A stretch of 47,583 nucleotides of DNA from Desulfuromonadaceae bacterium. GTDB taxonomy: Bacteria; Desulfobacterota; Desulfuromonadia; Geobacterales; Pseudopelobacteraceae. Position numbers and translations under genes: made by a program. The stretch covers positions 1 to 47,583 of the forward strand of contig JAQTRC010000014.1 in assembly GCA_028712665.1 (NCBI GenBank), written 5' to 3'. The notes beneath the pieces were generated by a model, which did no database searches, had not been told where the DNA came from, and saw only the letters and a list, made by a program, of their open reading frames with translations. Shown piece after piece: positions 1 through 47,583 of the stretch (positions are counted from its first letter, which is position 1; the number at the start of each line of letters is the position of its first letter).

Positions 1-112
1 AGGCGGAAGAGAAAATCCACCAGCCGAACAGGAATGCTGATTTCTTGTGATGCAGTTCAACGAACTTGGGGTTCTTGGCAATTGCTTTCCAATCGTACTC
101 TGTTTCTGCCAT
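1..112 (-). CDS. DUF485 family membrane protein (5' part only)
   Basis: Only the first 37 codons lie in the window; the gene runs leftward off the edge. The visible N-terminus (MAETEYDWKAIAKNPKFVEL, then HHKKSAFLFGWW) matches what I know of DUF485 proteins: a short soluble start with a K-F-x-x-L-H-x-K-K pattern leading into a first membrane segment. In known genomes DUF485 genes usually sit just before a sodium:solute symporter of the acetate permease (ActP) type, so a transporter gene probably follows off the left end; that is inference. The start is the ATG at 112, with AAAGGAG about six bases upstream on the minus strand. A good promoter lies about 160 bp upstream. Confidence 0.75.
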   Translation of the reverse strand, partial: MAETEYDWKAIAKNPKFVELHHKKSAFLFGWWIFSSA

Positions 113-267
113 TGTTTAACTCCTTTCTGGATGATAACAGCGCCTGAATTCATATGTTCTGCCGCCTCTGCCCCATTTTGGTAACGTGTTGCCTTGCTGT
201 GGAGACCAATTGATCGGAGGAGCAGAAAGTTTATAAAAAAGTTTTTCCTGTGTTATAATCATTTATG

Positions 268-297
268 CTGTATACAAGATTATTCCGGAGTGTCAAT
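268..297 (-). promoter_or_regulatory. Sigma-70-like promoter with overlapping TGTATACA palindrome
   Basis: Read on the minus strand, TTGACA (296-291) is followed after 16 bp by TATACA (274-269). The -10 hexamer lies inside the palindrome TGTATACA (269-276). It points at the DUF485 gene. An operator over the -10 would suit a repressor. The same 8-mer recurs upstream of nuoA and of the heme chemoreceptor. The hexamer match is seen directly; the regulation is inferred. Confidence 0.5.
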
Positions 298-470
298 CAT
301 TAAAATATAAGATTTAAAACACCATAAACTTGATAAAGTACAAATATAACAATATTTTACAATATTGGCATGGCGTTAACATTCCGTTTAATATGAAATA
401 ATCAACATGGTGTTGACCAATGCGGAGTAATATTTGCTACATGGGAAAAAAAAGTGAGAATCGGTTTGAA

Positions 471-500
471 AAAAGGACGGCCTTTGGGCCATCCTTTTAG
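471..500 (-). terminator. Rho-independent terminator of mnmH
   Basis: A stem of AAAGGAyGGCC arms around a TTTG loop at 471-498, with one mismatch. On the minus strand the stem is followed by a run of six T, which fits termination of the leftward mnmH transcript about 80 bp after its stop. A shorter T run on the plus strand makes weak bidirectional action possible. Confidence 0.65.
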
Positions 501-578
501 TTTATGCAGCTGCCCGGTATATTCAGCGGGTGGTGATTTGCCTGATATAGAGGTGGGATGAACCGATTAGGAGCTTTG

Positions 579-1607
579 TCACGTAGAAGAACGATTTATC
601 CAGAAATCCCGCAGAGCCCGCTCCCCCTCATGGAACTCCTCCAGAATAATTTCCGCATCCGGAGTCCATGGGCGGTGTTTGTAATAGAGTTTGTCATAAT
701 AATGTGTTATCAGCCCGCTGGTTAACCCTCTCACATCCCACTCTTCAAGCATCACCTTCAGTTCGGAGTAGTGGGTGCCGCCAAGTTTTTTTCTTATACG
801 CTCCAGCGCTGCCGCCATAGGTTCCCGGTAATCCTGAAGCGCATATTCGTCTGTCAGTCTGTTGACCCTTGTATCCAATGATGCCGAGCACCAGATCTTG
901 CAACTATCTGACATCACATCGTAAAAACGTCCTGGAAGGGTTATTTCTCCAATGCGCCGGCTTTCTCCTTCAATGACGATTGGCCTGTCGGAGGGGGCTT
1001 TGCTGAGAGCATCCCAGAGCAGAGTATCAAAGCGCTTTTGGGACGGCTGCTCGCCCAGTCCCAGCGAACCGAACGCCGAACCTCGATGGCCGGCCAGCCC
1101 TTCAAGATCGATGGCCGACCAGAGGCGGCGGTCTACTCCTTTGATGAATGTTGTCTTGCCGCAGCCGGTCATACCGTGAAGCACAATTAAAGGCGCCGGC
1201 GGAACGAAGTTGTCAAAGTATGAGGTGATCTGATTCCTGAAGGACTTGTAGCCTCCCCGCAATTGCTTGACCGGGTAACCGCAACTCTCCAAAAGAGTCG
1301 CCATCGAAAGGCTTCGCAGGCCGCCTCGCCAGCAATATACAAGAACAGGCCGACCGGCGGCGTGGTTTATTGTTTCGCGTATCATGGCGGCGAAGCGTCC
1401 ACAGGTTAATTCCAGGCCGCGCATGCGCGCAAGTTGCGCCCCCTGCTGCTTGTAGATTGTTCCAATTTCAACCCGCTCTTCGTTGGTCAGGATTGGAACG
1501 TTGAAGGCGCCCGGAAGATGGTCTTCAGCAAACTCAAGTGGTGTCCGGGCGTCAATTATGCAGTGGCTGTCAAGCAGTGACGGGGTAAAGTTGATTTTTT
1601 CAGGCAT
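579..1607 (-). CDS. mnmH: tRNA 2-selenouridine synthase MnmH (SelU)
   Basis: 342 residues, close to the family's usual length. The enzyme replaces sulfur by selenium in 2-thiouridine at the wobble position of Lys, Glu and Gln tRNAs, using selenophosphate and a geranylated intermediate. The N-terminal half is a rhodanese domain: an IIDARTPLEF segment near 17-26 and the active-site loop CWRGG with the catalytic Cys at 92. The C-terminal half has a P-loop, GMTGCGKTT at 145-153. The start at 1607 gives a normal N-terminus, but the ribosome-binding site is weak: GGAG lies about 11 bases upstream. A small ORF with a much stronger site overlaps this start. The gene is divergent from the aldolase and has its own terminator. 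Its presence implies that the cell makes selenophosphate. Confidence 0.93.
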   Translation of the reverse strand: MPEKINFTPSLLDSHCIIDARTPLEFAEDHLPGAFNVPILTNEERVEIGTIYKQQGAQLARMRGLELTCGRFAAMIRETINHAAGRPVLVYCWRGGLRSLSMATLLESCGYPVKQLRGGYKSFRNQITSYFDNFVPPAPLIVLHGMTGCGKTTFIKGVDRRLWSAIDLEGLAGHRGSAFGSLGLGEQPSQKRFDTLLWDALSKAPSDRPIVIEGESRRIGEITLPGRFYDVMSDSCKIWCSASLDTRVNRLTDEYALQDYREPMAAALERIRKKLGGTHYSELKVMLEEWDVRGLTSGLITHYYDKLYYKHRPWTPDAEIILEEFHEGERALRDFWINRSST

Positions 1608-1675
1608 GATATCAGATTCTCCAAGAGCAGCATTATATGTGACGCACCTTCTGCTGGCAACATAAACTCTTCCAT
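1556..1675 (-). CDS. Possible 39-residue leader ORF overlapping the mnmH start
   Basis: An ATG at 1675 on the minus strand is preceded by AAGGAG with a five-base gap, the best ribosome-binding site in this interval. The frame encodes 39 residues, begins MEEFMLPAEGASHIMLLLEN, and stops at 1556, about 50 bp inside mnmH in another frame. It could be a leader peptide that couples or tunes mnmH translation, or a decayed remnant of an upstream gene. The segment faintly recalls small Se/S-carrier-like proteins (DUF3343) often found near selenium genes, but the match is too short to rely on. I recognise no domain. Confidence 0.35.
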   Translation of the reverse strand: MEEFMLPAEGASHIMLLLENLISCLKKSTLPRHCLTATA

Positions 1676-1721
1676 GTTTACTCCTTGATTATACGATAGT
1701 TACATGTTAGTTATAGCTGCT

Positions 1722-1729
1722 TGTATACG
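1722..1729. promoter_or_regulatory. TGTATAC motif upstream of the aldolase gene
   Basis: TTGTATACGA lies about 65 bp before the aldolase start. The GTATAC core is shared with sites upstream of the DUF485 gene, the heme chemoreceptor and nuoA, though the 8-mer palindrome is imperfect here (last base G). I could not place convincing -35 and -10 hexamers nearby. Confidence 0.3.
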
Positions 1730-1793
1730 AGAATTCCACAGTGTGCAAATGACGTGGCGACAGACAGAAAATACAAAATGCCAGGAGGAAAAA

Positions 1794-2771
1794 ATGGAAA
1801 AGCAGAAGGTTCATTACAGTGAGCTTGGGCTGGCCAATACCAAAGAGATGTTTGCCAAGGCTATGGCTGGCAAATATGCGATACCTGCATATAACTTCAA
1901 TAACCTTGAACAACTCCAGGCTATAGTGACCGCCTGTGTGGAAACCAACTCTCCGGTCATTATCCAGGTTTCCAAAGGCGCCCGTAGCTACGCCAACGAA
2001 ACCATGCTCCGTTACATGGCTATGGGGGCGGTCCAGATGGCTCGGGAAGCAGGATCCGCTATTCCCATCTGTCTGCATCTCGATCATGGCGATTCTTTTG
2101 AGTTGTGCAAATCCTGTATCGACAGCGGTTTCTCGTCGGTCATGATCGACGGTTCCCATCTGCCGTACGAAGAAAATGTTGCACTTGCCAAGAAGGTCGT
2201 TGAATATGCCCATCAGTATAATGTCAGCGTAGAGGCCGAACTGGGTGTTCTGGCCGGTATCGAGGATGAAGTCTCGGCTGAGCACTCGACCTACACCAAG
2301 CCGGAAGAGGTAGAGGATTTTGTTAAAAAGACCGGAGTCGATTCGCTGGCAATTTCAATCGGAACCAGTCATGGCGCCTACAAGTTCAAGCCGGGCGCGC
2401 CGGTGCCGCCTTTGCGGTTTGATATCCTTGAGGAATGCGAAAAACGGATTCCCGGCTTCCCGATCGTCCTGCATGGAGCATCGTCTGTTGTCCAGGAGTA
2501 TGTCGAACTGATAAACACCTATGGCGGCAAGATGGAAGGGGCCGTCGGCGTACCGGAAGAGCAGCTGCGCCGGGCGGCAGCCAGCGCGGTCTGCAAGATC
2601 AATATCGATTCGGACGGCCGTCTGGCGGTTACCGCCAAGGTTCGGGAATATCTTGCCAAGGACCCCAAAGAGTTCGATCCGCGCAAGTATCTGGGCGAGG
2701 CTCGCAAGGAACTCGTTAAACTGGTCAAACACAAGAACGAGGCGGTTTTGGGCTCGGCTGGAAAGGCCTGA
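1794..2771 (+). CDS. fba: Class II fructose-bisphosphate aldolase
   Basis: 325 residues from the ATG at 1794, which has AGGAGG seven bases upstream; the longer frame back to 1704 lacks such a site. The enzyme interconverts fructose 1,6-bisphosphate with dihydroxyacetone phosphate and glyceraldehyde 3-phosphate. In an acetate-oxidising cell it would mostly serve gluconeogenesis. Visible class II features are HLDHGD (catalytic Asp 97, zinc His 98), the AISIGTSHG segment and VLHGASSV, which carry further zinc or phosphate ligands. The N-terminus GKYAIPAYNFNN is typical. A PilZ gene starts 37 bp downstream and a chemoreceptor-like gene follows with no terminator between, so the three are probably co-transcribed. 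The enzyme family is clear; substrate preference (fructose versus tagatose bisphosphate) is not proved by sequence. Confidence 0.92.
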   Translation: MEKQKVHYSELGLANTKEMFAKAMAGKYAIPAYNFNNLEQLQAIVTACVETNSPVIIQVSKGARSYANETMLRYMAMGAVQMAREAGSAIPICLHLDHGDSFELCKSCIDSGFSSVMIDGSHLPYEENVALAKKVVEYAHQYNVSVEAELGVLAGIEDEVSAEHSTYTKPEEVEDFVKKTGVDSLAISIGTSHGAYKFKPGAPVPPLRFDILEECEKRIPGFPIVLHGASSVVQEYVELINTYGGKMEGAVGVPEEQLRRAAASAVCKINIDSDGRLAVTAKVREYLAKDPKEFDPRKYLGEARKELVKLVKHKNEAVLGSAGKA

Positions 2772-2808
2772 ATTCCGCCAATCGGTTCATTTATTCGGGA
2801 GGTATCAG

Positions 2809-3183
2809 ATGAGTACCCGCAAGTTCTCACGTGTGCGATTTAATGTCGAGGCCACCATCAGGGCCGGGGAGCGACAGTTTCAGGGCGGAGTTGAAAATCT
2901 AAGCATGACCGGCATGTTTCTGGTTACAGACGAACGGCTGCCGGAGGGTGAAGCTGTAGACATAACAATTATCCTGACCGGAACCTCGCCACCCATTTCT
3001 GTAGATTTTAACGGCAGGGTCTCCAGGGTAATCGGTAACGGGATGGGTTTTGTATTTGAAAAGATCGACCTGGACTCATATATGCACCTGAAGAACATAG
3101 TTTCCTATAATATTGACGACGCAGAAAAGGTTCTGGATGAAATCTGTCACTCAATAGATGAAAAGCTTGCCGTTGAGAAGTGA
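2809..3183 (+). CDS. PilZ domain protein (probable c-di-GMP receptor)
   Basis: 124 residues, start ATG 2809 with GGGAGG seven bases before. It is a stand-alone PilZ domain. Both c-di-GMP-binding motifs are present: RxxxR at 4-8 (R-K-F-S-R) and NxSxxG at 30-35 (N-L-S-M-T-G). The rest reads as a beta-barrel followed by a C-terminal helix (IDDAEKVLDEICHSIDEKL). No output domain is attached, so it would act by binding a partner. It lies between an aldolase gene and a chemoreceptor-like gene with short gaps (37 and 21 bp). Co-transcription suggests that the chemoreceptor-like protein is a candidate partner; that is inference. It could serve in motility or surface control, as other single-domain PilZ proteins do. 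Confidence 0.85.
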   Translation: MSTRKFSRVRFNVEATIRAGERQFQGGVENLSMTGMFLVTDERLPEGEAVDITIILTGTSPPISVDFNGRVSRVIGNGMGFVFEKIDLDSYMHLKNIVSYNIDDAEKVLDEICHSIDEKLAVEK

Positions 3184-3204
3184 GACCCCAATGAGGATGA
3201 CACG

Positions 3205-5214
3205 ATGAAAAAACAATCGACGATATTTTCTGTCGGCGGATTCCTGCTGGGTGTTACCGCTCCCATGGGATGGATCGTCATCCGGACTCTGTTTTTCTAC
3301 GATTCCAGGCAACCCTTCATAATTCAACTCTTTTCGGATGTGATCAGGGACGTCGAACATTTTGCACTTTACTGTTACATGGGTGGCGGCACCGCACTTG
3401 TTCTGGCAACACTGGGGTATCTGATCGGCAAAAGCAGTGATGAGCTTCTTGAAAGAGCGTCTGAACTTAATGTGCTTCATAAGGAAGTGGAGGCGCAAAA
3501 AGAGATTTTTGAAAATCGCTATAAGGTGCTCGACAGCAATATCAAAAATTTTCACCAGATCAGCAGCAAGATCCAGATGTCGCTCAACCTGGAGGAAATT
3601 CTGCTTCTATGCGCCGAAGGTCTTCATGAGGTGTTGGGTTACGAGCGTGTTAACATCTTGATGGCGGATAAAGACAAACATCTCCGTTTCATTACTACCG
3701 CCGGCACCGAAGGATTTGATGCTACAGCTGTTGCGCTGCCGCTCGATGCCAGCATCGGTGTGATTTATAAATGTTTTACCGAACGCAAAGTGTATCTGAT
3801 AGATGATATTTCCCGATATCCCGAGGATTATCACCTGAAACCTCCCCACAACAACCTCCTCCCCCTCCGATCGAGAAGCTTCATACTATGTCCTATCGTT
3901 GTAAAGGGGGAGAGTGTCGGAATCTTTGGAATGGACAACAAGAACAGCCGCCGTGTCCTGAACGACTCCGACGTCGATACGCTCATGCTTTTTGCGGATC
4001 AGGTGGCATCAGCCATAACGCGCACAAATCTGCTGACTTCAATTGATGCGCTCACATCGGAGATGGAGAGTTCATTCAGTTTCTTGCTTGGAAGCCGCGA
4101 GCAGTATTCGCGCAACGTTAAAGACCTAAAGGAAAGTGTCGATTCTGTCGCTGACGGCACATCGATCATCGCCTCGGCTTCGGAAGGCGTAATGTCCTCG
4201 GTTGACGAGACCAGCGCCGCTGTAAACGAGATATCGGTTGCAACCGAGCAGGTTACCCGTAATCTTGATCATCTGGCCGGAATTGTCCATCAGTCCGCAT
4301 CAGCCATGGAGGAGATCGACAGCGCCATAAGCAATGTCGAACAGAACGCGGCCATATCTCATGAAGTATCCAGCCAGGTGAAACTGCAAGCCGATAAGAG
4401 TATGGCTGTTGTTGCCGAAACGATTGCCTTCCTGGCTGAGATTCAGAATTCAGTCGCTCTTTCCTACGATGCGATAAAACGCCTTGAGGAAAACAGTACC
4501 CGAATCGAGAACATTGTATCTGTTATCAACGATATCACCAAGCGTACGAACCTTCTGGCGCTGAACGCCTCGATCATTGCAGCACAGGCGGGCGAATACG
4601 GAAAAAGTTTTGGCGTTGTGGCCGACGAGATACGCAATCTGTCGCTTCAGACCGGTCATTCGACGGGCGAGATAACTTCGATCATCGAAGAGATCATGAA
4701 CGAGTCCAAGACGGCCGCAAGTAATATCACTGCTACAAAAGACATGGTTCATCGCGGTGTTGAGCTGGGGCACACAACCGGCGAATCGCTCAAGGCTATT
4801 TTTGATCGTTCTGTATGCTCGCTCGACATGACTTCTCAGATCAAACAGGCTACCAAGGAGCAGGCTACAAGCGTACAAATGGTGGCCCGCTCCATGGAGG
4901 ATATCAGTTCCATGACGTCGCAGATATTTGCGGCTTCCACCGACCAGGCCAAGGCCACCAGGAGCATTGTCCGCTCGATTGAAACCATTAAGGATATGAC
5001 CCACGAGATGGTAAAATCGACTTCGCGGCAGGTTGAGGACGGCGAGCTTATAAGGCGCACGGTGGAATTGGTCGGCTATATGGTGACCGAGATGTTCGAA
5101 AACATGGAAATGCGCAGTCGGCAGAGCTCTGATGTTGTCAAGGAGCTGGAGTCGATGAAGAATATGACTTGCCAGGAAAATATTATTGCATTCAATGGAA
5201 AAACAGATAAATAA
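3205..5214 (+). CDS. Membrane GAF-domain chemoreceptor-like protein with divergent signalling tip
   Basis: 669 residues. Two hydrophobic segments (about 9-28 and 54-75) leave only a short outside loop, followed by a coiled coil, a GAF domain (about 120-275) and a methyl-accepting signalling domain (about 300-640). Sensing is therefore probably cytoplasmic, through the GAF domain. The hairpin tip at 449-465 reads [18 protein letters not shown]. Compared with the usual [11 protein letters not shown] it lacks the conserved Glu and Arg that in E. coli Tsr (E385, R388) help form trimers of dimers. This variant tip is known from other bacteria and may mark a non-classical array or a non-motility pathway. 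No HAMP domain is obvious. It is probably the last gene of an aldolase-PilZ-receptor operon. The ligand is unknown. Confidence 0.85.
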
Positions 5215-5221
5215 TTTTATG

Positions 5222-5436
5222 GATAATAATATCCGGCTCTGATAGCATGAAGGCCGCCGTGGCAGCTACCCATGTTTTGGGAGTTGATCAGGTTTCGGCA
5301 GGAACCGGAATAGAGACATACCGCACGGATTCGGAAGCGGACCGGGACGGAGGGGGAAACCCTTTAGGGAAGGCATTGATTTTATTCTGCCGGCCTGACC
5401 GTTCACTACGCGCCCTCCGGCGCGTTTTTTGTTTTT
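5222..5436 (+). ncRNA. Putative structured small RNA with its own terminator
   Basis: The spacer before panB holds a possible promoter (TTGCAT 5186-5191, 18 bp, AATAAT 5210-5215). A GC-rich stretch follows with complementary ends: GGCC and GGCAG near 5248-5264 can pair with CTGCC-GGCC near 5388-5397, closing a fold of about 150 nt. Inside are further small hairpins. A strong terminator ends it 111 bp before panB, so it could be a free RNA or a leader that attenuates panB. I compared it by eye with SRP RNA, 6S RNA, RNase P, tmRNA and the common riboswitch cores and found no convincing match. No good ORF is present. Confidence 0.4.
5409..5436 (+). terminator. Strong Rho-independent terminator
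   Basis: CGCGCC (5409-5414), loop CTCC, GGCGCG (5419-5424), then TTTTTTG and a further T run. It would end either the candidate RNA at 5222 or read-through from the upstream chemoreceptor operon. It separates both from panB. Confidence 0.8.
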
Positions 5437-5507
5437 AGTGCGATAGAAATCTATTTCTGCGATTTTCAGAAATAGATTTCGTAAGCGCACTTATCCTGCG
5501 AAGCAGG
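5437..5507. repeat. REP-like inverted repeat with GCACTTATCC end
   Basis: A perfect 14-bp inverted repeat (GAAATCTATTTCTG at 5446-5459, its complement at 5467-5480) has a seven-base loop. It is flanked by a second arm pair, AGTGCG (5437-5442) and CGCACT (5486-5491). The right end continues as CACTTATCC and a small CCTGC-GAA-GCAGG hairpin (5495-5507). The CGCACTTATCC end recurs near 14817 and 43491, so this looks like one member of a dispersed REP-like family rather than a terminator; no T run follows. Confidence 0.55.
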
Positions 5508-5547
5508 GTGTTTAAATCACATTTAAAATTATTAAAAAGGGACTAAT

Positions 5548-6348
5548 ATGAGAAAAAAAATAACCATACCTGACATTCTCAAGATGAAGCAGGCCGGCAA
5601 GCGGATTACGGTATTGACCGCCTACGACTTTCCGTTTGCCCGTCTGGTCGATGGCGGTGGTGTGGATATTATACTGGTAGGAGACTCTGCCGGAGTGGTG
5701 ATTGCCGGACACGATACAACCCTGCCGGTCACGATGGATGAGATGCTCTTCCATACCAAAGCGGTCAGGCGGGCCGATCCGAAAGCGCTGGTGGTGGCCG
5801 ATATGCCATTCATGTCCTACCAGACAGGAATCGAGGATGCCTGCCGCAATTCTGGCCGGATGATCAAAGAGGGGGGCGCCGAGGCCGTCAAGGTCGAAGG
5901 AGGAAGCAACATGGCTCACGTCATCGGGGCGATATCCTCCATCGACATACCGGTAATGGCGCATATAGGGCTTACACCGCAGTCGGTACACCGGATGGGT
6001 GGTTACAAGGTTCAGGGGAGAAACGATCAGGCCGAACGGATCATGGATGATGCCCTTGCGGTGCAGAAGGCCGGCGCTTTTGCGGTGGTGCTGGAGGGGA
6101 TACCGGCCAAATTGGCGGCAGATATCTCTGCCGAGCTGGCCATACCGACCATCGGTATAGGCGCCGGCCCGGCCTGTGACGGGCAAGTGCTGGTTATCCA
6201 CGATATTCTCGGATTGTGTGAAAAGTATTCGCCCAAGTTCGTAAAGCGCTACGTCGATCTTGCGCCTCTTATATCCGGAGCAGTCAAGCAATACGTGGAT
6301 GAGGTGCGGGCGGGTGAATTTCCGACGGAAGAGCACTCATTCTCTTAA
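5548..6348 (+). CDS. panB: 3-methyl-2-oxobutanoate hydroxymethyltransferase
   Basis: 266 residues, the usual length. PanB transfers a hydroxymethyl group from methylene-tetrahydrofolate to 2-oxoisovalerate, giving ketopantoate, the first committed step of pantothenate and CoA synthesis. Family marks are VGDSAGVVIAGHDTTLPVT (Mg-binding Asp near 46), VVADMPFMSYQ with the second metal Asp near 85, AVKVEGG, AHIGLTPQSVH and the late PTIGIGAGPACDGQVLV segment. The ATG at 5548 has AAAAGGGA five bases upstream. It is followed by panC and panD, but a 215-bp gap with a REP-like element separates it from panC. The leader holds a terminator and large hairpins, so expression may be set by transcription through that region. 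Confidence 0.95.
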   Translation: MRKKITIPDILKMKQAGKRITVLTAYDFPFARLVDGGGVDIILVGDSAGVVIAGHDTTLPVTMDEMLFHTKAVRRADPKALVVADMPFMSYQTGIEDACRNSGRMIKEGGAEAVKVEGGSNMAHVIGAISSIDIPVMAHIGLTPQSVHRMGGYKVQGRNDQAERIMDDALAVQKAGAFAVVLEGIPAKLAADISAELAIPTIGIGAGPACDGQVLVIHDILGLCEKYSPKFVKRYVDLAPLISGAVKQYVDEVRAGEFPTEEHSFS

Positions 6349-6407
6349 CCCGGAGTAGTCCCGGAATCGAACAGGAAAAAATAAAAGGCAATGGACCGCG
6401 GAATAAG

Positions 6408-6499
6408 CCGGATTTGAGCGGATTTTCGCGGATATACTGAAACAGGAAAAGATATACAAATCTGCGTAAATCCGTTGCATCCGCGCAAATCCGCGTTCT
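6408..6499. repeat. REP-like element built of GCGGATTT units
   Basis: The panB-panC gap contains GCGGATTTTCGCGGAT (6418-6433), whose reverse complement recurs with one mismatch at 6479-6494, plus partial units on both sides (GGATTTGAGCGG; CTGCGTAAATCCG). The arms can fold into a long hairpin. Arrays of ATCCGCGnAAATCCGCG type are familiar as dispersed intergenic repeats in many bacteria, and their function is unknown. No transposase is nearby. It probably lies in the panB-panC transcript. Confidence 0.6.
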
Positions 6500-6563
6500 A
6501 TTGCAGTTCAAGTTTGCTCAGATTCTTCTAAGACTCAAGTTGTAAGAGACTATAAAGGCTGAT

Positions 6564-7415
6564 ATGAAGATAATCAAAAGCATCAAGGAAATGCAGTCCC
6601 TTGCCCTCTCCTTTCGCAGGGGGGGAAAACGTATAGCTTTTGTTCCTACCATGGGATTCCTGCACGATGGACACGCTTCCTTGCTTCGAGAAGGGCGCTG
6701 CCTGGGCGATCTGCTGATGCTCTCGATTTTTGTCAATCCGATCCAGTTCGGACAGAATGAAGACCTGGATCGTTATCCGCGCGATATGGAACGTGACTGT
6801 AGTATTGCTGCCGAATGTGGCGTCGATATTCTTTTTAACCCGGATGCTGAAGAGATGTACCCGCAGGGATTCCAGACCGGCGTAACCGTGCGCGAGATTT
6901 CCCTGCCGCTTTGCGGCGCCAGCCGTCCGGGGCATTTCGACGGCGTGGCGACGGTGGTGACCAAGCTGTTCAACATCGTTCAACCGGATGTGGCCCTGTT
7001 CGGCTGCAAGGATTATCAGCAGCTGGCGGTAATCCGGCGCATGACCGCCGACCTGAGTCTGCCGGTGGAGATCGTCGGAATGCCGATAATACGCGAGGCG
7101 GATGGACTTGCCATGAGTTCGCGTAATGCATACCTCTCCCCGACTGAAAGGAAGAGTGCGCTCTGCCTTTTCCGGGCCATTACAAGAGCGCGCAATCTGT
7201 ATGCCGCCGGAGAGCGTTCGGTCGAGGTTCTTTTGGACGAGACAAAGGCCGTTATTGAGCTGGAGCCCTCTGTGCGGATAGAGTATGTGGAGTTCCGCGA
7301 CGGGACAACGCTGAAGGATTTGAAAGTTGCCGACAACGGCACGTTGCTGGCGCTGGCTGTTAAAATAGGGCAAACGAGACTGATCGATAACACGGTACTT
7401 GGAGAGGAGTTGTAA
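6564..7415 (+). CDS. panC: Pantoate--beta-alanine ligase
   Basis: 283 residues, normal for the family. PanC joins pantoate to beta-alanine with ATP through a pantoyl-adenylate intermediate. Typical motifs are [16 protein letters not shown] (the HxGH nucleotide site near 31-37), [11 protein letters not shown]-type text here as [20 protein letters not shown], the [16 protein letters not shown] segment, [12 protein letters not shown], and the KMSK-like region [13 protein letters not shown]. The start at 6564 has only a weak AAAGGCTG site. panD starts two bases after the stop region, so panC and panD are translationally close. Beta-alanine for this step comes from PanD next door. No frameshift or missing residue is seen. 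Confidence 0.95.
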
Positions 7416-7417
7416 CC

Positions 7418-7813
7418 ATGCAGCGAATCATGCTGAAGAGCAAAATCCACCGGGCCACCGTTACCGGGGCCGATCTTCACTACGAAGGAAGCGTCACAAT
7501 AGATCGTGATCTGATGGATGCGGCTGACATTGTTTCGTACGAAAAAGTCGCCGTCTGGAACGTGACCAACGGTAGCCGCCTTGAGACCTACGCCATCGAG
7601 GGAGAGCGCGGCTCGGGTGTGATCTGTCTGAACGGCGCCGCCGCCAGGCTTGTGGCTCCCAAAGATCTGGTCATAATTGCCAGTTTCGTGAATATGGAGA
7701 ACGAGGCTGCCATAAAATACGAGCCCAAGCTGGTTTTCGTGGATGAGCATAACCGGATGTTGCAGGCCCGCAGGGAAGAGGCCGGGCAGGCCAAGTTGAA
7801 GGTTGTTCACTGA
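7418..7813 (+). CDS. panD: Aspartate 1-decarboxylase
   Basis: 131 residues. PanD decarboxylates L-aspartate to beta-alanine, using a pyruvoyl group made by self-cleavage. The cleavage site is visible as YEGS (Gly 24-Ser 25), followed by VTID; the N-terminal [16 protein letters not shown] and the NGAAAR segment are typical. The start lies two bases after the panC stop codon, with GGAGAGGAG in the end of panC as ribosome-binding site. A processing partner (PanZ) is not expected outside enterobacteria. It completes a panB-C-D set; ketopantoate reductase (panE) is not in the window. Confidence 0.95.
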
Positions 7814-7838
7814 GATTACCTTTTCATAAGGGATGTTT

Positions 7839-9098
7839 ATGCCTGAATCGACCATCCATGCCGCTTCCTGGCTGATTAATCCGGATGCTCCACCTGTTGC
7901 CGGCGGGGCTCTATTGATACGGGACGGCAAGGTGGCCGCAGTCGGCACACTCTCTGAACTGCGTCGCGCCCATTTTGTCCCTGTTGCCGAATATCCCGGC
8001 TCTGCAATTATTCCCGGTTTTGTCAATGCCCACACTCATCTGGAGCTGACCCACTTTCCCTCCTGGCATCTGCGGACCAATATCGATTACCATCCTCGAA
8101 GTTTCACGGACTGGATCATTCAGATTATCAAGGTTGCACGAGGCTTGACACCCGCTGACTATCCCCCTTCGGTGCATGAGGGGATGCGGATGTGCCTGGA
8201 ATCCGGCACTACGGCGATCGGCGAGATTCTCACCAATCCGGCTTTGACGCCGCTGTACAAAGCATCTGTTATGACCGGGCGACTCTATTTTGAGGTGTTG
8301 GGACAGGGGAGAACCAGATTCGGAGAGAAGCTGGATGCAGCAACTTCAACCGCTGCATCCGCAGAAACAGGGGCGATGACAACTGGCCTTTCTCCGCACA
8401 CCCCTTATACCATCGGCGAAGAGCATCTGCACAGGATTCGCGAGGCGGCCTCCAAAGACGGCCTGCCGCTGGCGATTCATATCTCGGAGTCTGCCGCCGA
8501 GACCGACTTGATCTTTGATTCCAGCGGACCTCTGGCAACAGATTTCTATCCCTTTGCCGGGTGGGAGCGCTACCTGACGCCTCCTCGACGCTGCAGTTCC
8601 ACAGAGCTGATGGACCGACACGGATTGCTTACGCCTGCCACACTGGCGGTTCATTGCGTCCATGTTACTCTGGCTGACGCCCGGATACTAAAGGAGCGCG
8701 GCGTCAGCATCGCTATCTGTCCCCGCAGCAACGAGCAGCTCGATGTGGGGCGTGCTCCGGTGCCCCTGTTCAAAAAGCTTGGCATACCACTCTCGCTCGG
8801 CACTGATTCATTGGCCAGCAACGACTCGCTCTCTCTCTGGGATGAGATGCGTTATGCCCTGGATGCCTTTCCGCACGACCTTGCGCCTGCCGATCTATTT
8901 CGCATGGTCACCTGCGGCGGTGCCTCGGCACTGGGTATCTCAACAAGTTGCGGTTCGCTGGAGGTTGGAAAAAGAGCCGATTTCCAGGTGGTCGGGATTA
9001 TCGGCGGCGGAGAGGGTGGCCTGCTGGAGCGCCTTGTTCAGACCGGAAGCGTGCAGGAAGTATATGCCGGAGGGGAGCGTTTTGTCGGAAAGGTGTGA
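7839..9098 (+). CDS. Amidohydrolase family deaminase (possibly aminodeoxyfutalosine or related)
   Basis: 419 residues from the ATG at 7839. This start fits the AAGGGA site better than the ATG six bases earlier, which lies directly against it. It is a metal-dependent hydrolase of the TRZ/ATZ, SAH-deaminase and guanine-deaminase group: a short beta domain, the metal motif NAHTHLEL near 63-70, a His in LAIHISES, a His in LAVHCVHV, and the metal Asp in LGTDSLASND. Substrates of this family range from S-adenosylhomocysteine and 5'-methylthioadenosine to aminodeoxyfutalosine (MqnX of the menaquinone pathway). The sequence alone does not let me choose. It starts 25 bp after panD, so it may be the last gene of the pan operon, with a terminator after it. 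Confidence 0.8.
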   Translation: MPESTIHAASWLINPDAPPVAGGALLIRDGKVAAVGTLSELRRAHFVPVAEYPGSAIIPGFVNAHTHLELTHFPSWHLRTNIDYHPRSFTDWIIQIIKVARGLTPADYPPSVHEGMRMCLESGTTAIGEILTNPALTPLYKASVMTGRLYFEVLGQGRTRFGEKLDAATSTAASAETGAMTTGLSPHTPYTIGEEHLHRIREAASKDGLPLAIHISESAAETDLIFDSSGPLATDFYPFAGWERYLTPPRRCSSTELMDRHGLLTPATLAVHCVHVTLADARILKERGVSIAICPRSNEQLDVGRAPVPLFKKLGIPLSLGTDSLASNDSLSLWDEMRYALDAFPHDLAPADLFRMVTCGGASALGISTSCGSLEVGKRADFQVVGIIGGGEGGLLERLVQTGSVQEVYAGGERFVGKV

Positions 9099-9122
9099 CT
9101 TTGCCCGCTGATTGTCGTAATA

Positions 9123-9158
9123 AAAGAGCCCTGTTGTCATGTGACGGCAGGGCTCTTT
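9123..9158. terminator. Bidirectional terminator between the amidohydrolase gene and hemL
   Basis: Perfect arms AAAGAGCCCTG (9123-9133) and CAGGGCTCTTT (9148-9158) enclose a 14-base loop. A and T runs on both sides suit termination of the two converging transcripts. Confidence 0.8.
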
Positions 9159-9185
9159 AACAATCAAATCCGTGTTCCGGCTTGT

Positions 9186-10472
9186 TTACGCAATCATCTT
9201 GAAACAGTTTGACGCAGCGGCGATGGTCTTTTCGATATCGGCTTCGCTGTGGGCGGCCGAAACGAAGGCGGTCTCGAATTGGGAAGGGGCGAGATAGATT
9301 CCCTCGTCAAGCATGCCGAGGAAATACTTTGCAAAAGCCTTTGTATCGCATTGCGATGCGGTCGGCCAGTCGAAGACTTCTCTCTTGCTGAAGAAGGCAC
9401 AGAACATACTGCCGACACGGGTGGAATAGATCGGGTAGCCGGCATCCCTAGCGGCTTTTGCAATACCTTCCGCCACCTGTCGACTTTTTTCTTCCAGTTT
9501 CTGGTAAAATCCCGGCTGTTTCAGGATATTCAGGGTAGCGATACCGGCCGACATGGCCAGAGGGTTGCCGGACAGGGTGCCGGCCTGATATACACCGCCG
9601 GAGGGGGAAAGCTTCTCCATGATTTCGCGTTTGCCGCCGAAAGCGCCCACCGGCAGGCCGCCGCCGATGATCTTGCCAAGGGTAGTCATATCGGGTGTGA
9701 CGCGATAAAGTTCCTGGACACCGCCATAGGCGACTCGGAAGCCTGACATAACCTCGTCGAAGATCAGAATGATCCCTTCGTTCGTGCATATCTCGCGCAG
9801 CCCTTCCAGAAAGCCTTCGCGGGGGGGGACGGTCCCCATGTTGCCGGCCAGCGGCTCGACGATGATGCAGGCGATTGAATCTTTATTTGCAGCGACCAAT
9901 GCCTTGACCGATTCAAGCGAATTGTATTCGGCGGTCAGGGTGTGTCTGGCAAAGTCTGCCGGCACACCGGGGGAGTCAGGTACTCCAAATGTCGCGGCGC
10001 CGGAACCGGCTTTGACGAGCAGGGCATCGGCATGGCCGTGGTAGCAGCCGGAGAATTTGAGGATATTATCGCGGCCGGTATAGCCGCGTGCCAGCCGGAT
10101 AGCGCTCATGGTCGCCTCGGTGCCCGAACTGACCATGCGCACCATTTCGATGGAGGGTACCGCTTCTATGACCATGTTGGCAAGAGTGATCTCCCGCTCG
10201 GTCGGAGCGCCGAAACTGGCGCCGCTCTCCATCGTTTTCTGCACTGCGGCAACCACATCCGGGTGGCAGTGTCCGACAATCATCGGACCCCAGGAACCGA
10301 CGTAATCCACAAAAGCATTGCCGTCTTCATCATATATGCAGCTGCCGGAGGCCTTGTTAATGAAAAGCGGATCTGCCCCGACCGATTTAAAGGCCCGGAC
10401 AGGGCTGTTGACGCCGCCGGGAATTACAGTTTTGGCCTCCTCAAAAAGCAGGCTTGAACGGGTATGGTTCAT
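9186..10472 (-). CDS. hemL: Glutamate-1-semialdehyde 2,1-aminomutase
   Basis: 428 residues from the ATG at 10472, which has AAAAGGAG ten bases upstream; an earlier in-frame ATG at 10502 has no such site. HemL moves the amino group of glutamate-1-semialdehyde to make 5-aminolevulinate, the entry to tetrapyrroles by the C5 route. It is a class III PLP aminotransferase: VNSPVRAF near the N-terminus, [14 protein letters not shown], the FDEVMSGFR segment, and the PLP lysine at 267 in [10 protein letters not shown] heme supply gene suits the heme-c sensors in the window and cytochrome-rich cells generally. It stands alone, with a terminator after it and a 150-bp spacer from the hemerythrin gene upstream. 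Confidence 0.95.
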
Positions 10473-10614
10473 CTCTAGGACTCCTTTTACGGTGATTTGC
10501 AAGATACGGGGAGTTTGATATGGCGGGGGTCAACGCATTCTGGTCAGCATTTCGGATCTGTCCGTATCAACGGCTATCATTGCCCTGCATGGGGGATTTC
10601 TGCCGGTGACGTTT

Positions 10615-11022
10615 TTAGAAAATGCCCCTGTCGTTAAAAAAACGTCCATACATTTTGTCTTCGCCTTGAATATGATTTGTCAGCCAATCCCTTAAGAAAT
10701 TGAGAACAGTGACACTCAAAACGCTGTTACCCTTCACAAACTCCCCTTGCAGTTCCACCACCCTCTTGAGCAATAGATCATGAGAGTTCTTTTGTCTCGA
10801 GATATCGGGGTAACCGTTGGCTTCCATCAATCTCTCTTCATCGGCAAAATGATTTTTCGTATAATCTACCAGAGAATTGAAAATGTTCCCCAGTATAACC
10901 TGACCTTCACCCCTTTGCATGGCCGAATGAAGATCATTGATAAGATTAATCAGCCCTTTGTGTTGTTCGTCAAACCTGGAAACCAGTACACTGAAAGCCG
11001 GTTGCCATTCAATTACCGACAT
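10615..11022 (-). CDS. Bacteriohemerythrin
   Basis: 135 residues from the ATG at 11022, with AGGGGG eight bases upstream; a GTG three codons earlier is poorer. Single-domain hemerythrins bind O2 at a non-heme di-iron centre. The ligand pattern is visible: H in DEQHKGLI, H and E in NHFADEERLM, H in NSHDLLL, and H-x4-D in TNHIQGEDKMYG. The helical pattern fits a four-helix bundle. No signal peptide or other domain is present, so it is cytoplasmic. Likely roles are oxygen storage, scavenging or delivery in an anaerobe. It is 37 bp downstream of the heme-c chemoreceptor gene on the same strand, so the two are probably one transcript, which links an O2-binding protein to a redox sensor. Confidence 0.9.
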   Translation of the reverse strand: MSVIEWQPAFSVLVSRFDEQHKGLINLINDLHSAMQRGEGQVILGNIFNSLVDYTKNHFADEERLMEANGYPDISRQKNSHDLLLKRVVELQGEFVKGNSVLSVTVLNFLRDWLTNHIQGEDKMYGRFFNDRGIF

Positions 11023-11059
11023 GACTGTCACCCCCTGTTAGTTCCGATTTCTAACCGGA

Positions 11060-13138
11060 TTACTCCTTGCTTAAATAGCCGATTCTGACGCCTCCCCAAT
11101 GCCTGCCTGCAATGGTTATCGGTGTCGACATGTCGTTCATGACTTCACCGGTATCACGCATATAGGTCTGAAGAAGGAATGGCTCTTCATTGGTGGCGCA
11201 ACGGATTCCGGTGCGGTCATTAAAGAGACGTTTGGTTCTGTTGCCGTCCTTGTCTTTCTGTGGATCGCCGGTCAGAGGTTTGGTATAGCGGAGATTATGC
11301 GAAGGAACGTAGCCGGAACGGTCGACGCAGATGGCATAGAACATCCCTTTGTCTTTCCCAACGATTTCTTCCTGGATCGGAGAGATTATTTCGTCAAACA
11401 AACGGTCAAAAGTGGTGCTGAATTTCTGTGGACTGGTATTCGGGATCGGCTTGTAATCTGTGCTGAACAGTGCCTCCCGCCCGATCCGTCCGGATGAAAT
11501 TGCGCTCTCAAGAGCTTCTGTAGCCCGGTCTCTCAATTCGACAGCGCACGCTTTTACCGTGTCATGGTAGTTGCCCACTTTGAATTTTCCGACTGTAGTA
11601 TAAATTTTCTCCGCTGTCTGAGTAAGTTCACTAAAGGTTGAAACGGATTTTTCCATCTGTGTCTGGATAGTTTGAGATGTTTCGGAAACCAGATGAATTT
11701 TGGATGCGATATCGGATGTCGTTGCACCCTGCTCTTCGGTTGCTGTGGCTATCGAATTGATCATGGCTGCCGATTCGGTAGCCAGAGCGAGGATGGCCGA
11801 GATTTGGTCGCTTGCCCTGTTGGAGTTGATGATCCCGGTTTCAACGCGCACTTTTTCAGCTTCGATAGATTTCATGGCCGCGCTGATGTCGCCCTGGATG
11901 GCCTTTATTATAGTGGCAATCTGTTGAGTGGAGGCTGAAGTCTTGCCCGAAAGATTTTTTACCTCGTCAGCCACAACGGCAAAGCCTCGTCCGGCTTCGC
12001 CGGCCCGTGCCGCCTCAATCGCAGCATTCAATGCCAGCAGATTCGTCTGGTCGGCTACATCTTCGATCAGGCCGACAATCTCGCCTATCTGCGCGGATGA
12101 TTTTTCAAGTCGCCCCATCACACCCAATGTTTCCTCAACCCCTGCCTTGATCTGGTCAATGCTCTTGGCCGTTTCTCCAACGACATTGCGACCGCTAACG
12201 GCTGATTCGTCGACCTGTTGTGAAAGGTCGGATGCTTTGGCGGTGGTGATCGCAACATCATTAAGTGTTGCCGACATCTCCTCGGAAGCGACAGCTACCG
12301 AAGCCGCCAGCTCCTTCTGCTCGAAAATGGCGGCCGCCAGCTTTTCGATACCCCCCATCGTACGGCAGGAGGAGATAGCCACATTCCCCGCCTGATCATA
12401 AATATCCGAGATTATTTCCCTCAATTTGGAGATAAGTCTGTTGACCCCCTCTGTCAGTACGCCGATCTCATCAGTGGAAGTAACCTTTAGTTGCGCCGTA
12501 AGATCGCCTTCTCCCTTTGAGAGAAGATCCACACTTTTCGAAACATTTACAACATTTTTGATTATTGTCAGGCGGAAGAAGAGGTACATGCAGCCGACTA
12601 TCAGCACAAAACAGAGCGCCCCGAGGGAGCAGAGCATGATGACAAGTTTTTTTGCGCTGTTATAGCCATCTTCCATCGAGCTGGTCAGCTTGATGGCTCC
12701 GTTAAAGCCCTCTTCCGGATGACATGATTTGCAGCGCTGCTCATTGGGCATAGGAATAACATGGATCAGTGCGTTCACCCCCTGCACTTTCTCTCTTAAC
12801 TGAATCTGCCCCCCTTTTTTGAAGGAGTCCAGCACCAGCTGGTCAGGGACAGAGCCGCCGGCCGTTTTCCCATTCTTGCCGTGAACGGAGAGGTCCAGCA
12901 CCGTTTTTTTAGTTTTCAACCCCTGCACAAATCGGATAACGGATTCCGGTTCATTTCTCATCATGTAATCTTCAACGGTCTGCCTGATTATGGAGGCAGA
13001 TTCCTGGGATGCTTCACTCTGCAGCTTCAGCGTAGAATTTATACTCATCCATAGCGCAGTAACGCCGAGGACGCTGAAACCTACGAAAAGAGTGATTCCG
13101 ATGATAAGAAATACTTTGGTGGACAGGTTCAATTTCAT
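11060..13138 (-). CDS. Chemoreceptor with periplasmic c-heme sensor and extra C-terminal domain
   Basis: 692 residues from the ATG at 13138, with GAGGTG six bases upstream. Order: membrane segment (about 9-31), periplasmic sensor with the heme-c motif CKSCH at 136-140, second membrane segment (about 165-190), HAMP, methyl-accepting domain with a canonical tip ([18 protein letters not shown]), then about 130 extra residues. Periplasmic PAS-type sensors with one c heme are known from Geobacter chemoreceptors, and this fits that class; it should sense redox state or a small gas. The C-terminal part ([15 protein letters not shown] ... [10 protein letters not shown]) reads like a cytoplasmic PAS/Cache fold, an unusual second input after the signalling hairpin. 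It is probably co-transcribed with the hemerythrin gene downstream and is divergent from nuo. Confidence 0.88.
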
Positions 13139-13234
13139 ATTTGGCACCTCTATCTCGACTTTGAGTAATGGAAGTTTTTCTGAATGCCTGCGAGTTTTAA
13201 GAATACTATCTGTTTAATTAAAAACTGGCTAGGC

Positions 13235-13242
13235 TGTATACA
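13235..13242. promoter_or_regulatory. TGTATACA palindrome upstream of the heme chemoreceptor gene
   Basis: A perfect TGTATACA lies about 100 bp before the leftward chemoreceptor start, in the spacer it shares with nuoA. The same 8-mer occurs at 13358 and 269. No convincing promoter hexamers are seen beside it, so its target gene is uncertain. Confidence 0.35.
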
Positions 13243-13318
13243 TGATTTTGGGCGAAAAGTAAAATGAATAAAAGAGCGGGGGAAACAAAAAAATCGATCA
13301 AAAAATAGGAAAAACCGC

Positions 13319-13371
13319 TTGACAAAGAATTTTAAATACCCTACTTTCGCAACGTTTTGTATACAGTATAC
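13319..13371 (+). promoter_or_regulatory. Probable nuo promoter and double GTATAC operator
   Basis: TTGACA (13319-13324) is followed by 17 bp and TACTTT (13342-13347), a fair sigma-70 pair. Just downstream, near the expected start of transcription, lies GTATAC-a-GTATAC (13359-13371), two palindromes separated by one base. A repressor there would block nuo transcription. In Geobacter a repressor named HgtR is known to control citrate synthase and nuo genes; I do not recall its motif well enough to assign this site. Confidence 0.5.
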
Positions 13372-13395
13372 TGTGCGCAGTGAGGAGGGTTTTAA

Positions 13396-13752
13396 ATGCT
13401 TGGTGCATACCTGCCAATATTACTTCTGGTGCTCGTGGCGATCGGCTTCGGGCTTTGCTCGCTTGTTTTCTCTTCCCTTATCGGCCAGAAAAAACCGTCA
13501 AAAGTTAAACTTCAACCATATGAGAGCGGCTGTGATCCGGTCGGAACCGCCCGAGAGCGCTTTTCGATCAAATTCTATCTGATTGCCATGCTGTTCATCC
13601 TGTTCGATATTGAGGCGGTGTTCCTCTATCCTTGGGCTATCCTCTACAAGAAGCTCGGTATGTTCGGTCTGATCGAAATGGGTGTTTTTATCGTAATACT
13701 ATTTGTCGGTTATATTTATGTGTGGAAAAAAGGAGCACTGGAATGGGAGTAG
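13396..13752 (+). CDS. nuoA: NADH-quinone oxidoreductase subunit A
   Basis: 118 residues, normal length. NuoA is a three-helix membrane subunit of complex I next to the quinone site, where electrons from NADH reach menaquinone while protons are pumped. Helices lie near 5-29, 61-80 and 88-110. The family motif YESGCDP (about 42-48) and the [12 protein letters not shown] segment are clear. It is the first gene of a 14-gene operon in the usual order A to N. GAGGAGGG lies about eight bases before the ATG. The stop overlaps the start of nuoB by 10 bp. Confidence 0.96.
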
Positions 13753-14258
13753 AGAATCCGCTTGGCGAAAATATTATCACCACATCGCTTGACAAGCTGG
13801 TCAACTGGTCCAGGAAGTCGTCCATCTGGCCTATGACTTTCGGTCTGGCCTGTTGTGCTATCGAGATGATGGCAACCGGCGCTTCCCACAATGACCTTGA
13901 CCGCTTCGGCATCATTTTCCGCGCTTCTCCCCGCCAGTCCGACTGTATTATCATCGCCGGCACGGTCACCAAGAAGATGCTGCCTGTTATCAAGACCGTC
14001 TACGAGCAGATGCCGGAGCCGAAATGGGTTATCGCCATGGGCGCTTGCGCCTGCTCGGGAGGAATCTTCGATACCTACAGCGTTGTTCAGGGTATCGACG
14101 AGGCGCTACCGGTAGATGTGTATATCCCCGGCTGTCCTCCTCGTCCCGAAGCGCTGCTGTTTGGTCTCATCAAGCTGCAGGATAAGATATGGAACGATAA
14201 AAACTCCTTCGGTTCCTCAATTGGCCTGGGTGATCGGATCGAGTCGGTTGTCTCCTGA
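13743..14258 (+). CDS. nuoB: NADH-quinone oxidoreductase subunit B
   Basis: 171 residues from the ATG at 13743, inside the last codons of nuoA. NuoB holds cluster N2, the last iron-sulfur centre before the quinone. Its ligands are visible: the tandem Cys of [10 protein letters not shown], the Cys of GACACSGG, and the Cys of IPGCPPRPE. An upstream in-frame extension to 13632 is antiparallel to nuoA coding sense and is not used. The 10-bp overlap with nuoA implies coupled translation. Confidence 0.96.
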
Positions 14259-14315
14259 TTTTCTGTAGCGAGCTTAAAGAAACATTCTCAAATCCCAGAA
14301 AAAGGGTTGGATATC

Positions 14316-14804
14316 ATGGCAGAAAATAATCGTGCAGTACTGAAACTGAAGGAAAAGTTCGCCGCTTCCATCATTGATGTTGTCGAATTCAGGGGAGAAG
14401 TGACGGTAACAGTAGCGAAAGATTCCATTATCGATATTCTTTCGTTCCTCAAGCTATCACTTCAGTACAACCTGCTTACAGACCTTACCGCAATCGACTA
14501 CTTGGGCAAGAAGGAAGATCGCTTCATGATGGTCTACCTTCTATGCTCGATTCCCAACAAGGATCGCCTGCGAATAAAAACGCCGGTATCCGAAGCCGAT
14601 TGCAGAATCCCCAGCGCCACGCAGGTATGGGGAACCGCCAACTGGCTTGAACGTGAAGTGTTTGACCTTTTTGGCGTTACATTCGACGAGCATCCGGACC
14701 TCCGTCGTATTCTGATGACCGATGACTGGGTAGGCCACCCGCTTCGCAAGGACTACCCGCTTCAAGGCCCGGACCGCGAACCCTACAAAGGGCGCTTGTC
14801 CTAG
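14316..14804 (+). CDS. nuoC: NADH-quinone oxidoreductase subunit C
   Basis: 162 residues from the ATG at 14316, with AAAGGG nine bases upstream; the in-frame TTG at 14307 lies against that site and is less likely. NuoC is the 30-kDa subunit of the peripheral arm. The family signature is present as WLEREVFDLFGVTFDEHPDLRRILMTDDW (given in part), followed by GHPLRKDYPL. It is separate from nuoD, unlike the fused NuoCD of E. coli. A 118-bp spacer with a REP-like repeat copy follows. Confidence 0.95.
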   Translation: MAENNRAVLKLKEKFAASIIDVVEFRGEVTVTVAKDSIIDILSFLKLSLQYNLLTDLTAIDYLGKKEDRFMMVYLLCSIPNKDRLRIKTPVSEADCRIPSATQVWGTANWLEREVFDLFGVTFDEHPDLRRILMTDDWVGHPLRKDYPLQGPDREPYKGRLS

Positions 14805-14816
14805 TCCGGATAAGCT

Positions 14817-14832
14817 GGATAAGTGCGTTAAC
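14817..14832 (-). repeat. Copy of the GTTAACGCACTTATCC repeat
   Basis: The nuoC-nuoD spacer holds, on the minus strand, a 16-mer identical to that at 43491-43506. A CGCACTTATCC part is shared with the inverted repeat at 5437. The same spacer contains AAGCTGG and CCAGCTT arms about 50 bp apart. There is no coding content. Confidence 0.5.
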
Positions 14833-14922
14833 GAAGTTATTTCACGCTGGAAACGCAGAAAAGAGCTTCCAGCTTGTCAATAAAAAGTCGTTTTTGTATT
14901 TCGATCATAGAAGAGGCGATAC

Positions 14923-16095
14923 ATGGCTACTACAGAAACAATGACACTCAATATGGGTCCGCAACACCCCAGTACCCACGGGGTCTTGAGACTCGTTCTC
15001 GAACTGGACGGAGAGGTGATTGTCAAGATCACTCCTCATATCGGCTATCTGCACCGCGGCATAGAGAAGCTCTCCGAGCATCGCACCTATCACCAGATAC
15101 TGCCGCTGACCGACCGGCTCGATTACCTGGCGCCCATGAGCAACAACCTGGGGTATATCGTGGCAGTCGAAAAGCTGATGGCGGTCGAGGTGCCGGAACG
15201 CGCCGAAACGATAAGGATAATCATGGCCGAGTTGACCAGGCTCGAATCGCATCTGGTCTGGATTGCATGCCATGCTCTCGATATCGGTGCCATGACGGTT
15301 TTTATCTATGCCTTCCGTGAGCGTGAAACGGTCATGGAGATCTATGAACTGATCTCAGGCGCCCGTATGACATCCAACTTCTTCCGTGTCGGCGGCCTCT
15401 CGCAGGACGTGCCGGAAGAGTTTGTGAAAAAAGTCGGCGATTTTGTCGATGCCATGCCCGGCTACCTCGATCAGTACGAGGGGCTCCTTACAACAAACCC
15501 GATCTGGGTCAAGCGTACGGTCGGGAACGGCGTCATCTCCGCCGAGGACGCCGTAGATATCGGCCTCACCGGTCCTGCGCTGCGGGGATCGGGTGTCGAT
15601 TGGGATCTGCGACGGGATAATCCATACAGCGGCTACGACAAATACCAGTTCAAGGTGCCGGTGGGTGAAAACTGCGACACCTATGACCGGTACAAAGTAC
15701 GTCTGATCGAGATGCGCGAAGCCTGCAAGATTGTCCGTCAGGCTCTTGACAGACTCAAGCCGGGACCGGTGCTGGCTGACTGCCCGCAGGTCTGCTATCC
15801 TCCGAAAGAAAACGTCTACAACAGCATTGAGGGTCTGATACACCACTTCAAGATCGCTTCCGAAGGGTTCCCGGCTCCGGTAGGAGAAGTATACCAGGGA
15901 GTCGAGGCCCCCAAGGGGGAACTGGGATTCTATATTGTCAGCGATGGTGGCAACAAGCCGTACCGTTTGAGAATTCGTCCCCCCTCATTCGTGAACCTGC
16001 AGGCTATCGAAAAGATGTGCCTCGGTTCAATGGTTGCCGATCTGGTTGCCGTGATTGGTACGCTGGATATAGTTCTGGGCGAAATTGACAGATAA
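14923..16095 (+). CDS. nuoD: NADH-quinone oxidoreductase subunit D
   Basis: 390 residues, the usual length for an unfused NuoD. This 49-kDa subunit shapes the quinone-binding cavity together with NuoB. It begins with the familiar MTLNMGPQHPSTHGVLRL and GYLHRGIEKL; LPLTDRLDYLAPMSNN, WDLRRDNPYSGYD and RIRPPSFVNLQ are further signatures. Ancestral nickel ligands of the related hydrogenases are absent, as expected for complex I. Good start at 14923 with GAGGCG upstream. Confidence 0.96.
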   Translation: MATTETMTLNMGPQHPSTHGVLRLVLELDGEVIVKITPHIGYLHRGIEKLSEHRTYHQILPLTDRLDYLAPMSNNLGYIVAVEKLMAVEVPERAETIRIIMAELTRLESHLVWIACHALDIGAMTVFIYAFRERETVMEIYELISGARMTSNFFRVGGLSQDVPEEFVKKVGDFVDAMPGYLDQYEGLLTTNPIWVKRTVGNGVISAEDAVDIGLTGPALRGSGVDWDLRRDNPYSGYDKYQFKVPVGENCDTYDRYKVRLIEMREACKIVRQALDRLKPGPVLADCPQVCYPPKENVYNSIEGLIHHFKIASEGFPAPVGEVYQGVEAPKGELGFYIVSDGGNKPYRLRIRPPSFVNLQAIEKMCLGSMVADLVAVIGTLDIVLGEIDR

Positions 16096-16131
16096 CTTCT
16101 GGCTTCTAAGCAACTCTGATGCAGAGTGATA

Positions 16132-16186
16132 AGTAAGTCGCTAATTATGTTCAATCAAAAAAAGTTGAAATAATTAGTTGCTTACT
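16132..16186. repeat. Large imperfect inverted repeat between nuoD and nuoE
   Basis: Arms AGTAAG-tcg-CTAATTAT-g-TTCAA (16132-16154) and TTGAA-ATAATTAG-ttg-CTTACT (16165-16186) enclose a ten-base A-rich loop. The hairpin ends four bases before the nuoE ribosome-binding site. It has no T tail, so it is more likely an RNA-stability or translation element than a terminator. A smaller CTCTG-atg-CAGAG hairpin lies just upstream (about 16114-16126). Confidence 0.55.
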
Positions 16187-16203
16187 AAAAGGAGATGGCG
16201 CGC

Positions 16204-16716
16204 ATGAGTGACGCGGTAGCGCAGCAGACTGAAGAGCAGGAACCGGTAATTGACCTTTCCATCGCGGATTCGGTAATCGACAAATATATAGACATTCCAG
16301 GAAACTTGATGCCTGTACTTCAAGGAGTACAGGATGAGTATGGATACATACCGCGCATGGTGGCCGATCACATCGCCGAGCGGTTGAATGTCTACCCCAG
16401 TCAGATCTACGGCGTACTTACCTTCTACGCCCAGTTTCATCTAAAGCCACGTGGCAAGTTCATTATTAGGGTTTGTGTCGGAACAGCCTGCCATGTCCAA
16501 GGGGCTCCGCGTATTGTGGAAACGTTCTTTGACAAGTTGCACATCGGTCACGCCGAAACAAGTCCCGACCTGCGCTTTACCTTCGAGAAGGTTGCATGTC
16601 TGGGAGCCTGTGGTATGGCGCCGTTGGCAATGGTCAATGATTCCACCTATGGTGGCATGACGGTGCAGAAGGTCGATGAAATCATTTCCGACTACAGTCA
16701 GCGGCCGATGAAATAG
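16204..16716 (+). CDS. nuoE: NADH-quinone oxidoreductase subunit E
   Basis: 170 residues from the ATG at 16204. AAGGAG lies nine bases before it, while the earlier in-frame ATG at 16195 touches that site. NuoE is the 24-kDa thioredoxin-fold subunit carrying the N1a [2Fe-2S] cluster. All four ligands are visible: CVGTAC (C-x4-C) and CLGAC (C-x3-C). The N-terminal helical part (IDKYIDIPGNLMPVLQGVQDE) is typical. It forms the NADH-input module with NuoF and NuoG. The upstream gap carries a long hairpin that may set its expression relative to nuoA-D. Confidence 0.95.
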   Translation: MSDAVAQQTEEQEPVIDLSIADSVIDKYIDIPGNLMPVLQGVQDEYGYIPRMVADHIAERLNVYPSQIYGVLTFYAQFHLKPRGKFIIRVCVGTACHVQGAPRIVETFFDKLHIGHAETSPDLRFTFEKVACLGACGMAPLAMVNDSTYGGMTVQKVDEIISDYSQRPMK

Positions 16717-16755
16717 CACGTAGCTCGAAACTATCCAGCAGGGGACAATTCAGTC

Positions 16756-18537
16756 ATGAGCGAAAACGCAGGGATAAAAATTCTGATCTGCCAGGGTACC
16801 GGCGGGGTTTCGATGGGCGCCAAAGAAGTTGAGGCGGCTTTCGTAAAGCATCTCGCTGAAAAGGGTCTGAACGCCGTCGTAGGCAAGCGTTGCGATGTCA
16901 TCAAGACCGGCTGTCGCGGCCTCTGCGCCAATGACGTGCTGGTTGACATCATTACCCCCGAGCAGGGGCGCGTGACCTACGACTTTGTCAAGCCTGAAGA
17001 GGTCGAGAGTATCATTGACGAGCATATCGTAAACCAGACGGTCATGGAGAAAAGAAAGGCCAAGCCTTACTATAACCAGTTTGTAAATGCTCAGATGCGT
17101 ATTGTTATGACCGGTTGCGGCCAGATTGATCCGGAAAGCATAGAAGCCTATAAAGAGGAAGATGGATTCAAGGCGATCGAGAAGTGCATTAAGAGTATGA
17201 AACCGGAAGAGGTTATCGAGGAAGTCAAGAAGTCCGGCCTCCGTGGTCGCGGGGGGGGCGGTTTCCCCACCGGCATGAAGTGGTCTTTCTGCAAGGCATC
17301 CCCCGGTGATCACAAGTATCTGATCTGCAACGCCGACGAAGGCGATCCGGGCGCTTTCATGGACCGATCCCTGCTTGAAGGAGACCCCTACTGTATAATC
17401 GAGGGGATGATGATCGCCGCGTATGCCATCGGTTGCGACTTCGGTTATGTCTACGTTCGCGCCGAGTATCCACTGGCCGTACAGCGTCTCCAGCACGCCA
17501 TCGACATCTGTTACGAGAAGGGCTATCTGGGCAAGAATATTCAGGGTTGGGGTTTGGACTTTGACATGCGTATAAAGATGGGCGCAGGAGCTTTTGTCTG
17601 CGGCGAAGAGACAGCGCTGATGGCATCCATCGAGGGATATCGCGGCATGAGCCGACCACGTCCTCCTTTCCCGGCCGTGCGCGGTCTCTGGGGAAAGCCG
17701 ACCAACATCAATAACGTCGAAACCTTTGGAAACGTCCGGCACATCATCAACAAGGGGGGCGACTGGTACGCCTCACTCGGCACTGAGACTACCAAAGGCA
17801 CCAAAATCTTCGCCGTTACCGGCAAGGTCAAGCACACCGGTCTGGTGGAGGTTCCGGCCGGCATGAAGATCCGCGAGGTAATCTACGACGTTTGCGGCGG
17901 GATCGCCAATAATCGCAAATTCAAAGCCGTACAGGCGGGCGGTCCATCCGGCGGCTGTATCCCTGCTGAAATCCTGGATACCCCTGTAGACTACGATTCA
18001 CTGATCAAGGCTGGCGCCATGATGGGTTCCGGCGGTCTGGTCGTCATGGATGAAACCACCTGTATGGTAGACGTTTCCCGTTTCTTCCTCAATTTCACGA
18101 GGATGGAGTCATGCGGCAAGTGCGTCCCCTGCCGTATCGGCCTGAAGGTCATGCTTGACATCCTGGAGCGGATCACTGAAGGGCGGGGCGAAGCTTCCGA
18201 CATAGCGACGCTTCAGGATTTGGGGCTTGCCATCAAGAAGGCCTCGCTCTGCGGCCTCGGCCAGACAGCTCCAAATCCGATCCTCTCCACCATCAACTAT
18301 TTCCGCGACGAGTATGAAGCGCACATTAACGATAAGCGCTGTCCTTCCAACTGCTGCAAGGAACTGCTGCTGTGGCAGGTTGTCGAGGAGAAGTGTGTCA
18401 AGTGCGGCGCCTGTAAGAAAGCATGCCCGGTGGATGCAATTGTATGGGAAAAAGGGCAGATGGCTTTCCTCGACAAGGAAAAATGCACCAAGTGTAAATC
18501 CTGTTATGACGCCTGCCGTTTCATGGCGCTTGAATAG
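16756..18537 (+). CDS. nuoF: NADH-quinone oxidoreductase subunit F, hydrogenase-like long form
   Basis: 593 residues, about 150 longer than E. coli NuoF. It has an N-terminal thioredoxin-like domain (1-100), the NADH/FMN core (GRGGGGFPTG at 164-173), the N3 cluster ligands C453, C456, C459 and C499, and a C-terminal 2[4Fe-4S] ferredoxin domain (C547-C557 and C577-C587, both CxxCxxCxxxC). This layout is that of HndC/HydB-type subunits of NAD(P)-linked and electron-bifurcating hydrogenases, and is also known for Geobacter NuoF. The N-terminal [2Fe-2S] site looks degenerate: CQGTGG has Gly where the second Cys should be, though CRGLC (C53, C57) remains and C46 is nearby. It should accept electrons from NADH, and possibly exchange them with ferredoxin. 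Confidence 0.94.
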   Translation: MSENAGIKILICQGTGGVSMGAKEVEAAFVKHLAEKGLNAVVGKRCDVIKTGCRGLCANDVLVDIITPEQGRVTYDFVKPEEVESIIDEHIVNQTVMEKRKAKPYYNQFVNAQMRIVMTGCGQIDPESIEAYKEEDGFKAIEKCIKSMKPEEVIEEVKKSGLRGRGGGGFPTGMKWSFCKASPGDHKYLICNADEGDPGAFMDRSLLEGDPYCIIEGMMIAAYAIGCDFGYVYVRAEYPLAVQRLQHAIDICYEKGYLGKNIQGWGLDFDMRIKMGAGAFVCGEETALMASIEGYRGMSRPRPPFPAVRGLWGKPTNINNVETFGNVRHIINKGGDWYASLGTETTKGTKIFAVTGKVKHTGLVEVPAGMKIREVIYDVCGGIANNRKFKAVQAGGPSGGCIPAEILDTPVDYDSLIKAGAMMGSGGLVVMDETTCMVDVSRFFLNFTRMESCGKCVPCRIGLKVMLDILERITEGRGEASDIATLQDLGLAIKKASLCGLGQTAPNPILSTINYFRDEYEAHINDKRCPSNCCKELLLWQVVEEKCVKCGACKKACPVDAIVWEKGQMAFLDKEKCTKCKSCYDACRFMALE

Positions 18538-18580
18538 AATCATCACGCAACCGGTCAAACTTTACTAACAGAGGTTTTAG

Positions 18581-21052
18581 ATGGTAAATCTTACAATAGA
18601 CGACAATCAGGTAACGGCGCCCAAAAGTTCGACCATTTACGAGGCGGCCAAGCTGAACGGAATCAAGATTCCGATACTCTGCCACGATAATAAGCTGAAG
18701 CCGTTCGGCGCTTGCCGCATGTGTCTCGTGGAAGTTGAGCAGATGAAGGGGCGCCAGATCCCGGCCTGCACCACCCCGGTCACCGAGGGGATGATCGTCC
18801 GCACCGCCACGCCGGATATCGTCAAGGCGCGCAAGATGGTTCTGGAACTGCTGCTGCTAAACCATCCGATTGACTGCCCGGTCTGCGACAAGGCCGGCGA
18901 TTGCGACCTGCAGAACCTGACCTACGAATACAAGGTAAACGCCAACCGTTTCACTGATGAAAAATTCCATCACAAAATCGATTACAATAACCCGCTGATA
19001 GAGCGTGACATGAATCGTTGCGTGCTCTGCGGAAAGTGCGCGCGTATCTGCGATGAGATTGTCTCCTTTGGTGCCTTGACGTTCATAGACCGTGGTATCG
19101 AGACAAAAATCGGTTGTGAGTTCGAGGATGCTCTCAATTGTGAGTTCTGCGGCTCCTGCGTTTCGGTCTGTCCGGTCGGCTCTCTGCTGGCCCGCCCCTT
19201 TAAATTCAAGGCCCGCTTCTGGTCGTTGACAAAACGGAAATCTGTCTGCGGCTATTGCGGCACCGGCTGCAACCTGACTCTTGGAATAAAGGACAACAAG
19301 GTTTTAACTACCCTGTACGATGAAAATCAGGGTTTCCATAAGGGACAGCTCTGTGTGCGCGGCCGTTTCGGTTATCAATTCATAAACAGCAATAAACGTT
19401 TGACTGCTCCGATGCTACGCAAGGAGGGCAGACTGACCGAATCGACCTGGGAGGAAGCTCTGCAAATCGTTGCCGATCACCTCAAAGGGGGGAACTCCGT
19501 CGCCGCCCTCGCAACGCCACGCCTTACCAATGAAGAACTTGCTCTCTTCAAAAAGATGATGGTGGAGAATGTCGGTTCCAAAAACTTCGATCATTCGGCC
19601 GGTTATGCCCATTCTGCGCTGACGGAAGGTTTTGTCCGCAGTTTTGGAACGAGCGCCTCCCCGGCCAGCATCCTCGATATTCAGAAAAGTGACCTTCTTC
19701 TGGTGATCAAGACCGATGCCTACGAGACTCATCCGGTTATCGGCTTCGAGATCAACATGGGTGTCAAAAACAGGGATATCAAACTTAACATTCTCTCCGA
19801 CAAACGGGGCAAGCTTTCCAAGCTGCCCGGCGCAAAGACTCTTGTACATCGCCCCGGCAGCGAAGTTGCCATCTTGAACGCGATGGCCAAATCGATACTG
19901 GACGACAAACTGGTTGATGCTTCCGCTGCTTCCGTGCCCGGTTTTGCAGAACTGGTGAAGGAACTGGCCGCTTTCACGCCGGAAGCTGTTGCCGCGCAGA
20001 GCGGTCTGAAAGCTGCCGATATCAAACAACTTGCCGGTAGTTATGCCGCTGCTGAGAAGGCGTTGATCCTCTTTCCGATCGGACAGGCTTACGCCGGCCA
20101 CAACGCCGAGCTGGCCAGCGCCGTTGCAAATCTTGCCATCCTGACCGGCAAGTTTGACAAGGAAGGGTGCGGTGTGCTCTGCATGGCCGAGAAGAACAAC
20201 AGCCAGGGCGCAGTGGATATGGGTTTCTACGCCCAAAATGGCGGAATGGACGGACTTCGGATTATCGACGCATGTGCCGCTGGAGCTGTCAAGACACTTT
20301 TTATAGCCGGTGAAAATCCGCTGATTTCCTATCCTAACCATACCAAGGTCAAGGCGGCCTTAGGTGCGGTGGAGTGCCTGATCGTTGCCGACCTATTCCT
20401 GACCGAGACCGCCGCCATGGCTGATGTCGTTCTGCCGGCCTGCTCATTTGCCGAGAAGGAGGGTACTTTTACCAGTACGGACCGCCGTGTGCAGCATATT
20501 GAACCTGCGATCCGCAAGAGCGCCCAATGCAAGTCGGACTTCGAAATATTCTCGGCCCTTATTACAAAACTTGGCGGTACGCCCCCGGCAAACCCGGCAG
20601 CGCAGTTTGCCGAGATTTCCGCAGCAACGCCAGGTTACGCCGGAATGAGTTACTTAAGCCTTGGAAGCGAGGGTGTTTTTGCGCCGGTCGCCGTTACGCC
20701 GGCGCTGGTACTCCCAAAGAGTGCTGCCGTTGTAGCGGAGGAAGGGAGCCTGTCCCTGGTAATCGGCAGCGTGTTGTATCACAGCGGCACCCTGTCACAG
20801 TACGGAGAGGGACCGATGCACGTCTGCCCGGAGGGTTACCTGGAGATATCGCGCAAGGATGCTTTGCTGAAAAATATTACGGATAATGATCCGGTGACTG
20901 TCACCTCTTCAGCCGGCAGCGTCAAGCTCAAAGCCAAAGTAACATCGCGTATGCCGGACGGCGTCGTATTTGCCCCCTATCACTTCGGCGCAGCACCGGT
21001 CAACACGATCTGGAGTGGAGCCGCAGTGACGATGGTTACTCTGGCCAAGTAA
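18581..21052 (+). CDS. nuoG: NADH-quinone oxidoreductase subunit G
   Basis: 823 residues. It carries the electron wire of the peripheral arm. Visible sites: an N-terminal [2Fe-2S] (C34, C45, C48, C63), the His-coordinated [4Fe-4S] (H95, C99, C102, C108), a 2[4Fe-4S] ferredoxin segment (CVLCGKCARIC and CEFCGSCVSVC), and a further [4Fe-4S] set CGYCGTGC with a later LCVRGRFG, matching the N7 site of molybdopterin-type proteins. The C-terminal half is a molybdopterin-oxidoreductase fold that in complex I usually holds no metal. It follows nuoF by 43 bp. Confidence 0.95.
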   Translation: MVNLTIDDNQVTAPKSSTIYEAAKLNGIKIPILCHDNKLKPFGACRMCLVEVEQMKGRQIPACTTPVTEGMIVRTATPDIVKARKMVLELLLLNHPIDCPVCDKAGDCDLQNLTYEYKVNANRFTDEKFHHKIDYNNPLIERDMNRCVLCGKCARICDEIVSFGALTFIDRGIETKIGCEFEDALNCEFCGSCVSVCPVGSLLARPFKFKARFWSLTKRKSVCGYCGTGCNLTLGIKDNKVLTTLYDENQGFHKGQLCVRGRFGYQFINSNKRLTAPMLRKEGRLTESTWEEALQIVADHLKGGNSVAALATPRLTNEELALFKKMMVENVGSKNFDHSAGYAHSALTEGFVRSFGTSASPASILDIQKSDLLLVIKTDAYETHPVIGFEINMGVKNRDIKLNILSDKRGKLSKLPGAKTLVHRPGSEVAILNAMAKSILDDKLVDASAASVPGFAELVKELAAFTPEAVAAQSGLKAADIKQLAGSYAAAEKALILFPIGQAYAGHNAELASAVANLAILTGKFDKEGCGVLCMAEKNNSQGAVDMGFYAQNGGMDGLRIIDACAAGAVKTLFIAGENPLISYPNHTKVKAALGAVECLIVADLFLTETAAMADVVLPACSFAEKEGTFTSTDRRVQHIEPAIRKSAQCKSDFEIFSALITKLGGTPPANPAAQFAEISAATPGYAGMSYLSLGSEGVFAPVAVTPALVLPKSAAVVAEEGSLSLVIGSVLYHSGTLSQYGEGPMHVCPEGYLEISRKDALLKNITDNDPVTVTSSAGSVKLKAKVTSRMPDGVVFAPYHFGAAPVNTIWSGAAVTMVTLAK

Positions 21053-21104
21053 TTTTATCCACGCATAACGCATCAATTTTATACTTGCAAGAAAAGAGGG
21101 AGCG

Positions 21105-22169
21105 ATGGAATTCTTGATATTAGGACTGCCGCTTATGTATTACGCAGCAATGGTTGCCAAGGTCCTGGCGGCGTTTGTCTTCGTGCTGCTGACTGTTGCC
21201 TATGCCACCTACGCCGAGCGCAAGATCATCGGCCATATGCAGGTACGGTTGGGACCGATGCGAACCGGCTGGCATGGGCTCCTTCAACCGATTGCCGACG
21301 GGCTCAAGCTTTTCTTCAAAGAGGAGATAGTCCCTTCGCAGGCCAGTACGTTCGCGTTTTTAGTCGCTCCGCTGATCGCGCTGATCCCGGCCTTCATCAC
21401 TTTTGCCGTCATTCCGTTCGGTGGAACGATTGAAGTGCTGGGTTACAAAATACCGCTGCAGATTGCCGCCTACTATGACACTGCGGCACATCAGGTCTTC
21501 GACGTCAATGTCGGCGTGCTCTATATCCTGGCCATGTCCTCGCTGGGTGTCTACGGAATCGTGCTGGCCGGATGGTCCTCCAACAGCAAGTACTCACTTC
21601 TGGGCGGACTGCGCGCCTCGGCCCAGATGATATCGTATGAGCTTGCCGCCGGTTTGTCCATTATTGCCGTGTTCATGCTTTCAGGCACGCTTTCACTGAA
21701 CAGGATAGTCGAACTGCAATCCGGAATGGGCGGTTTTGAGTGGTACGTATTCAAACAGCCGCTGGCGGCCTTAATGTTCTTTATCTGTTCGCTGGCGGAA
21801 ATCAACCGTACTCCGTTTGACCTTCCAGAGGCCGAGACCGAACTGGTATCCGGTTTCTGCACCGAGTATTCCTCAATGAAATACGCCATGTTTTTCATGG
21901 CTGAATACGCCAATATGGTTACCGTATCCGCCCTGACCGCCACTCTGTTTCTGGGTGGCTGGAATGGACCGATGGCAGTTGCGATTCCGCTGCTTGGACC
22001 GGTATATTTCATCGCGAAAGTATACTTCCTGATGTTTGTCTGTATGTGGATCCGCGCCACGCTGCCACGCTACCGTTATGATCAATTGATGCATCTCGGA
22101 TGGAAAGTATTTATTCCGTTGGCGCTTGCGAACATAGTAGTTACAGGAATCATCGGTTATATAATTTAA
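21105..22169 (+). CDS. nuoH: NADH-quinone oxidoreductase subunit H
   Basis: 354 residues with about eight hydrophobic helices. NuoH joins the peripheral and membrane arms and forms much of the quinone channel. Clear signatures are YAERKIIGHMQVRLGP near 32-47, GLLQPIADGLKLFFKEE, and the EINRTPFDLPEAETELVSGF loop rich in conserved acids. AAAGAGGGAG precedes the ATG. No irregularity is seen. Confidence 0.96.
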   Translation: MEFLILGLPLMYYAAMVAKVLAAFVFVLLTVAYATYAERKIIGHMQVRLGPMRTGWHGLLQPIADGLKLFFKEEIVPSQASTFAFLVAPLIALIPAFITFAVIPFGGTIEVLGYKIPLQIAAYYDTAAHQVFDVNVGVLYILAMSSLGVYGIVLAGWSSNSKYSLLGGLRASAQMISYELAAGLSIIAVFMLSGTLSLNRIVELQSGMGGFEWYVFKQPLAALMFFICSLAEINRTPFDLPEAETELVSGFCTEYSSMKYAMFFMAEYANMVTVSALTATLFLGGWNGPMAVAIPLLGPVYFIAKVYFLMFVCMWIRATLPRYRYDQLMHLGWKVFIPLALANIVVTGIIGYII

Positions 22170-22215
22170 GACCCGCTGAACGAGTAACGTTATTTCTAAA
22201 GACGAGGATGGACAC

Positions 22216-22620
22216 ATGAATCCGATTACACCGATAATAAACGGCATGAAAATTACATTGAAACATATGTTTATGAAGCCGGTGACGTTGCAGTATCCGA
22301 CTGAACGCCCCAAGGTGGCGGCTCGTTTCCGCGGCCTGCACGCCCTGAATGTGTCGCATGACAAGGCCAAGTGCGTAGCTTGCTACCTCTGCCCGACGGT
22401 TTGTCCGGCCAAGTGCATTACGGTCGAAGCGGGTGAGGATGCCAACCACGATAAATTTGCGGCTGTATATGAGATAGACATACTTCGCTGCATCTTCTGC
22501 GGATATTGTGTCGAGGCCTGCCCGGTTGATGCAATCCGAATGACCGGTGAGTTTGAACTGGCCAACTACAGCCGCAAAGACTTCGTCTATTCGAAAGATC
22601 GTCTCTTAGAAAAGAAATAA
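22216..22620 (+). CDS. nuoI: NADH-quinone oxidoreductase subunit I
   Basis: 134 residues. NuoI is a ferredoxin-like subunit holding clusters N6a and N6b, which pass electrons to N2 in NuoB. Two CxxCxxCxxxCP motifs are intact: CVACYLCPTVCP and CIFCGYCVEACP. The N-terminal amphipathic helix lies on the membrane. It is at the short end of the family, as is usual outside enterobacteria. It is 12 bp from nuoJ. Confidence 0.95.
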   Translation: MNPITPIINGMKITLKHMFMKPVTLQYPTERPKVAARFRGLHALNVSHDKAKCVACYLCPTVCPAKCITVEAGEDANHDKFAAVYEIDILRCIFCGYCVEACPVDAIRMTGEFELANYSRKDFVYSKDRLLEKK

Positions 22621-22631
22621 AGGAGCAGTGC

Positions 22632-23135
22632 ATGGAAACCCTTTTCTTCCTTATTATAACGTTTGTGGTACTTGTGTCGGCGATTCTGGTGACCACCTGC
22701 AGGAACCCGATCAACAGTGCTCTAGCGCTTATCATGACCTTTTTCTGTCTGGCAACCTACTATGTCATGCTGGATGCGCCCTTCATGGCCGCCGTACAGG
22801 TAATGGTTTACGCCGGCGCAATCATGGTACTGATCGTTTTTACCATCATGCTCCTAAATATCAGGGTCGATGCCGCCAAGAAACATTTCCACAAGGTCAT
22901 ACTGGGCTCTATCTTAGGTTTCTTCACTCTGGTTAATACTCTTTTCCTGCTGATAAAGGGGCAATCTGCACAGCCCACCGGCCCCTACAGCGGAGAAATT
23001 ATCAAGCAGATTGGACACACCGAGCTGATCGGCAAGGAGATGTTTACAAACTTCCTTTTGCCTTTTGAGATTACCTCGATACTTCTGCTGGTGGCGATTG
23101 TCGGCGCTGTAATGTTGGCGAAGAAAAAAATCTAA
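22632..23135 (+). CDS. nuoJ: NADH-quinone oxidoreductase subunit J
   Basis: 167 residues with five hydrophobic segments. NuoJ is a core membrane subunit with the helix that undergoes a pi-bulge change during proton pumping. The [20 protein letters not shown] stretch (about 56-75) is the family hallmark. GGAG lies eight bases upstream. The last helix ends in a short KKKI tail, and nuoK starts 13 bp on. Confidence 0.95.
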
Positions 23136-23148
23136 GAGGGATTTATTT

Positions 23149-23442
23149 ATGGAAAAATATCTGATAGTCAGCGCCATCCTCTTCACGATCGGCACCATTG
23201 GTGTACTGACCCGCAAGAATGCCATCGTCATATTCATGTGCATCGAGTTGATGCTGAATGCAGTCAACCTGACCTTTGTGGCATTCTCTCGTTACCTGGG
23301 TAATCTGGATGGTCAGGTATTCGTTTTCTTCGTCATGACTGTCGCCGCGGCCGAGGCTGCCGTCGGTCTGGCGCTGATGATTGCATTCTACAACAACAGG
23401 GAATCGATCGATGCGGACGATGTCAACCTGATGAAGTGGTAG
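23149..23442 (+). CDS. nuoK: NADH-quinone oxidoreductase subunit K
   Basis: 97 residues, three helices, a homologue of MrpC antiporter subunits. Its conserved membrane glutamates are visible in [12 protein letters not shown] (about 31-42) and in [13 protein letters not shown] (about 67-79). These acids relay protons along the membrane arm. AGAGGG precedes the start by about eight bases. Confidence 0.95.
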
Positions 23443-23494
23443 TGCAGCAGATCCTTGCCAACAACGTTTATTGATTGCATAAAAGGAGTCTTAC

Positions 23495-25489
23495 ATGTTT
23501 GACAACGTATGGCTGATCCCATTTTTCCCGCTTATTGGATTCCTGTTCCTTGGACTCTTTGGGAAAAAAATCAAGAATGAAGCTGTTATAGGCGGCATAG
23601 GAACGCTGATGATCTTCCTTTCGTTCCTCGTATCGTGCGGAATTCTGATGCAGATGATCGGTCTTCCCCCAGAGCAGAGGGTCTTTGAAAAGGTTATGTT
23701 TCCCTGGATCCACTCCGGCAATTTCAAAGCGGACATGGCCTTCCTGGTCGATCCGCTTTCGGTGGTCATGATAATGGTCGTTACCGGCGTAGGTTCGCTG
23801 ATCCACCTCTATTCGATTGGTTATATGCACGGAGAAGAAGGTTTCTACCGCTTCTTTGCCTACCTGAACCTGTTCTGTATGTCCATGCTGTTACTGGTGC
23901 TTGGCAACAATATGCTGGTGATGTTCATCGGCTGGGAAGGTGTCGGCCTCTGCTCTTACCTGTTGATCGGCTATTATTTCCACAAAAAATCAGCCGGAGA
24001 CGCCGCTAAAAAGGCTTTTGTCATGAACAGGGTCGGGGACTTCGGATTCCTGATCGGCCTCTTCACCCTCTACTGGTGGTTTGGCAGCAACCATAATATC
24101 TGGACTGTCAATTTCACTGAAATCAAGGCGGCTTCACACCTGTTGCCCTACGGCGGGGTCGTGACGGTAGCCACCCTCTGTTTCTTCCTTGGCGCAACCG
24201 GTAAGTCGGCCCAGCTCCCGCTATTCACCTGGTTGCCGGACGCGATGGAGGGTCCGACCCCTGTTTCGGCTCTGATTCATGCAGCCACAATGGTTACCGC
24301 CGGTGTTTACATGATCGGCAGGATGAGTTTCGTTTTTATAAAATCACCTGAGACCATGATGGTTGTGGCCGTTGTCGGCGCCGCCACGGCTATCTTCGCA
24401 GCTACCATCGGTACCGCACAGAACGATATCAAACGCGTACTGGCATATTCTACAGTTTCACAGCTCGGTTTCATGTTTCTGGCAATGGGAGTAGGGGCTT
24501 TTTCGGCAGGCATCTTCCACCTGATGACCCATGCCTTCTTCAAGGCCTGCCTGTTCCTCGGTTCCGGTTCGGTTATTCACTCCATGCATCATGCCCTTCA
24601 TAAAATCCATGCCCACGACGACGCGCAGGACATGCGCAACATGGGCGGGCTGAAGGCGGCCATGCCGATTACCTTCATAACCTTTCTGGTCTCAACCATC
24701 GCAATTGCCGGAATTCCGGGTTTTTCAGGATTCTTTTCCAAGGACGAGATCCTCTGGATGGCATTTGCGAATCCGTATCACGGTGGGCTGAACATCGTCC
24801 TCTGGGGTATTGGCGCAATAGCCGCCTGTTTCACAGCCTTTTATATGTTCCGTCTGGTATTCATGACCTTTTTTGGCGAGTGCCGCATCAATCCGAAGGC
24901 CAAGAGCTATCTGCATGAATCTCCACTGACTATAACAATACCGCTGATGGTGCTTGGTTTTCTGGCGGTAGTGGGGGGATATCTCGGTATGCCCAAACTG
25001 ATGGGGATGCTTCCCAACTATTTCGAACATTGGCTTGACCCGGTTTTCGAACAGGCAAATCATTACGGCGCCAAATATGCCCATGCCGGCGCACATCCCA
25101 GCCATGCCCTTGAGTGGGGTTTGATGGGCCTATCGGTGCTTGTTGCAGTCGTCGGCATTGGGATTGCGTTTACAATGTATGTCAAAAACAGAGAACTGCC
25201 AGGAAAGTTTGTCGCAACCTTCCCGGCCCTGCACCGTGCAGTTTTCAATAAATGGTATGTTGACGAACTGTATGACTACCTGTTTGTTAATCCCTGCAAG
25301 GCGTTTGGCCGTTTTCTCTGGAAGGGCTTTGACGTAGTTGTGGTTGACGGCGTTGTCAACGGAGTTGCGAATGTAGTAATGGGTTTCGGCGGAATATTCC
25401 GCTTCATGCAGTCGGGATACATCTACAATTACGCCGCTTCCATGGTCCTGGGGGTCGTAGTGATCCTGGGCTACTACATCTTCAAATAA
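23495..25489 (+). CDS. nuoL: NADH-quinone oxidoreductase subunit L
   Basis: 664 residues, an antiporter-like proton-pumping subunit at the far end of the membrane arm. Signatures are the conserved Glu in FIGWEGVGLCSYLLIG, the LPLFTWLPDAMEGPTPVSAL loop with its Lys/Pro pattern, and the C-terminal part with a long lateral helix and a last membrane anchor. AAAAGGAG precedes the ATG. Length and motifs are complete. Confidence 0.96.
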   Translation: MFDNVWLIPFFPLIGFLFLGLFGKKIKNEAVIGGIGTLMIFLSFLVSCGILMQMIGLPPEQRVFEKVMFPWIHSGNFKADMAFLVDPLSVVMIMVVTGVGSLIHLYSIGYMHGEEGFYRFFAYLNLFCMSMLLLVLGNNMLVMFIGWEGVGLCSYLLIGYYFHKKSAGDAAKKAFVMNRVGDFGFLIGLFTLYWWFGSNHNIWTVNFTEIKAASHLLPYGGVVTVATLCFFLGATGKSAQLPLFTWLPDAMEGPTPVSALIHAATMVTAGVYMIGRMSFVFIKSPETMMVVAVVGAATAIFAATIGTAQNDIKRVLAYSTVSQLGFMFLAMGVGAFSAGIFHLMTHAFFKACLFLGSGSVIHSMHHALHKIHAHDDAQDMRNMGGLKAAMPITFITFLVSTIAIAGIPGFSGFFSKDEILWMAFANPYHGGLNIVLWGIGAIAACFTAFYMFRLVFMTFFGECRINPKAKSYLHESPLTITIPLMVLGFLAVVGGYLGMPKLMGMLPNYFEHWLDPVFEQANHYGAKYAHAGAHPSHALEWGLMGLSVLVAVVGIGIAFTMYVKNRELPGKFVATFPALHRAVFNKWYVDELYDYLFVNPCKAFGRFLWKGFDVVVVDGVVNGVANVVMGFGGIFRFMQSGYIYNYAASMVLGVVVILGYYIFK

Positions 25490-25526
25490 ACAATCATTAG
25501 CACTTTGTATAAAGGAGCACGAATTC

Positions 25527-27173
25527 ATGAGTAACATACTGAGCCTGACGACATTCCTGCCGATACTGGGTGTCCTGCTGCTTCTGTTCATCCCCAAGGA
25601 GAGCAAGGGCGTGCTTCGGAATGTAACCCTCGCTGTAACGGTGGTAACTTTCCTGGTCTCGCTGCTGATCATATCGGGATTCCAGACCAATGCCGAGTTC
25701 CAATTTGTCGAAAATAGACCCTGGATCGCGGCCGGTCCGTTTATCATGCATTACAATATCGGCATCGACGGCATCAGCCTCTGGCTGGTCATCCTGACCA
25801 CTTTCATCATGCCGATATCCGTGCTTTCCACATACACAGCGGTCGAGGAGAAGGTCAAGGAATACATGATCTGCCTGCTTCTATTGGAGACAGGCATGCT
25901 GGGCGCTTTCATCTCGCTTGACCTCTTCCTGTTTTATATCTTCTGGGAAGTAATGCTGATACCGATGTACTTCATGATCGGAATCTGGGGCGGCAAGAAC
26001 AAGATTTACGCTGCTGTCAAGTTCTTCATTTACACCATGGTCGGTTCGCTGCTGATGCTGGTGGCTCTGGTATTCCTCTATTTCAAGGGGATACAGGCGG
26101 GTATTACGGATTTCAGCCTGCTGCACTTCTTCAGTCTCAAGCTGGATATGGCTACCCAGATTTGGTTGTTCCTTGCCTTCGCTTTTGCCTTTGCCATCAA
26201 GGTTCCGATGTTTCCGCTGCATACCTGGTTGCCTGATGCTCATACCGAAGCTCCAACAGCCGGCTCAGTCATCCTTGCGGCAGTTCTTCTGAAGATGGGC
26301 ACTTACGGCTACGTACGCTTTGCCATGCCGCTCTTCCCGGATGCAGCTCATAAATTCGCTCCGTTGATCGCAACGCTGGCGGTGATCGGCATCATCTACG
26401 CCGCGCTGGTTGCAATGGTGCAGGAGGATGTCAAAAAGCTCGTTGCTTACTCATCGGTTGCCCATTTAGGTTTTGTCATGCTGGGTGTTTTTGCCTTCAA
26501 CGTAGAAGGTATCACGGGCGGCATGCTTCAGATGCTCAACCATGGAGTTTCAACCGGAGCGCTGTTCCTTATCGTCGGCTTTATTTATGAACGCAGGCAC
26601 ACCCGCCTGATTACCGATTTCGGCGGTCTCTCAAAGCAGATGCCGATATTTGCGACTGTTTTCATGATTGTTACATTCTCTTCAGTCGGCCTTCCCGGCA
26701 CCAACGGTTTTGTGGGGGAGTTTCTGATTCTGATCGGTGCATTCGAGAGTGAACTGCGCTGGTGGACGGTTGTTGCCACCAGTGGTGTCATCCTCTCTGC
26801 GGTCTATATGCTCTGGGTTTTCCAGCGGGTCATGTTCGGCGAACTTGATAATCCCAAGAATCAGAAGCTGACGGATCTGAATGCCCGTGAAATCGCAATT
26901 ATGGTGCCGATTATAATTTTGATCTTTGTGATGGGTCTTTATCCAAAGCCGATTATCGACAAAATGGATCCGGCCATCAAAAAACTGGTAGCCCAGGTTC
27001 GTCCGGCATCATTTGCCGTCAGGTCGGCGCCTGCCGCCATACCGGCTGCTCCTGTTGCACTGCCGGCGGGTCATTCCGAAGCGCAAATGCCGGTTGGGCA
27101 ACCCGGTGCGGCGCCAATGCCGGCCGGACATTCCGAAGCGCCGCCAGCAGCGCCTACAGCAAAAACGCATTAA
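25527..27173 (+). CDS. nuoM: NADH-quinone oxidoreductase subunit M with Ala/Pro-rich tail
   Basis: 548 residues, a second antiporter-like pump. The core shows FYIFWEVMLIPMYFMIG (conserved Glu) and PLHTWLPDAHTEAPTAGSV. The normal core ends near residue 490 (about IIDKMDPAIKKLVAQVR). After it comes a tail of about 55 residues, low in complexity and rich in Ala and Pro, that contains PAGHSEA twice, 22 residues apart. Such a tail is not part of NuoM function elsewhere. It should face the cytoplasm or periplasm as a disordered extension. The nucleotide repeat behind it suggests recent local duplication. Confidence 0.95.
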   Translation: MSNILSLTTFLPILGVLLLLFIPKESKGVLRNVTLAVTVVTFLVSLLIISGFQTNAEFQFVENRPWIAAGPFIMHYNIGIDGISLWLVILTTFIMPISVLSTYTAVEEKVKEYMICLLLLETGMLGAFISLDLFLFYIFWEVMLIPMYFMIGIWGGKNKIYAAVKFFIYTMVGSLLMLVALVFLYFKGIQAGITDFSLLHFFSLKLDMATQIWLFLAFAFAFAIKVPMFPLHTWLPDAHTEAPTAGSVILAAVLLKMGTYGYVRFAMPLFPDAAHKFAPLIATLAVIGIIYAALVAMVQEDVKKLVAYSSVAHLGFVMLGVFAFNVEGITGGMLQMLNHGVSTGALFLIVGFIYERRHTRLITDFGGLSKQMPIFATVFMIVTFSSVGLPGTNGFVGEFLILIGAFESELRWWTVVATSGVILSAVYMLWVFQRVMFGELDNPKNQKLTDLNAREIAIMVPIIILIFVMGLYPKPIIDKMDPAIKKLVAQVRPASFAVRSAPAAIPAAPVALPAGHSEAQMPVGQPGAAPMPAGHSEAPPAAPTAKTH

Positions 27174-27216
27174 AAGAGTAATAATAACGAGTCAATCCGA
27201 CCGGAGGATATTTTAG

Positions 27217-28674
27217 ATGGACATGATTTTAATTCCAGTCGTCAATATGACGCCGATCCTGCCGGAGATTTTCCTCTCCGTTCTGGCCATGGTTCTGCTG
27301 CTGATCAATGTGTTCTCGCCCAGCGGCAAGAAGTCAAGACTGGCCTACATCAGCTTTGTCGGTATCGTTGCGACGGCGGTGCTGGTGGGAGCAGGATGGG
27401 GCTGTCACATCGAGAGTTTCAGCGGTTCTGTTGTTCTTGACAACTTTGCCACCTTTTTCAAAATGATATTCCTGGTCTCTGCCGCATTGGCGGTGCTGAT
27501 CTCCGATCAGTACATGGAGCGTGAAGGATGCAACCACGGCGAGCTATATCCGATGATTCTTTTCACCGTGGTAGGCATGATGCTGATGGCCTCCGGCACA
27601 GATCTAATGACGATATTCCTCGGTCTGGAGGTCATGTCGGTTTCGCTCTATGTCCTGGCGGGATTCAACCGTGCCAACAGGAAGTCCAATGAGGCGGGTC
27701 TTAAATACTTTCTGCTTGGCGCATTCTCGACCGGCTTCCTGCTCTATGGAATGGCCCTGATCTACGGTGCAACAGGCACGACGCGAATTTACAAGATTGC
27801 CGGCATCCTGGGACAGATGACCCTTCCCTCTTCCAATATCATGTTGGTGGCCGGCATGTTGCTGATGCTGACCGGTTTTTTGTTCAAAATCGCAGCGGCG
27901 CCGTTCCATATGTGGACACCGGATGTTTATGAAGGCGCGCCTACTCCTATGACCGCTTTCATGTCGGCCGGTCCCAAAGCTGCCGGGTTTGCTGCCGCAC
28001 TGAGAATATTGCTGGTAGCCATGCCGACGCTCCAGATAGAATGGAGCCAACTGCTTTGGATTATAGCAGTGCTCACCATGACGGTTGGAAATATTACAGC
28101 TCTCCGACAGGACAACATTAAACGGATGCTGGCATATTCGTCGATTGCTCACGCCGGTTATTGTCTGGTCGGTTTTGCAGCAGGCAACAGTACCGGAACG
28201 GCAGGTATCCTGTTCTACATGCTATCCTATGCCTTCATGAACATCGGCGCTTTTGCAATAGTTATTCTTCTAGCCAAGAAGGGTGAGACGAACGGCGATG
28301 TGAAGGATTTTGCCGGCCTCGGATTCAAACATCCGGTTCTGGCCGTTGCCATGACGGTATTCCTCTTCTCTCTGGCGGGGATGCCTCCAACGGCCGGTTT
28401 TGTTGGCAAGTTTTACCTCTTCTCCGGAGCGATACAGAAGGGATACATCTGGCTGGCGATTATAGGTGTGCTTAACAGTGCGGCGTCGGTCTATTACTAT
28501 CTTCGAGTGACGGTTTACATGTATATGAAGGACTCCACTGAGGAGTTCGATTGGGTGCAGGTCACAGGACCGGTTGCTCTGGCACTTATCATTGCCGTTG
28601 CCGGTTCATTGATTCCCGGAATTGTACCCTCGTTTATTCTGCAATTTGCCCAAAACGCGGTAAGGCTGATTTAG
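27217..28674 (+). CDS. nuoN: NADH-quinone oxidoreductase subunit N
   Basis: 485 residues, the third antiporter-like subunit and last gene of the operon. Motifs: FLGLEVMSVSLYVLAGF (conserved Glu), KYFLLGAFSTGFLLYG, AAPFHMWTPDVYEGAPTP, and the later RMLAYSSIAHAGY. CGGAGG lies about nine bases before the ATG. A terminator follows 26 bp after the stop, closing the nuo operon. Confidence 0.96.
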   Translation: MDMILIPVVNMTPILPEIFLSVLAMVLLLINVFSPSGKKSRLAYISFVGIVATAVLVGAGWGCHIESFSGSVVLDNFATFFKMIFLVSAALAVLISDQYMEREGCNHGELYPMILFTVVGMMLMASGTDLMTIFLGLEVMSVSLYVLAGFNRANRKSNEAGLKYFLLGAFSTGFLLYGMALIYGATGTTRIYKIAGILGQMTLPSSNIMLVAGMLLMLTGFLFKIAAAPFHMWTPDVYEGAPTPMTAFMSAGPKAAGFAAALRILLVAMPTLQIEWSQLLWIIAVLTMTVGNITALRQDNIKRMLAYSSIAHAGYCLVGFAAGNSTGTAGILFYMLSYAFMNIGAFAIVILLAKKGETNGDVKDFAGLGFKHPVLAVAMTVFLFSLAGMPPTAGFVGKFYLFSGAIQKGYIWLAIIGVLNSAASVYYYLRVTVYMYMKDSTEEFDWVQVTGPVALALIIAVAGSLIPGIVPSFILQFAQNAVRLI

Positions 28675-28699
28675 CCGGTTCATCTGCATATTTAAGAAG

Positions 28700-28736
28700 C
28701 ACAAGGGGCGGCCTCATGCGAGACCGCCCCTTGTGT
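28700..28736 (+). terminator. Terminator of the nuo operon
   Basis: Arms CACAAGGGGCGG (28700-28711) and CCGCCCCTTGTG (28724-28735) pair perfectly around a 12-base loop, followed by only a short TATTT. The stem is very stable, although the T tail is weak. Confidence 0.7.
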
Positions 28737-28781
28737 ATTTAAATGCAACAATAGAGGGTTGTTTCATCAGCATCAAAAATC

Positions 28782-28810
28782 CTGATTTTTCTGGAGTGGG
28801 AATGTATAAT
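28782..28810 (+). promoter_or_regulatory. Possible promoter of prmC
   Basis: A perfect -10 TATAAT (28805-28810) lies 17 bp after a weak CTGATT (28782-28787). It sits after the nuo terminator and about 30 bp before the prmC start. Confidence 0.4.
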
Positions 28811-28842
28811 AGGCTAGTATCGAACTTTAGCGAGGCAATGTT

Positions 28843-29706
28843 GTGACGCAGAATGAAATCTGGACAACACTTAAGGTTCTGACCTGGACGAAAGAATTCC
28901 TGGCGGCCAAGGGGGTCGAAAACGCACGCCTGGAGGCTGAATGGCTGCTCTGCGCCGCTACCGGCCTTGACAGGGTAGGCCTTTATCTTCAGTTTGAAAA
29001 GCCGCTTGATAATGTCGAGTTAGCCGCTTACCGCGCCATGGTAACCAGACGGGCCAGACGCGAGCCGCTGCAGCATATACTTGGAAGCCAGGAATTTTAT
29101 GGGCTTGATTTCGACGTCACTCCGGATGTTCTGATTCCGCGCCGTGATACCGAAGTTCTGGTTTCAGAAGCGATTGCAAGGAAACCGGATGCCTGCTCTC
29201 TTCTTGATGTAGGAACCGGCAGCGGATGCATTGCGGTGGTTCTGGCTCGACAATTACCGGCAGCAGCTGTTACAGCTACGGATATATCCGAAGCTGCTCT
29301 GGCTGTGGCGCGCCGTAACGCCGAACGTCTAGCTGTCGGAATCGAGTTTCTCTCCGGTTCGCTCTTTGTTCCTCTGACTGGACGCCGGTTTGACCTTATA
29401 GTTTCAAATCCTCCCTACATTCCTACGAGCGATATTGCCGCTCTGGAGCCGGAGGTTCGCGATTTTGATCCGCACGTTGCGCTGGATGGAGGGATTGATG
29501 GGTTGAATTTTTATAGATCTCTGATTCCGATGGCGCTAGAATATTTGAACCCCGGTGGATATCTGCTGGTCGAAGTCGGTATCGGACAGGCTATCGATGT
29601 ATCACGACTTTTTCTTGAAGCCGGTGGATATGCGCAAACATTTTCAGCCCTCGACCCAGGTGGGATTGAACGTGTGGTAGCTGCGCAACGAAAGGAAAAC
29701 GGATGA
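28843..29706 (+). CDS. prmC: Peptide chain release factor N5-glutamine methyltransferase
   Basis: 287 residues from a GTG start at 28843, with GAGG seven bases upstream; the nearby ATG at 28838 is out of frame. PrmC methylates the glutamine of the GGQ motif in release factors RF1 and RF2, using S-adenosylmethionine. The SAM site DVGTGSGC lies at 122-129 and the catalytic NPPY at 189-192. The N-terminal helical domain that holds the release factor is present (LEAEWLLCAATGLDR). The usual neighbour prfA is not in the window. The stop overlaps the next start (ATGA), so the phosphoribosyltransferase is translationally coupled. Confidence 0.93.
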   Translation: MTQNEIWTTLKVLTWTKEFLAAKGVENARLEAEWLLCAATGLDRVGLYLQFEKPLDNVELAAYRAMVTRRARREPLQHILGSQEFYGLDFDVTPDVLIPRRDTEVLVSEAIARKPDACSLLDVGTGSGCIAVVLARQLPAAAVTATDISEAALAVARRNAERLAVGIEFLSGSLFVPLTGRRFDLIVSNPPYIPTSDIAALEPEVRDFDPHVALDGGIDGLNFYRSLIPMALEYLNPGGYLLVEVGIGQAIDVSRLFLEAGGYAQTFSALDPGGIERVVAAQRKENG

Positions 29707-30254
29707 AAATCGAAGAAGCAAATAAACTGTTGGCCGAAGCCGACCTGCTGGTCACGGAATCCGAAGTTACAGCAGCCATCAAGCGGGTGGCAGAGGAGAT
29801 TACCGTACGGCTGAAGGATTCGAATCCGTTGCTGCTCTGCGTAATGAATGGTGGTCTTATCTTTGGCGGGCACCTATTGACCCGGCTCCACTTTCCGCTG
29901 GAGTTTGAATACATTCACGCAACCCGTTATGGAAACGATACCAAGGGCTTGGATCTTAACTGGATCGTGAAGCCAAAAAGTCAACTGCACGGCAGGAGTG
30001 TACTGTTGCTGGATGACATACTTGACGAGGGGATTACCCTTGCGGCTATTGCAGATTACTGCCGCAGTCAGGGGGCTTCGGTGGTCTTGATGGCTGCATT
30101 GGTAGAAAAGCTGCATCTGCGCAAGGTGACACCCGGCATGCGGGCCGATTTTACGGGGATAGAGGTCGGCGATCGGTTTCTGTTCGGCTTCGGTCTGGAT
30201 TACAAGGGGTACTGGCGTAATGCGCCGGGGATCTACGCGGTAAAGGGGAAGTAA
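29703..30254 (+). CDS. Hypoxanthine-guanine phosphoribosyltransferase family protein
   Basis: 183 residues. It is a type I phosphoribosyltransferase that should make IMP and GMP from hypoxanthine and guanine with PRPP (purine salvage). The PRPP-binding loop is VLLLDDILDEGITL with Asp 104-Asp 105, and LLCVMNGGLIFGGHLL carries the N-terminal pyrophosphate loop. The C-terminal IEVGDRFLFGFGLDYKGYWRN is typical of HPRT. It overlaps prmC by four bases. The symbol hpt would be reasonable, but base preference (hypoxanthine, guanine or xanthine) cannot be settled from sequence. A 206-bp spacer without a clear terminator follows. Confidence 0.88.
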   Translation: MKIEEANKLLAEADLLVTESEVTAAIKRVAEEITVRLKDSNPLLLCVMNGGLIFGGHLLTRLHFPLEFEYIHATRYGNDTKGLDLNWIVKPKSQLHGRSVLLLDDILDEGITLAAIADYCRSQGASVVLMAALVEKLHLRKVTPGMRADFTGIEVGDRFLFGFGLDYKGYWRNAPGIYAVKGK

Positions 30255-30460
30255 AAGGCATATTGGACTGCTTGGGTATGCTTACTAAATGAGGTTTGTA
30301 TATTCCCATTTTGACACATTGCATCCGGTCTCGAAAAACGAGGGGTTCCCGTCGCAATCCGGATTGTATTTGCTTCCTTACAATGATAACCTTAGCCCGC
30401 CATACAACCGATATGAAATAAACAGATAGCTTACCTCCATCACGTAGAAAGGCATTTATT
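30255..30460. other. Spacer before the CheY-like gene
   Basis: Two hundred bases without a credible ORF. A TTGACA at about 30314 lacks a matching -10, and CTCGAAAAACGAG forms a small hairpin. The promoter of the CheY-CheC-cyclase operon must lie here, but I cannot place it. Confidence 0.4.
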
Positions 30461-30826
30461 ATGGCAATAATTCTCCACGTCGATGACTCATCGTTCTCCC
30501 GCCTGCAGATTGGAAAGGTGCTAAAAAATGGAGGGCATGAAATTATTCCGGCCGACAACGGAAAAAGCGCGCTTGAGCTGCTCCGGACAACGACCCCTGA
30601 CCTGATTATCAGTGACATTCTGATGCCTGACATGGATGGGATAACTTTTCTTGAGATTTTGCGAAACCGGGGCAATACAATACCGATCATCATGGTGACT
30701 GCCGACGTCCAGAAAGATACCGAAACAATCTGTCTGGCACTGGGCGCCTCGGCTCTATTCAACAAACCTCCCAACGGGGACGATCTTCTAGCTGCAATTG
30801 TTCAGGCCCTCGGAAAAGGAGTATAA
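30461..30826 (+). CDS. CheY-like single-domain response regulator
   Basis: 121 residues, one receiver domain and no output domain. The acidic pair Asp 8-Asp 9, phosphoacceptor Asp 52, Thr 80 and Lys 102 are all in place. It should act by protein binding, as CheY does at the flagellar motor. The next gene, four bases on, encodes a CheC-like phosphatase, which in known systems dephosphorylates CheY. A diguanylate cyclase follows. The three form a tight operon: signal carrier, off-switch and c-di-GMP synthase. No kinase is included, so phosphate must come from elsewhere. Confidence 0.88.
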   Translation: MAIILHVDDSSFSRLQIGKVLKNGGHEIIPADNGKSALELLRTTTPDLIISDILMPDMDGITFLEILRNRGNTIPIIMVTADVQKDTETICLALGASALFNKPPNGDDLLAAIVQALGKGV

Positions 30827-30830
30827 AAGG

Positions 30831-31433
30831 ATGGCAATAATTACGGACGACCTGATGGATGCACTGCGGGAAATAATCAACATCGGGGTCGGCAAGGCGG
30901 CCGGTACATTAAACGAACTTCTTGCTCATCATATAACTCTCGAAGTTCCCCGGATTGTTATTATCCATTCAAACGATCTTGGCGAGCATATTTCTAAACG
31001 ATCTGAAGAAACATTGTCACTGGTTACACTCCCTTTCAGCGGCCAGTTCAGCGGACTATCGACCCTGCTGTTCTCTATGGATAGCGCCTCAAAGCTGGTG
31101 GACATGCTGATGGGTGAAGAGATTCCTGTTGGCGATCTGGATGCAATCAAAACCGGAACACTTACAGAAATCGGCAATATCCTCCTTAATGCCGTTGTAG
31201 GCTCGATTGGCAATATTCTTAATTCCCGACTAAGTTACTCTATTCCAACCTATCACGTGGGAAGTCTGAGAAATATCCTGTTGCCGATCCTTCAACAAGA
31301 AAGCGAGGCGCTCGAGGTAACTACCCGTTTTACAGTACAGAGCCGGCATATCACCGGAGAGATTCTTCTGCTGTTCAAGGTTGGCTCATTTGACAGTTTT
31401 ATTGAAGCCCTGGAAACGGCAATAAACGGATAA
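30831..31433 (+). CDS. CheC-like chemotaxis phosphatase
   Basis: 200 residues from the ATG at 30831; the longer frame from 30798 overlaps the cheY-like gene and lacks a suitable site. The CheC/FliY/CheX family removes phosphate from CheY. Two copies of the E-x2-N active-site helix are visible: REIINIGVGKAAGTLN near 13-28 and TEIGNILLNAVVGSIGNILN near 105-124. The two-fold repeat matches CheC rather than single-site CheX. It starts four bases after the CheY-like gene and ends eight before the diguanylate cyclase gene. The receiver next door is its probable substrate. Confidence 0.85.
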   Translation: MAIITDDLMDALREIINIGVGKAAGTLNELLAHHITLEVPRIVIIHSNDLGEHISKRSEETLSLVTLPFSGQFSGLSTLLFSMDSASKLVDMLMGEEIPVGDLDAIKTGTLTEIGNILLNAVVGSIGNILNSRLSYSIPTYHVGSLRNILLPILQQESEALEVTTRFTVQSRHITGEILLLFKVGSFDSFIEALETAING

Positions 31434-31441
31434 GGAGTTGT

Positions 31442-32812
31442 GTGTTGATAAACGTAACTTCGCAGATGTTTCTATTGCTTGATACAATGCCGGTGGGTGT
31501 GCTGGTGCTGGCTCCCGATCTGACAGTAATGTTCTGGAACAGCCTGCTGACAGAATGGACCGGAGTTCATCGTGAGGAGATCATCGGCAAGCGGGTGACA
31601 GACCTGTACCCAAACTTGGGAACGGTACGCTATGCTGGACGGATACTTCCGATTTTCGATGGAGGCCCCCCGGTAATCTTTTCACCGCAACTTCATCCTC
31701 ATCTGATCCCGTCTCTCCGGGCAGACGGACAGAAGCGGATTCAGCAGACAACTGTAACCTCGCTTCTGATTGACGATTGCGTCTATGCCGTGGCGTCGAT
31801 TCAGGATGTTACGGACTTGATGCTGACAGCACAGGAGAGTCGCCGGCTTCATCATCTGGCCATAAGAGAAATTGAGCAGAGGAAAAAGGTTGAAGCGGCA
31901 CTTCAGGAGAGTTCCGAAAGGGTCCGCTCCATCGTTGATACAGCAGTCGAGGCAATTTTAGTAATCAACACCGACCATCTCATTGAGGATTTCAACCCGG
32001 CGGCGGAGCGAATTTTCGGCTACCGGGCAGAGGAGGTAGTCGGCAAAAATTTCAACAAGCTAATGCCTCACCAATACCATTCGGAGCATGACAACTATCT
32101 GGAGCGCTATATTCAAACAGGCCACCCTAAAATCAGCGATGCTGGCAGGGAGGTGACAGGTTTGCGGAAGGATGGGACAGCCTTTCCGATGCGATTGGGC
32201 GTAAGCGAGATGCGTGTAGGCAACAAACGGCTCCTTACCGGAATACTCAACGACATCACCGAGCAGAAACAGCTTGAGGAGCAACTTCGGAATATGGCCA
32301 TGAAGGATGGTCTTACCGGCATCAGCAATCGTCGCTCCTTTGACGAGACCCTTGCCAGGGAGTGGCGGCGCATGCAGAGAGAGAGTGGGGAGTTATCCAT
32401 CATCCTTATGGATATTGACTTCTTTAAACGCTATAACGACACCTATGGACACCAGGAGGGTGATGATTGCCTTAAGGCCGTTGCAAAGACGATAGAGCTG
32501 GCGCTTCATCGCCCCGGCGATTTGGCGGCGCGTTATGGTGGAGAGGAATTTGTCGTGCTGTTGCCGATGACATCCATCAATTCTGCTACCGATCTGGCCG
32601 AGCGGATTCGCCGGTCGGTAGAGGATCTGTCAATTCCTCACTCTGCTTCTGACGCGGCTCCATATGTCACCGTAAGCTTCGGTGTGGCGAATATTGTCCC
32701 ATGTCAGGCAGGTAATCCGGAAATGCTGCTGAATATGGCGGATCAGGGATTATATGCAGCCAAGGCTGCCGGGCGTAATCGGGTTGAGGTTTCAAAGATT
32801 GCAGCGGCATGA
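31442..32812 (+). CDS. PAS-PAS diguanylate cyclase
   Basis: 456 residues, GTG start at 31442 with AAGGAG four to five bases upstream; the TTG one codon later is possible. There is no membrane segment. Two PAS domains (about 8-130 and 150-275) precede a GGDEF domain. The catalytic site is GGEEF at 366-370, an active variant. The inhibitory RxxD (RPGD) lies five residues before it, so product feedback is likely. NDTYGHQEGD has Asp where cGAMP-forming Hypr enzymes have Ser, which points to c-di-GMP as product. It belongs to the operon with the CheY-like and CheC-like genes. metH starts 45 bp downstream without a terminator between. Confidence 0.9.
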   Translation: MLINVTSQMFLLLDTMPVGVLVLAPDLTVMFWNSLLTEWTGVHREEIIGKRVTDLYPNLGTVRYAGRILPIFDGGPPVIFSPQLHPHLIPSLRADGQKRIQQTTVTSLLIDDCVYAVASIQDVTDLMLTAQESRRLHHLAIREIEQRKKVEAALQESSERVRSIVDTAVEAILVINTDHLIEDFNPAAERIFGYRAEEVVGKNFNKLMPHQYHSEHDNYLERYIQTGHPKISDAGREVTGLRKDGTAFPMRLGVSEMRVGNKRLLTGILNDITEQKQLEEQLRNMAMKDGLTGISNRRSFDETLAREWRRMQRESGELSIILMDIDFFKRYNDTYGHQEGDDCLKAVAKTIELALHRPGDLAARYGGEEFVVLLPMTSINSATDLAERIRRSVEDLSIPHSASDAAPYVTVSFGVANIVPCQAGNPEMLLNMADQGLYAAKAAGRNRVEVSKIAAA

Positions 32813-32857
32813 ACGAAGCCGAAACCGGTATTATTTGAAAAAAGAGGATATTTCATA

Positions 32858-35800
32858 ATGAGTGAAACCATACTTGCGGCCCTATCTGAAAGAATTCTGG
32901 TGATTGACGGCGCCATGGGGACCCAGCTCCAGGACCGTAACCTGACTGCCGACGATTTTGGCGGACCTGAATACGAGGGGTGTAACGAATATCTTGTAAT
33001 GACCCGTCCTGACGTGATCGAAGATGTCCACCGGGCCTATCTGGCAGCCGGCGCCGACATCATCGAGTCCAACTCGTTCGGTTCAACCGATATAGTTCTG
33101 GCCGAATACGGACTACAGGAGCAGGTGTTCGAACTGAACCGGCAGGCAGCCCGGATCGCCCGCCAGGCCTGCGATGCCTTCGCCACCCAGGAAAAGCCGC
33201 GCTGGGTGGCCGGTTCGATGGGCCCCACAACTCGAACAATCTCTGTTACCGGTGGTGTCACCTTTTCCCAGCTGATTGAGGCCTTTCGGGTGCAGACCCT
33301 GGGACTCCTGGCAGGTGGCGTAGATTTGCTCCTTCTTGAGACGGCCCAGGACACACTGAATTTGAAGGCAGCAGCCGAAGGTATCCGGTTGGCATTTGAG
33401 GAGAGCGGAGAACGGGTGCCGTTGATGATTTCCGGCACCATCGAACCGACCGGCACCATGTTGGCAGGGCAGGGGGTGGAGGCGCTCTACACCAGTCTGG
33501 CGTATCTGGAGGACAGTCTCGGTTTGATAAGCATCGGACTGAACTGCGCCACCGGTCCCGAGTTCATGACCGACCACCTGCGAACCTTGTCTGAGCTCTC
33601 CTGTTGTCATGTCTCAGTCTATCCCAACGCCGGTCTGCCGGATGAGAACGGGCACTATGCCGAAACCCCCGACTCCCTTGCCTTAAAACTCTCACGTTTC
33701 GTGGATGAGGGGTGGATCAATATCGTAGGTGGTTGCTGCGGCACCACTCCGGCCCACATAGCCGCCATCGCCCGGATGGTTTCCGGCAAGCCGCCCCGCC
33801 GTCCCGCGACGGTTCGCCGCCGCGTCGTGGCGGGTATTGAAGCGCTCCGGATAGAGGATGACGCCAGGCCGGTGCTGGTTGGTGAGCGGACCAATGTGAT
33901 CGGTTCGCGCAAGTTCAAGAATATGATCGTCGCAGAAAAATTCGAGGAGGGCGCCGAGATTGCCCGTGACCAGCTAAAGGGGGGGGCACAGGTGATAGAT
34001 GTCTGCGTGGCCAACCCGGACCGGGACGAGGCGGCCGACATGACACAGCTGCTGGCCTTTCTGCCGCGCAAGGTGCGGGCGCCGGTCATGATCGACTCCA
34101 CCGATACCCAGGTCATGGAACTGGCGTTGCAACGGCTGCAGGGGAAATCTCTGATCAACTCCATAAACCTTGAGGATGGCGAGGGGCGCTTTGCCAAAGT
34201 GGCGACCTTGCTGAGGCAGTACGGCGGGGCCGTGGTGGTGGGGTGCATAGATGAAGACCCGCAGCATGGGATGGCGGTTACACGTGAGCGCAAGCTTCAA
34301 ATCGCCAAGCGCTCCTACGACCTGCTGACCAATAAATATGGGCTCCGCCCGGAAGACCTGATCTTCGACCCGCTGGTCTTTCCGGTGGGGAGCGGCGATG
34401 CGAACTATATCGGTTCAGCCTTGGAAACCATCGAAGGGGTGCGGCTGATATCAGAGGCATTTCCGCAATGCAGTACGATTCTGGGGATCTCCAACGTCTC
34501 CTTCGGCCTCCCCCAGGCGGGGCGCGAACTGCTGAACGCCGTCTTCCTGTACCACTGTGTCAAGGCTGGACTGACCTATGCCATCGTCAACACCGAAAAG
34601 CTGGAGCGTTACGCCTCCATCTCCGAGGAGGAGCGCACCCTGGCGGAGGATATGATCTTCTGGCGGGGAGATGACCCGGTGGCCGCCTTTGCAGCTGCCT
34701 TTCGGGATAAAAAACCGGTCTCTCACGCCACGGCAGCGGAACTGCCGCTGGATCAGAGGTTGTCGCTCTATATCGTTGAAGGGACCAAGAACGGTCTGAC
34801 CGCAGATCTGGACGTAGCTCTGGCGAGGGGTGACAAGCCTCTGGAGATTGTGAACGGCCCGTTGATGGCCGGTATGGCCGAGGTGGGGCGCCTTTTCAAC
34901 GACAATCAGCTCATTGTGGCCGAGGTGCTGCAATCGGCCGAAGCGATGAAAGCTGCCGTGGCATATCTGGAACCTTATCTGGAGAAGAATGAAACCTCCT
35001 GCAAGGGGAAACTGCTGCTTGCCACGGTCAAGGGGGATGTGCACGACATCGGCAAGAACCTGGTGGAGATTATCCTCTCCAATAACGGTTTCAAGGTGAT
35101 CAATCTTGGAATCAAGGTTGGACCGGAGGCCCTGATAGAAGCGGCCCGCCGGGAACAGCCGGATTTTATCGGACTCTCTGGCCTGCTGGTAAAGAGCGCC
35201 CTGCAGATGGTGGTCACAGCGGCGGATCTGAAAGCGGCCGGTATCAGCGCACCCTTGATGGTGGGAGGAGCGGCCCTGTCGCGCAAGTTCGCCGACACCC
35301 GCATTGCCCCGGAGTACGGCGGCCCGGTTCTGTACGCGAAGGAAGCCATGTCCGGTCTTGAGCTGGCCAACCGGTTGTCTGACCCGGTTGACCGGAAATC
35401 GTTGCTGGAGGAGCTGGCACAACGCCAAAAGGGAGCTGCCGAGGCAAGGGCCAAGACACCTCCTTCTACCGCTGTAGCTGCATCTTCAGAGCGGTCAGCG
35501 CTAAAGAGCGATGCGGAGATCCCGGCTGCGCCGGATTATGAAATTCATCTGCTCAGGGATATTCCGTTGGCCCAGATTGTGCCCTACCTGAACCGTCAGA
35601 TGCTATACACTAAACATATGGGGTTGAACGGATCGGTAGAAAAATTGCTGGCAGCCGGTGATGCCAAGACGCTGAAACTGCATGAAGCGGTGGAGGCGAT
35701 GCTGGAGCGAGTCGAACGGGAGGGGTTAATCCGTCCCCAGGCTCTGTACCGGTTCTATCCGGCAAATTCCGACGGTAATGACCTGATTCTGTTCGATCCG

Positions 35801-36319
35801 GCTGATTCGGGGGTAGAGGCGATGCGTTTCACTTTTCCACGTCAATCCGGCGGTGAGCGACTCTGCGTGGCCGATTTCATTCGTACGCTCGCTGGCGGAG
35901 AGCGGGACAACCTGGCCCTGTTCGTGGTCAGCTGCGGCCAGGGTATACGGGAAAAGGGCGAGGAGATGAAAACCGCCGGAGAGTATCTTGATTCCCATCT
36001 GCTCCAGGCTCTGGCTCTGGAACTTGCCGAGGCTACAGCGGAGTTCCTCCACAAACGGATCCGTACCTCCTGGGGGATCGTGGATGACCCCTCATTGACG
36101 ATCAAGCAGCTATTCAACTCCGATTACCATGGTGTCCGTTTCTCTTTCGGCTATCCCGCCTGCCCGGAGCTATCCGATCAGGAAAAGCTGTTTCAGCTCC
36201 TCAAGCCGGAACGGATCGGGGTGCAGTTGACCGAAGGCGACATGATGGACCCGGAGGCCACTGTCTCGGCCCTGGTATTCCATCACCCCGATGGACGCTA
36301 TTTTGATGTGGCCAGGTGA
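32858..36319 (+). CDS. metH: Cobalamin-dependent methionine synthase
   Basis: 1153 residues with all four modules. The homocysteine domain has zinc ligands in GLNCATGPEF and GGCCGTTP (C293, C294). The pterin domain starts near 350 (VGERTNVIGSRKFK). The B12 domain has cap helices and the cobalt-ligand motif DVHDIGKN (His 729). The C-terminal activation domain spans about 890-1153. The enzyme moves a methyl group from methyl-tetrahydrofolate to homocysteine through methylcobalamin; the activation domain uses SAM and a reductant to rescue oxidised cobalamin. There is no cobalamin or SAM riboswitch in the 45-bp leader, so it may be read from the CheY-CheC-cyclase promoter, an odd pairing. It is slightly shorter than E. 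coli MetH (1227). Confidence 0.95.
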   Translation: MSETILAALSERILVIDGAMGTQLQDRNLTADDFGGPEYEGCNEYLVMTRPDVIEDVHRAYLAAGADIIESNSFGSTDIVLAEYGLQEQVFELNRQAARIARQACDAFATQEKPRWVAGSMGPTTRTISVTGGVTFSQLIEAFRVQTLGLLAGGVDLLLLETAQDTLNLKAAAEGIRLAFEESGERVPLMISGTIEPTGTMLAGQGVEALYTSLAYLEDSLGLISIGLNCATGPEFMTDHLRTLSELSCCHVSVYPNAGLPDENGHYAETPDSLALKLSRFVDEGWINIVGGCCGTTPAHIAAIARMVSGKPPRRPATVRRRVVAGIEALRIEDDARPVLVGERTNVIGSRKFKNMIVAEKFEEGAEIARDQLKGGAQVIDVCVANPDRDEAADMTQLLAFLPRKVRAPVMIDSTDTQVMELALQRLQGKSLINSINLEDGEGRFAKVATLLRQYGGAVVVGCIDEDPQHGMAVTRERKLQIAKRSYDLLTNKYGLRPEDLIFDPLVFPVGSGDANYIGSALETIEGVRLISEAFPQCSTILGISNVSFGLPQAGRELLNAVFLYHCVKAGLTYAIVNTEKLERYASISEEERTLAEDMIFWRGDDPVAAFAAAFRDKKPVSHATAAELPLDQRLSLYIVEGTKNGLTADLDVALARGDKPLEIVNGPLMAGMAEVGRLFNDNQLIVAEVLQSAEAMKAAVAYLEPYLEKNETSCKGKLLLATVKGDVHDIGKNLVEIILSNNGFKVINLGIKVGPEALIEAARREQPDFIGLSGLLVKSALQMVVTAADLKAAGISAPLMVGGAALSRKFADTRIAPEYGGPVLYAKEAMSGLELANRLSDPVDRKSLLEELAQRQKGAAEARAKTPPSTAVAASSERSALKSDAEIPAAPDYEIHLLRDIPLAQIVPYLNRQMLYTKHMGLNGSVEKLLAAGDAKTLKLHEAVEAMLERVEREGLIRPQALYRFYPANSDGNDLILFDPADSGVEAMRFTFPRQSGGERLCVADFIRTLAGGERDNLALFVVSCGQGIREKGEEMKTAGEYLDSHLLQALALELAEATAEFLHKRIRTSWGIVDDPSLTIKQLFNSDYHGVRFSFGYPACPELSDQEKLFQLLKPERIGVQLTEGDMMDPEATVSALVFHHPDGRYFDVAR

Positions 36320-36351
36320 ATTGCTTCTGCGTTGGCTGAGAGAAAAAGTTG

Positions 36352-36380
36352 TTGACATAAACAACCAAAAAGACCATAAT
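36352..36380 (+). promoter_or_regulatory. Strong sigma-70 promoter ahead of the GEMM riboswitch
   Basis: TTGACA (36352-36357), 17-bp spacer, CATAAT (36375-36380). This is the best promoter match in the window. Transcription should start near 36387, just before the riboswitch. Confidence 0.75.
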
Positions 36381-36395
36381 GATCCTATTGCTTAA

Positions 36396-36487
36396 GCATA
36401 GTCACCGAAAAGGGCAAAATCCGGTAAAACGGATGACGCAAAACCGCCTCCCTATAATGGGCAGAGGGGTTGCCGAAGTGATGGAAT
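36396..36487 (+). promoter_or_regulatory. GEMM-I cyclic-dinucleotide riboswitch aptamer
   Basis: The order of conserved parts matches the GEMM-I class: P1 arm TCAC; AAAAGGGCAAA; a small hairpin ATCCG-GTAAAA-CGGAT; GACGCAAAACC; a second hairpin (CCTCCC / GGGCAGAGG); GGTTGCCGA; and GTGA closing P1. By hand alignment to the Vibrio Vc2 RNA, the base that contacts the ligand (Vc2 G20) is G, since all three bases of the GGG are G. G at that place favours c-di-GMP, while A marks the cGAMP-binding forms known in Geobacter. A terminator follows 33 bp downstream, so the switch probably works by controlled termination. Confidence 0.85.
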
Positions 36488-36519
36488 AGATTATTGCGAT
36501 TATTGCAATATCTCTCTTG

Positions 36520-36552
36520 AACCCGCCTTTTCGAATGAAGAGGCGGGTTTTT
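36520..36552 (+). terminator. Expression-platform terminator of the GEMM riboswitch
   Basis: AACCCGCCT (36520-36528) pairs with AGGCGGGTT (36541-36549), followed by five T. It ends two bases before the kinase start codon. The AAGAGG ribosome-binding site (36538-36543) overlaps its 3' arm. Read-through would therefore be needed for both transcription and free access of ribosomes. Confidence 0.8.
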
Positions 36553-36554
36553 CT

Positions 36555-39011
36555 ATGAATTCTGCACGATTGATGATGATATTCAGAAAATACGGCCTCG
36601 CACTGATACTTGTATGGAGCTGTATACTTGCGGCAATTTTATCGTTCATCATCAACGGATATCGTGAAGATGCGATCAAAGAAGCTACAAGTGAGGCAAG
36701 GGACTACCACGGACTTAACCTTCAATACCGGCGATGGGGCGCCAGGATTGGCGGTGTTTATGCTCCCGTTGACAAAGTCGCGCCCAATCCCTATCTAAAT
36801 GTCCCGGATCGAGACGTAAAAACCGATTCAGGGAAATCTCTCACCCTCGTAAACCCAGCCTACATGACGAGAATGGTTTTCGATGCCATCCGGAAGGAGG
36901 CAAAACATCCCGTTATCAGCAGGCTGGTGAGTCTCAAACCGCTAAATCCTGCAAACGCTCCCAATCCATGGGAAAGAGAAACACTCGAGCTCTTCGAGAA
37001 TACCGATGCCAGGGAACGGTTCCAGGTTTTGACGATTAATGAACGCTCTTATCTTCAGTACATGGCGCCATTTATAACCGAAGAGAGCTGTCTCAAATGC
37101 CATCTTCACCAGGGGTACAAGGTTGGCGATGTGCGCGGAGGGATGAGTATTGCGGTTCCGATGAGCGGATATCTTGCGATGGAATCTAAAAGGAGAGATT
37201 CGCTTGCCGGCGGTTTTGCCCTGTTGTGGCTCCTGGGGTCTGTCGGCATTGCCGTATCATCAATCAGAAGGCATCAGCATGAAATGACCCTCCGTGAACA
37301 TACCATAAAGTTGGAGATCGAGGTATACGAACGGCAGCAGATTCAGGAACAGCTCGAAGAGCAGACCTTAAGGCTTGAAGAGGAAGCTTCGGAAAGACAG
37401 CTTGTCCAGGAGCAACTTGAGGAACAGGCTACCATGCTGGAAGAGGAAATAACGGAGCGTCAACAGGCTGCGGAGTCGCTCCGCACGAGTGAGGAGCGTT
37501 TTCGCGGTATTACGGAAAGTATGGCGGACTGGATCTGGGAGGTGGACAATGAGGGGCGGTTCACCTATTCTTCCGAATCGTCCGAGCGGTTGCTCGGTTA
37601 CAGTTCCGATGAAATAATCGGTAAAACGGTTTACGAATTTATAGACCCGCAGGATGCTCCCATGATATGGGAAGTGCTCAAGGAGCATTCCCGCAATAAA
37701 ATGCCGATCAAAAACCTTGAGAACTGGAATCTGACCAAGGATGGCAGGCGAGTCTGTCTTCTGACGAATGGAGTCCCGATACTTGATTCTCAGGGAGAAT
37801 TGGTCGGTTATCGCGGGGTTGATTCCGATGTAACGGAACAACGCGTGCTCGAGCGCCAGCTCCTGCAGCAGCAGAAACTGGAGAGCATCGGACTCCTCGC
37901 CGGCGGGATAGCACATGATTTCAACAACCTGCTGGTCCCTATCTTCGGATATGCCGAGATGATCAATACGAGACACTCCTCGGATGAGAAGACAGCCGGT
38001 TATTCCGCGACTATTTTGAAGGCAGCCGAAAAGGCCAAGGAACTGGTCAGCCGTCTGCTCAGTTTCAGCAGGCGGCAGAGTATCAAGGTTGAGATACAGG
38101 ACCTGAACGAGATCATTGCCAAATTAATGGTAATCATGCAGCGTACCATCCGGGAAAACATTGAAATCAAGCTTCATCTCAGTACGGAGCCCTGTATGGT
38201 TCTGGCCGACATCACCCAGATCGAGCAGGCATTGCTGAATCTTGCTGTCAATGCCCAGGACGCAATCAATGGAACCGGCGTTATTACCATTGAGACCGGG
38301 CATCTGTTTTTTGATCATGAGCACTGTATGCGCCATCCCGGAACGGTTCCGGGACGCCATGTCATGATCGCATTCTCGGACAGCGGCAGCGGCATCGATG
38401 AGGCGACATTGCCATACATTTTTGATCCGTTTTTCACTACCAAACCGGTCGGTCATGGCACCGGGCTCGGTCTTTCGACAATTTTCGGAGTTGTGAAACA
38501 ACATAAAGGAAGCATTGATGTCAATAGCCGGACAGGCGTTGGCACTACCTTCAAGCTCTTCTTCCCGGAGAATACCGGTAATGAGGATGTTCAAGAAAAA
38601 CTGACTGTTTCAAAAGATTCAGAGAAACTGGTTGGCACGGTTCTTGTGGTCGAGGACAACTCGATGGTGTTGATCATGGTTCGTGAGATACTTGAAGCCG
38701 CCGGGCATCGCGTTATCACTGCAGATGAACCATTGCAGGCTCTTGGGTTAGTACAATCATGCAAAGAGAATTTTGATCTGCTGGTATCGGATGTGGTCAT
38801 GCCGCAGATGAACGGGCCGGAACTCTATGAACGGATCAGGGAACATCTGCCGGAACTCAAGGTGCTGTTCATATCCGGTTATGCCGGAGTAGTCACCGCA
38901 CACAACGGTTATCTGCAGGAAGAGGCCAATTACATCTCCAAACCATTTACAACGGAGGCCTTCATCAGAAAGGTATCGGAAGTGATGTCCGGCAATTTGT
39001 TGCCGTTATAA
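36555..39011 (+). CDS. Hybrid histidine kinase with periplasmic c-heme sensor
   Basis: 818 residues. Membrane segments near 13-36 and 216-237 enclose a Tll0287-like (DUF3365) sensor with the heme-c motif CLKCH at 179-183. Then come a coiled coil (about 250-310) holding a 23-residue tandem repeat, a PAS domain (about 318-430), a HisKA domain with His 454 in AHDFNN, an ATPase domain (GSGID, GTGLGLS), and a receiver with Asp 746 in SDVVMP. It should report redox state or a gas at the periplasmic heme and phosphorylate its own receiver. It is the first gene behind the GEMM riboswitch; AAGAGG lies 11 bases before the ATG, rather far. The next gene, a diguanylate cyclase, begins 16 bp on. The natural ligand is unknown. 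Confidence 0.9.
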   Translation: MNSARLMMIFRKYGLALILVWSCILAAILSFIINGYREDAIKEATSEARDYHGLNLQYRRWGARIGGVYAPVDKVAPNPYLNVPDRDVKTDSGKSLTLVNPAYMTRMVFDAIRKEAKHPVISRLVSLKPLNPANAPNPWERETLELFENTDARERFQVLTINERSYLQYMAPFITEESCLKCHLHQGYKVGDVRGGMSIAVPMSGYLAMESKRRDSLAGGFALLWLLGSVGIAVSSIRRHQHEMTLREHTIKLEIEVYERQQIQEQLEEQTLRLEEEASERQLVQEQLEEQATMLEEEITERQQAAESLRTSEERFRGITESMADWIWEVDNEGRFTYSSESSERLLGYSSDEIIGKTVYEFIDPQDAPMIWEVLKEHSRNKMPIKNLENWNLTKDGRRVCLLTNGVPILDSQGELVGYRGVDSDVTEQRVLERQLLQQQKLESIGLLAGGIAHDFNNLLVPIFGYAEMINTRHSSDEKTAGYSATILKAAEKAKELVSRLLSFSRRQSIKVEIQDLNEIIAKLMVIMQRTIRENIEIKLHLSTEPCMVLADITQIEQALLNLAVNAQDAINGTGVITIETGHLFFDHEHCMRHPGTVPGRHVMIAFSDSGSGIDEATLPYIFDPFFTTKPVGHGTGLGLSTIFGVVKQHKGSIDVNSRTGVGTTFKLFFPENTGNEDVQEKLTVSKDSEKLVGTVLVVEDNSMVLIMVREILEAAGHRVITADEPLQALGLVQSCKENFDLLVSDVVMPQMNGPELYERIREHLPELKVLFISGYAGVVTAHNGYLQEEANYISKPFTTEAFIRKVSEVMSGNLLPL

Positions 39012-39027
39012 AGAATTAAGGTATACT

Positions 39028-40089
39028 GTGAAAACTATGGAAGACCTTTTCTCTCTTCATAATATACTGGCTTCACATCCGATAATTAGCCTGCTGGGGC
39101 CCATCTCCCTGCTGATTGCAATCGTACTGGCCGTATATTATCTGCGTATCTCGCGTCGCCTCCGCTTTCAGATCGCTCTGCAGGAACGGATGGACGTGAT
39201 GTTGCGCAAGCTCTCCTCCGCAGTCGAGAACAGCCCTGCCTCCATTGTTATTACGGATCAGAAAGGGATTATCGAGTACGTCAATCCCGCCTTCAGCCGG
39301 ATGACAGGATATGGACCGGAAGAGGCGCTCGGCCAGAATCCCCGTATCCTGAAGGGTGGCAATCAGCCCGATGAATTTTATCGTGATATGTGGGAAACCC
39401 TGATGCGCCGTGAGGTGTGGCGGGGTGAATTTCACAACAAACGGAAGGACGGGACCCTGTTTTGGGAGTCGGCCTCCATTTCGCCGATAATCGATCCGTA
39501 TGGCGAAATATCGCATTTTGTGGCGGTCAAGGATAATATTACCGACAAGAAAATGATGCTGGAGCAATTGGAGCATATGGCCAGTTTCGACATGCTGACC
39601 GGTCTCACCAACCGGCGGATGTTTCTTGATCGACTTACCCAAAGTGTCGAGATTGCCCGCCGAAACGGGAAGCGTTTTGCCCTGATGTACATTGATCTGG
39701 ACGGTTTCAAGCGGATCAACGATACCTACGGCCATGAGGCCGGCGACCTGGTGCTGAAGACGGCGGCGTCCCGGATGCTCGATTCCGTGCGATTGTCCGA
39801 CACTGTCGGGCGTGTGGGTGGCGATGAGTTCACGGTCACTCTGGGTACCATCAGCCATTATGATGATGCGGGCCAGGTGGCGGATAAAATTCTCGGATCG
39901 TTGCTACTCCCAATTACCCTGCAGAACGGCATAACCGAGCGGATTGGCGCCAGCATAGGTATCAGCGTATTTCCGGATGACGCCTACGAGGGCGACCAAC
40001 TGCTTGCCGCCGCCGACAATGCCATGTATGAGGTCAAGCATAATGGCAAGGGTGGCTGGAGATTTGTTTCCCGGAACAGTTGCGGTTAA
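39028..40089 (+). CDS. Membrane PAS diguanylate cyclase
   Basis: 353 residues from a GTG at 39028 (AAGG eight bases upstream); the ATG three codons later is an alternative. One membrane helix (about 19-41), a PAS domain (about 62-180), then a GGDEF domain. GGDEF is intact at 264-268 and the inhibitory RLSD lies five residues before it. NDTYGHEAGD has Asp at the place where cGAMP-forming Hypr enzymes have Ser, so c-di-GMP is the expected product. It is the second gene of the riboswitch operon, so its product could feed back on the switch. The PAS ligand is unknown. Confidence 0.9.
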   Translation: MKTMEDLFSLHNILASHPIISLLGPISLLIAIVLAVYYLRISRRLRFQIALQERMDVMLRKLSSAVENSPASIVITDQKGIIEYVNPAFSRMTGYGPEEALGQNPRILKGGNQPDEFYRDMWETLMRREVWRGEFHNKRKDGTLFWESASISPIIDPYGEISHFVAVKDNITDKKMMLEQLEHMASFDMLTGLTNRRMFLDRLTQSVEIARRNGKRFALMYIDLDGFKRINDTYGHEAGDLVLKTAASRMLDSVRLSDTVGRVGGDEFTVTLGTISHYDDAGQVADKILGSLLLPITLQNGITERIGASIGISVFPDDAYEGDQLLAAADNAMYEVKHNGKGGWRFVSRNSCG

Positions 40090-40139
40090 AATATCTACTT
40101 GCAGTGTTGTTCAGACACTGAATTGATAAAGGTGCTTTT

Positions 40140-41708
40140 ATGAATAAAGAGATGAAGGGCATTTCTCAGAAGGATCTTATCTGTGACCTGCGGCTCAATA
40201 CCAGCCGGTACGATCAGTTGCGCCATGCCATTGACCAGCATGCAATCGTCAGCGCCACCGACGAGCATGGCACGATTGTCGAGGTTAATGACAAGTTCTG
40301 TGCAATCAGTGGATACAGCCGCGAAGAGCTGATCGGCCGGAACCACCGTATCGTCAAATCGGACGTTCATCCCGACTCCCTTTTCCAGAATATGTGGGGT
40401 ACGATTACCAGCGGCAGAGTCTGGCAGGGTACCGTCTGCAACCGCAAGAAGGAAGGCGGATTTTATTGGGTTGAAGCCACCATTGTGCCTATCATGGATG
40501 AGCAGGGGCGCCCCTGGCGCTACGTTTCGATTCGCACCGATATTACCGCATTAAAACAGGCCCACGAGCAGTTGGAACGGGAACTGGGGCGGACTCAGGC
40601 CTTGCTTGAAGCGCTCGGCGAGGGGGTCTTCGGTGTGGATCATCAGGGTTTATGCACCTTTATCAACCCTGCCGCTCTGGCGATGCTCGGATACGAGCAG
40701 GATGATGTTCTGGGAAAAGATTCGCACAAGCTCTTGCGTTGTACCGTCGATCTCACCTCTCATCTGCCGGAAGGGGAATGTCCGGTCTGTGATACCCTTA
40801 CGGACGGCATTTCCCGCAAAACGGACGATAACAATCTTTTTCGCAAGGATGGCACTCCTCTCCCGGTCAGCCTCTCCGTCAGTCCGATCGGTTCCAGGGA
40901 TGGGCAGTGGGGCGCTGTAACGGTTTTTCGTGATTTGACCCGTCGCAAAACGATGGAAGCCGGCCTGATCGCCGCCCGGGACGAGGCGGAAGCGGCCAAT
41001 GAGGCAAAATCACTGTTTCTTTCCAATATGAGTCATGAACTTCGTACCCCATTGAACGCTATCCTAGGATTTGGTCAGTTTTTAGAGGCAGATCCGACGC
41101 TGACCCTGGACCAGCTTGATTCGATCCATGAGATAACCGATGCCGGACGCCACCTGCTGGAGCTGGTAAATGAGGTGCTGGACCTGGCAAGAATCGAGTC
41201 CGGCAGGCTGAACCTGACAGTTGGAGCGATTGTTTTGGATGAACTGATGGATGAATGCCTCTCCATGCTCCACCCTCAGGCAGAGAACCGCGGAATCTGT
41301 TTTGCACTTCCCGCTGATTCCGGATTTACGCTGCAGGCCGACCGGACCGCCCTTAAACAGGCTATTGTCAATTTTCTCAGTAACGCCGTCAAGTATAATA
41401 GCCCCAACGGAGAGGTGCGCCTCGAATATGAGACTCCGGATGAAAGCTGCATACGCATTCATGTGCTTGATACCGGTGTCGGAATTGCGCCGGAACAGCT
41501 GTCGGAGCTGTTTCAGCCCTTTCACCGCCTGGGACAGGAGTTGGGCGAGGTGGAGGGCACCGGGATCGGACTTGCGATTACCAAACGGTTGATAGAGGCG
41601 ATGGGGGGGCGTGTGGGAGCTGCCAGCACCCTGGGAGAGGGGAGCGATTTCTGGCTGGAACTGCCCCGGATAAATCAAGGAGGCTCCCATAATGAGCAGC
41701 AAGGTTGA
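40140..41708 (+). CDS. Cytoplasmic PAS-PAS histidine kinase
   Basis: 522 residues without membrane segments. Two PAS domains (about 28-140 and 150-270) are followed by HisKA with the H-box SNMSHELRTPLNAILGF (His 299) and an ATPase domain with DTGVGI and GTGIGLAI. There is no receiver, so phosphate must pass to another protein. The next gene overlaps by 17 bp and encodes a closely similar kinase with a receiver, and a receiver-HD-GYP follows; both are candidate targets. The second PAS has a Cys-containing insert (GECPVCD) that could bind metal or respond to redox; this is speculative. Confidence 0.9.
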   Translation: MNKEMKGISQKDLICDLRLNTSRYDQLRHAIDQHAIVSATDEHGTIVEVNDKFCAISGYSREELIGRNHRIVKSDVHPDSLFQNMWGTITSGRVWQGTVCNRKKEGGFYWVEATIVPIMDEQGRPWRYVSIRTDITALKQAHEQLERELGRTQALLEALGEGVFGVDHQGLCTFINPAALAMLGYEQDDVLGKDSHKLLRCTVDLTSHLPEGECPVCDTLTDGISRKTDDNNLFRKDGTPLPVSLSVSPIGSRDGQWGAVTVFRDLTRRKTMEAGLIAARDEAEAANEAKSLFLSNMSHELRTPLNAILGFGQFLEADPTLTLDQLDSIHEITDAGRHLLELVNEVLDLARIESGRLNLTVGAIVLDELMDECLSMLHPQAENRGICFALPADSGFTLQADRTALKQAIVNFLSNAVKYNSPNGEVRLEYETPDESCIRIHVLDTGVGIAPEQLSELFQPFHRLGQELGEVEGTGIGLAITKRLIEAMGGRVGAASTLGEGSDFWLELPRINQGGSHNEQQG

Positions 41709-43476
41709 TACTCCCGCAGCAGCGGGCGCCGAACTGCGCCTGCAGACCGAAGAGATTGTCCGGGAAAAAGCCGCCCAGTTACATATAACTCTCGAATCAT
41801 TGGCCCCGGAAGAGATTCTTAAGATGCTCCATGATCTGCAGCTGTATCAGGTCGATCTGGAGTCGCAGAACGAGGAACTGCGCCGGGTCCAGGCGGAGCT
41901 TGAAACCGCCCGGACAGTGCAGGTCGAACGTTTGGCTAACGAGCAGAGGATCATTATCAGCTCCATGCCGACAGGTTTATGCTTCCTCAAGGACCGCAAG
42001 ATACAGTTAGCCAACCCGGCATTTGATTTGAGTTTTGGCTATGAGATCGGCACGACGAAAGGAATGGATACCTCTGAGTTTTATCCGGACATCGAAACTT
42101 ATCAGCGTGTCGGAAACGATGCATATGCTTCGCTTGCAGACGGAGCCTCCTATGCTGCAGAATCGTTGATGAAAAGGAAGGACGGATCTCTGTTCTGGTG
42201 CAGCCTGACCGGTCAGGCTGTGAATCCGGCAAAGCCTGAGGAGGGATCCATCTGGCTTCTTCATGATATTTCCGAGCGCAAGAGTGCCGAGCAGAATCTT
42301 CTTGAATCCAATCGCCTGTTAATGGAAGCAAGAGAGGAGGCCGAATCCGCAAGCCGTGCCAAGAGTGATTTTTTGTCGCGCATGAGCCATGAATTGCGGA
42401 CACCGATGAACGCCATAATGGGTTTTACACAGTTGCTCGAGGATGACCGGAACCACTACCTTTCCGATGATCAGCGGGATAGCCTCCATGAAATCAGCAG
42501 GGCGGGAACTCATCTGCTTGAATTAATAAATGAAGTGCTTGATCTTTCCCGGATAGAAAGCGGTCGGTTGCTGCTTTCCCTTGAACCATTGGAGCCGGGG
42601 GAACTCTGTCTGGAATGCCTCAGTCTGCTAATGCCTCTGGCCGAACAGCACGGAATTACCGTGGTTGTGAACGTTCCGTCAGGTTTACGGATACAGGCGG
42701 ACCGATTGAGGCTTCGCCAAGTGCTGCTCAATCTGATCTCCAACGGTATCAAATATAATTCCGAAGGGGGGTCGGTTGATATTGGGTGCGATCTGTTGCC
42801 AAGCAACCTGCTGAGGATATGGGTCAGTGACACCGGCCCCGGCATCGGACCGGAATTCCTGCCGCGCCTGTTTCAACCGTTTGAACGGGTAACTGCGGAT
42901 AACTCCCATATTGAGGGTACCGGCATCGGTCTGGCGCTTGCAAAACGTCTGACCGAGGCGATGAACGGTAGTATCGGGGTGAAAAGCAAGCCCGGCAACG
43001 GCACTCTCTTTTGGATAGAACTGCCTCAGGCTGAGCTCATGGAAGAGATGGAAGCCTCTCCGGACGCTCCGACAGCCCCCGTGCCGGTTCCATCCGCACG
43101 CGAACGTCAGGTGCTCTATATAGAAGATAACCCGGCCAATATGCGGCTGGTGAAAAAAATCGTCTCCGGCCTCGGTGGTGTAAAGCTGTTAACAGCCGAA
43201 TCGGCCGAAGCAGGGCTGGAATTGGTTGAAACCGGCAGGCCTCACCTGATTCTGATGGATATCAACCTGCCTGGAATGGATGGCTTCGAGGCGCTAGGTC
43301 GCCTGCGGAGAAATCCTGAAACGTGCGGTATTCCGGTAGTGGCGGTGACGGCCAGCGCGATGCCGGATCAGGTGAAGCGGATAGAGGAAGCAGGTTTCGA
43401 TGATTTTCTGACCAAGCCGATAAACCTGCAACTTTTCGTAGCCGCAGTTAACGCGCTGCTGGAGAAACCTGTTTAG
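41692..43476 (+). CDS. PAS hybrid histidine kinase
   Basis: 594 residues, start ATG 41692 inside the preceding gene, with AAGGAGG nine bases upstream. An N-terminal helical segment (LHDLQLYQVDLESQNEELRR), common in soluble PAS kinases, leads into a PAS domain (about 85-200), HisKA with SRMSHELRTPMNAIMGF (His 233), an ATPase domain (DTGPGI, GTGIGLAL), and a receiver with Asp 523 in LMDINLPGMDG. The kinase core is clearly related to that of the preceding gene (shared HLLELxNEVLDLxRIESGRL), so the pair probably arose by duplication. It may hand phosphate to the receiver of the HD-GYP protein through an HPt protein encoded elsewhere. Confidence 0.9.
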   Translation: MSSKVDTPAAAGAELRLQTEEIVREKAAQLHITLESLAPEEILKMLHDLQLYQVDLESQNEELRRVQAELETARTVQVERLANEQRIIISSMPTGLCFLKDRKIQLANPAFDLSFGYEIGTTKGMDTSEFYPDIETYQRVGNDAYASLADGASYAAESLMKRKDGSLFWCSLTGQAVNPAKPEEGSIWLLHDISERKSAEQNLLESNRLLMEAREEAESASRAKSDFLSRMSHELRTPMNAIMGFTQLLEDDRNHYLSDDQRDSLHEISRAGTHLLELINEVLDLSRIESGRLLLSLEPLEPGELCLECLSLLMPLAEQHGITVVVNVPSGLRIQADRLRLRQVLLNLISNGIKYNSEGGSVDIGCDLLPSNLLRIWVSDTGPGIGPEFLPRLFQPFERVTADNSHIEGTGIGLALAKRLTEAMNGSIGVKSKPGNGTLFWIELPQAELMEEMEASPDAPTAPVPVPSARERQVLYIEDNPANMRLVKKIVSGLGGVKLLTAESAEAGLELVETGRPHLILMDINLPGMDGFEALGRLRRNPETCGIPVVAVTASAMPDQVKRIEEAGFDDFLTKPINLQLFVAAVNALLEKPV

Positions 43477-43490
43477 TAAGAGTCTTGTAA

Positions 43491-43517
43491 GTTAACGCAC
43501 TTATCCCGTATATCGGG
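43491..43517. repeat. Copy of the GTTAACGCACTTATCC repeat with hairpin
   Basis: The 16-mer at 43491-43506 is identical to the reverse complement of 14817-14832. It is followed by CCCG-TATAT-CGGG (43505-43517), like the small hairpin that follows the related end at 5495. It lies in the 58-bp gap between the hybrid kinase and the HD-GYP gene. Confidence 0.5.
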
Positions 43518-43534
43518 GCGCGGAGGATAATTGA

Positions 43535-44599
43535 ATGATTGTACCGGCTGAAACCGCCCATAACAGCAGGATCCTGATCGTTGACGACGAACCGGTCAAC
43601 CTGAAGCTGCTGGAAAAAATGCTGAGAGCCGAGGGGTATACAAACCTGGTTTCCATAGTTGATTCCCGTAAGGTGATGGAGGCCTATTGCGCCGAGCCTC
43701 CGGATCTGATTCTGCTGGATATCAATATGCCTTATCTGGATGGTTACGAGGTTATGGCACTGCTGAAAGAGCTCAAAGATCCGCTTCTCCCCCCCATTCT
43801 GGTACTGACAGCCCAGTCCGGGAAAGAGTTTCTTATGCGGGCCCTCAACGAAGGCGCACGCGATTTTCTGAGCAAGCCTTTCAACCGTTATGAACTACTG
43901 GCCAGGGTCAGGAATCTGCTGGATGCACATCTTGCCCTTCGGCTTACGTTCGACCAGAAAGGGGTTCTGGAGGGGTTGGTGCATGAACGGACCGCCGAAG
44001 TGGTCCAGTCCCGCCTGGAAATCGTCCAGCGCCTTGGACGCGCCTCTGAGTATCGCGATAATGAAACCGGGCGGCATATCCTCCGTATGAGTTACAGTGC
44101 GTCCCTGCTGGCCAAGGAGTTAGGATGGAGTGAGGAGCGCTGCGACTTGATGCTGTACGCCAGTCCGATGCATGATCTGGGCAAGATAGGTATTTCGGAT
44201 CTGATCCTGTTGAAACCGGCGCGATTGACCGATGAGGAAAGGGGGATCATGGAGACACACTCCACCATCGGCGCCGACATTTTGTCCGGTTCGAATAACG
44301 AACTTCTTGAAACAGCCCGGATCATAGCCCTGACGCACCACGAGAAATGGAACGGCAGCGGGTATCCCGACAAGCTGGCGGGCGAATCGATTCCGATGGA
44401 GGGGCGTATAGCCGCGATTGTCGATGTCTTTGACGCCCTTACCTCGGTGCGCCCCTACAAAAAGGCCTGGCCCGTGGATGAGGCCGTAGATGAGATACGG
44501 AAGCAGAGCGGGGCTCATTTTGATCCGGAGCTGGTGGGGCATTTTCTGGCCATCCTGCCGGAAGTGCTTAAAATCGGGGAGCGTTTCTCCGAACCGTGA
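43535..44599 (+). CDS. Response regulator with HD-GYP phosphodiesterase domain
   Basis: 354 residues, RpfG-like. The receiver domain (1-125) has phosphoacceptor Asp 62. The HD-GYP domain (about 165-345) shows all hallmarks: HDLGKIG with His 213-Asp 214, HHEKWNGSGYP (His 268-His 269, GYP at 276-278), and the DVFDALTSxRPYK segment. It should hydrolyse c-di-GMP to pGpG or GMP when switched by phosphorylation. GGAGG lies ten bases before the ATG. It is the last gene of the riboswitch operon, so this transcript encodes both a maker and a breaker of c-di-GMP. Some HD-GYP proteins of this order prefer cGAMP, so the substrate should not be taken as certain. Confidence 0.92.
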   Translation: MIVPAETAHNSRILIVDDEPVNLKLLEKMLRAEGYTNLVSIVDSRKVMEAYCAEPPDLILLDINMPYLDGYEVMALLKELKDPLLPPILVLTAQSGKEFLMRALNEGARDFLSKPFNRYELLARVRNLLDAHLALRLTFDQKGVLEGLVHERTAEVVQSRLEIVQRLGRASEYRDNETGRHILRMSYSASLLAKELGWSEERCDLMLYASPMHDLGKIGISDLILLKPARLTDEERGIMETHSTIGADILSGSNNELLETARIIALTHHEKWNGSGYPDKLAGESIPMEGRIAAIVDVFDALTSVRPYKKAWPVDEAVDEIRKQSGAHFDPELVGHFLAILPEVLKIGERFSEP

Positions 44600-44636
44600 T
44601 CCGGTGCATTTTCCGGATGGAGCGGTTGTGCCAAGA

Positions 44637-44667
44637 TTGCATTATTAACATTTTATGATACTATAGA
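44637..44667 (+). promoter_or_regulatory. Probable promoter of the PAS chemoreceptor gene
   Basis: TTGCAT (44637-44642) followed by TACTAT (44659-44664) at 16 bp, or TATAGA (44662-44667) at 19 bp, in an AT-rich spacer after the HD-GYP gene. Confidence 0.4.
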
Positions 44668-44698
44668 TACTCGAATAGTATATCAGGGGGAGAATACA

Positions 44699-45817
44699 AT
44701 GGGTATTTTTGGTAACAACTGTAAAGCGGAGTTGATCGAGAAGGAAGCCGAAATCAAGAAACTGATGCAGATGATCGATAACGTAGACAATATCGTCATG
44801 CTATGTGACGCAACCGCCGAGAACAAGGTATTTTACATGAACACCCGTGCAAAAGAGCTGATGCAGCGCCATCGTTCCGAGTTGAATGCCGGATTGCGCG
44901 GAGCGGATGTCAGTAATACCCTGAACAATTCCATCCACCAGTACCACAAGGATCCGGGGCGTGTGAAAAGGCTTTTTTCGAATCCGCGTACCGATCTGCC
45001 GCACACTGCCGAAATCCCCATCGGCACGGTTACCTTGAAGACCACCGCCTATCCGATCTGGGACAGCACGGACAGCAGCAAGGTACTCTGTTATATGGCC
45101 TGCTGGAGCGATATTACAGCTGAAAAGCTTGTTAAGGAACAGCAGTACAAGGAGATTGAACGAAAAAATTATCTTGAAGAGCGTGTCCACCAGATCGCCA
45201 CCGCCATGGAGGAGATGAGCATGACCGTAAACGAGGTCGCCGGAAACACCAGCAACGCCTCGGATTCGGCTTCCCATGTTTCGGACAATGCCCACGAAGG
45301 GCAAAAGGTCGTCAACCAGGCGGTGCAAGAGATGCAGAAGGTGGCCGAGGTCGTCAGGTCGTCTGCGATTATCGTCGGCAATCTGGGGGCGACGTCGGAA
45401 AAGATAGGCGAGTTTGTAAACGTCATCAACGAAATAGCTGACCAGACCAATCTGCTGGCCTTGAATGCCGCCATTGAAGCGGCCAGAGCCGGGGAAATGG
45501 GGCGCGGATTCGCCGTGGTGGCGGATGAGGTGCGTCGTCTGGCAGAGCGGACGATGACATCAACCAAGCAGATTAACACGATGGTGACCGAGATTCAGAA
45601 CGGAACCAAGATGGCGGTTGAGTCTATTGAACGGGGAAAGGCCGAGGCGGAAAAAGGTGAAGCCCTTTCACATAAGGCGGAAGAATCGCTGAACTCCATT
45701 GTCCAGTCCATTGAAGAGATCAAGAACATGATCGCTCAGATCGCGACAGCGTCTGAGGAACAGGCTGCAACGGCAACGGTCATCGCAAGCAACCTTGAGG
45801 AGATATCGCGGCATTGA
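44699..45817 (+). CDS. Soluble PAS chemoreceptor
   Basis: 372 residues without membrane segments, so it is a cytoplasmic receptor. An N-terminal helix leads into a PAS domain (about 20-145, ending in the DITAEK linker) and then a methyl-accepting domain with a canonical tip [18 protein letters not shown]. Cytoplasmic receptors of this kind usually sense internal redox or metabolic state. The C-terminus ends at LEEISRH with no CheR-binding pentapeptide. GGGGGAG lies seven bases upstream. It has its own likely promoter and a terminator behind it, so it stands apart from the riboswitch operon. Confidence 0.9.
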
Positions 45818-45836
45818 TTTTTATCTGAGAAAAGAG

Positions 45837-45873
45837 AACAGAGATGGCGGCCTTACCGGTCGCCATCTCTGTT
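45837..45873. terminator. Bidirectional terminator between two chemoreceptor genes
   Basis: Arms AACAGAGATGGCG (45837-45849) and CGCCATCTCTGTT (45861-45873) pair perfectly around 11 bases, between converging genes. Confidence 0.75.
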
Positions 45874-45887
45874 TATGGGTGAAGTCA

Positions 45888-47583
45888 TTAAAGCTTGAAC
45901 CGCCCTACCATCCTCTGCAGTTCGATGGCCAGTGATGAGAGCTGCGATGCTGCTGCTGCGGTTTCATGGGCTCCTCGGGCAGTGTCGGAGACCACATCGG
46001 TAATCTGGTGAATGTTGCTGGATATCTCGCCGGTCACAGCGGTCTGCTCTTCGGCTGCAGTGGCAATCTGATGTACCTGCATACTCACTTCACTGATGGC
46101 ATCTACGATCTGCTGAAGCGCGTCGCCAGATTTGCGCGAGCTCTCCATCCCCTTTTCAACCTCTCTGACCCCGTTTTCCATGCTCCCCACCGCACCGGCG
46201 GTTTCGCTCTGAATCGCCTTGATCATCGCACCGATCTCTTTTGTGGCTCTGGTGGTGCGTTCAGCCAATGCCCGGACTTCATCCGCCACAACTGCGAAGC
46301 CGCGTCCCTGCTCTCCGGCGCGGGCGGCCTCGATCGCGGCATTCAAGGCCAGCAGGTTGGTCTGGTCGGCGATATCCTCGATAGTGCCGACAATAGCGCC
46401 GATCTGGTCGGAGCGCGCACCCAGACTTTCCACTGTGCGGGCTGATTCCTGAACGCGCTCGGCGATATTCTGCATACCTACCAATGTTTTCTGCACTACC
46501 TCGGCTCCGCCTGTTGCTGTTTGATTGGCGCGCCCCGAAATTTCAGATGCCAGTGAGCAGTTGTGCGAAATGTCATTTGATGTAGCGGACATCTCTTCGC
46601 TGGCCGTAGCCACTGTGACGGACTGGCAGGCAACCTCTTCTGCTGCGGTTGCGATCTGCTCGGCGGTTGATTGTAACTGGCTTGCCGCAGCCGAAACCTG
46701 TCCGGTATTGGCCGCAACCTGGGAAATGATGGCATGAATATTGTCCACGAAACGATTAAACCAGCGGGAAAGTTCCCCGAATTCATCCTTGCGGTCGGTA
46801 TCCAGGCGTCTGGTCAGATCCCCCTCGCCCTCGGCGATGTCTTTCAGCATGCCCAGCATTCTGGAGAGAGGCGCAGTGATGCTTCTCATGACCAGGATGC
46901 CTATGAAGAGCGCAATGCAAACCAGAATGACCGAGAGCGCAATACTGAAAACCAGCGCTCTCTTGGCCCCGGAGGCGAGAGTGTTGGCGGCATTCATGAT
47001 ATCGTTGGCAAGCAGATCTTCAACTTCCTTCATTATGTTGATCTTCTCTGTGATCGTTGTGAACCAGCTCTCGGGTGTGATCCCGAAGCCGCCGGCAATC
47101 CCCTTTGCCAGGGTTGCAGCACGCAACTCGTCGACCTTTCGGAATGATGCGCCCTTGCTCTTATCGTCATAGGCGGCCAGTTCAGCCGGAGAGGCAAACT
47201 GCCTGAAGATTTCAAGATAGCTTTTCTGAGCTGAGAGTATCCCGAGTGCCCTCTGGAATGTCTCGTCATTGAAGCTGTCGGCGGCCAGGACGGCATTCAG
47301 GGTGGCGCGTTCCTTGCCGGTCTCTTCCTTGGCTTTTACGAAGGCGTAGTATGAGGTGGCCGCCCTCATGATTTCATGGTTTTCGCTGGTGGTGGAAACT
47401 GCTGCAACGACGTCCATGTATGAGCTTATCAGTTTTGTATAGAACGAAAAGGAATCTTTCCCATCGACCTTGAGAGAATCGATGCTGCTCCGCATTTCCT
47501 GCAATTTTTCAAGATCGCTGTTTGCCGTGCTCAGCGATTTTTTGACATGCTCCAGCTCCGCGCTGTTGCCGGCCACATAATCC
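45888..47583 (-). CDS. NIT-domain chemoreceptor (5' end beyond the window)
   Basis: At least 565 residues; the frame stays open to the window edge, so the true start and probably a first membrane helix lie outside. The GTG at 47576 is not taken as the start. The visible N-terminal part is a helical NIT-type sensor ([20 protein letters not shown]), a domain linked to nitrate and nitrite sensing. A membrane helix ([20 protein letters not shown]), HAMP ([21 protein letters not shown]) and a methyl-accepting domain with tip [18 protein letters not shown] follow. It converges on the soluble PAS receptor gene. Binding of nitrate or nitrite is the family's known role but cannot be confirmed by eye. 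Confidence 0.88.

Follow-up and report, generated by a model that had tools for sequence, protein, structure and literature searches.

The pan motif (RF01749) was described in 2010 by Weinberg et al. (PMC2864571) and is typed as cis-regulatory in Rfam. Its members lie upstream of panB/panC/panD and are built of stems in tandem in which bulged A residues are conserved. The published range of the family includes the delta-proteobacteria, and RNA-seq-based surveys of 5' UTRs also list pan RNA before the panB-panC-panD operon in Bacillus methanolicus and Paenibacillus riograndensis (PMC4342826, PMC5670726). The pan hairpins have been suggested to be a binding site for a dimeric protein (PMC2864571), and no effector of pan RNA is named in the literature searched.

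Here, we analyze a 47,583-nucleotide stretch of DNA (hereafter, the window) from a Desulfuromonadaceae bacterium (GenBank assembly GCA_028712665.1, contig JAQTRC010000014.1, positions 1 to 47,583). We find that the leader of its panBCD genes is a member of the catalogued pan RNA family. It shares the tandem stems, the conserved bulged A residues and the gene context of the family as first described (PMC2864571). It also stands before a panB-panC-panD operon, as do the leaders listed for B. methanolicus and P. riograndensis (PMC4342826, PMC5670726), although its host belongs to another phylum. The features of the locus are collected in Table 1.

Identity and distribution of the pan RNA

The window RNA matches RF01749 just below the curated threshold. 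A permissive Rfam scan aligned it to the full 92 positions of the model at 35.7 bits (E = 2.3e-4). Because this score is 0.5 bits under the gathering cut-off of 36.2 bits, the default Rfam scan misses the RNA and reported nothing at 5260-5354. That silence fits with the original prediction, which assigned no RNA class to this stretch. Its claim that the stretch matches none was wrong, and a match to a known family, which it had named as evidence against itself, is what the permissive scan found. A covariance model (R1) built from 34 relatives, with the window sequence left out, scored the same RNA at 69.9 bits (E = 3.7e-17) and had no other credible match in the window or in the rest of the genome. 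The window RNA also differs from the pan motif as described in that hairpin 1 carries substitutions that keep pairing and the tail reads CGGAGGG where CGGAAGG is usual.

Pan RNA is widespread among relatives of the host. At least 51 of the 76 family genomes gave a match (38 of these above the cut-off), as did at least 142 of the 277 class genomes. These counts are lower bounds because a recheck of 18 family genomes without a pan match, at E values up to 1, gave one match that passes the cut-off and three with E < 0.005. The relatives with named records are Geobacteraceae and other Desulfuromonadales, including Oryzomonas, Pelotalea, Trichlorobacter and Geotalea, and fall within the range published for RF01749. 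One relative genome (G019) has two matches, at C147:3226-3317 and C24:652-749, which may stem from a second pan operon or from contamination, listed at 5%.

Elsewhere in the window, the default Rfam scan reported a c-di-GMP-I riboswitch (RF01051, 56.1 bits) at 36403-36477. A terminator-like hairpin with a T run (~36522-36554) comes next, ahead of an 818-aa ORF (36555-39011) that, from the look of its sequence, resembles a sensor histidine kinase carrying a receiver domain.

Table 1. Features of the panBCD leader and its neighboring genes, in window coordinates.
Feature	Position	Strand	Evidence
GAF/MCP-signalling protein gene, 5' of pan leader	3205-5214		Pfam
Conserved promoter-like block TGGAT ... 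GCTCTGATAG, probable panBCD leader start	5219-5245	+	Upstream sequences of 31 family loci and alignment
pan motif RNA (RF01749), tandem hairpin pair	5260-5354	+	Rfam match and relative-built covariance model
pan hairpin 1, one bulged A per strand	5260-5290	+	Comparative pairing
pan hairpin 2, one bulged A per strand	5321-5350	+	Comparative pairing
Alternative helix GGACGG (5345-5350)/CCGTTC (5399-5404), overlapping the hairpin 2 3' arm	5345-5404	+	Minimum-energy fold; role inferred
pan motif 3' tail CGGAGGG, complementing CCCTCCG (5413-5419, terminator arm and loop)	5348-5354	+	7-bp match; candidate antiterminator
Intrinsic terminator between pan RNA and panB	5408-5431	+	Consensus scan, folding-based scan, relatives
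panB, ketopantoate hydroxymethyltransferase	5548-6348	+	PF02548, E = 1.7e-115
panC, pantoate-beta-alanine ligase	6564-7415	+	PF02569, E = 9.2e-104
panD, aspartate decarboxylase	7418-7813	+	PF02261, E = 5.3e-52

Genomic context of the leader

The RNA lies in a spacer (5215-5547) read directly between the stop of the MCP-like gene (5214) and the start of panB (5548). This leader contains a promoter-like block (~5219-5245), two hairpins and an intrinsic terminator (5408-5431), and Pfam matches place panB, panC and panD, in that order, on its 3' side. The panB match is the only one in the genome and hence the only copy found. The RNA is linked to this pathway throughout the family loci examined, where panB followed by panC lies 3' of it in 31 of 31. 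The GAF/MCP-signalling gene adjoins the pan leader in 29 of these 31 loci.

The spacer had been described as free of ORFs, which is correct in substance. A mechanical 63-aa ORF (5247-5438) overlaps the structured stretch and has no Pfam match. A leader peptide was rejected on the grounds that this ORF is without a family match and that indels in relatives, which are not multiples of three, break its frame.

Both pan hairpins are conserved among relatives. Each consists of 3 + 5 + 3 pairs interrupted by one bulged A on either strand, and an alignment of 31 family sequences shows no variation at any of the four bulged A columns. In this alignment, 94.3% of cells in the two hairpins are paired, versus 18.7-47.9% when the partners are slid. 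Hairpin 1 is variable: 96.8% of its cells are paired in the family, with three pairs changed on both sides, rising to seven such pairs across the class. Hairpin 2 is nearly invariant; 7 of its 11 pairs never vary, and 91.8% of cells are paired in the family and 94.9% across the class. One of its positions is an A-G mismatch in the window.

Covariation in relatives, proposed as a check when the stretch was first singled out, is present. In the class alignment, both partners have changed without loss of pairing in 26 cells, compared with 7.8 in shuffles, and the covariation score is 0.182 against 0.129, with none of 500 shuffles as high. The support for the predicted RNA structure is comparative, lying in compensatory changes that keep pairing, and the GC-rich structured stretch of the original prediction is indeed present in the spacer. 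Taken by itself, 5222-5436 has an unremarkable folding energy (z = -1.4). A longer stretch folds with z = -5.3, but it includes a hairpin (5433-5510) that belongs to a dispersed repeat.

This hairpin-forming repeat (AGTGCGATAGAAATCTATTTCTG...CAGAAATAGATTTCGTAAGCGCACTT) separates the terminator from the start of panB. It has several similar copies elsewhere in the genome, a similar sequence follows the terminator in one relative (L022), and the repeat is probably a REP-like dispersed element. Because of it, the window leader is longer than those of most close relatives.

Terminator and promoter-like block

An intrinsic terminator stands between the regulatory RNA and the gene, as in a transcription attenuator. 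It has a 7-bp stem and a CUCC loop (ACGCGCC-CTCC-GGCGCGT) followed by a U run. A single consensus match does not exceed chance, since 0.6 are expected. The terminator is nevertheless beyond chance because relatives have it at the same place: one scan finds it in 30 of 31 family loci and a folding-based scan in every one of the 31, in agreement with the textbook terminator first noted here. Across family and class, the folding-based scan places a terminator 3' of the pan RNA in 102 of 109 loci; of the other seven, two had a match to the search pattern but no terminator there, and five were left unparsed.

The original prediction proposed a promoter without giving its position. A promoter consensus scan gave nothing beyond a weak site within the upstream gene. 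Just 5' of the pan RNA, however, a TGGAT-N16-GCTCTGATA block at ~5220-5244 is conserved among close relatives, while more distant genera have TATAAA-type boxes in its stead. Its conservation makes this block a likely promoter.

Alternative pairings near the terminator

Two alternative pairings could engage hairpin 2 with sequence at or just before the terminator. In the first, the GGACGG/CCGTTC helix, the CCGTTC partner sits just before the terminator. This helix has 92% of cells paired in the family, and no pair is changed on both sides in the family alignment.

The second would join GGGACGGAAGG, comprising the hairpin 2 3' arm and the tail, to the 5' arm and loop of the terminator. The former is the best complement of the latter in 58 of 89 unique loci, against 14.2 of 89 expected with shuffled arms, and complementarity reaches 16, 13 and 12 pairs in single loci. 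However, a reversed-arm control is nearly as good (50 of 89), and partner swapping gives almost the same score as the true pairs (17.46 versus 17.54, with 370 of 1,000 swaps as high). For this reason, we do not claim covariation between loop and tail. At equilibrium, the terminator fold is favored over the antiterminator by about 5 kcal/mol (-63.0 versus -57.9). The antiterminator pairing therefore stays a candidate that the controls do not carry beyond base composition. It is tentative, and to us rather unlikely, that the conserved unpaired 3' tail (GRAGG) and the hairpin 2 3' arm act as a switching strand that pairs with the terminator 5' arm or loop, such that the folding of hairpin 2 decides termination.

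A probable transcription attenuator

The order of promoter, tandem pan hairpins, terminator and biosynthetic operon suggests a cis-acting transcription attenuator. We consider it probable that the pan RNA has this role as the 5' leader of panBCD in this Geobacteraceae-like bacterium. RNA polymerase would start near 5250, transcribe the tandem hairpins, and then either halt at the terminator or read through into panB. Most likely, an effector that signals ample pantothenate or CoA, be it a metabolite or a dimeric protein, would stabilize both A-bulged hairpins and favor termination. With the hairpins unheld, the 3' strand of hairpin 2 and the purine tail would be free to pair downstream. We infer feedback repression as the most economical direction of the switch, in which a folded pan RNA goes with a formed terminator and an operon that is off. 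Counting against attenuation, the stable terminator stem can coexist with either the pan fold or the alternative helix.

Attenuation of pantothenate synthesis was one of two roles originally suggested, and as a hypothesis it is well supported by the linkage of pan RNA, terminator and panB in family loci. The other, a free trans-acting sRNA ending at the terminator, is quite improbable. The promoter-like block and the terminator do bracket some 180 nt, but a terminated leader would resemble a short RNA anyway. The RNA is also found directly 5' of panB in 31 of 31 family loci, its Rfam type is cis-regulatory, and pan RNA is listed before panB operons elsewhere (PMC4342826, PMC5670726). It is more improbable still that the terminator serves only to end the MCP-like gene before it, with the structure being incidental. 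The terminator does sit 3' of that gene; between the two, however, lies a conserved, covarying pan RNA, and the same RNA with a downstream terminator also occurs in relatives outside the family.

Within the attenuator model, the present evidence fits both a protein and a metabolite as effector. Binding of the pan hairpins by a dimeric regulatory protein, with the terminator deciding the outcome, is compatible with attenuation and has a somewhat better than even chance of being correct. Two near-identical, simple tandem hairpins with two bulged A residues each would suit a dimer, and the RNA has no large conserved pocket-like loop, although no such protein is named in the literature searched. 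A metabolite riboswitch, with pantothenate, pantoate, a CoA precursor or CoA as its ligand, is a serious possibility that falls short of even. Strict linkage to the pantothenate operon and an expression platform with a terminator argue for it, while the simplicity of the hairpins argues against it, as does a 2022 review in which CoA was still without a known riboswitch class.

Our analysis extends the orphan pan RNA family by one clear member that falls narrowly short of the curated cut-off. Most relatives in the Geobacteraceae and the class have a terminator after their pan RNA, which makes the control step testable as a termination assay. If the GRAGG tail does prove to be a switching strand, the pan family would be a terminator-controlling feedback switch for vitamin B5 and CoA. 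The leader is a real, conserved element with a probable regulatory role, and most likely it throttles vitamin B5 synthesis.
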